In this document: one piece after another, positions 1 through 64,000 of the stretch | Layout: every line of letters begins with the position of its first letter | Numbering within the stretch: the first letter of the stretch is position 1 | Assembly: GCA_025056565.1 (NCBI GenBank) | Contig: JANWWA010000015.1 | Coordinates: 8,948 to 72,947, forward strand | DNA: 64,000 nucleotides | Origin: Chloroherpetonaceae bacterium | Lineage (GTDB): Bacteria; Bacteroidota; Chlorobiia; Chlorobiales; Thermochlorobacteraceae | Reading direction: 5' to 3' | The notes under the pieces: generated by a model | Told to the model about the DNA's origin: nothing | Database searches by the model: none | Seen by the model: the letters and a program-made list of their open reading frames with translations, nothing else | Translations under genes and position numbers: made by a program

Positions 1-2
1 AA

Positions 3-2006
3 GAAAAGGAAGCTGAAGCGGCTCTGCAAGAAGCTTATGGCTTTTTGCAAAGCATCTTTTATGGTCTGGACTTTGACATTTTCGTTGTTGATGTGCTTCC
101 TGACGGTGAGTTTCGCATTGCGGGCTTAAATCCAGCGCACGAGCGAAGCACGGGCATACCTAATAGCCAGCTAATTGGTAAAACCCTGAGCGAACTGAAC
201 GACATTTTGCCACCAGAAGCGATTGCAACGATACGTCGACGCTACCAGAAATGTATTGAAGCTGGCACGACACAGACATTTGAATCGCGCGTCCTCTTAA
301 CTGGCAAAGAAAACGCTGCCGATTGGATTGTGCGGATTACGCCGCTGAAAGATGCGGCAGGCAAAGTTTATCGGCTCATTGGCACAGCACTCGACATCTC
401 TGAGCGCAAGCGTGCTGAGAAGGCGCTGCGCGAAATGCAAGCGATGCTCGCCGACACAGAGGAAATTGCGCGCATCGGTAGCTGGCAGTATGATGTAACG
501 ACGGGCAAAAGCGCTTGGTCGGCAGAAGTGTTTCGCATCTATGAACGCAATTTTTCTGCTGGCGCGCCGTCGCTAGAAGAATTCTTTCAGTATCTGCCGC
601 CAGAAGAAGCCGAGCGACTTATCCCTATTTTTGAACGCGCTCTGCGGGAAGGGGTTGGCTATGAATGCGTGATGCGTATTCGCACGGAGAGCGGCAAGGA
701 AAAATGGGTGAAAGTCATTGGCAAACCGCTCAAAGACCATCAAGGCAAAGTTATCAAGGTCTATGGCTCGGTGATGGACATTACGGCGCAAAAAGAGGCT
801 GAATTGGAAAAGGAAAAGTATTACGCACAGCTTTTGCATGCGCAGAAGATGGAATCGCTGGGTGTTTTAGCAAGTGGTGTGGCGCATGAGTTCAACAATA
901 TTCTGCAAAGCATTTTGGGCTATGCCACGATGCTGCGTAAGCGCTTCCCAGAAGGCACACCTGAGCGCGAAAAAGTCACGCGCATTGAAGCCAGCGTACA
1001 CCGCGCTGCCGCAATCGTGAAAAAAATGCTCGGCTTTGCACGTCAGAGCAAAACCGATGTCAAACCTGTCCAACTTCGTGACTGTATTTTCGATGTGCTA
1101 CAAATTCTTGAACCCACGCTGGATAGGCGCATTAAAGTTTCCATTGATGCCGCAGGCGATGTTCCGATGATTGAAGGCGACAAAGGTCAGTTGGAGCAAG
1201 TCTTGCTGAATCTTGCGGTCAATGCTCGCGATGCCATTCAGCCACTTTTAGGCAGCGCTCGCTCCCAAGGCGAGATAGTTTTTCAGTTGCGTTACGAGAC
1301 AATCCCCCCTCACCTGCAAGCCGCATATGGGCTACGGAGCCAAGAGATGTTTGTGCACCTTGCCGTGCAAGACAACGGCACGGGCATTCCTGAGGAAATT
1401 CGCACCAAAATTTTCGACCCTTTCTTTACGACCAAAGAGACAGGCAAAGGCACGGGGCTTGGGCTTTCAATGGTCTATGGCATTGTTCAGACGCATCACG
1501 GCTCTATTCTCTTGGAAAGCGAGGTGGGCAAAGGCACCACATTCCATCTTTTCTTCCCGCCTATGCGACCAGTTCCCCATGCTGGAAGTCAATCCCCCCT
1601 TACGACGCATTCTACTCCCAGTGTCGGTGCTGGCACCGTGCTTCTGATTGAAGATGAAACGGATATTCGCGAGCTGGTCTTAGATGCGTTGCGCGAGCAA
1701 GGTTATGTAGTCTATACAGCCTCAAATGGTTTGGAGGGCGTAGCACTCTTTGAAGCAGGCAAAGGCGCCTTTGACGCTGTAGTGCTTGATTTGAATATGC
1801 CTGAGATGAATGGCTTAGATGTGCTCCGGCGCATTAGGCAGCTTCGCTCTCCTGCAGCCGTCATTTTGACCACGGGATACTTAGAGCCGGCGTATTCAGA
1901 GGAACTTGAGGGCGCAGGTCTTTTCCGCATTTTGCCAAAGCCTTACGCCCTTTCAGATTTGCTTAGTGCTGTTGCTGAAGCCATTGCACACGGGCGCACG
2001 CGCTAA
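3..2006 (+). CDS. Hybrid PAS sensor histidine kinase with C-terminal receiver (5' end outside window)
   Basis: The reading frame is open to the left edge, and the first visible residues ([15 protein letters not shown]) look like the coiled linker that follows a PAS/PAC domain, so the gene is cut by the window; the first possible in-window start, TTG at 45, is probably internal. Visible order: PAS plus PAC (ending [12 protein letters not shown]), second PAS (ending [14 protein letters not shown]), HisKA with the phospho-accepting His in [11 protein letters not shown], HATPase with N box NLAVNARDA and G boxes DNGTGIPEE and GKGTGLGLS, then a receiver domain with acidic pair EDE and phospho-Asp in [12 protein letters not shown]. 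No membrane segment is visible in this part. The receiver at the end makes it a hybrid kinase that may phosphorylate itself or relay to a separate Hpt protein. It converges on the aminotransferase gene with a 15-base gap. Signal unknown. Confidence 0.9.
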
Positions 2007-2021
2007 GCAGGCTTTTTCTCT

Positions 2022-3368
2022 TCAAGCCGACACTTTTGCTTTCGGCTTCGTATTGAAGTTGCTTGTCTTGCGGAACACTGGCTCCACTGGTTCGCCTTTG
2101 AGATAGGCGCGCACGTTTTTCTCGTCCATGGCTTTTTTGAGAATTGGCAAGACTTCACGGTAGGCTGCCAGCGTGTAGGCAATATCTTCGTCAGTATGCG
2201 AAAAGCTCATATTGTGAAAGCCGCCCCACAAGATGCCGCGCTTAATCATTTCTTGCTGCACAAGCGATTTCATTTCAAGCGGATTGCTGCCGTCTTTTGA
2301 CGCGAAGGTAACGAGGGTGCGCGCGTCGTGTCCGATGCAAGCGGTGTAATCCATTCCAAGTTCTTGGGCGATTTGGTTGTAGCCTTCGCGCAGTTTTTTG
2401 CCTTGCGCAGCAAGGTAAGCGGGCACGTTCTTCTCACGCAGTTCCAGAATGGTAGCTTTTGCGGCTGCCAGTGAGAGGGCTTCACCGCCAAAGGTCGTAA
2501 AGAAGAAAATGTCTTTGTCGCACAGTTGCATTAGCTCTTTTCGACCGCACAGCACACTGATAGGCATTCCATTGGCGATGGCTTTGGAGAAGCACATTAA
2601 GTCGGCTTGCACGCCAAAGAGTTCTTGTGCACCGCCCAACGCAAAGCGGAAGCCTGTCCACATTTCGTCGAAGATGAGCACGGCGCCGTAGTCATCGCAG
2701 ACTTTGCGGAGCTTTTGCAAAAAGCCATCTTTCGGAAACTCGAACACCATTGGCTCTAAGATGACGCAAGCCGTCTCGTGGTCAATTGCGTCCAAGACAG
2801 ATTGAATGTCGTTGTAGTTGAAAGTAAAGGTCAGGTCTTGCGTGGCTTGGGGAATGCCTTTGTTACGGTCGGTTACGGCGATATACCAGTCGTGCCAGCC
2901 GTGATAGCCACAGCAGAGGATTTTCTCGCGTCCCGTGTAAGCGCGCGCTAAGCGCACAGCGGCGGATGTTACATCGCACCCTGTTTTGCTGTAACGCACC
3001 ATTTCCACATTTGGCACAACTTCTCGGATTAACTCCGCTACCTCGACTTCAAGCGGATGCACGAGCGAAAATGTGATGCCATCGGCAAGTTGTGCTTTGA
3101 TGGCACTGTCGACTTTTTCGTAGCAATAGCCGAGCGAGAGCGGACCGATTGCCATTTGGTAGTCGATGTATTCGTTGCCATCGACGTCCCAAACGTGAGC
3201 GCCTTTGCCGCGTTGGAGATAGATTGGCGCAACGCCTCTCACGTATTGCCCCGGTCCTTTGGCGAGCGTTTGCGTGTAGGCGGGAATCAAGCCTGCGGCG
3301 CGCGCATAGAGTTTTTGCGATTCTGCAATCGTCGGATAGGTTTCGTTGAATGCGACTTTGTTTGGCAT
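2022..3368 (-). CDS. Class III PLP aminotransferase, glutamate-1-semialdehyde aminomutase-like
   Basis: A 448-residue fold-type I PLP enzyme of the aminotransferase class III family. The PLP lysine is K262 in CFSKAIANGMP, preceded by the cofactor Asp in LIFDEMWTGFR; GYHGWHDW and the N-terminal QYVRG and HVWDVDGNEYIDY motifs match GSA-aminomutase-like proteins. True HemL catalyses glutamate-1-semialdehyde to 5-aminolevulinate, but members of this subfamily next to sugar or secondary-metabolism genes often have other substrates, so function is not settled here. The open frame extends to 3422, but I chose ATG at 3368 because the protein then begins in a normal way and avoids a 29-base overlap with the upstream Uma2 gene. 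No clear Shine-Dalgarno. It follows three Uma2 genes on the same strand after 25 bases and may be co-transcribed. The C-terminal tail (about 30 residues, Lys-rich) is extra. Confidence 0.8.
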   Translation of the reverse strand: MPNKVAFNETYPTIAESQKLYARAAGLIPAYTQTLAKGPGQYVRGVAPIYLQRGKGAHVWDVDGNEYIDYQMAIGPLSLGYCYEKVDSAIKAQLADGITFSLVHPLEVEVAELIREVVPNVEMVRYSKTGCDVTSAAVRLARAYTGREKILCCGYHGWHDWYIAVTDRNKGIPQATQDLTFTFNYNDIQSVLDAIDHETACVILEPMVFEFPKDGFLQKLRKVCDDYGAVLIFDEMWTGFRFALGGAQELFGVQADLMCFSKAIANGMPISVLCGRKELMQLCDKDIFFFTTFGGEALSLAAAKATILELREKNVPAYLAAQGKKLREGYNQIAQELGMDYTACIGHDARTLVTFASKDGSNPLEMKSLVQQEMIKRGILWGGFHNMSFSHTDEDIAYTLAAYREVLPILKKAMDEKNVRAYLKGEPVEPVFRKTSNFNTKPKAKVSA

Positions 3369-3393
3369 AGAGTTGATGCGTTGAAATGAACGG

Positions 3394-3990
3394 TTACGAA
3401 TTAAAAATTTGATTGACGGCAATTTGAAAATCAGGAATGATTGGCGCTGCTGAGCAGATGTCGTCGCCTATGCAAATTTTCGCCTCTTTGAGCGACGCAT
3501 AAACTCGCACGAGTTGATGCTTCGGAAAAATTTCCCAGACCATCTGAACGCCGCTCGTGAAATAATCCTTCAATTTCGTTTGAATCTCATCAACCGTGTT
3601 GGTCGGCGAAATGATTTCAACGATGAATTTTGGAATCGTCTCTTCGCCTTGTTCGGAGCGCAAGAGCTCTTCTTTCGTGAAATACGCCAAATCAGGAATG
3701 CGCAGTTTGCCAACAGGCTCAAAAAACGTCTCCGCTTCGGGCAACAGCTCGCCGCCGTTTTGATACGCTTTTGTTTGCGAAAAACGCCTTAATAGGCGCG
3801 CCACAATCATTCGTTCTTTGATTTTCATTCCTGTTTTGGCTCTAAGGATTCCGTTGTCCCACTCGTATTTGAAGCCATCTTCGGCTGTCCAGTTTCGGAA
3901 ATCTGCCAGTGACATTTTCTTGCCGTCGTAGAGCGGTTTTGGTTCTCGACGCTTTTTAGTTCGCAGTTTCGTTGCCGTCAGCGTTGCCAT
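3394..3990 (-). CDS. Uma2-family (DUF820) putative endonuclease, copy C
   Basis: A 198-residue Uma2/DUF820 protein, a family with a PD-(D/E)XK nuclease-like fold that is often multi-copy in cyanobacteria, Chloroflexi and Chlorobi; its biological role is not established. Visible family motifs: EDGFKYEWDNG near residue 37, RIPDLAYFTKEE (the PD of the nuclease core), FIVEIISPTN (the E of ExK) and KLKDYFTSGVQMVWEI (conserved Lys and the YF..GV..VW signature). Third gene of a tandem trio, separated from copy B by two bases (stop TAA, then CG, then ATG). Its first 27 residues and last 25 are nearly identical to those of copy B while the middle differs, pointing to recent duplication or gene conversion. 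No membrane or signal segment. Confidence 0.85.
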   Translation of the reverse strand: MATLTATKLRTKKRREPKPLYDGKKMSLADFRNWTAEDGFKYEWDNGILRAKTGMKIKERMIVARLLRRFSQTKAYQNGGELLPEAETFFEPVGKLRIPDLAYFTKEELLRSEQGEETIPKFIVEIISPTNTVDEIQTKLKDYFTSGVQMVWEIFPKHQLVRVYASLKEAKICIGDDICSAAPIIPDFQIAVNQIFNS

Positions 3991-4065
3991 CGTTAATTGC
4001 CAAAAATTTGATTAACCGAAATTTGGAAATCTGGGATTGCAGGCGCGGCAGAACAAATGTCATCG
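3942..4065. repeat. 124-bp perfect direct repeat, copy 1 (Uma2 gene junction)
   Basis: This block is repeated without a mismatch 599 bases away at 4541-4664. It spans the start of one Uma2 gene, the two-base intergenic gap and the last codons of the preceding Uma2 gene, so both gene junctions of the trio carry the same sequence. The bases just outside the block differ (3941 g against 4540 t; 4066 t against 4665 c), so the identity ends sharply on both sides. Confidence 0.95.
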
Positions 4066-4589
4066 TCAGTGCAAATCTTGACCTCTTTTGGAGAGGTGAA
4101 CACGCTCACTTTTTTGCGCATTGGCAAAATCAGCCACACGCATTGAACTCCTGCCGAAAAATACTCGTCTAATTTCTCATCATAATAACTCATTCGGTCG
4201 CTCTCGGAAACCAGTTCAATGACGAATATCGGCACGGGCTGCTCACCTTCTTTGGCGCGCTCAATTTGCTCCTTCGTAAATACCGCAAGGTCAGGCACCC
4301 GATACTTCCCCTCAGATATCGGACAAACTGACTCCGTCAGCAACGCGCTTCCCTGTTTAAAAGCAGACGTATTCAGAAACGCGCGCTGCAAATTATTAAC
4401 CAAATAGAATTCTGCCGCTTTAATCATTTTTTCTCTTGCTTCCAGAAAGCCGTTGTTCCACTCATATTTGAAGCCGTCTTCGGCTTTGAAATCCAAAAAT
4501 TTTTCCAACGACATTTTCTTGCCGTCGTAAAGCGGCTTTTGTTCTCGACGCTTTTTAGTTCGCAGTTTCGTTGCCGTCAGCGTTGCCAT
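3993..4589 (-). CDS. Uma2-family (DUF820) putative endonuclease, copy B
   Basis: A 198-residue Uma2/DUF820 protein. Motifs: EDGFKYEWNNGFLEAREKM, RVPDLAVFTKEQ (PD), FVIELVSESDRM (catalytic Glu of the nuclease core) and KLDEYFSAGVQCVWLI. The N-terminus (MATLTATKLRTKKRRE) is shared with copy C, the central part resembles copy A (same FLDFKAEDGFKYEWNNGFL block), and the C-terminus ICSAAPAIPDFQISVNQIF is the same as copy A. It is therefore a mosaic of its neighbours. Start ATG at 4589 is two bases after the stop of copy A, so translation is probably coupled. No SD is visible other than the coupled stop. Role unknown; sequence alone supports only the family assignment. Confidence 0.85.
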   Translation of the reverse strand: MATLTATKLRTKKRREQKPLYDGKKMSLEKFLDFKAEDGFKYEWNNGFLEAREKMIKAAEFYLVNNLQRAFLNTSAFKQGSALLTESVCPISEGKYRVPDLAVFTKEQIERAKEGEQPVPIFVIELVSESDRMSYYDEKLDEYFSAGVQCVWLILPMRKKVSVFTSPKEVKICTDDDICSAAPAIPDFQISVNQIFGN

Positions 4590-4664
4590 CGTTAATTGCC
4601 AAAAATTTGATTAACCGAAATTTGGAAATCTGGGATTGCAGGCGCGGCAGAACAAATGTCATCG
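4541..4664. repeat. 124-bp perfect direct repeat, copy 2 (Uma2 gene junction)
   Basis: Second copy of the perfect repeat at 3942-4065 (offset 599). It covers the start of copy B, the two-base gap and the C-terminal codons of copy A. Such repeats would allow RecA-dependent loss or gain of one Uma2 gene. Confidence 0.95.
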
Positions 4665-5176
4665 CCCATGCAAATTTTCACTTCCTTCAAACCCGTATAG
4701 ACATAAACTTTTTGCTTCATTGGCACGATAAGCCACACCACCTTCACGCCCGAAAGAAAATACTCCTCTAACTTGTTTTCATAGTAGCAGAGTTGGTCGT
4801 TTTCAGAAACAAGCTCAATGATAAATGGTGGCACAGGGAACTTGCCCTCTCGCGCTTCGGTGATTTGGTCTTTCGTAAAAAAAGAAATATCAGGAATGCG
4901 ATATTTTTCTTCTGAAATTGGACAAACGGTTTCTGTTATCATCGCACCGCCTCGTTTTTTAAACTCAGTTTGCTCGAAAGCCGCTCGCAAATTTTCAACG
5001 ATGTAAATCTCGGACAGTTTAATCATTTTTTCCCTTGCTTCCAGAAAGCCGTTGTTCCACTCGTATTTGAAGCCGTCTTCGGCTTTGAAGTCCAAAAATT
5101 CTTCAAGCGACATTTTCTTGCCGTGATATTTCGGCTTCAGCGGGCGTTTGCGAATGGTGCGTTCAAGCGTTGCCAT
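4592..5176 (-). CDS. Uma2-family (DUF820) putative endonuclease, copy A (first of trio)
   Basis: A 194-residue Uma2/DUF820 protein and the first gene of the tandem trio. Motifs: EDGFKYEWNNGFLEAREKM, RIPDISFFTKDQ (PD), PFIIELVSENDQL (core Glu), KLEEYFLSGVKVVWLI. Two ATGs lie in tandem at 5179 and 5176. I chose 5176 because it sits about 4-6 bases from a purine run (AAAGGGGG) that looks like the ribosome binding site and because it gives MATLE, matching the MATLT start of the sisters. The N-terminal 20 residues differ from those of copies B and C, which share theirs exactly, so the duplication that made B and C post-dates their split from A. Likely first gene of an operon ending with the aminotransferase. 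Confidence 0.85.
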   Translation of the reverse strand: MATLERTIRKRPLKPKYHGKKMSLEEFLDFKAEDGFKYEWNNGFLEAREKMIKLSEIYIVENLRAAFEQTEFKKRGGAMITETVCPISEEKYRIPDISFFTKDQITEAREGKFPVPPFIIELVSENDQLCYYENKLEEYFLSGVKVVWLIVPMKQKVYVYTGLKEVKICMGDDICSAAPAIPDFQISVNQIFGN

Positions 5177-5434
5177 CATTCCCCCTTTCTTCTTATTTTA
5201 GCTCAATCTCTCAAACAAGCAACGAACTATCGACAGCGCGCCATGCAGCCTCAAGCGCTATCACTTCTGCTGCATTCCACCTAACACGCCTGAATATCTG
5301 CAAAACTTGGCTTATTTCCGTAACTTCTTGATGGGCTGCTACAAAGCAACGCCTTGTGTCAGCACAGCCACTTGGTTACACAGACTTGCTTGCTGGCTTT
5401 ACGAGAGACAGGGAACGGGAAAGCGAAGAGAGGT

Positions 5435-5511
5435 TGGCGGAGCTGACGGGGCTCGAACCCGCGACCTCCTGCGTGACAGGCAGGCGCTCTAACCGACTGA
5501 GCTACAGCTCC
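5435..5511 (-). tRNA. tRNA-Asp (GTC)
   Basis: Read on the minus strand the gene folds as a complete cloverleaf: acceptor GGAGCTG/CAGCTCC, D arm GCTC...GAGC, anticodon stem CCTGC/GCAGG with loop CTGTCAC (anticodon GTC), T arm GCGGG-TTCGAGC-CCCGT with one G-T pair. Discriminator base is G, as expected for Asp, and the 3' CCA is encoded (5437-5435). The only other tRNA in the window does not encode CCA. Confidence 0.97.
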
Positions 5512-5536
5512 ACTTGCTTTGTGTCGAGATGGACTG

Positions 5537-5568
5537 CAAATATAGCCTCCCACACGATTTCTTCCAAA
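5537..5568 (-). promoter_or_regulatory. Probable promoter of tRNA-Asp, Bacteroidota type
   Basis: On the minus strand: TTTG at 5568-5565, a 20-base spacer, then TATATTTG at 5544-5537, an exact match to the Bacteroidota pattern TTTG / TAnnTTTG. It can also be read as TTGGAA-17-TATATT. The tRNA 5' end lies 25 bases downstream of the -7 element, as expected for a stable-RNA promoter with a short leader. Confidence 0.65.
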
Positions 5569-5630
5569 CTGGGAGTCCGACACTCTCACATCGTAAAAGG
5601 GTGAGCATAGGATGCAGTTCGCTCAGACAC

Positions 5631-7070
5631 TCACTCCGTATCTATTTTCTCAATTAGTGCTTTTCGCACTTCTTCTGGCACTGCTGTAAAAAACTTCAAC
5701 CCTGTTCGCCGCTCTAATTCCGCTACGCTCACGCGATACTTGCGCCAGTCATCATCACGAATGCCATCAATGTTTGGCATATCTACGGCAATCACGCGTG
5801 TGTTTTTGGTTACATCTTTCAGGCCCTGTCCTCGCTCCAAGACCACCACAATCTTCCAGCAACTTTTGGGCACAGCCACTTTGCCCTTGAGGCGTGGCGG
5901 GTCTTTTTCAAAAATGCCGCCCGAGACAAGATACAGCTCCTTGCCTTGCTTTGCCAGACGCTCACAGTAGAGTTCAAAGCTATTCCAGACACCTTGATTT
6001 AGGTCAGGTTTTTGTGGCAAGATGTTTGTAAGGTAAAAGGTCGCATCATTGTCTTCACGCGTGGCGGTGCGTTCTTGTGAACGCACAATGTGCCCACGGT
6101 CGTATCCGCTACCGGTGTAATCCTGATGTGTTACGCGATACATTCCTGTTGGCAGGCTGTTATCGGTGAGAAATGGTCCTTGATAGCGTGGGACGGGTCC
6201 ATAGCTTTCCGCATTGACATGCCACGACACCCAATTTGCTACATTCAGATTACGGTTGTAGGAGAGCACGTATTGAGGTCGGCGAATGATATACTCAGGT
6301 GAGGCGCCCGTTGGCATGCCCAGCTCAATTTGCTTTTGAATGCGCGCCTCAACGCTGAGCGTTGCTGGACTTGCTGGACTGGTCGGCGGCGGTTCAGCTT
6401 TGGTTTGGGGTGCGCTGCCTCCAAGCGGCTCAATGATGAAGTCGTCAAAATTCACGCGCACTTTTTCAGGCAACTCCGTGCGAATCTCAAAGCGCACCTT
6501 GCCACTGACATTCACTGCAAATGTAGCGACCTCCAAACTGGGCGAACTTGATTGCACGGCTGCTCCTACCCGTCGCCACGAATCGCCACTATTGGTTGAA
6601 AGCCACAGCGACCATTTTCCTCCCTCATCGTTACCATAGACGCCGTGACGAATGGAGACACTCTTCGCCCCATCTGGATAATCAAACAGCATCGTGAGCT
6701 TTCCCAGTCCACGCACCCGTGCCGCACGATTGCCACTCTTGCGGTCTTTTTCCTCGCTACCGATTAGGGCCTCTTCAAAGAGCCACTCCCCTGTTTTGAG
6801 CCGCACAACGCCGCTTTTGTAACTGCCCTTTGAGCCTGACTCGAAGTCTTCACAGAAACTGGCAGCTTGAGAGTGCTCCACGCTCGGCAGATTGTTCTCT
6901 GCTGCTCCATCACGATGGCTCTGTTCCTGTGCTTTGGCGACACTTTGCGAAATGGTATGTGCTTCTTCCTTTGGCTTGCAGCCTGTGCTTAGAATGGCGA
7001 CAGCAAGTAAGAGCGGCCATACCTTTTGCCAGAGAGGCTTTTTTTGCATAGCTGTTTTTACGGTCCTCAT
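5631..7070 (-). CDS. Lipoprotein DNA/RNA non-specific endonuclease with N-terminal beta domain
   Basis: About 479 residues. The N-terminus carries basic residues, a hydrophobic stretch and the lipobox LSTGC, so it is predicted to be exported and lipid-anchored. Residues roughly 70-220 form a beta-rich domain (SFCEDFESGSKG, WSLWLSTNSGDSWRRVG, VNFDDFIIEPLG) resembling the concanavalin/jelly-roll modules attached to Bacteroidota exported hydrolases. After a Pro-rich linker the C-terminal half is the NUC (beta-beta-alpha metal) nuclease domain with YDRGHIVRS (catalytic His), RTATREDNDATFYLTNILPQ and the metal-binding Asn in LNQGVWNSFE. It probably cleaves extracellular or periplasmic nucleic acid. 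ATG at 7070 was chosen over the TTG at 7085 because it gives a compact signal peptide and has a weak GGA upstream; ATG at 7049 is also possible. Divergent from the RND efflux genes. Confidence 0.85.
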   Translation of the reverse strand: MRTVKTAMQKKPLWQKVWPLLLAVAILSTGCKPKEEAHTISQSVAKAQEQSHRDGAAENNLPSVEHSQAASFCEDFESGSKGSYKSGVVRLKTGEWLFEEALIGSEEKDRKSGNRAARVRGLGKLTMLFDYPDGAKSVSIRHGVYGNDEGGKWSLWLSTNSGDSWRRVGAAVQSSSPSLEVATFAVNVSGKVRFEIRTELPEKVRVNFDDFIIEPLGGSAPQTKAEPPPTSPASPATLSVEARIQKQIELGMPTGASPEYIIRRPQYVLSYNRNLNVANWVSWHVNAESYGPVPRYQGPFLTDNSLPTGMYRVTHQDYTGSGYDRGHIVRSQERTATREDNDATFYLTNILPQKPDLNQGVWNSFELYCERLAKQGKELYLVSGGIFEKDPPRLKGKVAVPKSCWKIVVVLERGQGLKDVTKNTRVIAVDMPNIDGIRDDDWRKYRVSVAELERRTGLKFFTAVPEEVRKALIEKIDTE

Positions 7071-7119
7071 TGAGTTTCCAAGCAAAATTGGCTAACTGAA
7101 TGGATTTACACGACGCTCC

Positions 7120-7199
7120 TGCTCTGCTCAACACATAGCGTGCATACCTTTTTGGAAGTCTCTTTGAAAGCTCTAAATTCAGCCTTTTGCAGCAGAGCA
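7120..7199. promoter_or_regulatory. Spaced 9-bp inverted repeat in the divergent nuclease/efflux promoter region
   Basis: TGCTCTGCT at 7120-7128 and AGCAGAGCA at 7191-7199 are perfect reverse complements separated by 62 bases in the 172-base gap between the divergent nuclease and RND adaptor genes. It could be a pair of operator half-sites; a chance match cannot be excluded. Confidence 0.3.
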
Positions 7200-7242
7200 A
7201 GTTAATTGTTTTCACATTATTCACATCAAGTGCAACGCTACA

Positions 7243-8325
7243 ATGCAGAAAAAGCCGATTTTGATTAGCGGGGTTTTCTTTGCAGCTATTGCGCTTCTGC
7301 TTTGGCTGCGACTGTCACCAAAGTCAGCAGAACCTCCTGCGGCGGCACGCCCATCTTCTGGCAATGCTATGCTTCCTGTGCGGGGCTATGTGGTCAGCAA
7401 GCGAAAGCTTGAAAACCGTATCCTTTCTGCAGGCACACTGGTCGCCAACGAAGAAGTTGAACTGCGCTCCGAAAGCTCAGGCAGAATCACGCACATTCTT
7501 TTCCGAGAGGGCAGCCCTGTGAAGCAAGGCGAGCTGCTGGTTAAAATCAATGACGCAGAGCTGCAAGCGCAGTTGCAACGCACCTTGTATCGCCTTAAAC
7601 TTGCTCAGACTCGAGAGGAACGTCAGCGCAAGCTTTTAGCCGAGCGCGCCGTCAGCCAAGAAGAGTATGACATCACGCTTAATGAAATGAATACGCTCAA
7701 GGCTGAAGTGGATATTATCAAAGCACAAATTGATAAAACGGAGGTGCGTGCACCTTTCAATGGCGTCGTGGGCTTGCGCTATGTCAGCGTTGGTAGTTAC
7801 ATCTCTCCTACCACGCGTATTGCCAGCATTCAGAATATCTGCCCGCTAAAACTTGATTTCTCCATTCCTGAGAAGTATGCCACACTGGTGCGCAAGGGCG
7901 ATAAGGTGCTCTTCAGGGTTCAAGGCATTGATAAAGTGCTGGAAGGTCAGGTCTATGCGATTGAGCCGAAAATTGACCCTGCCACGCGCACTTTGCCAAT
8001 TCGTGCCATTTATCCTAACAGCGACCGACGCATCTTGCCCGGCGCTTTTGCTGAAGTAGAGCTTCTACTGCAAAATGCCGACAGTGCAGTGATGATTCCT
8101 TCTGAAGCCTTAGTGCCTGAGCTCAAAGGACAAAAGGTCTTTGTCGCCAAACAAGGCAAAGCCGTTGCTAAATCGGTGGAAATTGGTCTTCGCACCGATA
8201 GAGAAATTCAAGTTACCTCAGGCTTGTCAGACGGCGACACGGTCATCACTACAGGCATTTTGCAATTGCGCCCCGGCATGGCGGTGCAATTTGTTGAGTT
8301 CCAGTCTTTGGAAAATTCCGACTAA
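7243..8325 (+). CDS. RND efflux periplasmic adaptor (membrane fusion protein)
   Basis: A 360-residue HlyD/AcrA-type adaptor that links an inner-membrane RND pump to an outer-membrane channel. The N-terminal hydrophobic segment (ISGVFFAAIALLLWLRL) is a membrane anchor or uncleaved signal. Then a lipoyl half-motif (EVELRSESSGRITHILFREG), an alpha-hairpin rich in Gln/Arg (LQAQLQRTLYRLKLAQT), the second lipoyl half (VRAPFNGVVGLRYVSVGSYI), a beta-barrel and a membrane-proximal domain ending GDTVITTGILQLRPGM. It precedes the RND pump gene by 78 bases on the same strand. No outer-membrane factor gene is adjacent; the TolC-like gene at 42348-43739 could serve it. ATG at 7243 was chosen; no clear SD. 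Confidence 0.9.
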   Translation: MQKKPILISGVFFAAIALLLWLRLSPKSAEPPAAARPSSGNAMLPVRGYVVSKRKLENRILSAGTLVANEEVELRSESSGRITHILFREGSPVKQGELLVKINDAELQAQLQRTLYRLKLAQTREERQRKLLAERAVSQEEYDITLNEMNTLKAEVDIIKAQIDKTEVRAPFNGVVGLRYVSVGSYISPTTRIASIQNICPLKLDFSIPEKYATLVRKGDKVLFRVQGIDKVLEGQVYAIEPKIDPATRTLPIRAIYPNSDRRILPGAFAEVELLLQNADSAVMIPSEALVPELKGQKVFVAKQGKAVAKSVEIGLRTDREIQVTSGLSDGDTVITTGILQLRPGMAVQFVEFQSLENSD

Positions 8326-8403
8326 GCTTACTGCAGGCTGCGCTGCGCCATTGCGTCTTGCTTTGGTTGCTCCAGCACTGTGCTAATTCATCTTGCGCTA
8401 AAA

Positions 8404-11400
8404 ATGAGTCTATCTGAAATTAGCATTCGCCGCCCCGTCTTAGCGATTGTGATGTCGCTGATTATTGTGCTCCTTGGGGCAATTGGATTTTTGTATTTAG
8501 GCGTGCGTGAGTATCCTGCCGTCGACCCACCGATTATCACGGTTACGACGAACTATGTCGGCGCCAATGCAGACATTATTGAATCGCAAATTACCGAGCC
8601 GCTGGAAGAGTCTATCAACGGTGCGCAAGGCATTCGCACCATTACTTCCACCAGCTCTGATGGCGTAAGCAGCATCACAATTGAGTTTAACTTGGAAGTA
8701 GATTTGGAGGCTGCTGCCAATGATGTGCGTGACCGTGTCTCCCGTGCAGTGCGGCTTTTGCCCCCTGACTGCGACCCACCTGTTGTTACCAAAGCCGATG
8801 CGAATGCCGACCCGATTATGGGGATTACGGTTCAATCCAACACGCGTAACATTCTGGAAGTCTCCGATGTTGCGCGCAATGTCATCAAAGAACGGCTGCA
8901 GACGATCAACGGCATTAGCGAAGTGATGATTTGGGGTGAGAAGCGCTATGCGATGCGCCTTTGGATGGATCCTGCCAAACTTGCCGCATATGGACTGACG
9001 CCTCTGGATGTGCGTGCTGCCTTGAACGCCGAAAACATTGAGCTACCTTCTGGCAGAATCGAGGGCAACGCCACCGAACTTAGCATTCGCACCACTGGAC
9101 GCTTGCAGACACCTGAGGACTTTGGCGAACTGGTCATCAAGCAAGTTGAGGGACGCGTGATTCGTTTTAAGGACGTCGGTGTGGCAGAATTAGGTCCTGA
9201 AAATGAGCGCTCCCGCTTAAAACGCGATGGGATTCCAATGGTGGTCGTGGTGCTGGTGCCACAGCCCGGCGCCAACAATATCGCCATCGCCGACGAAGCC
9301 ATGAAGCGGCTGGAAGCGATTCGAAAGGAACTGCCCAGTGACTTTCGCTTAGACATCAGCTTCGACACCACCAAGTTTATTCGCGCTTCCATTCGTGAAG
9401 TGGTCGAGACCATCTTTATTGCCTTTGTGCTGGTTACGCTTATCATCTTTGTGTTCCTACGCGATTGGCGCTCGACGCTGATTCCTGTTGTTGCGATTCC
9501 TATCTCGCTCATTGGTGCGTTCTTTGTGATGTATCTAATGAATTTCTCCATCAATGTGCTCACGCTTCTGGCGATTGTGTTAGCGATTGGTCTTGTGGTC
9601 GATGATGCCATCGTGGTGCTGGAAAATATCTATGCTAAAGTCGAGGGCGGCACCCCTCCCATTCAAGCAGCCGTAAAAGGCTCAAAGGAAATTTTCTTTG
9701 CGGTTGTCTCGACAACGGTGGTGTTAGCTGCGGTGTTCTTACCCGTGATTTTCTTGCAAGGTCTGACTGGACGCCTGTTTCGTGAGTTTGGCATTGTGGT
9801 CGCTGGATCAGTGATCATTTCCGCTTTTGTAGCACTGACGCTCACACCGATGCTAAGCAGTCGCCTACTACGCAAACAAGACCACAGCAAGTTTTACTAT
9901 GCCCTTGAACCGTTCTTTCTCTCACTCACGGAAGTCTATCGGCGTTCGCTTCACTGGTTTCTGACGCATCGCTGGGCAGGGCTTGGCATCACGGGGCTTG
10001 CTCTTGCGCTCATTCTTTTGCTGGGCAGTCTCATTAAGTCAGAGCTTGCGCCACTGGAAGACCGCAGTTCTATTCGCATGTCCGTTACTGCTCCAGAGGG
10101 CACATCGTTTGATTATATGAACGCCTTTTTAGACCAACTCTACGAAGGCGTGCGTCAAGAGGTCTCCTCTGAAGCGGAAGGGATTATTGTTGTTACGGCA
10201 TCAGGCAGAACGAATGCGGCGGTGAACACAGGCTTTGTTCGCCTTATTTTGAAAAATCCTGAGGAACGGTCGCGCTCACAACAGGAAATTGCTGATAAGC
10301 TGCAGCGCCTTGCCAATCAATACACCGCTGCCCGCACCTTTGTGCTTCAAGAGCAATCAATCGGTGGTGGCATCGGTCGAGCAGGCTTACCTGTTCAGTA
10401 TGTTCTGCAAGCACCAACGATTGATAAGCTCAAAGAATTTATGCCGAAGTTTTTGGACGAAGCACGTAAGCGTCCAGAGTTTGGTGGCGTGGTGGATGTC
10501 AATCTCAAGTTCAACAAGCCTGAGCTGCAGGTGATGATTAACCGCGAAAAGGCACGAGTGCTCAATGTTTCAGTTTCAGACATTGCCCAAACGCTTCAAG
10601 CGGCGTTCAGTGGTCAGCGCTTTGGTTACTTCATTATGAATGGCAAGCAGTATCAAGTCATTGGGCAGATGTCGCGTGCGCGGCGCGATGAGCCTATTGA
10701 CCTACGCTCGCTTTATGTGCGCAGTCGCACGGGTGAGATGATTCAGCTCGACAACCTTGTCACGCTTGTCGAAGATGCAAGCCCTCCCCAGCTCTATCGC
10801 TACAACCGCTATGTCTCGGCTACTATTTCTGCTGGCTTGGCAAAAGGCTACACGCTGAGCGATGGCATTGCCGCAATGGACGAGATTGCCAAACAGGTTC
10901 TGGACGATTCATTTAGCACAGCGCTCGCGGGCACTTCGAAAGACTTTGCTGAAAGCTCCTCGAGCCTCTTTTTTGCTTTCGGGTTAGCGTTGGCACTCAT
11001 TTACCTCATTTTGGCTGCTCAGTTCGAGAGTTTCCGCGACCCCTTCATCATTCTTTTTACTGTGCCGCTTGCGCTCTCAGGTGCTTTGCTCTCGCTTTGG
11101 TATTTCAACCAAACGCTCAACATTTTTAGCCAAATCGGCATCATTATGCTGATTGGACTTGTCACGAAAAATGGTATTCTCATTGTGGAGTTTGCCAATC
11201 AACGCAAGGCAGAGGGGCTTTCGCTGATGGATGCTCTGCAAGATGCAGCAGCAGCGCGCTTCCGCCCAATTTTGATGACCAGTCTTTCCACGATTTTGGG
11301 ATTTTTGCCGATTGCACTGGCACTGGGCGCCGGTGCAGAAAGCCGTGTGTCAATGGGTATTGCTGTAGTCGGCGGTATGCTGCTTTCTACGGTTCTCACG

Positions 11401-11520
11401 CTTTATGTCGTGCCGACGATTTACTCGTATTTGTCCAAAGACACGACGCCTTCTTTGCACAAGCTAGAACCGCTCGAAGCACCGCTGCTGGCTGAAAAAG
11501 GCTCTGCTCCAGTCGCCTAA
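8404..11520 (+). CDS. RND multidrug efflux pump, HAE1/AcrB family
   Basis: A 1038-residue proton-driven inner-membrane exporter, normal length for AcrB-like HAE1 pumps. It begins MSLSEISIRRPVLAIV, the usual family N-terminus, followed by TM1; two large periplasmic loops (starting VREYPAVDPP and after SELAPLEDRSS) and two six-helix membrane halves are visible. The proton-relay Asp pair occurs in AIGLVVDDAIVVLEN and the second half has GLVTKNGILIVEFANQ. ATG at 8404 is preferred to GTG at 8380 because the family protein starts at MSLSE-like sequences. It forms an operon with the adaptor at 7243. Substrate cannot be told from sequence. Followed by radA after 62 bases. Confidence 0.93.
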   Translation: MSLSEISIRRPVLAIVMSLIIVLLGAIGFLYLGVREYPAVDPPIITVTTNYVGANADIIESQITEPLEESINGAQGIRTITSTSSDGVSSITIEFNLEVDLEAAANDVRDRVSRAVRLLPPDCDPPVVTKADANADPIMGITVQSNTRNILEVSDVARNVIKERLQTINGISEVMIWGEKRYAMRLWMDPAKLAAYGLTPLDVRAALNAENIELPSGRIEGNATELSIRTTGRLQTPEDFGELVIKQVEGRVIRFKDVGVAELGPENERSRLKRDGIPMVVVVLVPQPGANNIAIADEAMKRLEAIRKELPSDFRLDISFDTTKFIRASIREVVETIFIAFVLVTLIIFVFLRDWRSTLIPVVAIPISLIGAFFVMYLMNFSINVLTLLAIVLAIGLVVDDAIVVLENIYAKVEGGTPPIQAAVKGSKEIFFAVVSTTVVLAAVFLPVIFLQGLTGRLFREFGIVVAGSVIISAFVALTLTPMLSSRLLRKQDHSKFYYALEPFFLSLTEVYRRSLHWFLTHRWAGLGITGLALALILLLGSLIKSELAPLEDRSSIRMSVTAPEGTSFDYMNAFLDQLYEGVRQEVSSEAEGIIVVTASGRTNAAVNTGFVRLILKNPEERSRSQQEIADKLQRLANQYTAARTFVLQEQSIGGGIGRAGLPVQYVLQAPTIDKLKEFMPKFLDEARKRPEFGGVVDVNLKFNKPELQVMINREKARVLNVSVSDIAQTLQAAFSGQRFGYFIMNGKQYQVIGQMSRARRDEPIDLRSLYVRSRTGEMIQLDNLVTLVEDASPPQLYRYNRYVSATISAGLAKGYTLSDGIAAMDEIAKQVLDDSFSTALAGTSKDFAESSSSLFFAFGLALALIYLILAAQFESFRDPFIILFTVPLALSGALLSLWYFNQTLNIFSQIGIIMLIGLVTKNGILIVEFANQRKAEGLSLMDALQDAAAARFRPILMTSLSTILGFLPIALALGAGAESRVSMGIAVVGGMLLSTVLTLYVVPTIYSYLSKDTTPSLHKLEPLEAPLLAEKGSAPVA

Positions 11521-11582
11521 GGTCGCTTAGAGGCCGCTCTGCCTTGTTTAGCAAGTAAGCTCAGAAACGGTGAGAGGATTAG

Positions 11583-12962
11583 ATGTCAAAAGTCAAAACC
11601 CGTTACCGCTGCTCACATTGTGGAGCGATTTCGCTGCGCTATCAAGGCAGATGCTTTGAGTGTGGCAGCTGGGGCACGATGGTGGAAGAGACGCTTCCCG
11701 ACGACAAAGCCACTTTGCGACGCCGTGCGGCTGGCGTGTCTGCCTCGAATACGGTGATGCCAAAACGGCTACAAGACTTGGAGACTTTGCCAGACGCTCG
11801 CCTCTCGACGGGTATTGACGAATTTGACCGTGTCTTAGGTGGTGGTCTGATGCCTGCTTCTGTGGTGCTGATTGGCGGCGAGCCGGGCATTGGGAAGTCT
11901 ACGCTGATGCTGCAAATTGCACCGAAAATGCCGACGCGCACCCTGCTTTATGTTTCCGCTGAAGAATCGGTGCACCAAATCAAAAGCCGAGCAGAACGGC
12001 TACGCGTTACTTCCGAGAACCTACTGCTGCTTGCAGAAAACGAGCTTGAGCCGATTCTCGAAGCAGTTGCCTCTCTGCAGCCCGACATTCTCATCATTGA
12101 TTCCATTCAGACGATTTTTTCCTCTGTCTTTGAAAGTTCGCCCGGCAGCGTTAGTCAAGTGCGTGAGTGTGCTGCTCGCATTATGCAGACTTGCAAGCGC
12201 TTGGGCGTAGCGGCGCTCATCATTGGACATATCACCAAAGATGGCACGATTGCCGGCCCGAAAGTCTTGGAACACATTGTCGATACCGTTTTGCAGTTTG
12301 AAGGCGATAGCAACTACCGCTACCGCATTTTGCGCACACTCAAAAACCGCTTCGGCTCTACCAATGAAATTGGTGTCTTTGAAATGCGTGAAGAAGGACT
12401 GGTTGAAGTGCCCAATCCCTCCGAGATTTTTCTCTCGGAGCGACGCTTCGGCATCTCAGGCTCCTCTGTTACAGCTGCCCTTGAAGGCACACGTCCTATT
12501 TTGGTAGAAGTGCAAGCCTTGGTGTCCAAGACACACTATGCTGCGCCGCAGCGTGTCTCCAGTGGCTTTGATATGCGTCGGCTTTCTCTGCTTTTAGCGG
12601 TACTGGAAAAACGCTTGGGCTTACCGATGTGGGCAAATGATGTGTTTCTCAATGTAGCTGGCGGCTTACGGCTGACCGAGCCATCTGCCGACCTTGCCGT
12701 TGCTGTCGCTATCGTCTCAAGCCTGCGCGACCTTCCTGCCGACTCCACCACCGTTGCAATTGGTGAAATTGGCTTGGCCGGCGAGTTGCGTGCGGTGCCC
12801 CACCTTGAGCGACGCATTAGCGAAGCCAAAAAACTTGGCTTTGAGCGCGTGGTGATTCCCAAACTTTCCAGCGACACCGGTAAAGGCTTGGAGAAAAACT
12901 TTGGTCTAACCGTTCAGCCTTGCGCTACCTTGAGCGCAGCCTTAGAGGCATTTCTTTCGTAG
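11583..12962 (+). CDS. radA: DNA repair protein RadA/Sms
   Basis: A 459-residue protein of normal RadA length. The N-terminal zinc finger has C10, C13, C24 and C27 (CSHC...CFEC). The RecA-like ATPase core has Walker A GEPGIGKS at residues 99-106, Walker B-like DILIIDSIQTIF and the RadA-specific KNRFG motif in LRTLKNRFGSTNE. The C-terminal third is the Lon-protease-like domain with no catalytic Ser-Lys expected (LPMWANDVFLNVAGGLRL, AIGEIGLAGELRAVPHLERR). RadA is a DNA-binding motor that aids branch migration during recombination and repair. An AGAGGA purine stretch ends about five bases before ATG 11583, supporting this start. The next gene lies 66 bases downstream on the same strand. Confidence 0.97.
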   Translation: MSKVKTRYRCSHCGAISLRYQGRCFECGSWGTMVEETLPDDKATLRRRAAGVSASNTVMPKRLQDLETLPDARLSTGIDEFDRVLGGGLMPASVVLIGGEPGIGKSTLMLQIAPKMPTRTLLYVSAEESVHQIKSRAERLRVTSENLLLLAENELEPILEAVASLQPDILIIDSIQTIFSSVFESSPGSVSQVRECAARIMQTCKRLGVAALIIGHITKDGTIAGPKVLEHIVDTVLQFEGDSNYRYRILRTLKNRFGSTNEIGVFEMREEGLVEVPNPSEIFLSERRFGISGSSVTAALEGTRPILVEVQALVSKTHYAAPQRVSSGFDMRRLSLLLAVLEKRLGLPMWANDVFLNVAGGLRLTEPSADLAVAVAIVSSLRDLPADSTTVAIGEIGLAGELRAVPHLERRISEAKKLGFERVVIPKLSSDTGKGLEKNFGLTVQPCATLSAALEAFLS

Positions 12963-13028
12963 CGCTTCCTGCAGTGCTGCCTTGACGCACCGTGCTTTTT
13001 TGCGTAGTTTGCAAAAACTTCATTCCAG

Positions 13029-13970
13029 ATGCGTTACACGCTGACCCTGCTTTGCTTCACACTTACGGCAACTGGCCTCGGTCAAACCACTGTCTATGAT
13101 TTTTTACGCTTAGACCGCAGCGCCCGAATTGCGGCATTAGGTGGCAACAGCGTTTCGCTCGCTGGCGACATTGCCAGCTTTTTTCAAAACCCTGCCGTTT
13201 TGGACTCCAGCACGCACAAACAAGCCTCATTTAGTTTTCAGAAACATGTCTTAGACATCAACTCTGGTTTTGTCGCATATGGGCGAACACTGCCGGGCAT
13301 TGGACAGTTTGGCGCTGGCATTAGCGTTGTCAGCTATGGCAATTTTGAGGAAACCGATGCCGTAGGCAACACCACTGGTTCATTTTCTGCGGGCGATTTT
13401 GCCCTGCAAATTGGCTACGCTGTCAACCTTCAACACTTTGGCTTTGGGGCGTTGCGTGCAGGGGCAGCACTGAAATTCATCTTTTCCAGCATTCAGGCAT
13501 TCCGCTCTACGGCTCTGGCTCTCGACGCGGGCCTTTTGCTTGCTGTGCCCAGTGAAGCACTGCATATTGGATTTGCAGTGCTGAATCTTGGCACACAGCT
13601 CTCTGGCTTTGATGGCGTGCGGGAAAACTTGCCGCTCGATGTGCGCTTTAGCCTGAGCAAAAAGCTGGAAGGCTTACCACTTGAATTGACCGTTGGATTT
13701 ATTCGGCTTGCTGACCCTAGTGACAACTTCTTTACCCGTTTCCGACAATTCACAGTTGGCGGTGAATTTACCATCACGGAAGCGGTGAAGTTGCGGATTG
13801 GATACAGCAACTTGCAACGCCAAGACCTTAGCCTTACGGGCACACTTGGTCTGTCGGGTTTTTCCGCCGGTTTAGGCATTGCGATTGAGCACTTTCGCTT
13901 CGACTATGCGTTTTCATCGTGGGGTGTTTTGGGTGGCTTACATCAACTCACGCTGGTCACTGTGCTGTAA
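13029..13970 (+). CDS. PorQ-like outer-membrane beta-barrel protein (type IX secretion associated)
   Basis: A 313-residue exported protein: the N-terminus MRYTLTLLCFTLTATGLGQ is a cleavable signal peptide. The mature part matches the PorV/PorQ group: TVYDFLRLDRSARIAALGGNS near the start, then an ASFFQNPA motif, then alternating beta-strands ending with an aromatic strand. LPLDVRFSLSKKLEGLPLEL is typical of PorQ. In Bacteroidota PorQ belongs to the type IX secretion machinery, where it is linked to PorZ/attachment-complex function; here the role is inferred from similarity I recognise, not from neighbouring por genes, none of which are present. It ends one base from the convergent ABC ATPase gene, so no terminator fits between them. 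No SD seen. Confidence 0.7.
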   Translation: MRYTLTLLCFTLTATGLGQTTVYDFLRLDRSARIAALGGNSVSLAGDIASFFQNPAVLDSSTHKQASFSFQKHVLDINSGFVAYGRTLPGIGQFGAGISVVSYGNFEETDAVGNTTGSFSAGDFALQIGYAVNLQHFGFGALRAGAALKFIFSSIQAFRSTALALDAGLLLAVPSEALHIGFAVLNLGTQLSGFDGVRENLPLDVRFSLSKKLEGLPLELTVGFIRLADPSDNFFTRFRQFTVGGEFTITEAVKLRIGYSNLQRQDLSLTGTLGLSGFSAGLGIAIEHFRFDYAFSSWGVLGGLHQLTLVTVL

Positions 13971-13971
13971 C

Positions 13972-15516
13972 TTAAGTGATATACTCCCCAATTTTTCGTG
14001 CAAACTCTTGCGGAGTTTGTCGCCAGCGAGCCGTCTCTTCGGCCGAAAATTCATATCGTAGCGTACCTTTATAGAGACACCCAATTCTATCGGCGAGCAG
14101 AATGAGTTCTTCCAGCTCAGCGGAAATGAGCAGAATCGCAATGCCAGCTTTGCGCGCTTCCAAAATCTTTTGATGAATGAGCTCAATTGCACCGATGTCA
14201 ATGCCACGCGTTGGCTGTGCTAAAATGAGCAATTTAAGTTTGGGCCGGCTTAGCTCACGCGCTACGACGACCTTTTGCTGATTTCCCCCTGATAGATTCT
14301 CAATCCGCATACTGGGCACAACTTCCTCTGCTGCGCGCACATCAAAGCGCGTGATCATTTCCTTGCAAAATTGCTGCAACGCTTTCCACTTCAAGCTTAG
14401 CCGTGCCGTAAACGCTGGCTCATAATGTCGCCCAAATACGATATTTTCCGCCACCGTGTAAGACTTCACCACACCGTAGCGCCATCGGTCTTCTGGCACA
14501 TGCGACACCCCCAGCTGCGCAATTTCTCGCGGCGATTTGCCATGAAGCGAAACGCCCGATAGCCTTATCTCGCCTGAGAGCTGCGCGCCTTCTTCATTCA
14601 TTCCCCACAAGGCTCGGAGCAGTTCAGACTGCCCATTGCCCTCTACGCCTGCAATGCCATAGATTTCACCGGCATGCACAGCAAAAGTGAGCTTATCTAA
14701 ATGCTTAATACCCTTGCGATCGAAGTAGGTTAGCGCTGCCACCTCTAAGACTTTCGGCTTCGGCGCATAATCGGGCATTGCGGGTTGAAAGAGCACTTCT
14801 CTGCCGACCATCAAGCGTGCCAGCTCTGGCTTTGAGACTTCACGTGTGGGCAGCGTGGCAACCAGCTCACCGTGCCGCATCACGCTGACCACATCGGAAA
14901 AGGTCAGAACCTCGTCGAGCTTATGTGTGATGACGATAACGGTCTTGCCTTGCCTAATGAGTGAGCGCAGCGTAGAGAAAAGTTGCTCCGTCTCAATTGG
15001 CGTAAGCACTGCTGTAGGCTCGTCCAAAATTAAAAGGTTTGCGTTGCGGTAGAGCAACTTTAAGATTTCTACGCGCTGCTCTTCGCCGACCGAGAGCGTT
15101 GCCAGTTGTGCATCGGGATTGACAGATAGTCCAAACTGCTCAGATAGTTGCTGCAGCCGTGCTCGAGCCGCTTTGAAGTCAAGGCGCAGACCCTGCTTTG
15201 GCTCCTCACCTAACACGACATTTTCCAGCACGGTGAGCGTGGGCACAAGCATAAAGTGCTGATGCACCATTCCAATCCCCAAGCGAATTGCCTCATTTGG
15301 TGAAGCCAACCACACACGCTTTCCCCGCACATAGATTTCGCCTTCGTCTGGCTGATACATTCCGTAGAGCACTTTCATTAAGGTTGATTTACCTGCTCCA
15401 TTTTCGCCCACGACGGCGTGCACCGTGCCTTCTTGCACGCTCAGTGAAATGCGGCGATTGGCATAAAACTCACCAAACTTTTTTGAGAGGTTTTTGGTCT
15501 CTATCACAACTGGCAT
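13972..15516 (-). CDS. Two-domain ABC transporter ATPase, sugar/nucleoside import type
   Basis: A 514-residue protein with two ABC cassettes in tandem, the architecture of RbsA/MglA and of BmpA-linked nucleoside importers. First cassette: Walker [10 protein letters not shown], long Q-loop region [21 protein letters not shown] (typical of the nucleoside branch), signature [13 protein letters not shown] and Walker [14 protein letters not shown]. Second cassette: degenerate Walker [10 protein letters not shown], signature [15 protein letters not shown] and a changed Walker [15 protein letters not shown], both usual for this subfamily. The membrane permeases and substrate-binding protein that should accompany it are not in the window on either side. 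Start ATG at 15516 gives a normal N-terminus. Divergent from the ferredoxin gene; convergent with the porQ-like gene. Confidence 0.9.
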
Positions 15517-15558
15517 GTTTGTATGATGTGGCTTTTAGGCTTGTCTCCTGACGACTCT

Positions 15559-15590
15559 GTAAGAAAGCTGGCAGTTTTTTCTTACCTTTG
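15559..15590 (+). promoter_or_regulatory. Ferredoxin promoter region with 8-bp perfect palindrome
   Basis: GTAAGAAA at 15559-15566 and TTTCTTAC at 15578-15585 are perfect reverse complements with an 11-base spacer. The right arm runs into TACCTTTG (15583-15590), a match to the Bacteroidota -7 element TAnnTTTG, 38 bases before the ferredoxin ATG; no TTTG is found at the -33 spacing. The overlap of arm and -7 element suggests an operator for repression or activation. An mRNA hairpin is the alternative. Confidence 0.45.
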
Positions 15591-15627
15591 TGCAGTCAAA
15601 CTCAACTTGGAGAAAGGAGAATCAACT

Positions 15628-15942
15628 ATGGCACTCAAAATCACCGAAGAATGCATCACTTGTGGCGCCTGTGAGCCTGAATGCCCGAACACCGCTATCT
15701 ATGAACCCGGGCGAAACTGGCGGCTCTTCGGCATTGAGCACCCTCCACTTTCCAACGACCATTACTACATTGTGCCCGATAAGTGCACCGAGTGCGTTGG
15801 ATTTCACGAGGAGTCGCAATGTGCTTCAGTTTGCCCTGTTGATGCCTGCGTGCCCGACCCCAACTTTCCTGAAACGAAAGAGCAACTCCTCGCCAAAAAA
15901 GACAAGTTAGAGGCAGATAAGCGTCCGCTACAAGGCGCGTAG
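15628..15942 (+). CDS. 2[4Fe-4S] ferredoxin
   Basis: A 104-residue electron carrier with two cysteine clusters. First: C9, C12, C15 and C19 ([12 protein letters not shown]). Second: C53, C56, then an eight-residue spacer, C65 and C69 (CTEC...CASVCP). The long spacer in the second cluster and the C-terminal extension place it with the Allochromatium/YfhL-type ferredoxins rather than the short clostridial type. Between the clusters is an unusual insertion ([16 protein letters not shown]). ATG at 15628 is fixed by a strong ribosome binding site, AAAGGAG, ending eight bases upstream; the open frame continues to 15523 but that part is not coding. It ends five bases from a convergent small membrane protein gene. 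Likely soluble in the cytoplasm; partner enzymes are not evident here. Confidence 0.95.
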
Positions 15943-15947
15943 CACTT

Positions 15948-16142
15948 TCAAATGACAAGGGCTAAAAAAATTACGCCTAAGCCAAACATTACCGCCACTG
16001 CCCAAAAGATAGCCCCTGCTTGCAGTCCTCCCTCCTCAGCAGGGGCTATGGTGCTATGGCGCTGCCACTGGTTTATGACTGGCCAAGCCAGCAGCGCTCC
16101 AACGATGATAAAAATTCCTGTTACCAGCAGTGCAAGTTGCAT
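15948..16142 (-). CDS. Small two-helix membrane protein, unknown function
   Basis: A 64-residue protein with two clear hydrophobic helices (residues about 1-22, LALLVTGIFIIVGALLAW, and about 44-63, GAIFWAVAVMFGLGVIFLAL) joined by a polar loop. I do not recognise a family. ATG at 16142 was chosen because the first helix starts directly there; the open frame continues to 16226, but the extra residues (for example KGARVSASIRCGYLATFDLL) do not look like protein. No SD is visible. It converges on the ferredoxin gene, and lies downstream of the secreted repeat protein gene on the same strand. Confidence 0.55.
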   Translation of the reverse strand: MQLALLVTGIFIIVGALLAWPVINQWQRHSTIAPAEEGGLQAGAIFWAVAVMFGLGVIFLALVI

Positions 16143-16238
16143 CGCAAGCAGGTCAAAAGTTGCCAAATAGCCGCATCGAATCGATGCGCTCACACGAGCT
16201 CCTTTCAAAGGCTGATGCAGTTGCAAGGTAAAAGGTCA

Positions 16239-16265
16239 CGGAGGATTTGCAAAGATACCCCTCCG
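16239..16265 (-). terminator. Weak hairpin downstream of the repeat protein gene
   Basis: CGGAGG at 16239-16244 pairs with CCTCCG at 16260-16265 (loop 15 bases). On the minus strand the stem is followed by TGACCTTTTACC, so the T tract is poor. It lies 35 bases after the stop of the minus-strand gene at 16300. A terminator role is possible but weakly supported. Confidence 0.25.
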
Positions 16266-16299
16266 CTCACCGAAGTGAAGTCCTCTTACCTCGTCCGTA

Positions 16300-17160
16300 T
16301 TAGTTACGGAAAGTCCACTGGGCAATGTAGGCCGAAGGGATAGGATTTTCGCCTGCGTTAGCTAATGTGAGCGCACCGCCCAAAAAGAGACTGTTACCAT
16401 AGACAGCGAGGGCATCGACAGAACTATTGACTCCATTCCCCGTAGGGGTGGTCAGAGCACTCCAACTTGCACCGTTCCAGCGAGCAATGAAACTAGCTGG
16501 CACACTCCCTGCTTGCCCGAAAAAGCCTCCCACATATAGCTCACCCTGATAGACCGCAAGCGCATACACCGCCGTCAAAGTTGCATCATCACTACTGACT
16601 CCATTTTGGTCGCCTGTGCCCAGTGCATTCCATTTCGTACCGTTCCAGCGAGCGATGCGGTTGGCTTGAATGCTGCCCGCTTGCGTGAAGCTACCCCCTA
16701 CATACAGCTCATTGTTATACACTGCCAAAGCATTGACTCGACTATTGACGCCGTTTTGGTTGCCTGCGCCAAGTGTATTCCATTTTGTGCCGTTCCAACG
16801 AGCAATGTAGTTAGCCGCTACACCCCCTGCCTGCGTAAATTCACCCCCTACATAGAGCTCACCCTGATAGACTGCAAGGGCAGAAACTGGTCTGTTTGCT
16901 CCATTCGCCGCACCAAAGCTTGTCGCCCAACTGCCTGTACCGCCTTGCATGGTTGTCTCCTTTGGCGTTACAATCGGTCTGCCTTTTGCAGTCAAATGCA
17001 GCACAAAGCCATCAAGGCTATACACACCATCTCTATCCAAGCATAGCGTGCCATCAGGATTCAAAATCTCCATCACCGACAGCTGCTCGGTGCTTTGGGC
17101 AATAAGAGGCTTTGCGCCTAAAAGAATCAGCGTTGTCAGTAGCAAGGAAACGTATCTCAT
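16300..17160 (-). CDS. Secreted protein with tandem propeller-like repeats
   Basis: A 286-residue exported protein; MRYVSLLLTTLILLGAKPLIAQ is a signal peptide, which is why ATG 17160 is preferred to the upstream start at 17205. After a short N-terminal region four imperfect repeats of about 45-60 residues follow, each with the pattern VxALAVYxxELYVGGxFTQA then IARWNGTxWxxLG and a GN(Q)NGVxS turn. This resembles Kelch/beta-propeller-like repeats of surface proteins; four blades would be a small or partial propeller. I see no type IX secretion C-terminal domain at the end (IPSAYIAQWTFRN), so export by the general route is the simpler guess. Function unknown; neighbours do not help. Confidence 0.75.
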   Translation of the reverse strand: MRYVSLLLTTLILLGAKPLIAQSTEQLSVMEILNPDGTLCLDRDGVYSLDGFVLHLTAKGRPIVTPKETTMQGGTGSWATSFGAANGANRPVSALAVYQGELYVGGEFTQAGGVAANYIARWNGTKWNTLGAGNQNGVNSRVNALAVYNNELYVGGSFTQAGSIQANRIARWNGTKWNALGTGDQNGVSSDDATLTAVYALAVYQGELYVGGFFGQAGSVPASFIARWNGASWSALTTPTGNGVNSSVDALAVYGNSLFLGGALTLANAGENPIPSAYIAQWTFRN

Positions 17161-17330
17161 ACTTTTGGATAAGCACCTTGTTACTTGCAAACTTCCGCAG
17201 GTCAAGCAAAAATGTAACCAGCGACCGCAACTGGCTAAGCATCTTTCTCGACTTTCAGTTGTGTGTTTTCATATGAGCTTCTGGACAAACGGTCGCCTCA
17301 GTGGGAGAGGAGGCAATCGTTCAACACAGC

Positions 17331-18707
17331 TTACAGGAACATTTCAGGCTTCAAGCGCCGTGTAAAATAATGCATTGCGACATTTACCATCCATACCCAG
17401 TTGAATGGCTTCCCTTTCATTCGATACCAGATATTTTTCCACGAATACACTTCTTGCTGAATCTTGATAAAGGCACGCAAAAATTCTTCTTGCTCCATCT
17501 TGGCTGGCTTGTAGATGTAGTGATAGGTATCATATTTATCCCAGTTAAAGTGCCGAATGCGCGGTCGCATTTCTTCAAACCAAGGCGTGCCTGGGAAGGG
17601 CGTGGCGATGGTAAAAACTGGAAACTCAATTCGATTGCGCATAATAAAATCATATGTGCCCTGAAAACTTGCCATCGTATCGGTATCAAAGCCGAAGATA
17701 AAGTAGCCCTGAATGCCGATGCCTTGCCTATGCACATTTGCCACCACTTCATCGTAGCGATTGATACGGTTTGAGCCTTTATGGACGTATTTGATGGTCT
17801 CAGGCGTTACCGACTCAAAGCCAATGTTGAGAAGTTCGCACCCTGCTTCCTTTGCCAGTTCAGCGACTTTGGGGTCTTCCAAAAAGTTCATTGAGATATT
17901 TGCATTCCACTTCGCTCCCAGTCCCACCATTGCATTGAGCAGTTCCTCCATAAAGGCTGGACGAAAGCTAATGTTGTCGTCCATAAACGAAATGTGAATG
18001 TCTTTTTTGCCCAAGCGATTTTGGTGGAACTTGATTTCGTCAACCACGCGCTGTGTATCGCGGGTGCGGAACGACTTGCCATAAATCGTAGGCGTAGTGC
18101 AGAAGTTGCAGCCGACGGGGCAGCCTTTTGTTGCCAGAATTGGAATGCGGAAACTGTAATTCTTTGAATTCGGTGAGCGCAGGACGATGTTGAAATCAGG
18201 TCTCTCCATCTCGGTCATAGACTTGAAGGCGCCTGCGCGATACTGCGGTTTCATTGTGTCATTTTCCACATCACGGCATAGCTCGTCCCAAACTGACTCT
18301 ACTTCGCCAAAGACCACACTGGTTGCGTGATGTTTAGCTTCATCAAAGAGCATTGTGGGATGCGTGCCACCTAAAATCACTCGCTTGCCCTGCGCCAGCG
18401 CCGCATCGGCAATTTGATACGCTTTGGAGACATTGAGCGTGCGTGCTGTAATTGCCACCACGTCGTAGGGTGAAAAATCCTCTGGCACTTTATCTCCGAT
18501 GCGCTCATCGACAAATTCCACATCAAAATGTTTCTGTGCCAGTGTGCCAACCATCATTAGGTTTAGTGGAATGCTCACTTTGCCTGAGTCCACCATCAAG
18601 TTTGTGCGGCTCTTGGGCTGAATGAGTAGCCAACGCTTGCGGCGTGTCGGTTTTTTCTGAGCAGTAGGCAGAATCGTTACCTGCTCGGCGGGCACAAATC
18701 CATTCAT
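17331..18707 (-). CDS. B12-binding radical SAM enzyme, candidate bacteriochlorophyll C-8/C-12 methyltransferase type
   Basis: A 458-residue enzyme. Residues about 25-155 form a cobalamin-binding domain (LMMVGTLAQKHFDVEFVDE, VILGGTHPTML); no DxHxxG motif is present, as in many class B radical SAM methylases. The radical SAM core begins TKGCPVGCNFC with C196, C200 and C203 binding the [4Fe-4S] cluster; GFESVTPETIKYVHKGSN and a C-terminal extension follow. In green bacteria such proteins include BchQ and BchR, which add methyl groups to bacteriochlorophyll c side chains; this gene has the right architecture and size, but so do other class B methylases, so I give no symbol. ATG at 18707 is fixed by AAGGAG about eight bases upstream. 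Divergent from the phosphatase gene at 18921. Confidence 0.85.
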   Translation of the reverse strand: MNGFVPAEQVTILPTAQKKPTRRKRWLLIQPKSRTNLMVDSGKVSIPLNLMMVGTLAQKHFDVEFVDERIGDKVPEDFSPYDVVAITARTLNVSKAYQIADAALAQGKRVILGGTHPTMLFDEAKHHATSVVFGEVESVWDELCRDVENDTMKPQYRAGAFKSMTEMERPDFNIVLRSPNSKNYSFRIPILATKGCPVGCNFCTTPTIYGKSFRTRDTQRVVDEIKFHQNRLGKKDIHISFMDDNISFRPAFMEELLNAMVGLGAKWNANISMNFLEDPKVAELAKEAGCELLNIGFESVTPETIKYVHKGSNRINRYDEVVANVHRQGIGIQGYFIFGFDTDTMASFQGTYDFIMRNRIEFPVFTIATPFPGTPWFEEMRPRIRHFNWDKYDTYHYIYKPAKMEQEEFLRAFIKIQQEVYSWKNIWYRMKGKPFNWVWMVNVAMHYFTRRLKPEMFL

Positions 18708-18752
18708 AGAGTTGCTCCTTTTCGGCAAGGTTAAGGTTAATGGAATTTTTTT

Positions 18753-18783
18753 GAAAGATACGCACACCGTCTCCAAAGTCAAA
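18753..18783 (-). promoter_or_regulatory. Possible promoter of the B12-radical SAM gene
   Basis: Minus strand: TTTG at 18783-18780, 19-base spacer, TATCTTTC at 18760-18753, seven of eight to the Bacteroidota -7 box counting the free positions. It would start transcription about 40 bases before the ATG at 18707. Moderate support only. Confidence 0.4.
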
Positions 18784-18920
18784 GGACGATTTGGACGCAA
18801 ATGGCTAAAAGTGCGACAGATACGAGCGAGCTACGACCCGTTGGCTTCTCCGTGCTGTTGCCTCACTCAAAGAAGTCCATCAGATTGGTGTCGATTCTGT
18901 ATTTTTGCCAAAGACTGAAA

Positions 18921-21539
18921 ATGGACAACGCATCACGGACATACCTGCCACCCACCGTGTTCCGACTGCTTTTGCTTCTTTTGGCAGCAGTGGTAGTGGT
19001 TGGCAAAACCGCTGAGGTGATGAGCATTTTCACCTCACCCACTGATGAAAATCTCTTTCAGGATACGCCTGAGGGCGTGCGCATTATGCACGTAACGCCG
19101 GGTGGTGTTTCCGACCAAGCTGGCATTCGAGTAGGCGACATTCTCACCGCCATCAACAATCAAACTTTTCAGAATGCCCGCGAAGCAAATGCGATTCTCA
19201 AGAGAACAAAGCCGGGCGATGTGCTTAGCTACACCATTCGCCGTGGTTCAGAGACGCTGGTGCTCAATGTTACCATTGCCCGTGTCGGCATTGATTGGGC
19301 GATTTTGCTCTCACTCCTTGTGATGGCGATGGCTGTGCTGGTTGCACTTTTTGTAGGCTTGCTTCGCCCGCAGCTCAAAGGGGCCCAACTGCTTTCGCTC
19401 TCTCTGCTCTTGCTCTCACCTGTCTTTGTCATTACAGGTTTAGGAAAAGGTGGCTTAGGTGGTGTGCTTTGGTGGACAGGAACGTTTCTGGCTGTGCCGC
19501 TTTCGCTGCATGCGTCATTGCACTACCCTGCCCCCAAGCGACAAGTGGCGGCGCAAGTGCGCTGCGTGCAGGCGGCTTATTTCATTAGCTTTTCTATCTG
19601 GCTTGCTTTGGTGTTGGTTCGTCCTTCTGCACTGGTCTTTATTGGTGTCAGCAGCATCTATGCCGCCTCTATGGCCGCGCTGGCACGTGAAATTGTCGTG
19701 CGGCACGACGCTGAGACCCAACGTTTCCAGCAATGGATTTGGCGCGCCTTTGGGCTTTTTGCTCTCTCTTACCACATCGGTTGGCTGCTTTTTGTGCTCT
19801 TCGGCAGAGAGTTTCTTTATGTGTTGTTGCTCTCGGTAGCCGTGCCCGTCGCATACTTCTACAGCATTACGAAGTATCGCTTCTTTGGCATCACGCGCAT
19901 TATGAAGCGCGGGCTTACTTACAACATCGCCCTTGCCGCCTTGATTTTGCTAATTGCCGTGCTGAGCCTTAACACGATTGCCTTTCTGGTGAGCCTGCAC
20001 TTTGAGCATCAAATTAGTGTGAAGTTTTCACCCGTGAGCGTAAAGATTTTCATTGACCAACAAATGCCTGCGGGCAATAAGGAAGGCGAGCGATTTTTGT
20101 ATATCGCGTTTGGTGCTTTGCTCACGGTTGTCTGCTGGCTGCTTTTGCGCCAGTCTAAACGAATGCTGGATAAGTGGTTCTACCGCCAAGAGTATAACTA
20201 CAAGCGCGCCCTCACAGAGCTATCTGAAATTTTAGCTGAGAAGATTACATCGGAGGAGCTGGCTGAATCGCTCTGCAAAGAAATCGTAAAGTATATGCAG
20301 CTGAAAGGGGCAGCGATATTTCTTCTCGAAAAAGGTCGCTATCGCCTCGCCTTTGCAGAAGGCAGTTGCAAGTCGCTTACCACGCGCAATATATCCATTC
20401 TTAATCTTCACGAGTTTGATCTTCAGTTTCCACAGCCGATTAGTGAATTTCTCTCGCCTGATAGCCCCAGTGCACTTCAGCTCCTACAAGAGGCAGACGT
20501 GCAACTCTTGGTGCCCCTTCTTATTAAGCAGAAGCCTGTGGGAATGATTCTTTTAGCCGAAAAGCGCTCTGAGGAAATCTACAAGGAAGATGACGTGCAC
20601 TTTATTGACTCTCTGGCAAAGCAAGCGGCGGTCGCGTTTGAGAACGCTCGTCTGAATCGGGAAGCCAGCGACAAGCGCCGATTGAAGCGCGAGCTTGAAT
20701 TTGCCCAAAAAGTGCAGCAAGAACTTTTGCCACGCCTATCAGAAGACACTCCAATTGCGGCCAACCTTCGCATTGCGACGGCTTACTTTTCCGTCGGTGA
20801 AGTTGGCGGCGACTACTACGATGTGCTTTATGATAAGCCTACTCCGTCTTCTGAGCCAGAAAGCCTGATGGTGCTGGTAGGTGATGTGGCTGGCAAAGGC
20901 ATTTCAGCGGCAATGTATATGTCGCGCGTGCAAGGCATTGTGCGCACGCTCTATCACGGCGGACTTCGTGCTCCGAAAGCTCTGCTCGAGCAGCTCAACA
21001 CGATGCTTTTTTCAAAGGACGCACGGCGCGCATTTGTAACGATGATTTGTGCACGCTTTACACCCAAAGCGAAAACGCTTGATGTCGCTCGTGCTGGACA
21101 TCTCCCAATGATTTGGTATTCTGCGCACGAAAAGAAAGTGCACGTGGTGAAGCCGTCGGGCATCGCTATTGGGCTGGATTCTGGCAAGATTTTCGCTCAC
21201 GCCCTTCAGACAGAGACGATTCACTACGACGAGCGTGATATTTTTGCTTTCTTTTCAGACGGCGTTACCGAAGCGAGAAATAAGGACGGTGAAGAATTCG
21301 GTATGGAACGGCTGATGGAGCTGATTGCACGCCATGCGACCCACTCTGCCAGCTACCTACGCGCTACCATTGAAAGCGAACTGATTGACTTTGTGGGCAC
21401 CAGCGACCGCTTTGATGACATCACCTTGCTTATCATCAAGGCGGAGCCGATAACGACTGCACCGCCTCTTGAGAACAGTGCACACCCATCAACCAGTGAA
21501 CCGCTCCCAGCACAGCTTTCAGGTCTACCGAATGACTGA
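18921..21539 (+). CDS. Membrane PP2C-type (SpoIIE) phosphatase with PDZ and GAF domains
   Basis: About 872 residues. Order: N-terminal TM (RLLLLLLAAVVVVGKTAEV), an external PDZ domain (GVRIMHVTPGGVSDQAGIRVGD), about seven to eight hydrophobic helices, a cytoplasmic coiled segment, a GAF domain (LAESLCKEIVKYMQLKGAA to LAKQAAVAFENARL), a short helical linker (FAQKVQQELLPR) and a SpoIIE-type PP2C domain with metal sites in GGDYYDV, VGDVAGKGISAAMYMS, ARAGHLPMIWY, SDGVTEARN and RFDDITLL. It should dephosphorylate Ser/Thr on an anti-anti-sigma factor or other regulator in response to envelope and GAF signals. ATG at 18921 is preferred to 18801, whose first 40 residues look non-coding. Its stop overlaps the heptosyltransferase start by eight bases, implying translational coupling. 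Confidence 0.85.
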   Translation: MDNASRTYLPPTVFRLLLLLLAAVVVVGKTAEVMSIFTSPTDENLFQDTPEGVRIMHVTPGGVSDQAGIRVGDILTAINNQTFQNAREANAILKRTKPGDVLSYTIRRGSETLVLNVTIARVGIDWAILLSLLVMAMAVLVALFVGLLRPQLKGAQLLSLSLLLLSPVFVITGLGKGGLGGVLWWTGTFLAVPLSLHASLHYPAPKRQVAAQVRCVQAAYFISFSIWLALVLVRPSALVFIGVSSIYAASMAALAREIVVRHDAETQRFQQWIWRAFGLFALSYHIGWLLFVLFGREFLYVLLLSVAVPVAYFYSITKYRFFGITRIMKRGLTYNIALAALILLIAVLSLNTIAFLVSLHFEHQISVKFSPVSVKIFIDQQMPAGNKEGERFLYIAFGALLTVVCWLLLRQSKRMLDKWFYRQEYNYKRALTELSEILAEKITSEELAESLCKEIVKYMQLKGAAIFLLEKGRYRLAFAEGSCKSLTTRNISILNLHEFDLQFPQPISEFLSPDSPSALQLLQEADVQLLVPLLIKQKPVGMILLAEKRSEEIYKEDDVHFIDSLAKQAAVAFENARLNREASDKRRLKRELEFAQKVQQELLPRLSEDTPIAANLRIATAYFSVGEVGGDYYDVLYDKPTPSSEPESLMVLVGDVAGKGISAAMYMSRVQGIVRTLYHGGLRAPKALLEQLNTMLFSKDARRAFVTMICARFTPKAKTLDVARAGHLPMIWYSAHEKKVHVVKPSGIAIGLDSGKIFAHALQTETIHYDERDIFAFFSDGVTEARNKDGEEFGMERLMELIARHATHSASYLRATIESELIDFVGTSDRFDDITLLIIKAEPITTAPPLENSAHPSTSEPLPAQLSGLPND

Positions 21540-22533
21540 GCCTGCTCGGATTCTCATCATACGCCTTAGCTCTATTGGCGATATTGTGCTGGCTACCCCC
21601 CTTGTGCGACAAGTGCGCACTCGCTTTCCACACGCCACCATTGATTTTCTCACCAAACCTGCTTTCGCAGAACTTTTGGCACATAATTCGCATCTTTCAC
21701 ACCTTTTTACCACTGAGAATTTTACCTCTGCTTATCGCTATGACCTTTGCATTGACTTGCAAAACAATTGGCGCTCCTACCGCTTGCGCCACCGCCTCGC
21801 TTCAAAGACATTTGTATACAGAAAGCAAAACTGGCGGAAGTTTTTGCTCGTTGCCTTTAAGTGGCGCTGGCAGCTGGATACGCGCCCTGTGCCTTTGCGC
21901 TACCTTTCTGCTTGTGCACCGCTTGGCCTTGTCGATGATGGTAAAGGCTGCGAGCTGTTTCTCTCCGATGCCCATAGAGCATTCGCCCAACGCTCGCTTG
22001 CAGCCTTGCCCACGCTTGCAGTCTGCTACGGTGCAAAGCACTTTACGAAGCGCTTTCCGCTAGAGAAACTTGCGCGGGTTCTTAATGCGCTGCAGCAAGC
22101 CGAGCCTCTACTTCAAGTCGTGCTCTTAGGGGGCAGGGAAGATGCGGTCCTCGGTCAAATGCTTACCCAACAGCTTACGCCCAGCCCGCTTGTGAAAAAC
22201 TTTTCAGGACAGTGTTCGCTCTTAGAAAGCGCTGCGTTGATTGAACGCGCTGATGCTGTTCTAACCAACGACACGGGTCTAATGCATATTGCTGCCGCCT
22301 TTCAGAAGCGTCTCGTTGTTCTCTTTGGCTCATCGGTTCGCGAGTTTGGCTTTCTACCTTTTCGTGCCCCTTTCGAGCTGATAGAAAACCCTGTGGCAAC
22401 ATGTCGACCGTGCTCGCATATTGGGCGTTCTCACTGTCCAAAGGGGCACTTTAGGTGTATGAAGGAATTGGATGAGCAGGCTATTGTTGCGGCGGTGCGT
22501 CGGGCGTTAGGCTTAGGCGTGCCAGTGGCGTAG
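21532..22533 (+). CDS. Glycosyltransferase family 9 (heptosyltransferase-like)
   Basis: A 333-residue GT9/heptosyltransferase, a GT-B enzyme that adds heptose or a related sugar to the LPS core. Visible motifs: N-terminal ILIIRLSSIGDIVLATPLVR, the GT9 donor-site region ERADAVLTNDTGLMHIAAA and the following FGSS. Near the C-terminus CRPCSHIGRSHCPKGHFRC is a Cys-rich stretch also seen in other GT9 enzymes of this lineage. The ATG at 21532 overlaps the phosphatase stop (ATGACTGA). The 3' end overlaps the convergent phosphoesterase gene by 53 bases. The acceptor cannot be deduced. Confidence 0.9.
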   Translation: MTEPARILIIRLSSIGDIVLATPLVRQVRTRFPHATIDFLTKPAFAELLAHNSHLSHLFTTENFTSAYRYDLCIDLQNNWRSYRLRHRLASKTFVYRKQNWRKFLLVAFKWRWQLDTRPVPLRYLSACAPLGLVDDGKGCELFLSDAHRAFAQRSLAALPTLAVCYGAKHFTKRFPLEKLARVLNALQQAEPLLQVVLLGGREDAVLGQMLTQQLTPSPLVKNFSGQCSLLESAALIERADAVLTNDTGLMHIAAAFQKRLVVLFGSSVREFGFLPFRAPFELIENPVATCRPCSHIGRSHCPKGHFRCMKELDEQAIVAAVRRALGLGVPVA

Positions 22534-23362
22534 AAAAACAGAGCATGCGGCTTTTCATCGCACCTTCCCCATGCAGCACAAGGCGATCTGGGTAGACTTC
22601 GACAATGCCAAATGCATTACTGCCTTCGGGCGCCTCGACAAGGGCTTCCAGTGAAATGAAATGCACACCACGCTCTACGGTCTCCGCTCCTTTGTGGTAA
22701 TGCCCATTGAACCAAACCGCTGAGTTAGGAGAAGAAAAAATTAGGCTCTGCACTTCAGCATAGTTCCAGAGGATGCCGTGCCCTTCATCGGTCGTTTGCC
22801 AATGCACAGGGAAGTGGCAGAGAAACACAATTCGCTCGCCACGCATTTCTGCCCAGCGAATTTCTGACTCCAACCAAGTTAGCTGCGTTTCACTAAGCGC
22901 GCCACACCACTCACGCATTGTTGGGTTTTGTGCTAAAAACTCTCTTGCTTTCTCACGCGCCTCCCCGTCACTCTCTATGCTGATATCCATTCCGTAGAGT
23001 GCAATGAAGCGAAATCCTTTGTGTGAAAAGGCGTAATACGGCTCATTCATCTGGAAGCGACGCAGCAGGTCTTCAAGGCGCACACTTAGGCAGTGATTGC
23101 CGATGAGATGAAAGCATGGCGCATCAGTGCGCTCCAGAATTGAGGCAATTAGTTGAAATTCACCATAGGTTTCAGCGCCGTTGCCATGCACGATATCGCC
23201 GAGCTGGACCACAAAAGCCAGCGACTGCCGATTCCAGTACTCTACTGCTGCTCTTAGCTTTTCGGGCACTTCCCTAAAGCGCAGCCTGCCTTGTGTTTCC
23301 AGATTGGCGTACTGAATGTCGGTGATAATTCCGAAGGAAAATAGCGGCGATGATTCTGACAT
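22481..23362 (-). CDS. Metallophosphoesterase, ADP-ribose/CDP-alcohol diphosphatase-like
   Basis: A 293-residue calcineurin-like phosphoesterase. Metal-binding motifs in order: GIITDIQYAN (in place of the usual DxH, as in the Mn2+-dependent ADP-ribose/CDP-choline diphosphatase branch), QLGDIVHGNG, IGNHCLSV, LCHFPVHW and FNGHYHKG. This D-x-Q variant with GNHC is typical of ADPRibase-Mn, which hydrolyses ADP-ribose, CDP-alcohols and related nucleoside diphosphate esters. Cytoplasmic, no signal peptide. The stop lies inside the coding end of the convergent GT9 gene. Substrate is a family-based inference. Confidence 0.85.
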   Translation of the reverse strand: MSESSPLFSFGIITDIQYANLETQGRLRFREVPEKLRAAVEYWNRQSLAFVVQLGDIVHGNGAETYGEFQLIASILERTDAPCFHLIGNHCLSVRLEDLLRRFQMNEPYYAFSHKGFRFIALYGMDISIESDGEAREKAREFLAQNPTMREWCGALSETQLTWLESEIRWAEMRGERIVFLCHFPVHWQTTDEGHGILWNYAEVQSLIFSSPNSAVWFNGHYHKGAETVERGVHFISLEALVEAPEGSNAFGIVEVYPDRLVLHGEGAMKSRMLCFSTPLARLSLTPDAPPQQ

Positions 23363-23515
23363 ATTGAATTTTTCTTGCTACGCCAAACACTCCAGCCGTA
23401 GAGCGACGTTTCCATACCCTTTCTGCCACTTTGCTTTTAAGACGGTGCTGTCCCCTCCCTCTCGCTTGCGCTCGAGCATTGCCGTCTGTGTCTTCTTATC
23501 GCCTATCGTGATTCA

Positions 23516-23545
23516 CTTGACATCAATTCAAGTTTTTTTAACTTG
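23516..23545 (+). promoter_or_regulatory. Leucine dehydrogenase promoter region with nested palindromes
   Basis: Contains TTGACA (23517-23522), a perfect -35-like hexamer, and two interlocked inverted repeats: CTTGA (23516-23520) with TCAAG (23528-23532), and CAAGTT (23529-23534) with AACTTG (23540-23545) across five T residues. No good TATAAT follows at 17; TAACTTGC at about the Bacteroidota spacing is a partial match. The dyads suggest an operator, for example for an Lrp/AsnC-type regulator, which is inference. Confidence 0.4.
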
Positions 23546-23591
23546 CGTATTCTCAGAGCAACATTTTCAATCTCAAACCAGCCAAGTAACT

Positions 23592-24746
23592 ATGACGCAG
23601 TTCAGTGAACAAAATGAAGTCTCGCAATCCCTCAGCATCTTCGCTGAACTTGAAAAGCACGACTACGAGCAGCTCATTTTTTGCTCTGACCAAAGAGTCG
23701 GGTTGCGGGCTATCATTGCGATTCACAACACAACGCTGGGACCTGCCTTAGGCGGCGCAAGAATGTGGATGTATCCTTCAGAGCAAGATGCTATTATTGA
23801 TGCCCTCCGTTTAGCACGCGGTATGACCTATAAAGCGGCGGTTGCACGCCTCAATCTGGGTGGCGGCAAAGCGGTCATTATTGGTAATCCTGAACGCGAT
23901 AAGTCTGAAGCCCTCTTTCGCACTTACGGTCGCTTTGTCGAAGGTCTGGCTGGGCGGTATATCACGGCAGAAGATGTAGGCACGAATGTGCGCGATATGG
24001 AATGGGTGCGAATGGAGACAAAGTATGTTACTGGTATTTCCCGTGCCTTAGGCGGCAGCGGCGATCCCTCACCTGTTACGGCGCTCGGCGTCTATATGGG
24101 AATGAAAGCCGCTTGCAAGGAGCGATATGGCAATGACAGCCTCAACCGCAAAAAAGTGATGGTGCAAGGTGCTGGGCAAGTAGCTTATCACCTCTGTGGG
24201 TACCTGCGTGCTGAAGGCGCTATTGTCTATATTAGCGACATCTACGAAGAAAAGGCTTACCGCATTGTGAATGAATACGGAGCGATTTATGTTAGACCAG
24301 AGAGCGTCTATGACCAAGAAGCACATATCTTTTGCCCAGCAGCATTAGGCGGAATTTTGAACGATGAAACGATTCCACGCCTTAAGGTCGATATCGTCGC
24401 TGGTCCGTCGAACAACCAGCTACGCGATGAAGTGGTGCACGAGCAAATGCTCATTGAGCGTGATATTCTCTATGTGCCAGATTTTGTCATTAATGCTGGC
24501 GGCTTGATTAATGTCGCCAATGAACTTGAGGGCTACAATCAAGAGCGTGCCCTTTCGCAAGCCCGAGAGATTTATGATGTGATTCGGGACATTCTCAAAC
24601 TCGCCAAAGCGAACGATATTACGCCTAATGCCGCTGCGATTCAGTTAGCAGAAGAACGGCTACGGAAAATTGGACAGATTAAATCTATCTATGCTGGTGA
24701 GAGCGACTATGCGGGGCGTTTGGGTGAGATGCATGCTCGCCGATAA
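23592..24746 (+). CDS. Leucine dehydrogenase (Glu/Leu/Phe/Val dehydrogenase family)
   Basis: A 384-residue NAD-dependent amino acid dehydrogenase that interconverts branched-chain amino acids and 2-oxo acids with ammonia. Substrate-binding region GPALGGARMWMY with the catalytic Lys in LNLGGGKAVI; further motifs ITAEDVGTNVRDM and GDPSPVTALGVYMGMKAA; Rossmann motif VQGAGQVAYHL; C-terminal PDFVINAGGLINVANE. These match leucine dehydrogenase better than glutamate dehydrogenase, as does the length. The frame is open upstream to 23316, but that stretch overlaps the divergent phosphoesterase start and reads as non-coding, so ATG at 23592 was chosen. No SD. A hairpin that may terminate it follows at 24767-24797. 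Confidence 0.92.
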   Translation: MTQFSEQNEVSQSLSIFAELEKHDYEQLIFCSDQRVGLRAIIAIHNTTLGPALGGARMWMYPSEQDAIIDALRLARGMTYKAAVARLNLGGGKAVIIGNPERDKSEALFRTYGRFVEGLAGRYITAEDVGTNVRDMEWVRMETKYVTGISRALGGSGDPSPVTALGVYMGMKAACKERYGNDSLNRKKVMVQGAGQVAYHLCGYLRAEGAIVYISDIYEEKAYRIVNEYGAIYVRPESVYDQEAHIFCPAALGGILNDETIPRLKVDIVAGPSNNQLRDEVVHEQMLIERDILYVPDFVINAGGLINVANELEGYNQERALSQAREIYDVIRDILKLAKANDITPNAAAIQLAEERLRKIGQIKSIYAGESDYAGRLGEMHARR

Positions 24747-24766
24747 GTCCACTGTCAAGCAATTTG

Positions 24767-24797
24767 GGCAATGCGCTGCCGCCTGCAGTGCGATGCC
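24767..24797 (+). terminator. Strong hairpin after leucine dehydrogenase
   Basis: Thirteen-base arms (24767-24779 and 24785-24797) pair with one mismatch and two G-T pairs around the loop CGCCT, 20 bases past the stop. The following ACTTTGCG is T-poor, so this is either a weak intrinsic terminator or an RNA-stabilising hairpin. Confidence 0.45.
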
Positions 24798-24873
24798 ACT
24801 TTGCGAATTTCTTTAACCCAAAATCTGTTTGAACTGCTGAAATATCTTTCATAACCCAATCGTTCTTTCTCTG

Positions 24874-25497
24874 ATGATGAACCGCCGACAAGTTCGCGAG
24901 GTTGTGATGCAAATTCTCTATGCACGTGAGGTTCGCAAGGAAGACAACATCAGCAAAGTGGCAGAAGGACTCATTCCTGAAGAAATTCTCTCGCAAGAGA
25001 AAAGCAAATCCTTCGCTTATAAGTTGCTTAGTGATGTCGTTACAAACTTGCCGCTCATTGATTCTTACATCGCTAAGCATGCAGATAACTGGGAATTAGA
25101 CCGTATGGCGATTATTGACAAAAACCTGATGCGTATGGCGATTGCTGAATTTCTATTCATGGAAGATGTTCCACCGAAAGTTTCCATTAACGAGGCTATT
25201 GAGATTGCCAAGAAGTATAGCACAGACAAGAGCAGCAAGTTTATCAATGGCATCTTAGATGCCACACTTAGCGAACTGAGGCAAACAGGCAAGCTGCATA
25301 AGTCAGGGCGAGGCTTGATTGACATTCCTGCTAAGCACCCTAAGACTGTCCCTGTCCCTACTTCAGCGCCTGAAAAACAAGCGGTTTCACCACCTACATC
25401 TTCTTCCCCCAAAGCATCACCTAAGGCGAACGTTGCCAAACCCTCGTCACCCGGCGCATCGAGTAAGAAAACAACTTCAACCCAGAAGCCAAAATGA
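24874..25497 (+). CDS. nusB: Transcription antitermination factor NusB with extended tail
   Basis: A 207-residue protein. Residues 1-145 are the all-helical NusB fold: RRQVREVVMQILYA at the N-terminus (RNA-binding Arg patch), WELDRMAIIDKNLMRMAIAE and VSINEAIEIAKKYSTDKSSKFINGIL at the end, the best conserved NusB motif. NusB with NusE (S10) binds boxA RNA and promotes rRNA antitermination. The last 60 residues are a Pro/Ser/Lys-rich low-complexity tail, absent from typical NusB (about 140-160 residues). Two ATGs stand in tandem at 24874 and 24877; either may be used. It overlaps the next gene by four bases (ATGA), giving a nusB-phosphatase-nth cluster. Confidence 0.93.
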   Translation: MMNRRQVREVVMQILYAREVRKEDNISKVAEGLIPEEILSQEKSKSFAYKLLSDVVTNLPLIDSYIAKHADNWELDRMAIIDKNLMRMAIAEFLFMEDVPPKVSINEAIEIAKKYSTDKSSKFINGILDATLSELRQTGKLHKSGRGLIDIPAKHPKTVPVPTSAPEKQAVSPPTSSSPKASPKANVAKPSSPGASSKKTTSTQKPK

Positions 25498-26243
25498 CGC
25501 ACCTGCCAACCGCTGCTGCGCAAAAGTTTATCGCTATTGGTGATATTCACGGTTGCTTGCAACCGCTGCAAGCTTTGCTGGATAAGCTCTCCCCTGCTTC
25601 AGATGAAATACTAGTCTTTCTTGGCGATTATATCGATCGCGGTCCTGACTCCAAAGGCGTCATTGATTACCTGCTTGAGCTTCGCGAGAAGCACCCTTGC
25701 GTGTTCTTAATGGGGAATCACGAGTTTATGATGCTCGAGTATCTCGACTTTGGTCGCGAGGCTGGCTGGAGCCTCAATGGCGGTCAATCTACTTTGGACT
25801 CTTACACCGTTGATGGACAGGTTCAGATTCCTGACTCACACATTGAATTTTTGCATCGCTGCGTCTATTACTACGACACAGATCAGTATTTCTTTGTGCA
25901 CGGTGGGCTAAAACCCACTCGGTCAATAGCCGATAACCTTAAACTGCTTTCGCCACTCGACTTACTTTGGGAACGTGAACATCTTAGCCCGCATCATCTT
26001 TTCTATGAAGACTACGCATGGGAAAAAACTGTCGTTTGCGGCCATACGCCTCGCCCTGAACCCATCCTCAAAGAGAAACTGATTTCCATTGACACAGGCT
26101 GCGTCTATAATTACTCACCAGAGCTGGGGCGACTCACTGCGATTCGCTTGCCTTCGCTGCAACTCACTCAGGTAGACAATCGCGCTCAGAAGTTTTCGTT
26201 TTCTGGCTGGCTCAAAGCGAAGCTCGCTGGGGTTGGGCGCTAA
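25494..26243 (+). CDS. PPP-family metallophosphatase (PrpA/ApaH-like Ser/Thr phosphatase)
   Basis: A 249-residue phosphatase with all PPP signatures in order: GDIHG, GDYIDRG, GNHE, then HGGLKP and VVCGHTPRP supplying the later metal-binding His residues. The family includes bacterial Ser/Thr/Tyr protein phosphatases and the symmetrical Ap4A hydrolase ApaH; the short length and lack of ApaH-specific tail favour the protein-phosphatase branch, but substrate is open. Start ATG at 25494 overlaps the nusB stop by four bases, suggesting coupled translation. nth follows after 17 bases. Confidence 0.88.
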   Translation: MTHLPTAAAQKFIAIGDIHGCLQPLQALLDKLSPASDEILVFLGDYIDRGPDSKGVIDYLLELREKHPCVFLMGNHEFMMLEYLDFGREAGWSLNGGQSTLDSYTVDGQVQIPDSHIEFLHRCVYYYDTDQYFFVHGGLKPTRSIADNLKLLSPLDLLWEREHLSPHHLFYEDYAWEKTVVCGHTPRPEPILKEKLISIDTGCVYNYSPELGRLTAIRLPSLQLTQVDNRAQKFSFSGWLKAKLAGVGR

Positions 26244-26260
26244 GCTCACTTGAATCGACT

Positions 26261-26974
26261 ATGACGAAGCGAGAAAAATTTCAGCGCGTCCTTGCCATTC
26301 TCAGTAAAAAATACCCTTCGCCGCGCACCGAACTTATCTACCAAACTCCCTTCCAGCTACTTATTGCCACAATTTTGGCTGCGCAATGCACCGATAAGCG
26401 CGTTAATATGGTGACGAAACCCCTCTTCGAAGCCTACCCTGATGCCGCCGCGATGAGTCGCCTTTCGCTCGAGGAACTCAAAGACCACATCAAATCCATC
26501 AACTTTTTCAATAACAAAGCTAAACACATCTACGCACTGGTTCGTGTGCTACTGGAAAAGTATGGTGGGAAAGTGCCCGAGACGCTAGAAGAGCTCACTG
26601 CATTGCCGGGCGTAGGGCGCAAAACTGCTCATGTGGTCATGAGCAACTGTTTTGGGAAACCTGTCTTAGCCGTAGATACCCATGTTTTTCGCGTCTCTAA
26701 TCGGCTTGGTCTTGCCAAAGCCGATAATGTGCTTGAGACTGAGCGGCAACTGATGAAATACCTCCAACCTGAAGAAGTCAGTGACTTTCATCACGCACTT
26801 ATTTTACACGGGCGATACACTTGCAAAGCACAGTCGCCCCAGTGTCAGACATGTGAGCTGACGGCACTTTGCACTTACTACAAGCAACTGAGACGCCGTA
26901 AGCCCCTTCCTACCCAGCCACGCCAGAAACGGTCTATGCAGTCTACTCGCTCAGCCTCCAGCCTTAAAGTTTAG
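26261..26974 (+). CDS. nth: Endonuclease III, DNA glycosylase/AP lyase
   Basis: A 237-residue base-excision repair enzyme. Helix-hairpin-helix LPGVGRKTAHVVMSN contains the catalytic Lys; the catalytic Asp is in VLAVDTHVFRVSNRLGL; the C-terminal [4Fe-4S] cluster loop is C-x6-C-x2-C-x5-C in CKAQSPQCQTCELTALC. It removes oxidised pyrimidines and cuts the abasic site. A basic tail of about 25 residues (RRRKPLPTQPRQKRS) is longer than in E. coli Nth. Last gene of the nusB cluster; a palindrome that may serve as a two-way terminator follows. Confidence 0.97.
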   Translation: MTKREKFQRVLAILSKKYPSPRTELIYQTPFQLLIATILAAQCTDKRVNMVTKPLFEAYPDAAAMSRLSLEELKDHIKSINFFNNKAKHIYALVRVLLEKYGGKVPETLEELTALPGVGRKTAHVVMSNCFGKPVLAVDTHVFRVSNRLGLAKADNVLETERQLMKYLQPEEVSDFHHALILHGRYTCKAQSPQCQTCELTALCTYYKQLRRRKPLPTQPRQKRSMQSTRSASSLKV

Positions 26975-26989
26975 CTTGCCTTGCAAGTA

Positions 26990-27022
26990 TTTTTCTCTTG
27001 AAGCCATCTTCGGGGAGAAAAA
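26990..27022. terminator. Candidate bidirectional hairpin between nth and the glycan operon
   Basis: TTTTTCT (26990-26996) pairs with AGAAAAA (27016-27022); inside them GAAG and CTTC pair around CCAT, with G-T pairs and one bulge between. It lies in the 63-base gap of two convergent genes. The T and A tracts form the stem base, so on each strand the outer arm after the loop is A-rich rather than followed by U; termination is plausible but not canonical. Confidence 0.4.
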
Positions 27023-27037
27023 GTCCTACTTTTTGCG

Positions 27038-27535
27038 TTATGGCAGTTCAATGCGGCGGAAGAATCGTGCAGGTACGCCTGCGACAATCGTGTAGGGCTC
27101 CACATCTTTGGTGACGACTGCGCCTGCGCCTACAATTGCGCCCTCTCCAATCGTGATGCCCGCTAAGATGGTCGCTCCACTGCCAATGCTTGCACGACGC
27201 TTTACGCGTGTTGGCACAACTTTCCAATCGGCTTCGGTTTGCATTGTACCGTCAGGATTTGCTGCGCGCGGATACTTGTCATTGATGAACATTACGCCAT
27301 GTCCGATAAAACATTCATCTTCAATCGTTACGCCTTCGCAAATGAAAGTGTGGCTTGAAATTTTGCAATTTTTGCCGATGAAGGCGTTTTTCTGAATCTC
27401 TACAAACGTGCCAATTTTTGTGCCATCGCCGATCTCGCAGCCGTAAGCATTGACAAAGGCAAATATCTTTACATCTTTGCCCAGCTTGACATTGCTTAGG
27501 CGAATAAAATTTTCTTTCAGGTAGGCGTCGTCCAT
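27038..27535 (-). CDS. Hexapeptide-repeat N-acetyltransferase, WbpD/WlbB-like
   Basis: A 165-residue left-handed beta-helix acyltransferase. Repeated [IV]GxG-type hexapeptides run from [10 protein letters not shown] to [17 protein letters not shown], and the loop [14 protein letters not shown] with the end [14 protein letters not shown] matches the branch that acetylates the 3-amino group of UDP-2-acetamido-3-amino-2,3-dideoxy-glucuronate (WbpD/WlbB), using acetyl-CoA. Its start is one base from the stop of the upstream WbpB-like gene, the classical pairing of this pathway. Last gene of the minus-strand glycan operon. No signal peptide. Confidence 0.88.
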
Positions 27536-27536
27536 T

Positions 27537-28547
27537 TTAGTCGTAGTGCAGTGGAATAATCTTTCCTTGCTGTTTGATAGAGCGTTCTGATGCTTCCAAG
27601 ATACGCACCACGTTCAATCCAGCAATTCCATCTGTAATTGGCGTCCGATTCTGCTTGATGCAGTCGACAAAGTGCTGCGTTGCGATGGTGAGCGCTTCAG
27701 TTTGGTCCAGCTTAGGCGCATACATATCGCCTGTGCGGTATTGCACCAGCGTTTCATAGACGCCTTCTTTGGTCTTGACCTCTACGCCTTTGTCATAGAC
27801 TTTCACCTTTTCGCTGTTTTCCATATCGTCGAAGACAATCATTGACTTTGTGCCACCAATCAGCACAGTGCGAATCTTGACAGGCGCTAGCCAATTTACA
27901 TGGAAGTGCGCAATGACGTCGTTGTCAAAGTTCACGGTAATGTAAGCAATATTTTCCAATCCGTTACTGATGTGGCAACTGCCGATTGCAGACACGGATA
28001 CAGGGCGCTTGTCAATCAGGTAGTCCATTATGGAGAGGTCGTGTGGCGCAAGGTCCCAGACCACATTCACATCGTGCTGGAACAGTCCCAAATTGATGCG
28101 CACAGAGTCAAAGTAGTAAAAATCGCCCAGCACCCCTTTGTCAATGAGTTCCTTCATTTTGCGCACGGCGCCCGTGTAAATGAAGGTGTGATCAACCATC
28201 AGTTTCAGGTTCTTCTTCTCCGCCAGATTGATGAGCGTTTCGGCTTCCGCCACTGTCGCTGTAAAGGGTTTTTCAACCCAGCAGTGTTTGCCTGCTTCGA
28301 GTGCCGCTTTGGCCAGCGAAAAGTGAGTGGACACTGGCGTGGCAATTGCAACGATACCGACATCTTCGCGTCGCAACACGTCTTCAAAGTTAGGGGTAAT
28401 TTCCACTTCTGGAAACTTACGCTTGATATTTTCTAAGCGCTTTGGGTCTTTGTCGCAGCCAATGACCCCACTGAGGTCGCTCACGCCTAAAAAATTTCGC
28501 ACAAGATTGGGCCCCCAGTAGCCCAGACCGATAACGGCTGTCTTCAT
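27537..28547 (-). CDS. Gfo/Idh/MocA-family dehydrogenase, WbpB/WlbA-like
   Basis: A 336-residue NAD-dependent oxidoreductase. N-terminal Rossmann motif [23 protein letters not shown], and the family EKP motif with its Lys in [24 protein letters not shown] holds the catalytic-region His. WbpB/WlbA oxidises C3 of UDP-GlcNAc uronic acid, followed by transamination (WbpE) and acetylation (WbpD). The adjacent WbpD-like gene supports this role; WbpA (UDP-GlcNAc 6-dehydrogenase) and WbpE genes are not in the window. Start ATG at 28547; 91 bases separate it from the upstream sugar-phosphate transferase gene. Confidence 0.88.
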
Positions 28548-28638
28548 AAATTTTCGCTCATTGGTTGATTGCTTGAAGCAGTTTGGCGTGATGAGGTAAA
28601 GTTCATTCTACAGCTTGAGCTGTGTTTTTAGGCCGCAT

Positions 28639-30123
28639 TCAGTATCCACCTTTTGCGAGCAGCATCACGGGCAGCGTTTTGAGAATGAGCTTTAAATCCA
28701 TCAGTGGCGACATGTTTTCAATGTAATACAGGTCTAAAATGACCATATCGTTGAAACCGACAGCGCTGCGTCCAGAGACTTGCCATAAGCCGGTGCAGCC
28801 TGGCGTTACTGAAAGCCGACGCTTGTGCCACGCCTCGTATTCTTCCCATTCGTAGGGCATACAGGGCCTTGGCCCTACAAGGCTCATATCGCCTTTGAGC
28901 ACATTAAAGAGCTGCGGCAGTTCGTCTAAGCTGGTCTTGCGCAGAAAGCGCCCAATTGGCGTAACCCTAGGGTCATTGACGATTTTCTTCACTTGCGTCA
29001 GCTCTCCACTTTCGCTTACCACTGTTTTTGAAATATCTACTGCACCGTTTTTAGCCTCGGCAATTAGCTTCTTTGTAAACTCACGGTGAATGCTATCATC
29101 GTTATTGACATACATTGAGCGGAATTTATAGAACTCAAATGGCTTGCCGTCTTTGCCAATGCGAATTTGTTTGAAAAACACTGGTCCTTTGGAGGTCAGT
29201 TTAATCAGCAGCGCAATAATCAGAAATGGCACTGCCAGAACAATCAATCCGATGAGCGAGGCGACAATATCAAAAATGCGCTTGTAAATCAGGAAAGCCG
29301 TGTTGTCTTGGTTTTTCGTCATTGCAATCACAGGTACGCCCAAGTATTGCTCTACAAATACCTTGTTTGGAATAATGTCATACAGCTCCGATGAGACTTT
29401 GGTGACGGCTCTGGTCGAGCGGGCTATGTCTAAAATTTCAATCAGACGCTCGTAAGTAATGTTATCCATAACTACCAACACTTCATCGACTTTGTGTTCT
29501 TCCACCAGTCTGGGTATATCCTTGCTTGTGCCCAAAACATATGCTGACTCAAACACACGTTCGCCCTTTGGCAAGGTGTCATCTGCAAAGCCAACTACCT
29601 CGAACCCGTGTGTGGTGTCCAGCATCAGGTTTGCTGCCATCATTCTGCCACTTTTGCCCGCGCCCACGATTAACACCTTGCGGCGAATGATTTGACTTTT
29701 GGCAAGGAACATATACAGTGGACGAAAGATTGCAATGCGATACAGCGCCAGCCCTGCCAAGGAAAACACTGCAAAGTAGCCAATGATAAGACGGCTATCA
29801 ACCAGTGCATTACCCTTAAAGAAAAACGCCGCTACAATCAACCCAATGATGCCATATCCAACAGACTTAAAGATAGCCACACCTTGCTCCACAATGGTTA
29901 GAAACACATTGATTTTGTAGAGGTTGAAGTGGTGCAAGATTGCAATCCATACTATGCCATACGCCGCGACAAACTCAACCTGTGTCCAGAGGTCAGGGAT
30001 TTCCTTCATCTCACTCCATACCCCGCCGTAGCGTAGCACTACAGCAGCAAAGAACGCCAGCATCACCACGAGGTAATCGCAGGCTGCAATGATAAATTTG
30101 TAGGCTGGGATTTGCCGGAGCAT
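28639..30123 (-). CDS. Polyprenyl glycosylphosphotransferase (WbaP/WcaJ-like initiating enzyme)
   Basis: A 494-residue integral membrane enzyme that starts glycan synthesis by moving a sugar-1-phosphate from a nucleotide sugar to undecaprenyl phosphate. Four to five N-terminal TM helices, a CoA-binding-like Rossmann domain (VLIVGAGKSGRMMAANL, VVGFADD), and the C-terminal catalytic domain starting KRIFDIVASLIGLIVLAVP with QIRIGKDGKPFEFYKFRSM, the conserved RKTSLDELPQLFNVLKGDMS and LVGPRPCMPYE. An insertion of about 40 residues between the KFRSM and DPRVTPIG motifs is larger than in WcaJ. Six bases downstream of the DUF354-like gene, so in the same operon. The sugar is not known. Confidence 0.9.
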   Translation of the reverse strand: MLRQIPAYKFIIAACDYLVVMLAFFAAVVLRYGGVWSEMKEIPDLWTQVEFVAAYGIVWIAILHHFNLYKINVFLTIVEQGVAIFKSVGYGIIGLIVAAFFFKGNALVDSRLIIGYFAVFSLAGLALYRIAIFRPLYMFLAKSQIIRRKVLIVGAGKSGRMMAANLMLDTTHGFEVVGFADDTLPKGERVFESAYVLGTSKDIPRLVEEHKVDEVLVVMDNITYERLIEILDIARSTRAVTKVSSELYDIIPNKVFVEQYLGVPVIAMTKNQDNTAFLIYKRIFDIVASLIGLIVLAVPFLIIALLIKLTSKGPVFFKQIRIGKDGKPFEFYKFRSMYVNNDDSIHREFTKKLIAEAKNGAVDISKTVVSESGELTQVKKIVNDPRVTPIGRFLRKTSLDELPQLFNVLKGDMSLVGPRPCMPYEWEEYEAWHKRRLSVTPGCTGLWQVSGRSAVGFNDMVILDLYYIENMSPLMDLKLILKTLPVMLLAKGGY

Positions 30124-30129
30124 ATTACC

Positions 30130-31215
30130 TCACCATCGGCTTAGTTGTTGTAGAATCGCTTCCTCGACTCTGTTTGATGGGCGATAGGGTGTTGTAGACG
30201 GGTCTTTCTTCCTCAGTGGTATGTTTTGAACTTCTTCTTCGGAGCGAATAAAGCGAATCATTCCACGCCGTTCCATATCCGCATCTAAGGCGCCTTGTTT
30301 GCCAGCGAAGATGCTGTAGACGGGCACACCCAACAGTGCAGCCTCCCGATTCATCGTGCCCCCCCCTGAAATGAGTAGGTCAGAGTGATAGGCTAAATCC
30401 AATCCATTGACCGCTCGCTTTGGAATGAGCATTTGTGAGGTGCTAAGCTGCAAGCGGTGCACCAGCGCTTCAAGTTCAGTCCTTTGCGCCTCCGTGCGTG
30501 GCAAGACAATCGTCCAGACCTCTGCATTCGTCAATAGCCGCCTTAGCAGAGCTTCTAAGATGGCTTCGCTCTGCGCGTTGTGATAGTTCGCCGCACTCGC
30601 AGGTGGGCGCAGCGTCACAATCACCTTCTTTAAGTCAATGGTTACTCCATTTTCCGCTTCCACCTTTTGCCAAAACGCAGTATCGGGTTCATAGTAGCTC
30701 AGATACAGCTCCTCTTTGTAGCCTTCGTATCGGATGCGCTTGTGTGGCTTTAGACCAATTTTATCCAGTGTGGCATCTGGGATACGGCTTGGCACCATCA
30801 CATAGTTTGAAAAGGTGTTGAAAATAAAGGTTTCTGTGTATTCATAGTCATACATCGTGATAGTGGGAATCCCAAGCTGCCGTGCTGCCAAGACCATTGA
30901 GCGAGACCCGTGACTGAGTGCTACCGACACCTGCACACCAGATTTTCTTAGGGCACGAATGTAGGCGCGCAGTGCAACCGCTCGCTCTACTAAGCCCAAG
31001 AGCTTCTTGACTTTACTTTTCCCTGCATGTTCACCAATCACCACAAACTTACCTTCCAAGCCCGCATTTTGCAGCAGCTCTACCGTTTGGGCGTAGTTTC
31101 GCGCAGTCAGTACCACTCTCCGCCCCAGTGCTTCGCAGCGTCTTACAATCGGCACAAAGAGCGGCACGTGCGGTGAGTTATCTACGTCTATCCAAATTGC
31201 TCGGGCGGATTGCAC
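30130..31215 (-). CDS. DUF354-family glycosyltransferase-like protein
   Basis: A 361-residue protein with a GT-B-like layout: N-terminal IWIDVDNSPHVPLFVPIV and ARNYAQTVELL, middle SHGSRSMVLAARQLGIPTI and MYDYEYTET, C-terminal DLLISGGGTMNREAALLGVPVYSIF, as in DUF354 proteins, distantly related to MurG-like UDP-sugar enzymes. Role in surface glycan synthesis is inferred from its operon. No ATG fits the natural N-terminus; GTG at 31215 does, with GGGAGA about ten bases upstream, so I chose it over the start at 31323 whose extra residues are not conserved-looking. First gene of the operon 31215-27038. Confidence 0.8.
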   Translation of the reverse strand: MQSARAIWIDVDNSPHVPLFVPIVRRCEALGRRVVLTARNYAQTVELLQNAGLEGKFVVIGEHAGKSKVKKLLGLVERAVALRAYIRALRKSGVQVSVALSHGSRSMVLAARQLGIPTITMYDYEYTETFIFNTFSNYVMVPSRIPDATLDKIGLKPHKRIRYEGYKEELYLSYYEPDTAFWQKVEAENGVTIDLKKVIVTLRPPASAANYHNAQSEAILEALLRRLLTNAEVWTIVLPRTEAQRTELEALVHRLQLSTSQMLIPKRAVNGLDLAYHSDLLISGGGTMNREAALLGVPVYSIFAGKQGALDADMERRGMIRFIRSEEEVQNIPLRKKDPSTTPYRPSNRVEEAILQQLSRW

Positions 31216-31397
31216 AGTTTTTTCTCTCCCTTGTTTTGTGCTCCGTTTAGCCTCGCAAGGTGATGGGGTGTAAAGGTAAGAAAATTCTCTGACTTTTCTT
31301 GCACACCCTGTGCTCGTGCGCACAGCAGTTGCCTACTCTGTCTTCACTCATTCGACCAGTTGCAAGGCTCAAAAGCCTATGCTGTGCCCAACCAGTC

Positions 31398-32153
31398 TTA
31401 AAGCAAGGGCTTTGGCAAGCGTTCCAGTTCAGGTCTTGCAAAGAGAAAGCCTTGCATATAGCGAATGCCAGACGCCGCAAGAAAATTGCGTTCATCTACC
31501 GACTCAATGCCTTCTGCGATAATCTCAATACCCACTTCTTTGCAGACCGTTAGAATTCCATGAAGAATTGCTTGTCGGATTCGATCTTGATGAATATTGC
31601 GTACCAGTGCCACATCGAGCTTGATGAAATCGGGCTGAAACTCTGCCAGCAAGTTTAAGCCTGAGTAGCCTGCACCGAAATCATCAATTGCTGTCTTGAA
31701 ACCTTGTCGCTTGTATTCCTTGATAATTGCTGCTAAATGGGCTCTGTCTTCAATTTTTTCGCCCTCGGTTACCTCAAAAATGATGCGCTCAATTGGGAAG
31801 CTGTAGAGCTTGGCAGCTTCCAGTGTTGTGCGAATGCATGTCTCTGGGTGATAGACTGCATTTGGCAAAAAGTTAATGCTAAGGTGTGCAGAAAGCTGCA
31901 GTCGAGCTGCCAATTCAATTGCTTTGACGCGAATTGTTTGGTCGAAGCGGTAGCGATTATGGCTATCAACTAGAGCCAAAATGTCTGCTGCACTTTCCCC
32001 TTCTTTGCTTCGCACCAGTGCTTCATACGCGAACACCGTGCCTGCCACTACATCAAGAATTGGCTGGAATGCCATTGAGAACTGAAATGATAGTCCTGCC
32101 CCATTCAGGCAATCTTGGCAAGACAGCACAGCATAGTTTTCCTGCATCTTCAT
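31398..32153 (-). CDS. EAL-domain cyclic-di-GMP phosphodiesterase
   Basis: A 251-residue single-domain EAL protein. All catalytic motifs are present: E44-A-L in YEALVRS, the Asn of LSINFLP, Glu in IIFEVTEGE, DDFGAGYSG, Lys in IKLDV, Glu in IAEGIES and the end QGFLFARPE, so it should be active in hydrolysing c-di-GMP to pGpG. No sensory domain; an N-terminal CQDC pair (C12, C15) could bind metal. ATG at 32153 was chosen over the TTG at 32213; ATG at 32147 is also possible. It may counter the diguanylate cyclase at 52974-54614. Lies 114 bases downstream of the metalloprotease gene on the same strand. Confidence 0.9.
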   Translation of the reverse strand: MKMQENYAVLSCQDCLNGAGLSFQFSMAFQPILDVVAGTVFAYEALVRSKEGESAADILALVDSHNRYRFDQTIRVKAIELAARLQLSAHLSINFLPNAVYHPETCIRTTLEAAKLYSFPIERIIFEVTEGEKIEDRAHLAAIIKEYKRQGFKTAIDDFGAGYSGLNLLAEFQPDFIKLDVALVRNIHQDRIRQAILHGILTVCKEVGIEIIAEGIESVDERNFLAASGIRYMQGFLFARPELERLPKPLL

Positions 32154-32267
32154 TGCTTTGCAACCCCTGCTTATTGAGCTGATGTTTTCAGCTTTTCTTT
32201 GCACCGATACCAACTCACAGTTGCTGCTCAGAAATGTCTTCCTCGCGCCTAAGAGACAGGATTGCCT

Positions 32268-34718
32268 TTACTCTTTTCCGTCTAAGGCTGCTTTAATCGT
32301 GATACGCAAATCCGTCAGGTGAGCACGTGTCGCTTCGTCTGCCCCCTGCACCGCTTGGATGCGTTTTAGTAATTTTTCCAGTGTCCCTACTGCCACTGCT
32401 TTTAGCTCTGGATTGGATACTCTGGGTGTTGCGCCTGGAGTTGGCAGGCGCGTTGGTTGCGTCTTTTCAATGAGTTGCTTTACGAATTCGCGCTGGAGAT
32501 TGCGTCGCATTGCTGAGACTCGGCCTGTGCTAAGCTCACTGAAAATTCCATCGCTTAGGTCGCTGACCATCTCGGTTAGCGTGTAGGTTGCATTACCTGC
32601 GATTTCATAGTCGACCATAGCTTTGGTTCGAGCTGTGTTCATCAATTGCGCCAGCACGCGCGCTTGGTGCCCCAGAATCAAGTCAGCATATCCCACCGCC
32701 CCGATGCGGTCAATTACTTCTCGTGGCAGTAGGTCTTTTGGCAGCTGGAATACATTCTCTTGCAAAAATTTCATTGCGGCTTTTTGCTTCTCTCTCGGCA
32801 CTGGTTCAAAGTTCTTTTCCCCTTGTCCATAGAAGTAATTAGTCTCAACCATTCCCCCAATCAAACTTGCTACATGCCCGACCTCAAACGAGCGCTGTGT
32901 AAAGAATTCTTCTGCAATGTCCTTGAGCCGGGTGTAATCTTCGTTGGGGCGCGTGAAAGCCGTGAGCATTTTCTTAGAGACGCGCGCAAGGTTTTTGAGT
33001 CCTAAGGCGGTGGCTTCAAGTGGGTCGGAGCCGATATCCTCACTTTGGGCTGTGGGGTCGTAAGGGTCGCCTTGCCTGCCAAAGCGCAGCATTGGATTTG
33101 CAATCTGACGCATTGCAATCTCATTGAGTTTTTCTTTTTCTTGTTCTGGCGTCAGTCCATAGAAAGGCTTATATCCCCACTCTACGGCGAACTCATCGTA
33201 GGGCCCAATAGTTGGAATGAGACGTGGCCGTGGTTTGTCTTCTGGCTGTGCAACGTAGTTGAAGCGCCCATAGTCCATTATGGAGGCTTCAGTGCCATAT
33301 TTTGCAGTAAACTGCGCATCGCGCAGTTGCTTGACTGTGTAGCTTGAGGAAGCCTTAAAGTTATGTGGAAATCCTAAGCAGTGCCCAACTTCATGGGCCG
33401 CTACATATTCAATCAACTCGCCGGATAGGTCATCTGGCAAGGGCATTTGATTGGCACGTTCATCTACCGCACCAGCTTGCAGGAAATACCATTTTTGCAC
33501 CAGTGCCTGGACATTGTGGAAAAACTTGATGTCTGCATCAATGATCTCTCCACTTCTGGGGTCTCGGATAGATGGTCCATATGCGTTCTGAATTTCAGAG
33601 GGAAGCCAGCGAATAGAGCAGTATCGTGCGTCTTCTGGATCCCAGTTTGGGTTATCGTCTGGTGCATCTTTGGCAAGAATTGCATTCTTGAACCCCGCCT
33701 TTTCAAAGGCTTTTTGCCATGCTTCTACTCCACGCTTGATGTAAGGACGCCACTTGGCTGGCACCTCAGGCGCAATGTAGAAGATAATCGGTTTGACTGG
33801 CTCGCTCAGTTCTGCCGTTGTATCCTTTTTTTCCAAGCGAAAGCGTGAGATGTAGCGCTTGCGCTCAATACCAGAATTGGAATTGTTGTAGTCGACAAAA
33901 TCTTGCGTAAAGAACCCAATTCGGGAGTCATACTCGCGTGGTTTCATTGGCACCTCGGGTAAACGCACCATACTGAAATGCACCTCGACGGTAATTGACC
34001 CTAACGCATTATCCGCTCGCGGACGCGATGGCTGCGGTGTAGGAAGCGACCCAGCACGGTTTGGCGTGACAGGGTTGGCGCGATAGGTTAGCACAGCACG
34101 CGTCTCAATGTTGGTTGGAAATGCTTTTATGCTCTCAATGAAGGTGCGCTTTGGGTCGAGCGAAATCGCATCATAATTTGGTGCAAAATTTACAGGCTGC
34201 TGGCGTGGCGAAAACTCAGGCATATCGGATACAAACATCGGCGTTACATCCATCACTACGGAGGAGTCCTTTCCAAAGGCAAGGATGTCGAAACTCATCA
34301 AAATTGCATCGATGTTAGAGTTTGCAACGGCTTGCTTCACATTTCCGTCTGTCGAGCGCAGCCCATAGTAGACATTGCGTAAAAGAACCATATTGCCTTT
34401 GCGCTCCCACTTTACCACGCGATTCGCCAGCTCCGTGCCACCATAGCCGTAACTGGCTTGTGTCTTGGACACTTGGGCTACAATCAAGAACTCCTTGCCC
34501 AGCTCCTTTTGTGGAATCTCATAATAGACCTTATCCTCAATGCGATGCACATCAAAGATGCCCCTAAGCGTTGTGGCACCTTTTATTACCTCAGCATACG
34601 GACGAATCTTCGGACGACTGGGCATTGAGCTGGGAAGCGAATCGTTTCGCAGCTGTGCAACCGACGTGCTTGCTCCACATAGCACCAGCACAAGACAGAT
34701 AACAAAGTGAGAGCGCAT
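32268..34718 (-). CDS. Secreted zinc metalloprotease (DUF5117/DUF5118 type)
   Basis: An 816-residue exported protein: [22 protein letters not shown] is a signal peptide. The metzincin-like zinc motif is [11 protein letters not shown], with H442, E443, H446 and H452; downstream [16 protein letters not shown] supplies a Met-turn. The N-terminal half ([32 protein letters not shown]) and the C-terminal half match the DUF5118 and DUF5117 regions that flank this protease in Bacteroidota proteins. Probably periplasmic or surface-located; no lipobox or type IX sorting domain is obvious. Start ATG at 34718. Divergent from the TPR-histidine kinase, with 245 bases between them that hold no gene. Confidence 0.88.
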
Positions 34719-34963
34719 TTTCGTTGGATTTTTAGTTAGAAAATTGAGCGGTGAAACAAATTGATGTGCACATTTGCACTAAGGCACTTACCGTTATGGG
34801 CATCTTGCAATTTGATGCTAGTTTTTTTGTATGCCAACTCCCTAAGTTGGGAGCGTTGTGGTCAATTTATGCAATTCCGACTTGATGCAGCTGCAATTTG
34901 TCAGTAACTTTACCACAGCACTCACTGAGGTGCATTCAACCTGCAAACTTTGCTTAGCGCACT

Positions 34964-37273
34964 ATGACACGTTCCTCACCCGTCCTACGGCGCCCTAACT
35001 TATTGCGGAAAAACACTTACCATCTTTTCCAAATATGCTTTGCTGTGCTGGTTGGTCTTTTTTTGCTTCTGTCACCCCTTGCTGTTGCAGCGTGGTCAAT
35101 CAGCTACCCACCCGCCACGCAGACTTTGCCCACCGACAGCCTGACCGTCGCTACACTATGTGACCTTGCGGAGGAATACCGCACTCACAATGCCGATAGC
35201 GCCCACCACTTCATTCAGCAAGCTGCCGCCATAGCCGAGAAACTTGGCTCAAAGTCTCTTCTACTTCGGATTTTCAAAGTGAAAGGCGACCTTGCTCGAG
35301 ATCAAGGTTCACACGCCGACGCTATTTCGCTCTATAACCACGCACTCAGTCTTGCAAAGGAAATTCGCGACACTGCCAAGCTTGCTATTCTCTACAACAA
35401 CCTTGCCCTTGTCTATTCACGACTCAGTGAGTATCCCACAGCACTTGACTACCACTTCCAGTCACTCAGAATCAAAGAACAGCGCAAGGATACATTAGGT
35501 ATTGCTAATTCGCTCTCCAACATTGGCTTGATTTACAAAAAGCAGGGCGAATATACTGAGGCACTCCGCATGTATGACAGTGCGCGCCGCATTTTTCAAG
35601 CGCTCGGTCATTTGCGCGGTCTTTCCGCCGTATTCAATAACATTGGCGCAATCTATCGCTTGCAAGAGCAATATGACTCGGCTCTCTTTTACTACACCCG
35701 CTCGCTGGAGTTCGAGCGTCAAAGTGCCAAGTATCCGGATATAGCCACAAACTTAGTGAATATAGCCGATGTCTATCTTCAGACAAACCACCTTTCAGAC
35801 GCAAGGCGCTCTGCTGAAGAAGCGATTATGCTCTACCAGAAAGCCAATGACCGCAGTGGGCTAGTCACAGCACTCCGCACCTTGGGCGTGATTTTGAGCC
35901 GTGAGGGTCGCTCCAAAGATGCTGTGAAGATGCTCCAGCGCAGCATTGAAATTGCCCAGTCCATTTCAGAGCCAGAGGAAGCCTGCGACTCTTACCATGA
36001 ACTTGCTGCAATCTATGCTCGCAATCAAGACTATGAAAAAGCCCTTGATGCCTATAAAACATACCATGCCTTGTATGATACACTACTCAATTTGGAGAAA
36101 TCCAAAGCGCTCAATCGGCTAAAAACGCTCTATGAGACCGAGAAAAAAGAGCAGGAAATCCTGCGCTTGCAGCAAGAAAATAAGCTGCAAGAGTTAGAAC
36201 TTTCACGCGAGATGCTACTTAGGAATTCATTTCTTATCGTCTCTGTCTTAGCGGTCGTGCTATTAGGCGTTGCTTACCGAGCTTATCATATCACACAGAA
36301 ATCAGAGCAAGCTTTGCGTGAAAAGAACATTGCGCTAGCTGAGGCGCTGCAAACTGCTGAAGAGCAGCGCCGAATCGCCGAAGTGCAGCGCCAGGTCGCA
36401 GAGCAGCAACGCCGAATTGCCGAAGAACAGCGCCAGATTGCTGAAGAGCAGCGCCGAATCGCCGAAGAAGCCAGTCGTATCAAAACAGAGCTTCTTTCTA
36501 TTGCCGCACACGACCTCAAGAACCCTCTGCAATCCATCTCAGGCTTTGCGGAACTGTCACTTGAACAACTTCCATCTTTGGCGACAGTCGTGCAAGACCA
36601 AAATGCCAAACTCCGCACCATTGAGACTTTTCTTGAGAAAATCTATGCATCTTCGCAGCGCATGACAGAGCTTATTAGCAGTCTCTTGGAAACTGCTGCC
36701 TTAGAGGCAGGCAAAATTTCGCTCAACCTCCAGCACCACGATGTCAGCGCCCTGATGCAAGCGGTCGTAGATGAGTCTGAGGTGCGGGCCCAGCAAAAAT
36801 CGCAGCGGCTTTATGCAGAGCTTGCGCCTAATTGCTATGCGGCGATTGACCCCAGTCGAATGCGAGAAGTCTTTGAGAATCTGGTTTCAAATGCGATCAA
36901 GTATAGTCCTGAGGGCAAATCGATTTGGGTGAGTGTAAAGTGTCAACCCCTGACCACACTCCCCCCTGCGGTGATGCAAAGTTTTACCACACATACAAAT
37001 GGGGTCAGCGATTCAGCACCGAGTCAGCAGTCTGTCATCCTTATTGCGGTTAAGGACGAAGGGCAAGGGCTGACAGAGGACGATATGCGAAGGGTCTTTG
37101 GGAAATTTCAGCGTCTTTCGGCTCGCCCAACAGGTGGAGAAAGCTCAACGGGTTTAGGCCTATCAATTGTCAAATCACTTGTTGAGCTTCATGGTGGCAA
37201 GGTTTGGGTTGAGTCAGCTGGCAAGGACAAAGGCGCAACCTTTTTCGTTGCCCTGCCTGCCTCTGGAATGTAG
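34964..37273 (+). CDS. TPR-sensor histidine kinase
   Basis: A 769-residue membrane kinase. An N-terminal hydrophobic stretch (LFQICFAVLVGLFLLLSPLAVAAW) exports a sensor of about seven to eight TPR repeats (ALDYHFQSLRIKEQRKD, NIGLIYKKQGEYTEAL, and so on). A TM helix (FLIVSVLAVVLLGVAYRAY) is followed by a long coiled coil with a 7-residue RRIAEEQ repeat, then HisKA (LLSIAAHDLKNPLQS, His is the phospho site), and HATPase with N box FENLVSNAIKYSPEG and G boxes DEGQGLTEDD and [13 protein letters not shown]. No receiver domain. The kinase core closely resembles that of 54611-57898. Three bases separate its end from the convergent permease gene. Partner regulator unknown. Confidence 0.9.
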   Translation: MTRSSPVLRRPNLLRKNTYHLFQICFAVLVGLFLLLSPLAVAAWSISYPPATQTLPTDSLTVATLCDLAEEYRTHNADSAHHFIQQAAAIAEKLGSKSLLLRIFKVKGDLARDQGSHADAISLYNHALSLAKEIRDTAKLAILYNNLALVYSRLSEYPTALDYHFQSLRIKEQRKDTLGIANSLSNIGLIYKKQGEYTEALRMYDSARRIFQALGHLRGLSAVFNNIGAIYRLQEQYDSALFYYTRSLEFERQSAKYPDIATNLVNIADVYLQTNHLSDARRSAEEAIMLYQKANDRSGLVTALRTLGVILSREGRSKDAVKMLQRSIEIAQSISEPEEACDSYHELAAIYARNQDYEKALDAYKTYHALYDTLLNLEKSKALNRLKTLYETEKKEQEILRLQQENKLQELELSREMLLRNSFLIVSVLAVVLLGVAYRAYHITQKSEQALREKNIALAEALQTAEEQRRIAEVQRQVAEQQRRIAEEQRQIAEEQRRIAEEASRIKTELLSIAAHDLKNPLQSISGFAELSLEQLPSLATVVQDQNAKLRTIETFLEKIYASSQRMTELISSLLETAALEAGKISLNLQHHDVSALMQAVVDESEVRAQQKSQRLYAELAPNCYAAIDPSRMREVFENLVSNAIKYSPEGKSIWVSVKCQPLTTLPPAVMQSFTTHTNGVSDSAPSQQSVILIAVKDEGQGLTEDDMRRVFGKFQRLSARPTGGESSTGLGLSIVKSLVELHGGKVWVESAGKDKGATFFVALPASGM
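36359..36463 (+). repeat. Five 21-bp tandem repeats coding a coiled coil
   Basis: Five in-frame 21-base units start at 36359, 36380, 36401, 36422 and 36443; units 1 and 5 are identical and the others differ at a few positions. Each encodes one heptad like EEQRRIA, forming the helix between the TM segment and the HisKA domain. Confidence 0.9.
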
Positions 37274-37276
37274 CCA

Positions 37277-38518
37277 CTACTCAAACCGCAAGGCTTCAAT
37301 GGGGTCGAGCGAAGCGGCTTTCAGTGCAGGGAAAAAGCCGAAGCTAATGCCAATTAGTGAACAGACAACCAGTCCAATGATAGCCCAATCCCAAGGGAAG
37401 ATGGCATTGGCGCTTAGCATCGCTGCTCCCAAGTTACCGCCTATCACACCTAAGAGAATCCCTATCAGACCGCCGATTTCAGACAGAATGACTGCCTCAA
37501 TTAGGAACTGCATCAAGATATTGCGTTTCTTTGCCCCTACAGACTTGCGTATGCCAATTTCTTTTGTGCGCTCCGTTACAGAGACCAGCATAATGTTCAT
37601 AATTCCAATGCCTGCTGTGATCAGCGCAATGAAGCTAATGATGAACGCGCCAACCTTCACCACACCTGCAATTTGGTCAAAGGTGTTGATGAGCGAATCG
37701 TTGGAGTAGATTTCAAAATCGTTTTCTTCATCAGCCTCTAAGCCACGCACCACACGCATTGCGCCTATAGCTTTGTCTATTGTTTGCTCAAACTCTGCCT
37801 GCGACTTTGCTTGAATGGCGACATTGATTGTGCGGTTATACTTGCCGTAGTCAATGAAGTAGCGTGTAATTGGAATTAGAGCAAGGTTATCGTTATTGTT
37901 GCCAAACGACCCTCCTTTTACTGCCAGCACTCCCACCACGCGGTAGGTCTTTCCGCCGACTTTGATGAGCTTATCTAATGGGTCATCAAATTCATTTGGA
38001 AAGAGCCGCCTCTTGAGGTCTTGCCCAATTACGACAACACTGCGTGCAAATTCGACATCTTCATCGTTGAGATTTCGTCCTGACTCAATGCTATGCTGAT
38101 TGACTACGAGAAAATCTTTGTTGGTGCCGACAATGGAAATGTTAGGGTTCGTTTTGTAACCGCCATAGACGCCCTGCTTGCCGTTGTTGAAAATTTTGGG
38201 GCAGAAGGCAGCATACTGCCCTTGCAAGAGCTTCTCGAGGCGCTGCACATCATCGTAGGTAATGTCGCGCCGATTGGCATATTTGTCACTTACACTGCCG
38301 CCGAAGATTTGAATGGAGGGATACTTTGCAATCTGAAAAGTGTTGGAGCCTAAGAAGGCCAGGCCGTCTTCAATTGCTCTTTGCAGCGCCCCTACAATGG
38401 TCATTACTCCAATCACGCTGAAGACCCCCACCGTAATGCCAAACATCGTCAGCCCTGAGCGCAACTTATTTGCACCCAGTGAATGGAGCGCCATTGAAAG
38501 AATTTCCGTAAAACGCAT
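37277..38518 (-). CDS. MacB-type ABC permease (FtsX-like), second of pair
   Basis: A 413-residue inner-membrane subunit: N-terminal TM (LRSGLTMFGITVGVFSVIGVM), a large periplasmic MacB-PCD domain (about residues 45-280) and three C-terminal TM helices with TERTKEIGIRKSVGAKKRNILMQF between them, the coupling loop of FtsX-family permeases. The end DPIEALRFE is typical. ABC partner ATPase is encoded at 40116. Two permease genes in a row suggest a heterodimer instead of the usual MacB homodimer with fused ATPase. The gap to the upstream permease is 30 bases. Last gene of the operon running from 43739. Confidence 0.9.
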   Translation of the reverse strand: MRFTEILSMALHSLGANKLRSGLTMFGITVGVFSVIGVMTIVGALQRAIEDGLAFLGSNTFQIAKYPSIQIFGGSVSDKYANRRDITYDDVQRLEKLLQGQYAAFCPKIFNNGKQGVYGGYKTNPNISIVGTNKDFLVVNQHSIESGRNLNDEDVEFARSVVVIGQDLKRRLFPNEFDDPLDKLIKVGGKTYRVVGVLAVKGGSFGNNNDNLALIPITRYFIDYGKYNRTINVAIQAKSQAEFEQTIDKAIGAMRVVRGLEADEENDFEIYSNDSLINTFDQIAGVVKVGAFIISFIALITAGIGIMNIMLVSVTERTKEIGIRKSVGAKKRNILMQFLIEAVILSEIGGLIGILLGVIGGNLGAAMLSANAIFPWDWAIIGLVVCSLIGISFGFFPALKAASLDPIEALRFE

Positions 38519-38548
38519 CGTCTGGTGCAGTTAAAGTTACGATGGTTG

Positions 38549-39799
38549 CTACTCATAGCGAAGTGCCACAACTGGGTCAAGCTTTGACGCCGAATATGCA
38601 GGTGCAAAGCCCGAGAAAATACCTGTTAGCACGGAGACGACTAGCCCAATTAGCACTAAATCAGGCGAGAAACTGACAGGAAAGTCAGGCGCCACAACTC
38701 CAATCAACATACTGAGACTGTATGCCAAGATAAGTCCAATTACGCCACCTACAACGCAAATAGAGACTGCTTCAATCAGAAATTGCATCAGAATTGTGCG
38801 GCGGCGTGCACCTAAGGCTTTGCGTGTGCCAATTTCTCGAGTGCGCTCCTTGACACTTACAAACGTGATGTTCATAATGCCAATTGCGCCGACAAAGAGC
38901 GACAGCCCCGTAATGAACAGCCCCGCCAGCGCAATACCTGACTTGATTGGGTCAATGGTGCTTTTGAAGGCTTCTTGCTCGTTGATGCTAAAATCATCTT
39001 TCTGGTCAGGCAGGAGTCCACGCACGCGCCGCATTATGCTAGCGAGTTCTTCCTTGGCTTCAGCGGCACGGTTCTTGTCCTTGATTTTAATGGCTAAGCG
39101 GTCGTTAGGGGTTACACCAAAGTATTTTTTGGAAAAGCCAATTGGCACGATGATTTGCGAATCAAAACTAAATAGCCCTAAAAACTTGCCTTGCTTTGCT
39201 AATACACCAATAATTTTGGCTTGTGCATTGCCAATCTGAATAGTCTTATCAATTGGTGAGATATCTGGAAATAGAGCGTCCGCAATATCATAGCCAATGA
39301 CGCAAACGGGACGCCCTGTCAGCGACTCTGTGCTGCTAAAGAAGCGTCCTTCTGCTAAATCGATCTGCGAGACCAAAGGATATTCGTCAGTTGTGCCAAG
39401 AATAAATACGCCTTGCACTTGATTTTCACCAAACTTGGCATTCTTGATGTGCACATTCTGCGGCACAGCCGTAACCAGCTCTGTCTGGCGTGTGCGCTCA
39501 ATGATGCGGTTGATTTCATCGGCGTATTCAATCTTGATGGGGCGACGGTTACGATAATTCCACCAGTCGTCAACATTAGCCCACGGCCACTTTTGCACAT
39601 AGAGCACATCGTAGCCAATGATTGCAAGGCTATTGTCAAAACCTCGGTCAATTCCTTTGATAGCGGTGCCCATTAGCGTTACGGCAAGAATGCCGATGAT
39701 GACGCCTAACGCCGTCAAAACTGAGCGCAGCTTATTTGCCATAATTTGGTCGTAGGCTATCTTCACACTTTCGGAGAACTCATACCAAAATCGCCGCAT
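38549..39799 (-). CDS. MacB-type ABC permease (FtsX-like), first of pair
   Basis: A 416-residue protein with the same plan as its neighbour: N-terminal TM after IMANKLRSVLTALGVIIG, periplasmic MacB-PCD domain, three C-terminal TM helices and coupling loop KERTREIGTRKALGARRRTILMQF, end DPVVALRYE. The periplasmic part differs strongly from that of 37277-38518, so the two are paralogues and not a recent duplicate. Start ATG at 39799. The 316 bases between it and the upstream ATPase gene contain a decayed gene remnant. Confidence 0.9.
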   Translation of the reverse strand: MRRFWYEFSESVKIAYDQIMANKLRSVLTALGVIIGILAVTLMGTAIKGIDRGFDNSLAIIGYDVLYVQKWPWANVDDWWNYRNRRPIKIEYADEINRIIERTRQTELVTAVPQNVHIKNAKFGENQVQGVFILGTTDEYPLVSQIDLAEGRFFSSTESLTGRPVCVIGYDIADALFPDISPIDKTIQIGNAQAKIIGVLAKQGKFLGLFSFDSQIIVPIGFSKKYFGVTPNDRLAIKIKDKNRAAEAKEELASIMRRVRGLLPDQKDDFSINEQEAFKSTIDPIKSGIALAGLFITGLSLFVGAIGIMNITFVSVKERTREIGTRKALGARRRTILMQFLIEAVSICVVGGVIGLILAYSLSMLIGVVAPDFPVSFSPDLVLIGLVVSVLTGIFSGFAPAYSASKLDPVVALRYE

Positions 39800-39836
39800 C
39801 TTTTGTCCATGGAATGTTATGTTGAACTGACTTTTT

Positions 39837-40115
39837 TTATTCTAAGGGCACACCCAACCGCTCCGCAATAACCTCGTCGGGTAACCCTAACTCGCGAAAG
39901 AGTGGCACTGTTTGCTAGAAGCGCACGCGCTCAATAAAATCTAGTCGCTCGGGCGCACGTTCAATCAAACTTTTTGCTGCTTTAACGACAGTCGACTCAG
40001 GCTCCAATGCCAGTTTGAAAATTCATACCTTGCTGTCCAGCTGCTCCAAACTGGGTAGCTCGTCTGGCACTTCCTGAAGCCACAAGTATGCAAGTTTATC
40101 GGTCTTCAAAAGCCG
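39837..40115 (-). pseudogene. Decayed gene remnant with two internal stops, inside the efflux operon
   Basis: One minus-strand frame reads as sensible protein for 92 codons but is broken by TGA at 40025-40023 and TAG at 39917-39915, ending in TAA at 39839-39837. Segments such as TDKLAYLWLQEVPDELPSLE, ALEPESTVVKAAKSLIER and LFRELGLPDEVIAERLGVP have protein-like composition, with helical LPDEVIAERLGV at the end. I do not recognise the family. The frame is continuous with the reading frame of the upstream ATPase gene through its stop at 40116-40118, and there is no start codon of its own, so the 5' part was lost or replaced by the ATPase end. Base changes at single codons would restore it. Nothing else is seen in the 316-base gap 39800-40115. 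Confidence 0.6.
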
Positions 40116-40862
40116 CTACACTTTGGCAAACTCTATTTCATCAATCAGTCGGTCGCTTTCAATGAGTCCATCACGCAATCGCACGATGCGGCGTGCATGC
40201 CGTGCAATGTCTTCTTCGTGTGTAACCACCACAATCGTATTGCCACGCTGATAGAGTTCTTCAAAGACGTTCATAATGTCCATGCTGGTCTTCGTGTCCA
40301 GATTTCCTGTCGGCTCATCGGCGAGGATAATAGATGGATTATTGACCAGTGCCCGTGCAATGGCAACGCGCTGACGCTGTCCGCCTGAAAGTTCATTTGG
40401 CTTGTGATACATTCGGTCTGCTAGACCAACGCTTTCCAGTGCTGCGATTGCACGCGCGCGTCGCTCTTCGGCAGGAACACCTGCATAAATCAGTGGCAGT
40501 TCTACATTTTGCAGCGCGTTGCTGCGTGGCAGTAGGTTGAAGGTCTGAAAGACAAAGCCAATCTCCTTGTTTCGAATCTCAGCCAGTTCATCATCGTCCA
40601 TTGATGCCACATCCTTGCCGTTAAACTCATATCGCCCTGAGGTTGGTGTGTCCAAGCAGCCTAAGAGATTCATCATTGTAGATTTGCCCGAACCAGACGG
40701 CCCCATAATTGCGACATACTCATTGCGGTAAATGGAGAGCGAAACGCCCCGCAAAGCGCGGATAATCTCTGCGCCCATTCTGTATTCCTTCGTTACGTTC
40801 TCAATGCGAATCACCAAATGACCTTTCGGGCGCACCGTGCGGTCAAAACGATGTTTTCCCAT
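40116..40862 (-). CDS. MacB/LolD-type ABC ATPase
   Basis: A 248-residue ATP-binding subunit for the two permeases downstream. Walker [11 protein letters not shown]-loop VFQTFNLL, signature [15 protein letters not shown], Walker B with ADEPTGNLD and H-loop [17 protein letters not shown] is the mark of the LolD/MacB/FtsE group that drives mechanotransmission-type export. ATG at 40862 is supported by a GGAGGG six bases upstream. The last residues after [10 protein letters not shown] (about ten) extend beyond the usual LolD end and read in frame into the remnant at 39837-40115, so they may derive from it. Preceded by the adaptor gene 60 bases upstream. Confidence 0.92.
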
Positions 40863-40922
40863 TTGTGTCCCTCCAAATGTGCATTAGCATTGCAAAGAGC
40901 AGTAGGCGCAAACCGTCCCAGC

Positions 40923-42320
40923 TCACGGCGACCTTTTGCCTTTAAAGTCGCTCTCGAGCACCACTCTCGAACTGTCTTTTAGCTCGCGGCTAATCGCTCG
41001 ATAGCTGCCTGAGACGACTTCATCGCCAACCTTGATGTCGCCTTTCTTGATTTGAATGTAGGCATTGTCTGCAATCCCTGTCTCGACTGGCACCATTCGC
41101 ACAAGGTCGCCTTTCTTTACAAAGACCACACGCAAGAGCTTTGCACGGTCTGCTTTTTCCTGCTGCTGACGCATTTTTTCATTGATAAGTTCTGCGCTCC
41201 CATCGGTTTGCCGAAGTTGTTCTTCACGTTTGCGGGCTAATTCATCGGCAGTCATACCACTTTCTGCGGCACGCACGGTTACGCTTTGAATCGGCACAGC
41301 TAGCACATCTTTTGCCGTAAAGGTTTCAATGTCGGCATTGCCACTCATTCCTGGGCGCAACAATCCATTGTGGTCAAGGATTCGAATCTTTACTTCAAAG
41401 TTGGTGATTTCTTCTTGCGTGCCTAAGCCTTTGGTTTTGGCTGCATTTGCAATCTCGCGCACAATGCCTGTGAATTTTCGGTTTGGATAGGCGTCAATTG
41501 TGATGCGCGCTGTATCACCCAGTTTGACATTGACAATGTCATTTTCATTGACGTCGACACGAATTTCCATGGTGCTCAGGTCGGCTACGCGTAAAATCTC
41601 TGTGCCGGCCATCTGAATTGAGCCGACCACGCGCTCACCTAGTTTAGCTGACAGCACAGTAACGGTGCCATTGATGGGCGAGGTAACCACTGTGCGTGAC
41701 AGCTGCTCACGCGCTTGCTTCAACTGGCTTTCTAAGCGTTGCACGTCGTAGAGCGCTGCTTCTGCGTTTGCTTTGGCTACTTCGGCGCTGGTTTTCGCTG
41801 CAAGATACTCTGTCTCCGAGATGAGTTTCTGCTTAAAGAGCTGCTCAGCACGGCGATATTCTTCGGCGGTGCGCAGTTCTTCTGCTTTGGCGCGAAGGCT
41901 TGCCGCTTTGGCTGCGCTCAGTGCCGCTTGTGCCTGCTCGACCTGCGTGCGTGTCAGTTGCGGGTTAATCTTGAAGAGCAATTGCCCTCGCTTCACGACA
42001 TCTCCTTCCTTGACTGGCAATTCTACAATCTCACCGCTGACTTCGGGCGAGAGTTTTACTTCGGTTTCAGGGTAGACTTTTCCGGTTGCCGTTACAACTT
42101 GCGTGATGGTACGAATTGTGGCTTTTTCTACGCTAACGGGAATGGGCTTTGTGCCCTTTGGGCGCAAGGCAAACACAAGTGCAATCAGCAGCAGCGCTCC
42201 TCCCCCTATGCCAATCCATAGCCACCGCTGTTTTTTCTTGCGTGTGCTCTTCGGTACTGCTCGGGGCGACTGAGTTCCTGATTCCTTGACTGCCTCTGGC
42301 GAGATTGTTTCCGTTGCCAT
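40923..42320 (-). CDS. MacA-like periplasmic adaptor (HlyD family)
   Basis: A 465-residue membrane fusion protein. A Lys-rich cytoplasmic N-terminus, one TM (WLWIGIGGGALLLIALVFAL), lipoyl halves (EVKLSPEVSGEIVELPVKEG and VTSPINGTVTVLSAKLGERV) flanking a long alpha-hairpin (AQAALSAAKAASLRAKAEEL), then beta-barrel and membrane-proximal domains. A Gln/Lys-rich insertion near residue 370 (EKMRQQQEKADRAKLL) is unusual. It connects the ABC permeases with the TolC-like protein encoded just upstream (27 bases). Start ATG at 42320. Confidence 0.92.
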   Translation of the reverse strand: MATETISPEAVKESGTQSPRAVPKSTRKKKQRWLWIGIGGGALLLIALVFALRPKGTKPIPVSVEKATIRTITQVVTATGKVYPETEVKLSPEVSGEIVELPVKEGDVVKRGQLLFKINPQLTRTQVEQAQAALSAAKAASLRAKAEELRTAEEYRRAEQLFKQKLISETEYLAAKTSAEVAKANAEAALYDVQRLESQLKQAREQLSRTVVTSPINGTVTVLSAKLGERVVGSIQMAGTEILRVADLSTMEIRVDVNENDIVNVKLGDTARITIDAYPNRKFTGIVREIANAAKTKGLGTQEEITNFEVKIRILDHNGLLRPGMSGNADIETFTAKDVLAVPIQSVTVRAAESGMTADELARKREEQLRQTDGSAELINEKMRQQQEKADRAKLLRVVFVKKGDLVRMVPVETGIADNAYIQIKKGDIKVGDEVVSGSYRAISRELKDSSRVVLESDFKGKRSP

Positions 42321-42347
42321 ACGCTCATAGAGTTAGAGTTATGTGGA

Positions 42348-43739
42348 TTAAAGCCCGTCGATATCGACCGTGCCCAGAAAGTATTCCAAGACTTTTTTCT
42401 GGAAGGTAAAGTTGAACAGTGCTTGGGCTTGGTTGGACTGTGCTTGCACCAGTGCTGCTTGCGCTGCTGCGACTTCCACAAAGTTTGCTGAGCCCACTTC
42501 GTAGCGCTTTTGCACTGTCTCAAAAGCTTGCTGTGCCGCTAAGAGACCTTTGCGTGCGCTTTCCAGCTGTTGAATGGCTGCACGGTAATCGCCTAATGCT
42601 TGCCGCACTTCGGTGACAACGCGAATCTTTAGGTCTTCATACTGCAGCTCTTGGTTGCGATAGGCGATATAGGCTTGCTCCGCACGCAAGTTGGTGCTGA
42701 AGCGGTCGAAGAGTGTCCAGCTTAGCTGCACGCCAATGTTAAAACTCACTTGCTTGCCGAGTTGCTCAGCAATGCTAGGCAGAACAGGATTCGGCACTGC
42801 ATCACCATCAATAGTCTGACTGAAGACATTGAAGCCACTGGTGAAGAGGTTGAAGTTCAGGTTTACGGCTGGAAAGAAGGTGCTACGCGCTTGTGCCATC
42901 TGCCACGAGGCTGCCTCCAGATTTTCTTTTGCGGCTCTCAGGTCTGCCCGCTGCTCTTGGGCTGCGGCAATCAGCCGCGCTTCATTTTGATACTCTGCCC
43001 CGAGCAGTGCTGTATCAACGGGCGGCACTTCTAACACATAGTCCTTTGATGGGTCTAACCGAATCTGCCGAATCAGTGCTAGCTTGCTGTTGCGTAGTGT
43101 ATTCTCCGCTCGAATGACTGCCAGCTCATCAGCGGCTTTTTGCGACTCTTGCTGATAGAGGTCTGCAATTGCACGCGAGCCCAGCCGCGTTTGCTCTTGC
43201 AGTTGGCGCAAGCGCTCCTGCGAGACCTTCAAGTTTTCTTGTGCGATACGCAGCAGCTCTTGGTTGAGCAGCACCTGCAAGTAAGCCTGTGCCACGCTGA
43301 AGGCAATGTCCTGTTTAGCGCGTTTAAGTGTGTAGCCTGCCCCTTCACGAGCGTGAATCGCATTTTGCAGCGCTGCTTGGTCAGCCAGTCCATTAAAAAG
43401 GTTTAGTGAGGAGTTTAGGCTAAAGCCAATAGAGGTTGTGCGCTGACCAAATAGTGGGAAAATTACTTGACCGCCCGGCAAAGTAGTCGGGTTAATGCGT
43501 TGATTGAGATTGAATGGTGTGTAAGTTGTTCCAACGCTGACTGTCGGCAAAAATTGACCATAGGCTTGAAGCAGCTGTGCTCCTGTCAGTTCGTAATTGT
43601 TCTTTGCTTGCAGCGTAGCCACAGAGTTTTCAATCGCAAGACGCACCGCCTTCTCTAGCGAGAGCGTTTCTACAGCGGTCTGCGCAAACAGAGCAGGCGA
43701 CAAAAGTAGGCTTAGAGAGGCAAGTAGCAACTTTTTCAT
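42348..43739 (-). CDS. TolC-family outer-membrane efflux channel
   Basis: A 463-residue outer-membrane factor: signal peptide MKKLLLASLSLLLSPALFAQ, then two repeated structural halves typical of TolC (LSLEKAVRLAIENSVATLQAKN at the start; EQAYIAYRNQELQYEDLKI and the end YRAAIQQLESARKGLLAAQQ). It forms the exit duct for the MacAB-like pump encoded downstream, and as the only such gene in the window it may also serve the RND pump at 7243-11520. First gene of the efflux operon; its upstream 164 bases hold the operon promoter region but no clear consensus was found. Confidence 0.93.
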   Translation of the reverse strand: MKKLLLASLSLLLSPALFAQTAVETLSLEKAVRLAIENSVATLQAKNNYELTGAQLLQAYGQFLPTVSVGTTYTPFNLNQRINPTTLPGGQVIFPLFGQRTTSIGFSLNSSLNLFNGLADQAALQNAIHAREGAGYTLKRAKQDIAFSVAQAYLQVLLNQELLRIAQENLKVSQERLRQLQEQTRLGSRAIADLYQQESQKAADELAVIRAENTLRNSKLALIRQIRLDPSKDYVLEVPPVDTALLGAEYQNEARLIAAAQEQRADLRAAKENLEAASWQMAQARSTFFPAVNLNFNLFTSGFNVFSQTIDGDAVPNPVLPSIAEQLGKQVSFNIGVQLSWTLFDRFSTNLRAEQAYIAYRNQELQYEDLKIRVVTEVRQALGDYRAAIQQLESARKGLLAAQQAFETVQKRYEVGSANFVEVAAAQAALVQAQSNQAQALFNFTFQKKVLEYFLGTVDIDGL

Positions 43740-43903
43740 AAAGTTTGCCAGCGGTTAAGTTCTTCCTTTCAAGATAGGTTGATTGAAATCCCGTGCTGAA
43801 AATGTGCAAAATGTGCTTGCGATAACGTGGTGTGATAAACAGCACACACTAACGACACGTTTGCTCTAAGGTTTCAAGGTTTTTGCGGCTGTCCAAGTAG
43901 GGG

Positions 43904-45268
43904 TTACGGATTCTTCTGCGTCTGCGACATATGCGCCTTCAGACCGTCGATAATAATCTTGAGCAGAAAGGCGTTCTGTGGCTCTTTCTCAAGCAGCGCT
44001 TCATAGACCTTGATGGCTTTGGCAAATGCACCCTGCGCCACAAAAATCTCCGCCAGTTGCCGCGTTGGTGTTTTGATTTCTTCGTCGTCATCAAATGGCT
44101 TACGCTGTTCTGCAATCGGCGTTGGATCGTTGGTTTCCTCTATGGGCAAGGGTTTGATGTTGGAGAGGGCTGCCGCCAATGCTTCTAATTCATCTGGCTC
44201 TTCCTGCTCTCCTTGCTGCACAGTGCTTTGCTCCGTTGATACTTTGTGCTGCAAAGTTGGCTCTGAGGCGATGTTTCCATTCGGGCGAGCTGCTTCTGAT
44301 GGCGTTTGTAATGTGGGCGCAGCAGTTTGAGTCTCTTTCATGCTCACACTAGACTTTGCCGGCGTAGTCGTTTTTTCAGCTGCCCTTTCTTCCCCAAATG
44401 AAATGCGGGAGAGCACTTCCGCCAGCTTAGCTTTGTCGAGCGATACTTTCGGCGTCTCATTCTCCAGCACTGGCGGCTCTTGATGCGGTGCAGGAATCTT
44501 TGACAGGTCTAACACGGTATCGTATTTCGGCAGCGGTTTTGGCTCTGGTGAAAAAGAAATTTCAGGCAATTCTTTGTCTGGTGCGCCACCATATTCCCCA
44601 ATAAATTCTCCTTTCTCGTTGAAAATATCCTTTTCCGTCAGCAGTCTCTCTTCTGGTTCTTCTGCTTTTGCGCCGTTCTTCTCTGGTTTAGCCTCCAGCA
44701 CAGCTGAGGTAGACTGCATCACAGTCGCTTCAGCTTCTACTTTTGGGGTTTCAGGTTGAGGTGGCGTCTGGGCTACGGGCGATGGCGAAGTCGTCTGAGC
44801 TAATTCAGAAGAGATAGTGTGCGCTTTCAGAGGCACAGGCTGCGTGGTTTCAATCGTGCGTTGACTTTCTTGCGCTGCTGCAAAGCTCGGCACGCCTAAC
44901 ACGTCGGCTTGCTTGGTAGGCTCAGCGGTTGTGGCTGCCATTGCACCTAGGCCCTTCGGAGCAGAAAGTTGAATCAGCTCATAAAACGCCACTTCGTTTT
45001 GTGGCGCCAGCGCGCAGGCTTTTTCATACCACTGCTTTGCCGCACTTAGGTTGCCTAATGCCTTGTAAGCTCTGGCGGATAAAACTGCGAAGCGGTAGGA
45101 CTGTTTGTAGTAAGGCTCAATAGCGCGTAGTCGCTCCAACGCTTCCTTAGCCTTGCCTTGCCGAATCCAACTCTCGGCGAGCGTTAAGGCAGCACTCGAA
45201 ATGGGCTGTGCTTTCAGCCGTTCCAGCAGCAATTTTGCTTTTGCATCTGCCTCTTGCTTTAGCTTCAT
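43904..45268 (-). CDS. TPR protein with long low-complexity middle
   Basis: A 454-residue, probably cytoplasmic protein. The first 110 residues form TPR-like helices (ALTLAESWIRQGKAKEALERL, YRFAVLSARAYKALGNLSAAKQ). Residues about 120-390 are rich in Pro, Glu, Thr and Ala and are likely disordered. The last 60 residues contain another TPR (TRQLAEIFVAQGAFAKAIKV, YEALLEKEPQNAFLLKII). No enzyme motif, signal peptide or TM. Function unknown; a scaffold is a guess. It lies 32 bases downstream of the carboxypeptidase gene on the same strand. Confidence 0.75.
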   Translation of the reverse strand: MKLKQEADAKAKLLLERLKAQPISSAALTLAESWIRQGKAKEALERLRAIEPYYKQSYRFAVLSARAYKALGNLSAAKQWYEKACALAPQNEVAFYELIQLSAPKGLGAMAATTAEPTKQADVLGVPSFAAAQESQRTIETTQPVPLKAHTISSELAQTTSPSPVAQTPPQPETPKVEAEATVMQSTSAVLEAKPEKNGAKAEEPEERLLTEKDIFNEKGEFIGEYGGAPDKELPEISFSPEPKPLPKYDTVLDLSKIPAPHQEPPVLENETPKVSLDKAKLAEVLSRISFGEERAAEKTTTPAKSSVSMKETQTAAPTLQTPSEAARPNGNIASEPTLQHKVSTEQSTVQQGEQEEPDELEALAAALSNIKPLPIEETNDPTPIAEQRKPFDDDEEIKTPTRQLAEIFVAQGAFAKAIKVYEALLEKEPQNAFLLKIIIDGLKAHMSQTQKNP

Positions 45269-45300
45269 TTTAGATGCGCCTCATTTCGCATTTGAAAAAC

Positions 45301-47145
45301 TCAATGCCTGCTTGACACTTCTTCGCACAGGCACGGTGAATAAATCACTGCTGAATAAGGCTTTTTTTCAATCAAACGAAACACAGGAATGCGGTTCATA
45401 AATTCATTATCATAACCGACCGCCGTCATAAAAAACTTCATCTTTTCTTGCTCACGCTCAGCTTCTGAGAGCGCAGGGTTTTTCTCAATCAGTTTCTCAT
45501 AAATCTCTTTTGTGCGGGGTAGGTCAATAAGGTTATACTCGTATTCTGTGACAAAGTCCTTTTCGAAGCGCAGCTTGCCAGTCAAGTAGTTATCGAAGTA
45601 GTTCCAATGCGCAAGGCTATCGTCGGAGTCAGGTTCGAGCAATCCAGCAATCACATTTCCCGTCGGCTGATTCATTGGCACGAGGAAATCGCCAGCCTGA
45701 AAAGTCATCTCTTTGGGCACTCGTGCCACACTAAGTGTTACCTCCCGATGCCCTTGAAAGCATTGCTCTGATACCTGAATTTCTTTGACTTCAAAATACT
45801 CCACCTTTGCTGTAAAGGGACGTAGCAATTTTTCCACTACGACACCGTGCTGCAAAAGTTTTTCAACAATGCGGCGTTCAGACTTTGGCAACAGATACGC
45901 TAAGGGTCGGGGAACACTTCGCGTGGGCACAAAATGACCGAAGTACGGCGCTTTGTAGAGCTTCTTTGTTTTGGTGGGCAAAAAAGACACAGAACCGTCA
46001 CGGTTTTTCTTTTCCTTGACGGCATAGCCTATCACCGTGACCGGTTCAGGGAAGGCTTGTTTAGCCACTTCAATTGCGATGAGATTTTTCTTTGGGTCGT
46101 AGTATTCGCCTTGTGCAATCGTTTCTGCAACGCATGCTCGCACCAGCTCCTTGATTTTGGCGGCATGGCGCGCCGTGTATTCCAAATTCTCACGCATAAA
46201 GTGATAAGCAGCTCGGATGCGTCGCTCGAAGGGAATGTAGGAATAGGTCTCCATCAAAATGGCGATACGGTTTTGCAGGCCACCATATGCCGCGCCAAAG
46301 CGAGCGTGATGTGAGTAAGTTGCCCAGCCTTCTTCGGGCTTGCGGAAATTGACAAAGTCGCCATAGTAAAACATCTCTATTCCTGTGTCGCGCTTGATTT
46401 TTTCTGCGACTTCAAGCAGCATGGTATCACGAATGAACTCAATCAGCCGTTTCGATGCATTAGGGTGCTGCGGGAAGCCAAACGTAAGGTCGTAGCCGTG
46501 CCGTGAGCCATCTGTCGTGTGCCCGTCTATAATGACATCTGGTTGCCAAGCAATGTAGAGATTCTTAATCAGGCAAGCCGTCTCTTCGGCTTCGATTTTC
46601 ATATAGTCGCGATTTAGGTCTAAGCCCACGGCATTGGTGCGAATGCCCACGCCATTTTCAGGCCCGATTTGCGACAAGCGATTGGCCTCACTTAGGCGTT
46701 CATTGCCGTCAGCGTTGTAGAGCGGCACGACGAGAATAATCAGTTCATCCAGCAGCTTGTTGAGTTTGCCGAAAGCAAGGTCGCGCATCAAAATCATGGA
46801 CGCTTCCTTTGGACAGACCTCGCCAGCGTGAATATTGTTTTGTAGCAGCACAATTGGCTTTGATGACTGCACCGCCTGAATCGGCGAAAAAATTTGTGGT
46901 CTTGAAAAGACCGCAAGCCATAGCGTTCTGCCCTCGGTGGTCTTGCCAAAGCTATGCAGTGTCATTTCCGTCGTGTGCGACCTTAGCTCAAGGAGAAAGT
47001 TCGTTACATCTTCGTAGCTCGATGTAGACTTGAAGCCTGTTTTTTCCGCTCTGGAGTAAAGCGCATCAGGAAATTTTTCTTTTGCACTCTTCCCCTGCCC
47101 AATGCGGGTAAAGTATGCGGCAGCTTTCAGAGAGCGTTTTGCCAT
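45301..47145 (-). CDS. M14-family zinc carboxypeptidase
   Basis: A 614-residue metallocarboxypeptidase-like protein. Zinc ligands: H106 and E109 in NNIHAGEVC and H209 in IIDGHTTDG; substrate Arg in LDLNRDY (N178, R179); catalytic Glu E299 in LMETYSY. All catalytic elements of the M14 fold are therefore present. The C-terminal 270 residues carry an extra domain. No signal peptide is visible, so it may act in the cytoplasm or be exported in an unknown way; related proteins in this phylum are often annotated as peptidase M14. Start ATG at 47145. Confidence 0.88.
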   Translation of the reverse strand: MAKRSLKAAAYFTRIGQGKSAKEKFPDALYSRAEKTGFKSTSSYEDVTNFLLELRSHTTEMTLHSFGKTTEGRTLWLAVFSRPQIFSPIQAVQSSKPIVLLQNNIHAGEVCPKEASMILMRDLAFGKLNKLLDELIILVVPLYNADGNERLSEANRLSQIGPENGVGIRTNAVGLDLNRDYMKIEAEETACLIKNLYIAWQPDVIIDGHTTDGSRHGYDLTFGFPQHPNASKRLIEFIRDTMLLEVAEKIKRDTGIEMFYYGDFVNFRKPEEGWATYSHHARFGAAYGGLQNRIAILMETYSYIPFERRIRAAYHFMRENLEYTARHAAKIKELVRACVAETIAQGEYYDPKKNLIAIEVAKQAFPEPVTVIGYAVKEKKNRDGSVSFLPTKTKKLYKAPYFGHFVPTRSVPRPLAYLLPKSERRIVEKLLQHGVVVEKLLRPFTAKVEYFEVKEIQVSEQCFQGHREVTLSVARVPKEMTFQAGDFLVPMNQPTGNVIAGLLEPDSDDSLAHWNYFDNYLTGKLRFEKDFVTEYEYNLIDLPRTKEIYEKLIEKNPALSEAEREQEKMKFFMTAVGYDNEFMNRIPVFRLIEKKPYSAVIYSPCLCEEVSSRH

Positions 47146-47348
47146 TGTGTTAAAGAAAATTTCAGCAAAAGTTAGCCTAAGTATGCCTGAGCTGTAAGAT
47201 AAGGCTTTTAGTCAGACTCCAAAACAGTTTTGGCACTGCTCATCACTGTGGGCATGTTTCCAATCCGAACTGCAAAGTCCCCTCTTCTCCCGAGAAAGAA
47301 CGGAGGTGAGGTTTATGCCAATTAGTGACACATTGAATTAAGAATACT

Positions 47349-47380
47349 CTTGCACTGTTGCTTGTAAATGTGTATTTTTG
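47349..47380 (+). promoter_or_regulatory. Probable promoter of tRNA-Ala, Bacteroidota type
   Basis: CTTG at 47349-47352, 20-base spacer, TATTTTTG at 47373-47380, an exact -7 box TAnnTTTG; the same spacing as at tRNA-Asp. The alternative reading TTGCAC-17-TATTTT overlaps it. The tRNA begins 21 bases after the -7 element. Confidence 0.6.
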
Positions 47381-47400
47381 TAGCTCAGTTTTAAGTTTTC

Positions 47401-47473
47401 GGGGCTATAGCTCAGTTGGTAGAGCGCTGCAATCGCACTGCAGAGGTCAGGAGTTCGAATCTCCTTAGCTCCA
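47401..47473 (+). tRNA. tRNA-Ala (CGC)
   Basis: Cloverleaf with acceptor GGGGCTA/TAGCTCC containing the G3-T70 pair that identifies alanine tRNA, D arm GCTC/GAGC, anticodon stem CTGCA/TGCAG with loop ATCGCAC (anticodon CGC, reading GCG), T arm AGGAG-TTCGAAT-CTCCT. Discriminator A; CCA is not encoded (ACTC follows). Confidence 0.95.
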
Positions 47474-47545
47474 CTCATCGCTTTGCCTGCGCTCGCACTG
47501 GAAAGTTGTTTGCCTCACTTATCAGTCTGCTAAAGCTGTATCAAG

Positions 47546-49708
47546 ATGGCTCGCCGTCGTTCTTGTCAGTCAGTCCTGCCTGCTGCAGAGATAGAAAATC
47601 TTTTGAGTCGTGCTCGGCAACTGCGTTACAATGCTGCGCAAGAAGCCTATACCCTTGCCGAAGAGGCACTTCGCTGTGCGCAGGTCATCGCCGCTCCCTC
47701 TCTCATTCTGGATAGCATTCGGGAGCTGGCTATTTGCTCACACGTTCTTGCCGACTATCCCCAAGCGATTGCTTGGGCTGAGCTACTCTTAAAGGAAGCA
47801 ATATGCTACAACTTGCCAGAGCGGCAAGCCAATGCTCATACGCTGCAAGGTATTAGCTATCAGGAAATAGGCTACTTAGATAAAGCATTAGTGCACTTAG
47901 AAACTGGTCTTGCTATGCACAAGCAAGGCGGTCGGATGCAACATGTCGCCTCTGCCTTTTTCAACATTGGCAACATTTATGCTTTCAAAGGTCAGTTTGA
48001 AACCGCACTCGGCTGGTATCAGCATGCGCTGTCGCTTCAAGAATTTGCCTCACGTGAGTTACTGGCTCGCCTACTCAACAGCATTGGCTATGCTTACTAC
48101 CATCTTGGTAACCATACCGAAGCTCTGCAATACCTCACAAAGTGCTTAGCCATTACGGAAGCCGATGACTTTAAGTTTATGCAAATCACCGTGATGGAAA
48201 ATCTCACGGAGCTATATGTCAACTACGGTGATTATGCGACCGCACTCAATTTTTGCATACAGGCTCTCATGCTCTCAGAGCAACTCCAGAGCCATCGTGA
48301 GATTGCAAACAATAAGTTAGACTTAGGCACAATATATCTGCAGATGGGCGATGCCGCTGCGGCAATTATTCAGTTTATTGATGCCCTCGCCACTGCGCGG
48401 CATTTAGGTATGGTATGGGTGGAAATCACTGCGCTCCTAAAGCTCGGTGAAGCCTTCGCTGCACTGGGTGAGCTACAGAAAGCCACTGCACAATTTTCAC
48501 AGGCGCAGCGCTTAGCCAAAGAACTTGGCTATATGTTTTTAGATGCTCGAGCACAGCTGCTCTGGGCGAAAGTGCTTCTTGCTGAGAAAAAGACACAGGA
48601 CGCACGCCTACTCCTCACTCAAGGACTTGCCCTCACACAACAAATTGGCGCTAAAGTTTTGGAGCAGCAGTATTACGAAACACTCTCTGTGTTCTACCAA
48701 TCACTGGGCGACTTTTCCAGCAGCATACGCTACGCAAAGTATGCCGAATCGCTGTATACACAGCTCAATGCCAATAGGGCTACGCGCCACCTATTGATGG
48801 AGCTCGAGACCCAGCGATTCCTGAAGATGCAGACCTCTCCCAAACCTCCTGATGTGGACATTGCTCTGCAGGTCGCTCGCAAAGCTATTGAGCAGAAGTA
48901 TCTTCAGTTACCCTTCAAGCCCTCTTCCTCCGCTACTTTCACTGCTAATAAAGGCACGGTTAAATTACCCACCATCTTTGTGAAAACCTTTGGTGAATTT
49001 TCTGTAACGATTGATGGACGCACACTGACTAAAGCAGACTGGCAGCGGAAAAAAGCGCGCGACATCTTTAAAATCTTGCTCATTCATCACCAAAAAGCGG
49101 TTACTATTGATGAGCTGATAGAGTGGCTATGGGGCAGCGACGCAGAAAAAGACCCGCAGCAGATTATTAAAAATAGCATCTCTTTTATTCGCAAAGCTCT
49201 CGAGCCTCATCTTTCACCCAGAGAGCCTTCGCAATTTCTCCGCACCGAAACGAAAGCATACATATTAGACTTAGGAGAAAACGCATTCATTGATTTTCTT
49301 GCCTTTAAATCTTTACTTCAAGCAGCCGCATCGCAGCCTGACCCTACCCCTCTTTACAAACAGGCTATTTCACTTTACACGGGTGATTTTCTCAAAGAAG
49401 ACCTCTATGAAGAATGGTCCGCTTTTGAGCGAGAACTGCTCAAAGACACTTACCTTAATGCGCTGACTTACTTAGCCGAATCTGCGCTGCAACGCCACCA
49501 AGACGATGAAGCGACGCTCTATGCTCGCCAAATTCTTGCTACTGATCACACTTACGACAAAGCCTACGCCATACTTTTGAAACTACTCACTAAGCAAGGC
49601 AATATCGCTGAAGCCCACAAAGTGTATAAGCAGTGCAAGGAAGCATTTGAGAAAGAGTTAGGCATATCACCACCTCTATACTTGCAGAGCTTACTGTCCG
49701 CACATTAA
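47546..49708 (+). CDS. TPR protein with C-terminal winged-helix and BTAD domain, transcription regulator candidate
   Basis: A 720-residue cytoplasmic protein. Residues about 1-420 are nine or more TPR repeats (ALGWYQHALSLQE, NSIGYAYYHLGNHTEALQYL). From about 475 (IFVKTFGEFSVTIDGRTLTK) there is a winged-helix DNA-binding domain (KKARDIFKILLIHHQ, AVTIDELIEWLWG, IKNSISFIRKALEP), then a BTAD helical domain (LYTGDFLKEDLYEEWSAFER, ESALQRHQDDEATLYARQIL, EAHKVYKQCKEAFEKELGI). The DNA-binding half is therefore at the C-terminus, while SARP regulators carry it at the N-terminus. Target genes unknown. ATG at 47546 has no clear SD. Lies 73 bases after tRNA-Ala; convergent with the lipoprotein gene. Confidence 0.85.
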   Translation: MARRRSCQSVLPAAEIENLLSRARQLRYNAAQEAYTLAEEALRCAQVIAAPSLILDSIRELAICSHVLADYPQAIAWAELLLKEAICYNLPERQANAHTLQGISYQEIGYLDKALVHLETGLAMHKQGGRMQHVASAFFNIGNIYAFKGQFETALGWYQHALSLQEFASRELLARLLNSIGYAYYHLGNHTEALQYLTKCLAITEADDFKFMQITVMENLTELYVNYGDYATALNFCIQALMLSEQLQSHREIANNKLDLGTIYLQMGDAAAAIIQFIDALATARHLGMVWVEITALLKLGEAFAALGELQKATAQFSQAQRLAKELGYMFLDARAQLLWAKVLLAEKKTQDARLLLTQGLALTQQIGAKVLEQQYYETLSVFYQSLGDFSSSIRYAKYAESLYTQLNANRATRHLLMELETQRFLKMQTSPKPPDVDIALQVARKAIEQKYLQLPFKPSSSATFTANKGTVKLPTIFVKTFGEFSVTIDGRTLTKADWQRKKARDIFKILLIHHQKAVTIDELIEWLWGSDAEKDPQQIIKNSISFIRKALEPHLSPREPSQFLRTETKAYILDLGENAFIDFLAFKSLLQAAASQPDPTPLYKQAISLYTGDFLKEDLYEEWSAFERELLKDTYLNALTYLAESALQRHQDDEATLYARQILATDHTYDKAYAILLKLLTKQGNIAEAHKVYKQCKEAFEKELGISPPLYLQSLLSAH

Positions 49709-49795
49709 AAATTTCTTCCACTGGCAAAGACCAACTTTGCATCACAGCTGGCATGCTTTCTTGTGGCGGAAAAGCGCATGCACTTATGTAGCTGG

Positions 49796-50749
49796 TTACA
49801 CAGGCGGTCGTTTATACTCGCGCGCTTTTAGGAGTAATGTGCCGCCATTTGCGTATTCAGCCTTGACTAAGATATGTGGGTGCGCCATTTCAAACCAATA
49901 CCAGTCTTTTTGTTTGGCATCACGCTCGACGGAAACTTTCCAGCAGGCAATTGTGCCACATTCTGTCTGCAGTGTATCTAATGTTTCCACTTTGTAATCG
50001 CCTTGAAAATACTGCGGGGCTGCTGCGCCACGCGAGAGCTGTGAAACCAATGTGGGTCGCACGAACTCTAAGCCTTCACGAAAATTTAAGCTTCGAAGCG
50101 AGAGCGAAATTTGGTCTTCAAAGAATGTATCGTGCTGCAGTTCGTATTCTCCTTCACCATTGGTGGCAAAAGAATTTTGGCAAGTGAGCTTCAACTTACC
50201 GACCAAGCGTTGGAGCGCTTTGTTAGCGATTCCCTTTTCGTCCTGCCACGACGCAATGTAGCGCGCAACCTTGAAGGGTTCACTTTTCAGCACTGCAATC
50301 CACACTGAAGCTTGTGTCGGCAGTGGCTCTTTGCTATACCGCCACATTGTCTGCTGCACCAAAACAGGATAACGGTCGCTTCGCAATGTGTCATCGCTGA
50401 TGGTATGAAACTCTTTGGACAGAAAAACCTGTGCCGTTAGTCGCGTCTCGGTAAATGTTCTTGTCTCCCCATTCACTTCTTGCTCGACGACGTATTCTGC
50501 CAATTCTACCGCATGATTCCAAAGAGAATCACTTGCCCATTTTGGGTTAATAAGTCCAAATCCTGTTTGCTCTGGTCTTGTCTGACGCTGCTCAGTTGCC
50601 ACGACCTCAATTTTTTGCGCCAAAAATTTCGGTGGCTTTCCATCACAACTGGAAAGAATTACAAGCAGCCCTGCTACAGAAGACACTGCAATTTGCTGCG
50701 CTCTTAATCTTCTCAAGCTTTTAAGGCAGAGTGAAAAGAATTTGTCCAT
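49796..50749 (-). CDS. Putative lipoprotein, unknown function
   Basis: A 317-residue protein with an Arg-rich start, a hydrophobic segment and the lipobox LVILSSCDG, so it is probably lipid-anchored after a long n-region. The rest is beta-rich (VLVQQTMWRYSKEPLPTQA, YFQGDYKVETLDTLQTECG, CWKVSVERDAKQKDWYWFE, ILVKAEYANGGTLLLK), with a layout like the DUF3108-type exported proteins; that resemblance is weak. The start overlaps the ComEC-like gene by 29 bases and the two are probably co-transcribed. No neighbour shows its role. Confidence 0.7.
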   Translation of the reverse strand: MDKFFSLCLKSLRRLRAQQIAVSSVAGLLVILSSCDGKPPKFLAQKIEVVATEQRQTRPEQTGFGLINPKWASDSLWNHAVELAEYVVEQEVNGETRTFTETRLTAQVFLSKEFHTISDDTLRSDRYPVLVQQTMWRYSKEPLPTQASVWIAVLKSEPFKVARYIASWQDEKGIANKALQRLVGKLKLTCQNSFATNGEGEYELQHDTFFEDQISLSLRSLNFREGLEFVRPTLVSQLSRGAAAPQYFQGDYKVETLDTLQTECGTIACWKVSVERDAKQKDWYWFEMAHPHILVKAEYANGGTLLLKAREYKRPPV

Positions 50750-52913
50750 CTCGCTCAGTTGTTTTTATTTGCTGCATTGATTTTGCAAATCGATAGAACT
50801 GCTTTCGTGCAAATGGATTTTTCATTGCGCTCAGGTCTACTGAAACGAGTCTTGGTTGCGCATAGTTTATCCAGTCTCGTAATGCCTTTGCTTCGCGCAA
50901 TCCAAACTTTTTCAGTCGTACCATTGCTACAGGCACCTTGAAAAAGTCTGAACACTTTAGCGATAGTGGATTTAAGGCCACTAAAAACCGACACTTTTTT
51001 GAGACAACTTTTAGCAGCGCTCGCTCAGGACGATATGCTACCAGCGTCTGAAGCCGCAGCGTGTGGTCTTTCCAGAGCATTTTTTGCGTTGCTGGAACCG
51101 TAGCAACGATGCTTGGCGGAGAACTGGCTTGCAGAAACGCGTCCAGCGTATCACATCTAAACACTTGAAGTTGCTTTTGCACGCGCTTCCACTGCCGCTC
51201 TGAGACCCCTGCATCAATAAGCACCGTCTCCGAAGCAGTTTTAAATATCACTGAGCTACCACGCCCAATTGCATTAAAAATCAAAACTGGTTCATCCTTC
51301 TCTTTTAGTAAAGTCGAAACGACCAGCCCTGTTGCAAAAAGTAGCGTACCAATCAATAGCCAAGCACATTTTCTTGGCTCTTTTCGTTGCATCACAGTTG
51401 CGACGATAAGAAAAAACAATATGGTCTCGCTAGTGGATATCTTCAGCTCTAAATTTGATAGTGGCACTCGACTAAAAAATTCCGCCATCGCAATTGCACC
51501 TCGCACAAGGTAGTAGGCAGAGATGGCATAATACTCTCCAAATCCACTCCCCAAAAGGTCAAAAAATAACGACAGCATTGATGCAAATAGCGCAAGGCTC
51601 ATCATATCCGTTACAAACAAATTTGCTAGCAGCCCTAATAGTGGCACACTTCCAAAGTAGTGCGACACAAAAGGGGCTGTGCCAATACTGGCTGCAACGG
51701 TCAGAGCCAGTGCATCCCAAGCATATTTTGTGACTTGTTCCCACCAACGCTCTTTTTCAGGCGCATATAGACCCGAAATTTTTGGGTAAATAAGTAGAAT
51801 AGAGGCGACTGCTGCATTTGTGAGATGAAAACTCACGCTGAACAGCTCCCTTGGGTTCAGTGCTAACATTATTACTGATGCAGCCGCAAGCGTGTTCAAA
51901 GAGGATGATTTTCGTTCAAGTACGCGACCTAACTCAAACAAAATTGCCATTATTACTGCACGCTTTACTGGTGGTGAGTTTCCAGTAATGTTGCTGTAGT
52001 AGACCAGTGCAATGGTATAGATGCCAAATGCGACCCACTTACCTACTTGCGAGATTTTTAGCCGCTGTAAGAAAAGATTGAGCACCAGCGCAATCAGCCC
52101 AATATGCAAGCCAGAAATTGCGAGCACGTGAATTGTGCCTGTCTTTTGAAACGCCGCTCGCACTTCATCAGAAATATCGCTTCTATCGCCCAACATCACC
52201 CCCTTGATGAAAGCTCGTTCATCACCTGCTGGAAAAAGTCGTTCAATGCTCTCTGAAAGCGCATAGTAAGCTGTCCAAACAAACTGACTTTCTAACCACC
52301 CTCCTTTCGTTTCACCTGTTTTCAGTAGTGCCTTCTTGTCGGAACTCACAAGTAAAAGGTCAATCCCTTTTTCCGCTAGAAAGGCGCGGTAGTCAAATTC
52401 TCCTTGATTGAGTGCTGCTTTTGGAAATTCCAGTTTTCCTTGTAGCCAGCACATCTCACCAATTTTGAGATGCACTTCACTTGTGTCTTTCTGATAGCGC
52501 CTGATGCGCACTACTCCCGACACACGCAATGTCTCCGACGCAATTACAATACGCTCTATGCTCGCCGTCCACTGAGCCACCTGATTTTTTGTTTTTGCAT
52601 CACTTTCTGCTCGCGTTAAAGCAACGACCTCTTTGTTTGCAAAGTGCAGAATAGAGTTAGGTGGCACTTGTGTTTCTAGTGACGCAAGGTAAGCTGCAAA
52701 GCCTGTGGGCACACTGAGGAGGTAGCTAAGCGTCCAAGTGTGGCGGAACCATCGGTTTGGATATTTCTTATCCAAGAGCACTGCAAGGAGCGTAATGAGG
52801 AGCAACCCCACTGTTATCCCATACCAGACTTTCATCAAGTTTGGGAAAGTGTGCCCCAGCAGAATTCCAAGCACGATTTGAATCAGAAGTCGCAGAGCAG
52901 GATATGCCACCAT
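50721..52913 (-). CDS. ComEC/Rec2-family DNA uptake channel, degenerate C-terminal domain
   Basis: A 730-residue membrane protein. N-terminal TM helices, a DUF4131-type region with OB-like strands (VSGVVRIRRYQKD), and the competence domain with FQKTGTIHVLAISGLHIGLI, GNSPPVKRAVIMAILFELG and LAAASVIMLALNPRELFSVSFHLT. In ComEC this domain moves single-stranded DNA through the inner membrane. The C-terminal region begins as a metallo-beta-lactamase fold (VLIFNAIGRGSSVIFKTA, VLIDAGVSE) but lacks the HxHxDH motif entirely and is shorter, so it is probably not a nuclease. No other competence gene is in the window. Follows the diguanylate cyclase gene divergently only in the sense of sequence order; both are on the minus strand with a 60-base gap. 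Confidence 0.88.
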   Translation of the reverse strand: MVAYPALRLLIQIVLGILLGHTFPNLMKVWYGITVGLLLITLLAVLLDKKYPNRWFRHTWTLSYLLSVPTGFAAYLASLETQVPPNSILHFANKEVVALTRAESDAKTKNQVAQWTASIERIVIASETLRVSGVVRIRRYQKDTSEVHLKIGEMCWLQGKLEFPKAALNQGEFDYRAFLAEKGIDLLLVSSDKKALLKTGETKGGWLESQFVWTAYYALSESIERLFPAGDERAFIKGVMLGDRSDISDEVRAAFQKTGTIHVLAISGLHIGLIALVLNLFLQRLKISQVGKWVAFGIYTIALVYYSNITGNSPPVKRAVIMAILFELGRVLERKSSSLNTLAAASVIMLALNPRELFSVSFHLTNAAVASILLIYPKISGLYAPEKERWWEQVTKYAWDALALTVAASIGTAPFVSHYFGSVPLLGLLANLFVTDMMSLALFASMLSLFFDLLGSGFGEYYAISAYYLVRGAIAMAEFFSRVPLSNLELKISTSETILFFLIVATVMQRKEPRKCAWLLIGTLLFATGLVVSTLLKEKDEPVLIFNAIGRGSSVIFKTASETVLIDAGVSERQWKRVQKQLQVFRCDTLDAFLQASSPPSIVATVPATQKMLWKDHTLRLQTLVAYRPERALLKVVSKKCRFLVALNPLSLKCSDFFKVPVAMVRLKKFGLREAKALRDWINYAQPRLVSVDLSAMKNPFARKQFYRFAKSMQQIKTTERDGQILFTLP

Positions 52914-52973
52914 TTCGGATGCTCATTTCTGTTGCTGCTGGTTCTTCAGTGTGAGGCAGAATTGCTTGTGTGG

Positions 52974-54614
52974 TTAATACATTACGCAGTTACGTCCCAT
53001 CGTCTTAGCTTCGTAGAGCTTAGCATCGGCTGCAAGGAGTAGATGCTCTGTTGTCTCTTTTGCAATGCTGTCAGCAACGCCGAAGCTCATCGTCACTTTG
53101 AGGCTTGGATCGAGGCTTTGCCAGTGGTAGGCTTCCACAGCGGCACGGATTTTCTCGCAGGCAACAGCTGCGTTTCGAACTGGTGTTTCTGGAAAGATAA
53201 GGGCAAATTCCTCGCCACCATAGCGTGCCACCACATCAGAGATGCGTGAGCTTTGACGCAAAATCAGCCCTACAATTTTTAGGACTTCATCGCCAATTTG
53301 GTGAGAATATGAATCATTGATTTGCTTGAAGAAATCAATGTCTGCAATCGCCAAAGAGAGCACACTACCATACCGACGTGCACGCTCAAATTCTCTCTGC
53401 AGCGCTTCATTGAAATAGCGGCGGTTATAGACCCCTGTCAGTCCATCAGTGGTAGCTTGCAGAAGCAGTTGCTCGGCTTGCTTTCGCAGCATCGCATTGA
53501 TTTCAGCCAGCTCAATTGTCTTGCGCCGATACTCTTCCGCCTCGCGTTGCTTTTTCTCCAGCTCGTATTGCACCTGCAGACTACGCAGTCGCCGCTGATT
53601 TTCTTCGCTCATTACCGAGCGCTCAACAAGATGAAATTGCTCGTAGTGCTGCAAAGCCGTCTTGAAATCACCTTTATACTTATGCGCCATCGCCAGCGCA
53701 TAATGCGCCATTACAATTTGCGACTTGCAGTTGATATGCTCTGCCAAGTTTAGGGCGCGATACAGCGAGCCAGCTGCTTGCTCATGTTGCTGGCGTGCTG
53801 CATAAATTTTTCCAATTAAGATGAGTGTTTCAGCAATGCCCGCTTTGTTTTGCAGTGCTTCTTTAATCGATAGACTTTGCGAGAGCATCTCGAGCGCCTT
53901 TTGATAATCCCCCATTTGCCCATACACCTCGCCTTTGTTCTGCAATGCGATTGCTTCACCGATTTGGTCACCCACTTGCTTTGCAATGCTTAGGCTTTTC
54001 TCAAAGCATTCCAACGCTTTCTCATTTTCGCCCAGTTTGCCATACACACAGCCAATGCTGGCATACATTTGTCCTTCACCGACTTTGTCTCTCAACCGCT
54101 CGCGCAGCACCAAACTTTCTTGGTAGTATTGTAGCGCCAGTGCGTACTCCTCGAGCAAAAAATACACTGCACCAATCGCTGCCAGCGACAGCGCTTCGCT
54201 ATACTCTTGCTTGATGTCCTGACTTTGCTTTAGACTTTCAAACGCACACTCCAGTGCCTGTGGATAATCCCCTAATAGGCGATACACGGTGCTCAGATTA
54301 TACAATACTGATACACTGCCTTCATAGTCTTCCAGCTGCCTAAATAGCATCAGCGCTTCTTTGAGCGCTTTGAGGGATTTGTCGTAGTTCGAGAGGTGCC
54401 AATGGCAGATACCAATGTTTCGCAGGCTGTAGGCCATTCCTGAAATGTAGTTTCTCAGTCTTGCCAGTTGGTAGGCTTCTTCGGCTTTGGTCAGTGCCAG
54501 CACGGCGTCTTGATGAATGAGCTGCGTAGCTGTGCTGTTAAGTGCATCCACACGCTCCCAGTCTCCCACCGCAGATGGCAGCACCGATTCTTCGGCTGAA
54601 AACTCCTCACTCAT
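52974..54614 (-). CDS. TPR-GGDEF diguanylate cyclase
   Basis: A 546-residue cytoplasmic protein. Residues about 20-340 are TPR repeats (SLRNIGICHWHLSNYDKSLK, IALQNKGEVYGQMGDYQKAL), then a coiled coil (QVQYELEKKQREAEEYRRK) and a GGDEF domain from about 385 (ATTDGLTGVYNRRYFNEAL). The active site GGEEF is at 466-470, with the substrate Asp/Asn residues in IADIDFFKQINDSYSHQIGD; the inhibitory I-site RISD (457-460) stands five residues before it, so product feedback is expected. It should make c-di-GMP. The ATG at 54614 overlaps the stop of the propeller histidine kinase by four bases (54611-54614), so the two are translationally coupled. Confidence 0.92.
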   Translation of the reverse strand: MSEEFSAEESVLPSAVGDWERVDALNSTATQLIHQDAVLALTKAEEAYQLARLRNYISGMAYSLRNIGICHWHLSNYDKSLKALKEALMLFRQLEDYEGSVSVLYNLSTVYRLLGDYPQALECAFESLKQSQDIKQEYSEALSLAAIGAVYFLLEEYALALQYYQESLVLRERLRDKVGEGQMYASIGCVYGKLGENEKALECFEKSLSIAKQVGDQIGEAIALQNKGEVYGQMGDYQKALEMLSQSLSIKEALQNKAGIAETLILIGKIYAARQQHEQAAGSLYRALNLAEHINCKSQIVMAHYALAMAHKYKGDFKTALQHYEQFHLVERSVMSEENQRRLRSLQVQYELEKKQREAEEYRRKTIELAEINAMLRKQAEQLLLQATTDGLTGVYNRRYFNEALQREFERARRYGSVLSLAIADIDFFKQINDSYSHQIGDEVLKIVGLILRQSSRISDVVARYGGEEFALIFPETPVRNAAVACEKIRAAVEAYHWQSLDPSLKVTMSFGVADSIAKETTEHLLLAADAKLYEAKTMGRNCVMY

Positions 54615-57600
54615 AACGACTCTTTTGCTATTGGAAGATTGATGTAGAATATACTACCTTTTCCCTTGCCTTCCGATTCTGCCCAGACTTTGCCACCATG
54701 CATTTCCACCAGTTGCTTGACAATTGATAAGCCTAAGCCGGTTGAGCTTTCGCCGCCAGTTGGACGGGCTGAGAGACGCTGAAATTTGCCAAAGAGTTTC
54801 TGCAGGTCGGTTTCACTCAGTCCTTGTCCTTCGTCTCTGACAGAAATAAGCACCGAGCGTGGCATCAATGCTTTCGCCGTTTGCAGCGTTTGCGCGTCTT
54901 CTTCGCCGATTTTCTTCACGCATACCCAAATTGTCTTGCCCTCAGGGCTGTATTTGATAGCATTGGAGATGAGATTTTCTAACACTTCTCGCATTCGGTC
55001 AGGATCTACCAGCGCTGTGCAACCCGTTTCGCCCTCAAAGACGATATTTTGATTTTTGCTTTGTGCTTGCACTTTGTTGTATGCAATGACTTCCTCTGCC
55101 AGACGCGACAGGTCACAGAGCGTTTTGCGCAGCTCAATTTTTCCTTCTTCCAGTGCAGCAGCCTCCAAAAGCCCATCAATGCTCTTTAGGATTCGGTCTG
55201 CAGCATTTAGGATAGTTTGCACCATTAGGTAAATGTCAGAATTCGGCTCTGTTCTTTCCTGAATAAGCATTGCAAGACCTAGAATTGATTGAAGTGGGTT
55301 TTTGAGGTCGTGTGCGACAACGCTCAGTAGCTCTGTTTTCATTCGGTTTGCTTCTTCTGCTTTCTGACGCAGCGCTTCTGCTTCGTAGCGCTTAATTTCC
55401 ATTTCCTCTTGTGCTTGCCGTGCTTCCTGCAACGCAATTTCCAGCCGCTCTTTGGCAATTGCCAAATCCTGCGTGCGTTTCTCGACCAGCACTGAAAGCT
55501 CCTTTTCTCGCCGAACGATGCTGGCTACCCGCCAGCGCGAAATCCCTACGCCCAGCAAAACAAGGCTCACCGATACTATTCCCAAAAACCACGTGGTTTG
55601 GTAAAAAAACGGCTCAATGGTGAAGGTTACAGTTGCGCCTTGCTTATTCCAGACCCCGTCATTATTACACGCTATTACTCGAAATGTGTAGGTATTTGGC
55701 GGTAAGTTGGTGTAGTATGCCTCTCGGCGCGTGTCGGCATTGTTCCAGTCCTTATCGAAGCCAACCAGTTGATAGCGAAAGCGCACTTTCTTGGGAGCCA
55801 GCAGCGATAGACCTGTGTAGTGAAATTCCAGCTTGCTTGTGCCTGCTCTGAATACCATCGGCTTTTCCTTCTCTACCAGTTGATTATCAACATAGATTTC
55901 TTCAATATGCACAGGCGGCGGTATGGGGTTTTTCGGCAAATCTTTTGGATTAATTCTCACCGCACCTTTTGCAGTTGGAAACCAGAGCATTCCATCACGG
56001 TCCTTACACGCTGAGGCGGGTGTGATGCCTTCATTTGTTTTCATACCTGCTTCTGTGCCAAAGGCTCTGGACGAAATTTTCTGCCGCTTTCCTTCGGCAA
56101 ATTCGGTTAGCTCTGCTTTGCTTACACAAAAGATCCCTGTGTTGCAATTCATCCAAAGGTACCCTTCATCATCTTCGAGAATCTGAAACACATCATTGCC
56201 ATACAGTCCATCTTTTGAGGTATAAGCTGTAATGCGCCCCTCCTTGATGCGCGACAGTCCGCCTGACGTGCCTACCCAAATTGTGTGCTCTTTATCTTCA
56301 TAGACCGTGAAGACTACATCACCAGACAGATTGTCCTGCGAGGTGTAGGCCGCAAATTTCCCGTTCTTGTAGTAGTTCAGTCCTCCCCCATCGGTTGCAA
56401 TCCAGATTGTGCTATCGGAGCTGCAATAAAGTGCAATAATAGAATTATGCGTTAGCCCGTCTACTGTGGTGAAGGTGGTGAATTTACCATCTTTGTAGCG
56501 TGATAGCCCGTGGATATTTGTGCCTACCCACAGTGCGCCTTCGTAGTCTTCCACGATGGTGCGCGTGCCATTGTCGGCTAATCCGTCTTTACGTGTGAGC
56601 GCTTTAAAGGACTTTCCGTCGTATTGCAGAATGCCGCCGCCGAACGTTGCAATCCAGAACTTATTATCTTTGGCTCTCAGGAAAGCCCGCACGATATTTG
56701 TCGGCAAACCCTCTCGGGTAGTGAAAACTTGTACCTTTCCGTCTTTCCAGTGTGTCATTCCATTAAAAGAGCCAAACCACATTGACCCATCACGGTCTTG
56801 ATAAATGGAGTAGGTTACATCATCTGCCAATCCTTCCAGCTTACCGAAGGTCAGAAACTTGCCATCACGAAACCGATTTAAGCCTGAGCGCGACGTGCCA
56901 AACCACAGGCTTCCTTCTCGGTCTTCACAAAAGGCATAGACGCGCATACCCTCAAAACCTTCCTTTTCAGTGAAGTTCTCAAACTTGCCACCGTAGAAGC
57001 GCGCCAGCCCACGAATTGTACCCACCCACAGTGCGCCACCTGAATCCTGAAAAATGGAATAGACTATTTCATTTACTAAGCCATCTTGGGTAGAATAGGT
57101 TACCCAGCGCACTTGTTCAAAGCGTGCCATCCCTGCATTTGTGCCAATCCAGATATTGCCACTCCGGTCTTCATAGATGGTGCGCACGAAATCGTTAGGC
57201 AATGGCGCTACTTTCGTTTTGCTCGTGAAAGAGGTTGCCACGCCATTTTCCAACTTCCATAGCCCCAAATCCGTGCCTGCCCATACCACACCTTTTGAAT
57301 CTACTACAACCACATTGATACTATTGCTTGGCAGCCCATTGCTGATAGTGTAAGTTGTTATCTTTCCTGTGCGCCAATCCAGCTTTACCAATCCCTTGCG
57401 TGTGCCTAACCAGAGCAGGTTTTGCACTGAGTCATAGCCAATGCTTGTGATAATGTTGCTTGGTAAGCCATCTTTCACTTGATACACCTCAAAGCGCCCT
57501 GCCTTGAACCGCAATAATCCTCCACCATTGGTGCCAATCCAGATTGCACTATCTGCTGTCTCTTTTAGTGCCAGCACCGTGCTATTTTGAAAGGCAGGTG

Positions 57601-57898
57601 TATTCCGTTGATTGAAGACCACAAAACGCGCCCCATCAAAACGAATCAAGCCATCGTAAGAGCCTAACCAGATGTACCCGTTGTTTTCACCGTATTGAGT
57701 CTGCAGAACGGCTAATACCGACTGATGCGGCAGCCCATCTTTCTTCTCCCACACTTCATAGTTGTACTGGGTGATTTTTTTCTTGGGGTCTAAGGCGAAT
57801 AGTGGTGTGCTCAGTAGTATCCAGATACAAAGCAGTTGCACTGTAAGCTGGCTTTCTTTCCAGCCGCACTTCAGCTTCTTTGGCAGCATACTTAGCAT
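54611..57898 (-). CDS. Two-component propeller (Reg_prop/Y_Y_Y) histidine kinase
   Basis: About 1095 residues. Signal peptide (LTVQLLCIWILLSTPLFA), then roughly fourteen Reg_prop repeats with the pattern GLPxN-I..I..D..G.IWIGT (two seven-bladed propellers), a Y_Y_Y domain (FRYQLVGFDKDWNNADTRRE), one TM (FLGIVSVSLVLLGVGISRW), coiled coil, HisKA (LLSVVAHDLKNPLQSILG) and HATPase ([39 protein letters not shown]). The periplasmic propeller probably binds a ligand or partner; in Bacteroidota such sensors often detect glycans. No receiver or AraC domain follows, unlike many hybrid members. GTG at 58009 is also open, but ATG 57898 gives a better signal peptide; ATG 57889 is another choice. Overlaps the diguanylate cyclase gene by four bases. 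Confidence 0.9.
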   Translation of the reverse strand: MLSMLPKKLKCGWKESQLTVQLLCIWILLSTPLFALDPKKKITQYNYEVWEKKDGLPHQSVLAVLQTQYGENNGYIWLGSYDGLIRFDGARFVVFNQRNTPAFQNSTVLALKETADSAIWIGTNGGGLLRFKAGRFEVYQVKDGLPSNIITSIGYDSVQNLLWLGTRKGLVKLDWRTGKITTYTISNGLPSNSINVVVVDSKGVVWAGTDLGLWKLENGVATSFTSKTKVAPLPNDFVRTIYEDRSGNIWIGTNAGMARFEQVRWVTYSTQDGLVNEIVYSIFQDSGGALWVGTIRGLARFYGGKFENFTEKEGFEGMRVYAFCEDREGSLWFGTSRSGLNRFRDGKFLTFGKLEGLADDVTYSIYQDRDGSMWFGSFNGMTHWKDGKVQVFTTREGLPTNIVRAFLRAKDNKFWIATFGGGILQYDGKSFKALTRKDGLADNGTRTIVEDYEGALWVGTNIHGLSRYKDGKFTTFTTVDGLTHNSIIALYCSSDSTIWIATDGGGLNYYKNGKFAAYTSQDNLSGDVVFTVYEDKEHTIWVGTSGGLSRIKEGRITAYTSKDGLYGNDVFQILEDDEGYLWMNCNTGIFCVSKAELTEFAEGKRQKISSRAFGTEAGMKTNEGITPASACKDRDGMLWFPTAKGAVRINPKDLPKNPIPPPVHIEEIYVDNQLVEKEKPMVFRAGTSKLEFHYTGLSLLAPKKVRFRYQLVGFDKDWNNADTRREAYYTNLPPNTYTFRVIACNNDGVWNKQGATVTFTIEPFFYQTTWFLGIVSVSLVLLGVGISRWRVASIVRREKELSVLVEKRTQDLAIAKERLEIALQEARQAQEEMEIKRYEAEALRQKAEEANRMKTELLSVVAHDLKNPLQSILGLAMLIQERTEPNSDIYLMVQTILNAADRILKSIDGLLEAAALEEGKIELRKTLCDLSRLAEEVIAYNKVQAQSKNQNIVFEGETGCTALVDPDRMREVLENLISNAIKYSPEGKTIWVCVKKIGEEDAQTLQTAKALMPRSVLISVRDEGQGLSETDLQKLFGKFQRLSARPTGGESSTGLGLSIVKQLVEMHGGKVWAESEGKGKGSIFYINLPIAKESL

Positions 57899-58096
57899 TT
57901 GGCGTTGCGGTGCCAGACTCTCGTGAAGAAACTTTCTCAGAGCAAACACATTGCAAGCTTCTTCTTCCGTCACTTCCGTTTTGCGCTTTTGAAAATAGCT
58001 AAAATTCACTTAACCTAATTCTTACAGACTTGCCTGCGCAGCTCAGCGAGGCAATCGTGTCAGCTCGCATCGCCAATTGACATAACTGCTTTCAAC

Positions 58097-58690
58097 ATGG
58101 GACTCAGTCAGGAAGAACTGCTTGCGCTTTTCAAATCCACTGGTGCTTTGCTCGAGGGACACTTTCTCCTCTCGTCAGGGCTGCACAGTCCGCATTACTT
58201 CCAATGTGCGAAGGTCTTGCAGTATCCGCGCTACCTAATGATGCTATGTGAGCCTATTGCGGCACATTTTGCTCATTCCAACATCGATGTTGTCATTTCT
58301 CCTGCCTTAGGTGGTATTGTGGTAGGCACGGAAGTCGGTCGCCAGCTCAATGTGCGCACAATCTTTGCCGAGCGTGAAAATGGTGTCATGACGCTGCGTC
58401 GTGGGTTCGAAATTCAGCCCGGTGAGCGCTGCCTCGTGGTTGAAGACGTGGTGACGACAGGTGGCTCTGTTAGAGAAGTTATCAGGATTATTCAAGACAG
58501 GGGTGGCGTAGTGGCAGGCGTTGGTTTCATCGTTGACCGCAGCAATGGCAAGGTGCAACTGGCCGATGACCAATTTTCACTCTTGAAGTTAGATGTAGTG
58601 GCTTACCCACCCGACCAAGTTCCCCCTGAGCTTGCGAAAATTCCTCTTACCAAGCCTGGTAGTCGTCCGCAGCCGTCAAGTGCCGCATAA
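58097..58690 (+). CDS. pyrE: Orotate phosphoribosyltransferase
   Basis: A 197-residue type I PRTase of normal PyrE length, making OMP from orotate and PRPP in pyrimidine synthesis. Motifs: [14 protein letters not shown] (substrate loop), [18 protein letters not shown], the mobile loop [15 protein letters not shown] and the PRPP-binding signature [19 protein letters not shown] at 58097; no SD and no other pyr gene nearby. Its stop is four bases from the convergent priA stop. Divergent from the propeller kinase. Confidence 0.96.
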
Positions 58691-58694
58691 CTTG

Positions 58695-61172
58695 CTACAT
58701 CATATTTTGCGGATCGACATCGACTTCTAATCGCACAGTGCTGTTCCACTTTTTGCGAAAGTGGAGTTGCACTTGCCGCAGCACCGGCTTTGTGAGCCGT
58801 GCCCCTCGCTTTTGCTTGATCAGAATCTGGTAGCGAAATTGTCCTTTGAGCTTTGCAATGACTGCGGGCGCAGGTCCTAAGAGGTCAAACTGCTCTGCAT
58901 CTAACAGCGCTTGCAGCATCTGAGCAAAATCGTTTGCTGCCGCTTGCACATCAGACTGATTTTTGCCCGAGAACCCAATCTTTACTAGTCTTGAAAAAGG
59001 CGGATAGGCGGTTTGCTGGCGGTAGGTTGTCTCATAGCCGAAAAAGCGCACATAGTCTTGCTGCAAGAGCAGCTTGAAGATATCGCTCTGCACGTTGTAG
59101 ACCTGCAAATACACTTCTCCTTTCTTTCCTGCACGTCCTGCTCGCCCTGCTACTTGCAGAAGCAGCGCATAAAGCCGCTCCCCTGCTCGGAAATCAGGCA
59201 GTGCCAGTCCAATGTCGGCTGCCAGCGCTCCTACCAGTGTTACATTCGGGAAATCCAAGCCTTTGGCCACCATTTGCGTGCCCAGCAGAATGCGAGCTTT
59301 GCCTTCTGCAAACTCTCGCAAAATTTTGGCGTGGGCATCTTTGCGTGAAGTTGTGTCCAAATCCATTCGCAAAATGCGCTCGTTTGGAAAAAGCTGCTGC
59401 AGCTCCAACTCCACTCGCTCCGTGCCGCCTGAGCGAAAAGAGAGTTTGTCTGAGCCGCAGCGCCGACAGTGCGAAATCATTTCTTTGGTTTTGCCACAGT
59501 AGTGGCAGCGCAAGTGATTTTCCTGCAGGTGAAAGACCATTGGCACGCTGCACTCACTACACATCTGAATCCAGCCGCAACTTTCACAATAAATGCTGCT
59601 GGCGTAACCGCGCCGATTTTGGAACAAAATGACCTGCTCATTTTTTTCCAGACGCCTGCAAATCTCTTGGTAGAGTGTCTCAGATAGCGAGGGTGAGACT
59701 TTTTTTGCCCGTGCAATGTGAATGAGCTTGATGTCGGGCATTGTAGCCTTATCGGCGCGTTTAGTTAGCGAGAGCAGCTCATACTTGCCGATGTGCGCAT
59801 TGTAGAATGACTCTACGGATGGTGTGGCTGAGCCAAGAATACATACTGCATTTTCGAATCGCGCTCGCATAACTGCCACATCTCGAGCGTGGTAGCGTGG
59901 CGATTGGTCGCATTGCTTGTATGAAGACTCGTGCTCTTCATCGACAATCACTACGCCTAAGTTTGGCAAGGGTGCAAAAATGGCTGAGCGCGGCCCCAGT
60001 GCAATTTTCGCACGACCGTGTTTCAGACTCTGCCATGCATCAAACTTTTCGCCATCGGACATCGCACTATGCAGCACACGCACTTCATTGCCGAAGTGGC
60101 TACGAAAGCGTGATGCCGTCTGCGGGGTGAGTGAAATTTCAGGCACAAGGACAATTGCGCTCTTGCCTTGTTCTAAGGCTTTACGAATCGCTTCAATATA
60201 CATCCAAGTCTTGCCGCTGCCTGTTACACCGTGCAAAAGAAAGGTCTGGAATCGCCCTTGCTCAATTGCAGTGGTCAAGCGGCGAACCACCTTTGCTTGC
60301 TCATCAGTGAAACGGATTTCTTTTTTCGTCTCAGAAAACGACTCCAAAAACTCTCGGCTGAGTGTTACCTTCTCACACGCCAAAATGCCTTTCTCCACCA
60401 GTGCATTCATCGTAGCACTGCTTGCCCCGATTTCTTCTGCAAAGGCAATTGGCTTATTTAGTTGAATGAACTTTTGCAGCGCTTCTTCTTGCTTTTTGGA
60501 GCGCCTGAGCGAATTCAGCACAGACAGTAGCTCTAACTCAGTGAGCGGTTTTGCAAGGCGATATGCTGTTTTGAGTTTTGGCTTTGCTTTCTGCGCAAAC
60601 GTTTTTTTGATTTCAATCAGTCCTCCTCGTTCAAGTTCAGAGAGTGCTAGCCTTAAATGCTTCGTCCCCAAGCGCCGTTGCAACTGCAGTGTGGTCAGCT
60701 TCTTTTCTTGATGCAGCAGTTTCATAATGCTGCGCCGCAGCTCTGTCTTGATGATTTTCTCATCGGACGGAAGCAGCTCGAGCTCCTCGCGCAGCACAAC
60801 AGTTTCTTTGGGGCGGATTCGCATTACAGAAGGCAGCACGGCGTAAATTGCCTCAATTGGGTAAGCGATGTAGTAATCTGCCATCCAGAGCGCCAGTTGC
60901 ATTAGTTCTGGCGACAGGGCTGGTTCGCCATTGTCGAAGACATCAAGAATCTCGTTGCCTGTTGGCAGAGGGGTTTCCAACTCACTTGCCAGCGATGACA
61001 CAAAGCCCAATCGCTCTGCAGGAGCGCTGCCTCGTCGGCGAAACCGCACCAACACACGGCTTCCTACTTGAACTGCTCCTAAAAATTCTGGTGGAATCAA
61101 GTAGGGGTATGCATAATCGGTGAGCGAATGTTCGACATACACGAACGCATATTGGGCATTTGCGTGCGCCAT
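58695..61172 (-). CDS. priA: Primosomal helicase PriA
   Basis: An 825-residue replication restart helicase. N-terminal DNA-binding domain (PIPPEFLGAVQVGSRVLVRF-like region), winged helix, helicase core with Walker A GVTGSGKT (315-322), Walker B DEEH (411-414), GSATPSVESF and LGTQMVAKGLDFPNV. Eight zinc-binding cysteines in the order expected for PriA: C529, C532, C538, C541, C556, C559, C569 and C572. PriA reloads DnaB at stalled forks. The open frame starts with TTG at 61202; I chose ATG 61172 (MAHANAQYAF). Six bases or more separate it from the beta-CASP gene upstream, so the two may be co-transcribed. Confidence 0.96.
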   Translation of the reverse strand: MAHANAQYAFVYVEHSLTDYAYPYLIPPEFLGAVQVGSRVLVRFRRRGSAPAERLGFVSSLASELETPLPTGNEILDVFDNGEPALSPELMQLALWMADYYIAYPIEAIYAVLPSVMRIRPKETVVLREELELLPSDEKIIKTELRRSIMKLLHQEKKLTTLQLQRRLGTKHLRLALSELERGGLIEIKKTFAQKAKPKLKTAYRLAKPLTELELLSVLNSLRRSKKQEEALQKFIQLNKPIAFAEEIGASSATMNALVEKGILACEKVTLSREFLESFSETKKEIRFTDEQAKVVRRLTTAIEQGRFQTFLLHGVTGSGKTWMYIEAIRKALEQGKSAIVLVPEISLTPQTASRFRSHFGNEVRVLHSAMSDGEKFDAWQSLKHGRAKIALGPRSAIFAPLPNLGVVIVDEEHESSYKQCDQSPRYHARDVAVMRARFENAVCILGSATPSVESFYNAHIGKYELLSLTKRADKATMPDIKLIHIARAKKVSPSLSETLYQEICRRLEKNEQVILFQNRRGYASSIYCESCGWIQMCSECSVPMVFHLQENHLRCHYCGKTKEMISHCRRCGSDKLSFRSGGTERVELELQQLFPNERILRMDLDTTSRKDAHAKILREFAEGKARILLGTQMVAKGLDFPNVTLVGALAADIGLALPDFRAGERLYALLLQVAGRAGRAGKKGEVYLQVYNVQSDIFKLLLQQDYVRFFGYETTYRQQTAYPPFSRLVKIGFSGKNQSDVQAAANDFAQMLQALLDAEQFDLLGPAPAVIAKLKGQFRYQILIKQKRGARLTKPVLRQVQLHFRKKWNSTVRLEVDVDPQNMM

Positions 61173-61207
61173 ACCTGCGACAACTTGCCGCAAATTATTC
61201 AAAAGTT

Positions 61208-62608
61208 TTACTCTAACTCAAAACTTTCGCCCCGTGCAGGGATTTCCACGCGCTCAAACCCTAATTCATACAGCCCTGCCCGCAGGGCTTCGCAGGCTTC
61301 TTTTTCGCCATGCACAAGAAATAGCCCCCTCATTTGGCTTGTGCGATAGGGAGCCAAGTAGGCTAAGAGTTCTGCCCTATCAGCATGTGCAGAGAAATTA
61401 TTCATCACGACCACTTCTGCCCGCAGCTTATATGGCTCACCAAAGATGTTGACGGTCGGCTGACGCTCCAAAATTTTTCGCCCTAATGTGTTCTCTGCCA
61501 TATAGCCCACAATCAGCACCGTTGTTCTTGGGTCAGAAATATGGTTTGCAAGGTGGTGCACAATGCGCCCTCCTTCTGCCATACCCGAACCAGCAATAAT
61601 AATGCAAGGCTCTTGCAACGTGTTGAGCCGCTTCGACTCTTCGACTGAGCGCACATATGTGATATGCTCAAACTCAAGTGGGTTTCGATCTTCGTAAATC
61701 AACCGCCGCATTTCTTCGTCAAAGCACTCAGGATGATAGCGATAGACGTTTGTTACTTCTTGCGCCAGTGGACTATCCAAATAAATCGTCATACTGCTGG
61801 GTATTTTACCTGAGTGGTAAAGCTGACTGAGGTAGTAGAGAATTTCTTGCGTTCGTCCCACGCTGAAAGCTGGAATCAAAATTTTTCCTCCACTTCGATA
61901 AGTGCGTTGCACCACGTCGGTTAAAATGCGCTCCACTTCATCTTTCGGCTTGTGCAATCGATTGCCGTATGTGCTTTCTGTCAGCAGGTAATGCACCTCA
62001 CCGCAGTGTTCCGGCTCTTTGAGAATGGGCGTATTTGGTCTGCCCAAGTCACCCGTAAATGCCAAGCGGACCTTCTGCCCTTTCTCCTGAATGTCCAGCA
62101 CGCTGATCGCCGAGCCCAGAATATGCCCAGAGTGGTAGAAGGTCAGGCTAATGCCATCTGCAATCGGGAAAGTTTTATGAAAGGGTAGCGAGATAAAGTA
62201 TTCCAGCGTCGCTTGTGCATCTTCAATAGTGTAGAGCGGTTCTACAGGCGGTAAGCCCTTTTTGCGGTGTTTTTTCGTTACAAACTCCGCATCTCTTTCT
62301 TGCAGCAGGGCTGTGTCTTGAAGCATTACGGCAGCTAAGTCGCGCGTGGCAGGTGTTGCAAAAATTTTCCCTCGAAAGCCTTGTTTGACAAGGGTTGGAA
62401 GATTGCCACTGTGGTCGGTGTGTGCATGAGAGAGAATCACCATATCCAGCTCACTTGGCGAGAACAGGAAATGTCGGTTGCGTGCTTCTGCTTCAGCGCG
62501 TCGCCCTTGATAGAGACCGCAATCCAGTAAAATTTTCTGGCCATTTGCTTCCAACAGGTGCGAAGAGCCTGTGACGCCCTGAACTGCACCAATGAAGGTC
62601 AGTTTCAT
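61208..62608 (-). CDS. Beta-CASP metallo-hydrolase, RNA-processing type
   Basis: A 466-residue metallo-beta-lactamase fold protein with zinc motif HAHTDH (H61, H63, D65, H66), further metal residues in YHSGHILGSAI and FTGDLGRPN, the beta-CASP region from about 240 (LIPAFSVGRTQEILYYL, IYLDSPLAQEVT, IIIAGSGMAEGGRIVHHL) and the final His motif NNFSAHADRAEL. This matches CPSF73/YSH1-like bacterial RNA-processing endo/exonucleases rather than classical lactamases. Cytoplasmic. Follows the response regulator gene by 33 bases on the same strand and precedes priA. Confidence 0.92.
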   Translation of the reverse strand: MKLTFIGAVQGVTGSSHLLEANGQKILLDCGLYQGRRAEAEARNRHFLFSPSELDMVILSHAHTDHSGNLPTLVKQGFRGKIFATPATRDLAAVMLQDTALLQERDAEFVTKKHRKKGLPPVEPLYTIEDAQATLEYFISLPFHKTFPIADGISLTFYHSGHILGSAISVLDIQEKGQKVRLAFTGDLGRPNTPILKEPEHCGEVHYLLTESTYGNRLHKPKDEVERILTDVVQRTYRSGGKILIPAFSVGRTQEILYYLSQLYHSGKIPSSMTIYLDSPLAQEVTNVYRYHPECFDEEMRRLIYEDRNPLEFEHITYVRSVEESKRLNTLQEPCIIIAGSGMAEGGRIVHHLANHISDPRTTVLIVGYMAENTLGRKILERQPTVNIFGEPYKLRAEVVVMNNFSAHADRAELLAYLAPYRTSQMRGLFLVHGEKEACEALRAGLYELGFERVEIPARGESFELE

Positions 62609-62641
62609 TCTTGCAACGCGCTCCTACTTATGCATGCCATG

Positions 62642-63610
62642 TTAATTTTTCTTCAGCAAAGAGTGCGCTGCCTGCAGATTGCTTTTAAGTGAGCTGGCCT
62701 TCTCCTTTTGTTCGGTGGCTTGCTCTTTTGGCACTGTTTGTCCTGCTGGCTTATTTGTAGCAGCGCTTTCTGGATGATAGTGAAGGTATTCACTGCTCTT
62801 TGCGGTAGCTTCTCTCAGCGCACGCTCGAGCTGTTCCTCTGTCGTCGGCTTTGGAATATACTTGAAGACATTCAGTTCATTGACCGCTCGCACAATGAGC
62901 TTGACATCTACCGCATCGGTCAGAATAATGATAATCGCTTGTGGTCTTTCTTGCTTCAAGGTTTGCAGGAAATCTACCCCATCATACTCGCCCAGCTGCA
63001 GCTCGCTTACAATCACGGAGATTTCTTTCTTGGAGAAAATTTGAAAGGCCTCTTCGACCGTATCTGCCGCTAAAATTTCGTAAATGTCTTCGAGCTTGCT
63101 AACCAGATGCGCAATCTCTTCCTTGCTGTATCCGATGAAAAGCACACTCGGTCTTACTGATGGCTTGGGTGGCGCACTGACTGGCGCAACAGGCATCTTT
63201 GTTACACCCACTGCTGATGTCCTCAGCGCAGTGATTCGGTCGTAAATTTGCACGCCTAAGCGCACCACACTTTGCAGCATTTCAGGACGGCAAGGCTTGT
63301 TGAGGTAGCGGAAAATCTCACCTGCGTTGACGGACTTAATTACGCTCTCCAAATCCGCATAGCCTGTTAGTAACACACGAATCGTATCAGGGCTAATTGT
63401 CTTTGCTTGACGCAATAGCTCATGCCCGGGCATCTCTGGCATACGTTCATCGCTGATAATGACCTTAATAGGGTGCTGGCGCAGAATTTCCAGTGCTTCA
63501 AATCCGTTTTGGGCGGTGTGCACCTTGTAGTCAAAGTCCAGCAGGTCGCGCAACGAATTGAGCATCAGCGGCTCATCGTCGACCACCAAGATGTGCGAGA
63601 GTTCCTTCAT
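62642..63610 (-). CDS. Response regulator with two receiver domains, second one degenerate
   Basis: A 322-residue protein. First receiver (residues 6-125): acidic pair D11-D12, phospho-acceptor D54 in IISDERMPEMPG, T82 and K105, so functional. Pro-rich linker, then a second receiver-like domain (155-275): the acidic pair is replaced by G160-Y161, and E203 in VIVSELQLGEYDG stands where the Asp should be; T231 and K254 remain. E for D mimics the phosphorylated state in some receivers, so this one may be permanently on or a docking module. The C-terminus is a Lys/Glu/Ala-rich tail without output domain. ATG at 63610 has GGAG seven or eight bases upstream. The kinase fragment upstream on the same strand is the probable partner. 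Confidence 0.9.
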   Translation of the reverse strand: MKELSHILVVDDEPLMLNSLRDLLDFDYKVHTAQNGFEALEILRQHPIKVIISDERMPEMPGHELLRQAKTISPDTIRVLLTGYADLESVIKSVNAGEIFRYLNKPCRPEMLQSVVRLGVQIYDRITALRTSAVGVTKMPVAPVSAPPKPSVRPSVLFIGYSKEEIAHLVSKLEDIYEILAADTVEEAFQIFSKKEISVIVSELQLGEYDGVDFLQTLKQERPQAIIIILTDAVDVKLIVRAVNELNVFKYIPKPTTEEQLERALREATAKSSEYLHYHPESAATNKPAGQTVPKEQATEQKEKASSLKSNLQAAHSLLKKN

Positions 63611-63647
63611 TATCTTTCTCCTTGCCGAAGTTCAAAAGCGAGTTTTG

Positions 63648-63655
63648 CAAATTTA
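63648..63655 (-). promoter_or_regulatory. Possible -7 promoter element before the double-receiver gene
   Basis: TAAATTTG on the minus strand fits TAnnTTTG, 38 bases upstream of the start codon, but no TTTG is found at the expected -33 spacing. Low support. Confidence 0.25.
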
Positions 63656-63832
63656 GCTAACAATGCCTTACAACTGTTTATCGCATTCGAGAGGTCAAGA
63701 AAACACTGTGCTTAGATTTTACCACGCACAGCTTGTCAGCGAGCCAACTGCCAGTCTCATCGCCTATTTAGGCCTTTTGCCTAGCTGAGCTACACTATGC
63801 TTTCGCTTTATCGCCCTCATCAGTGATTTTTG

Positions 63833-64000
63833 TTACGAAGCGATGTTTTCCTTTTGCTCTGCAACCACATTGCTGCGCCTTGTTTGCCGCAGCGGCAGCG
63901 TAATCGTAAACTCTGTGCCTCTACCGACTTCACTTGCGACCTGAATAGTGCCGTGATGCTGCTCAATGATTTTATAGACAATGGACAGCCCAAGCCCTGT
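63833..64000 (-). CDS. Histidine kinase C-terminus (N-terminal part outside window)
   Basis: The right edge cuts this gene; only the last 55 codons are seen, ending in TAA at 63835-63833. The visible residues begin [20 protein letters not shown] and continue with [17 protein letters not shown], the G2 box and final strands of a HATPase domain, then a tail of 17 residues ending NIAS. No receiver domain follows the ATPase domain. It lies upstream of, and on the same strand as, the double-receiver gene (222-base gap), which suggests a two-component pair. Confidence 0.9.

Follow-up and report, generated by a model that had tools for sequence, protein, structure and literature searches.

Three tandem Uma2 genes in the 64,000-nucleotide stretch of Chloroherpetonaceae DNA analysed here (the window) very probably represent one state of a recombining array of PD-(D/E)XK-family genes, in which recombination homogenises gene ends, the junctions between genes and parts of the shared scaffold. 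The genes, A (3394..3990), B (3993..4589) and C (4592..5179, or possibly starting at 5176), lie on the minus strand with gaps of 2 bp. The head-to-tail arrangement with two-base gaps given in the preliminary description was confirmed by the open reading frames (198, 198 and 195 aa for A, B and C) and by matches to Uma2/PF05685 of 73.8, 80.6 and 71.3 bits, respectively, all of which exceed the curated Pfam cut-off of 27 bits. Transcription runs from C (5179-4592) through B (4589-3993) and A (3990-3394) into a class III aminotransferase gene (PF00202; 2022..3369, minus strand). Upstream of the array lies a tRNA-Asp (gtc) detected by ARAGORN (5435..5511, minus strand), and upstream of the tRNA is a gene for a DNA/RNA non-specific endonuclease (PF01223; 5631-7085). 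The focal assembly is a draft of 75 contigs.

The array locus is found upstream of an orthologous aminotransferase gene (82-91% amino acid identity) in four related genomes, the focal one included, and this gene stands at the 3′ end of the array in 4/4. The number of Uma2 copies at the locus differs between relatives, in line with the copy-number change that had been anticipated: three in the focal genome, two in SKYG21, two in Ca. Thermochlorobacter aerophilum OS and at least five in GBChlB, where two contigs end within the array and the count is a lower bound. Farther upstream, GBChlB and SKYG21 carry a transketolase-half gene and the focal genome the tRNA-Asp. No functional tie between the array and the aminotransferase was found; in the relatives the array sits in a transketolase/aminotransferase neighbourhood. 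Three side observations concern the adjoining DNA. Around the variable block described below, one Uma2 gene of T. aerophilum OS (L060 8404-9003) contains stop codons and a frameshift, which reflect either decay or assembly error, and the OS array adjoins another tandem-duplicated family (L060 9697-10939; 98% identity over 300 nt) without a Pfam match. In SKYG21, a gene adjoining the array (L057 9708-10337) matches Uma2 only weakly (Pfam E=0.004, below the cut-off) and has the same leader, MATLEKSARKR, as its Uma2 neighbour (32 nt, 94%), such that one leader precedes two very different cores.

The gene cores fall into types that cross genera. Type alpha comprises A and its orthologues OS_1 (L060) and GB42_1 (L058); beta comprises SK_1 and GB42_2; gamma comprises B, its orthologue SK_2 (L057) and their relatives GB42_3 and GB23_1; and C is probably of type delta together with OS_2 (L060), an assignment made by eye from the OS_2 reading frames. 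Within the core segment (alignment columns 104-180), A is nearest to OS_1 (82% nucleotide identity) and GB42_1 (74%), and B is 95% identical to SK_2. Read from the aminotransferase outwards, the order of types is compatible with a single ancestral array of which each genome would have retained a subset.

The proteins of the trio are predicted nucleases of the PD-(D/E)XK fold. An AlphaFold2 model of B (pLDDT 89.8) was matched by Foldseek to the solved DUF820 proteins 3OT2 (E=1.5e-10) and 1WDJ (E=1e-9), and the PD-EXX-K active-site residues D100, E125 and K139, plus E43, are present in the trio, in agreement with the motif described for the family (PMC551604). All four putative catalytic residues are invariant in an alignment of 16 relatives. 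The earlier proposal that selection favours variation in the nuclease core is supported in that one part of the protein stays variable, but it does not extend to these residues.

When near-identical tandem Uma2 pairs are compared, their differences cluster in one block of ~26-33 codons that covers helix alphaA and the strands before the PD motif. In the trio this variable block (alignment columns 70-95, minus strand) occupies 3739..3813 in A, where it spans the second part of helix alphaA, a loop and the strand before the PD motif, 4335..4409 in B (residues 61-85; H58-72, E82-85) and 4934..5008 in C. In the model of B, the block region takes in the greater part of helix alphaA (58-72), then a short helix (75-78) and the strands 82-85 and 89-92, which directly precede P99-D100. 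Variation centres on helix alphaA and these two strands, and weaker variable stretches follow the PD motif. In PD-(D/E)XK enzymes, helix and strand elements of this kind can contribute to dimerisation or substrate contacts.

The limits of the block used for testing (HMM columns 40-72, equal to residues 61-93 of B) were set from two pairs. Two genes of the GBChlB array are identical in nucleotide sequence nearly throughout, save for ~25 consecutive codons and the last few; their differing codons number 22/33 in the block versus 3/142 elsewhere. The other pair belongs to a second Uma2 trio in the focal genome, on contig C9 (G000:C9, L061 5921-7810), for which tblastn detected no similarity to A, B or C at 1e-5. 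Here, genes 1 and 2 agree at 98-99% outside the variable block, the leader at the N-terminus and the final codons, and 27/31 codons differ in the block versus 3/138 elsewhere. The block was then tested on further arrays from a survey of Bacteroidota and Thermomicrobiota that included closed genomes: contig C15 of T. aerophilum OS, G107 and G111 (closed genomes), G102, G223 and, from the other phylum, the complete record of Thermomicrobium roseum. The best pair of each tested array showed an excess of differences in the block (one-sided Fisher p 2e-3 to 8e-16), with 27/31 codons versus 17/139 elsewhere in the OS C15 pair and 22/31 versus 14/140 in T. roseum. Genes 2 and 3 of the L158 array showed no block excess (p=0.16). 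The three-gene arrays L156 and L158 also carry two extra variable stretches, at HMM columns ~76-90 and 140-158. A cyanobacterial pair (L233) displays a weaker and broader version of the pattern, and a pair from a Pseudanabaena plasmid (L206; 18% amino acid identity) is too diverged for block comparison. A search of the sampled genes for a donor of the GBChlB blocks yielded none; the nearest blocks in other species, those of B and SK_2, gave a modest signal (0.56 versus 0.47 nucleotide identity).

Two closed genomes allowed orthologous blocks to be followed across species. Between G107 and G111, which belong to the same genus and are assembled in 1-2 contigs, block codons differ at 12/61 positions in orthologues versus 38/60 in paralogues (p=1e-6), while in the scaffold the two comparisons do not differ significantly (60/279 versus 48/278). 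These counts indicate that G107 and G111 keep orthologous blocks on otherwise homogenised genes. In their second array (L156/L158) the flanks are collinear (92% identity over 3.6 kb), but positions 1 and 2 have swapped their block types.

The retention of blocks bears on a proposal for the whole family. Feder and Bujnicki (2005; PMC551604), who predicted its fold and active site and noted tandem duplications, suggested selfish, recombinogenic spread: Uma2 nucleases would cut their siblings and repair would copy the intact parts, so that an array multiplies and becomes homogenised. The multiplication of the family within genomes, its predicted recombinogenic nature and its tandem duplications fit this proposal, as do the 15 Uma2 copies of the focal genome, which are spread over several clusters. 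However, homing should overwrite the recipient's block, whereas blocks stay different while both of their flanks are overwritten; moreover, blocks are retained across species and the copies remain at one conserved locus. We therefore regard homing as an unlikely origin of the pattern.

Recombination within the focal array is seen at its junctions. Copy 1 of the junction repeat (3942..4065, minus strand) joins the 3′ end of B through the 2-bp gap to the 5′ end of A, and copy 2 (4541..4664, minus strand) likewise joins C to B; each consists of the upstream gene's last 73 bp, the gap and the downstream gene's first 49 bp. The copies agree at 124/124 bp, as first described, and the repeat is maximal, not being extendable either way. 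Outside the junctions, third codon positions agree at 43% (A/B) and 39% (B/C), and the probability that all third positions of the repeat became identical by independent divergence is ~1e-16. Because the match includes all third positions and the bases between the genes, against ~40% agreement of third positions elsewhere, the repeat reflects an event at the level of DNA and not protein constraint. Over an aligned stretch of 147 bp the focal junctions are 97% identical, rising to 100% over the central 124, and the repeat is the focal genome's latest homogenisation tract.

The relationships among the genes change along their length: most N- and C-termini group by genome, while the cores group by type across genomes. 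The N-terminus of A is nearest to that of B (95%), every other gene being at most 57% identical to A in this segment, and the C-terminus of B is nearest to that of C (94%). There are two exceptions, in that the N-terminus of C resembles SK_2 (78%) and not A or B, and the C-terminus of SK_1 is 90% identical to those of B and C and 80% to that of SK_2. In a permutation test, the runs of identical sites were significant for A/B and B/C (p=0.0005; Bonferroni 0.022) and for several other pairs. In GBChlB, 3/4 junctions are 99-100% identical, with longest exact runs of 149-171 bp, and the fourth is 72-73% identical. Between genomes, junctions are 50-69% alike, and the GBChlB repeats are 58-60% like those of the focal genome. 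Since the GBChlB junctions are perfect but of different sequence, the junction repeat recurs independently in another genus. On these alignments, homogenisation occurs within genomes by DNA-level recombination, that is, gene conversion and/or unequal crossing over, and the core types are much older than the homogenised parts.

The preliminary description, which attributed the homogenised ends to gene conversion or homologous recombination, is supported in this respect by the junction and segment comparisons; uniform divergence along the genes, which was looked for in a close relative, was not seen. Its view of B as a mosaic of A and C applies to the ends of the gene, but not to the core, which is an old type in its own right with an orthologue in SKYG21. 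Similarly, the gene centres are diverged, as the third positions attest, but not uniformly: B and C are again ~90% identical in nucleotides over codons ~22-60. After the variable block their cores are 62% identical. As this divergence extends past the block, the clean one-block pattern belongs to the sister arrays and not to the focal trio.

A single recent event with nothing ongoing, either an unequal crossover or a tandem duplication of a 599-bp unit, would explain why the two repeat copies are spaced by exactly 599 bp, and B starts exactly as A and ends exactly as C, as unequal crossover between adjacent genes would give. Such an event should nevertheless have left the whole 599 bp matching, whereas 124 bp do; in other genera, the core of A and that of B correspond to different orthologues; and perfect junctions with other sequence recur in GBChlB. 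Taken together, we judge a single duplication improbable.

Synonymous sites separate recombination from a further alternative, in which selection on the protein holds the ends, weak constraint frees the block and recombination is unnecessary. Among ten tandem pairs, synonymous changes at unchanged residues amounted to 75/174 (43%) in the block versus 127/1240 (10%) outside (p=5e-24), a count in which L155/L157 and L156/L158 are orthologous arrays that should each count once. The same measure in 12 orthologue pairs, chosen by identity and not at random, gave 123/302 versus 389/1350, a mild excess (synonymous ratio median ~1.5); the block is thus somewhat faster in orthologues too, as protein selection would have it. 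However, tandem pairs concentrate synonymous change in the block, with a block/backbone synonymous ratio exceeding that of orthologue pairs (p=1e-4; difference between the two classes, Mann-Whitney p=5e-4). A local rise in synonymous divergence is impossible by relaxed constraint alone, and block and scaffold therefore differ in age. Protein selection is further opposed by the identity of synonymous sites and gap in the junction repeat and by the fact that the ends differ between genomes, and we consider it very unlikely. Thus, the aligned sequences argue that ends and junctions are shaped by concerted evolution through within-array recombination, and neither by a single recent duplication nor by protein selection.

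It is also scarcely probable that the array is a product of short-read assembly, in which a stretch shared between copies led the assembler to join or multiply them. The draft state of the focal assembly would permit this, and in related drafts (G001, G003, G004, G006) contig ends fall within Uma2 genes in 11 cases, versus 2.2 expected by a rough estimate. Against this, orthologues of the A and B cores lie in order in other genomes, G107/G111 and the complete T. roseum record show the same pattern, and collapsed repeats cannot yield block differences. Site-specific exchange of cassettes at the junctions, integron-like or otherwise, can be dismissed almost entirely: a core between direct repeats looks cassette-like, but there is no attC-like fold (single-strand folding of the junctions is not unusual, z=+0.8 and +0.7), no tyrosine integrase family was found among the neighbouring genes scanned, and the junction sequence is not conserved between genomes, so that there is no fixed recombinase site.

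How a recombining array could keep its blocks distinct may be outlined as follows. RecA-type homologous recombination between near-identical scaffold stretches would do the copying, and selection would remove recombinants that make two blocks alike. If a segment stays different while its surroundings are overwritten, the function seen by selection lies there. The block would set the recognition target or the partner copy, giving one scaffold with several specificities per array, and could act through either target choice or partner insulation. We tentatively propose that it is a recognition or partner-choice surface. Slightly more doubtful is the broader possibility that Uma2 arrays constitute a widespread diversity-generating system, in which a homogenised nuclease scaffold carries a swappable target or partner segment of 26-33 residues and conflict with mobile elements or phages maintains the diversity. 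Uma2 is a very large bacterial family whose role is unsettled after 20 years, and the proposed recombination may explain both the frequent tandem arrangement of its genes and the breaks of draft assemblies within them.

In type I restriction systems, HsdS undergoes shuffling of target-recognition domains, combining a constant scaffold with an exchangeable recognition segment. With their exchange of blocks between positions and a putative recognition role of the block, the Uma2 arrays would resemble this in outline only, a comparison of working and not of membership, and differ in that neither inverted copies nor a recombinase was found in them. No methyltransferase partner has been described for the family (PMC551604). 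Under concerted evolution, paralogues exceed orthologues in likeness within converted parts (e.g. PMC2720389). Concerted tandem families with locally retained diversity share with the arrays this excess and the old variation elsewhere, but here the proteins are solitary predicted nucleases and the boundary of the retained segment falls at the same place in several arrays.

The trio shares with the Uma2/DUF820/COG4636 family (structures 1WDJ and 3OT2) its domain, fold, active-site pattern, multi-copy genomes and tandem clusters. One paper described 'cassettes of paralogous genes' in this family and raised the possibility of a solo toxin (PMC2701414), one survey counted COG4636 as one of the restriction endonucleases that Tn7-like transposons carry (PMC8649781), and Microcystis has a Uma2 gene within a type III CRISPR locus (PMC11855584). 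In the open-access papers searched, we came across no account of Uma2 junctions being homogenised, of a variable block that recurs or of blocks being exchanged, and nothing relevant on Uma2 with gene conversion or hypervariability. PADLOC models of the candidate family PDC-S03 match A, B, C and the C9 copy (E down to 1e-20); however, PDC-S03 is a candidate label only and the immediate neighbours of the focal array are metabolic or housekeeping genes. A role in defence is thus a lead only. In PHROGs, the Uma2 proteins match a family of unknown function only. Elsewhere in the window, positions 16591-16861 contain a tandem repeat with a period of 150 bp (1.8 copies, 76% matches), which probably encodes repeated protein modules.
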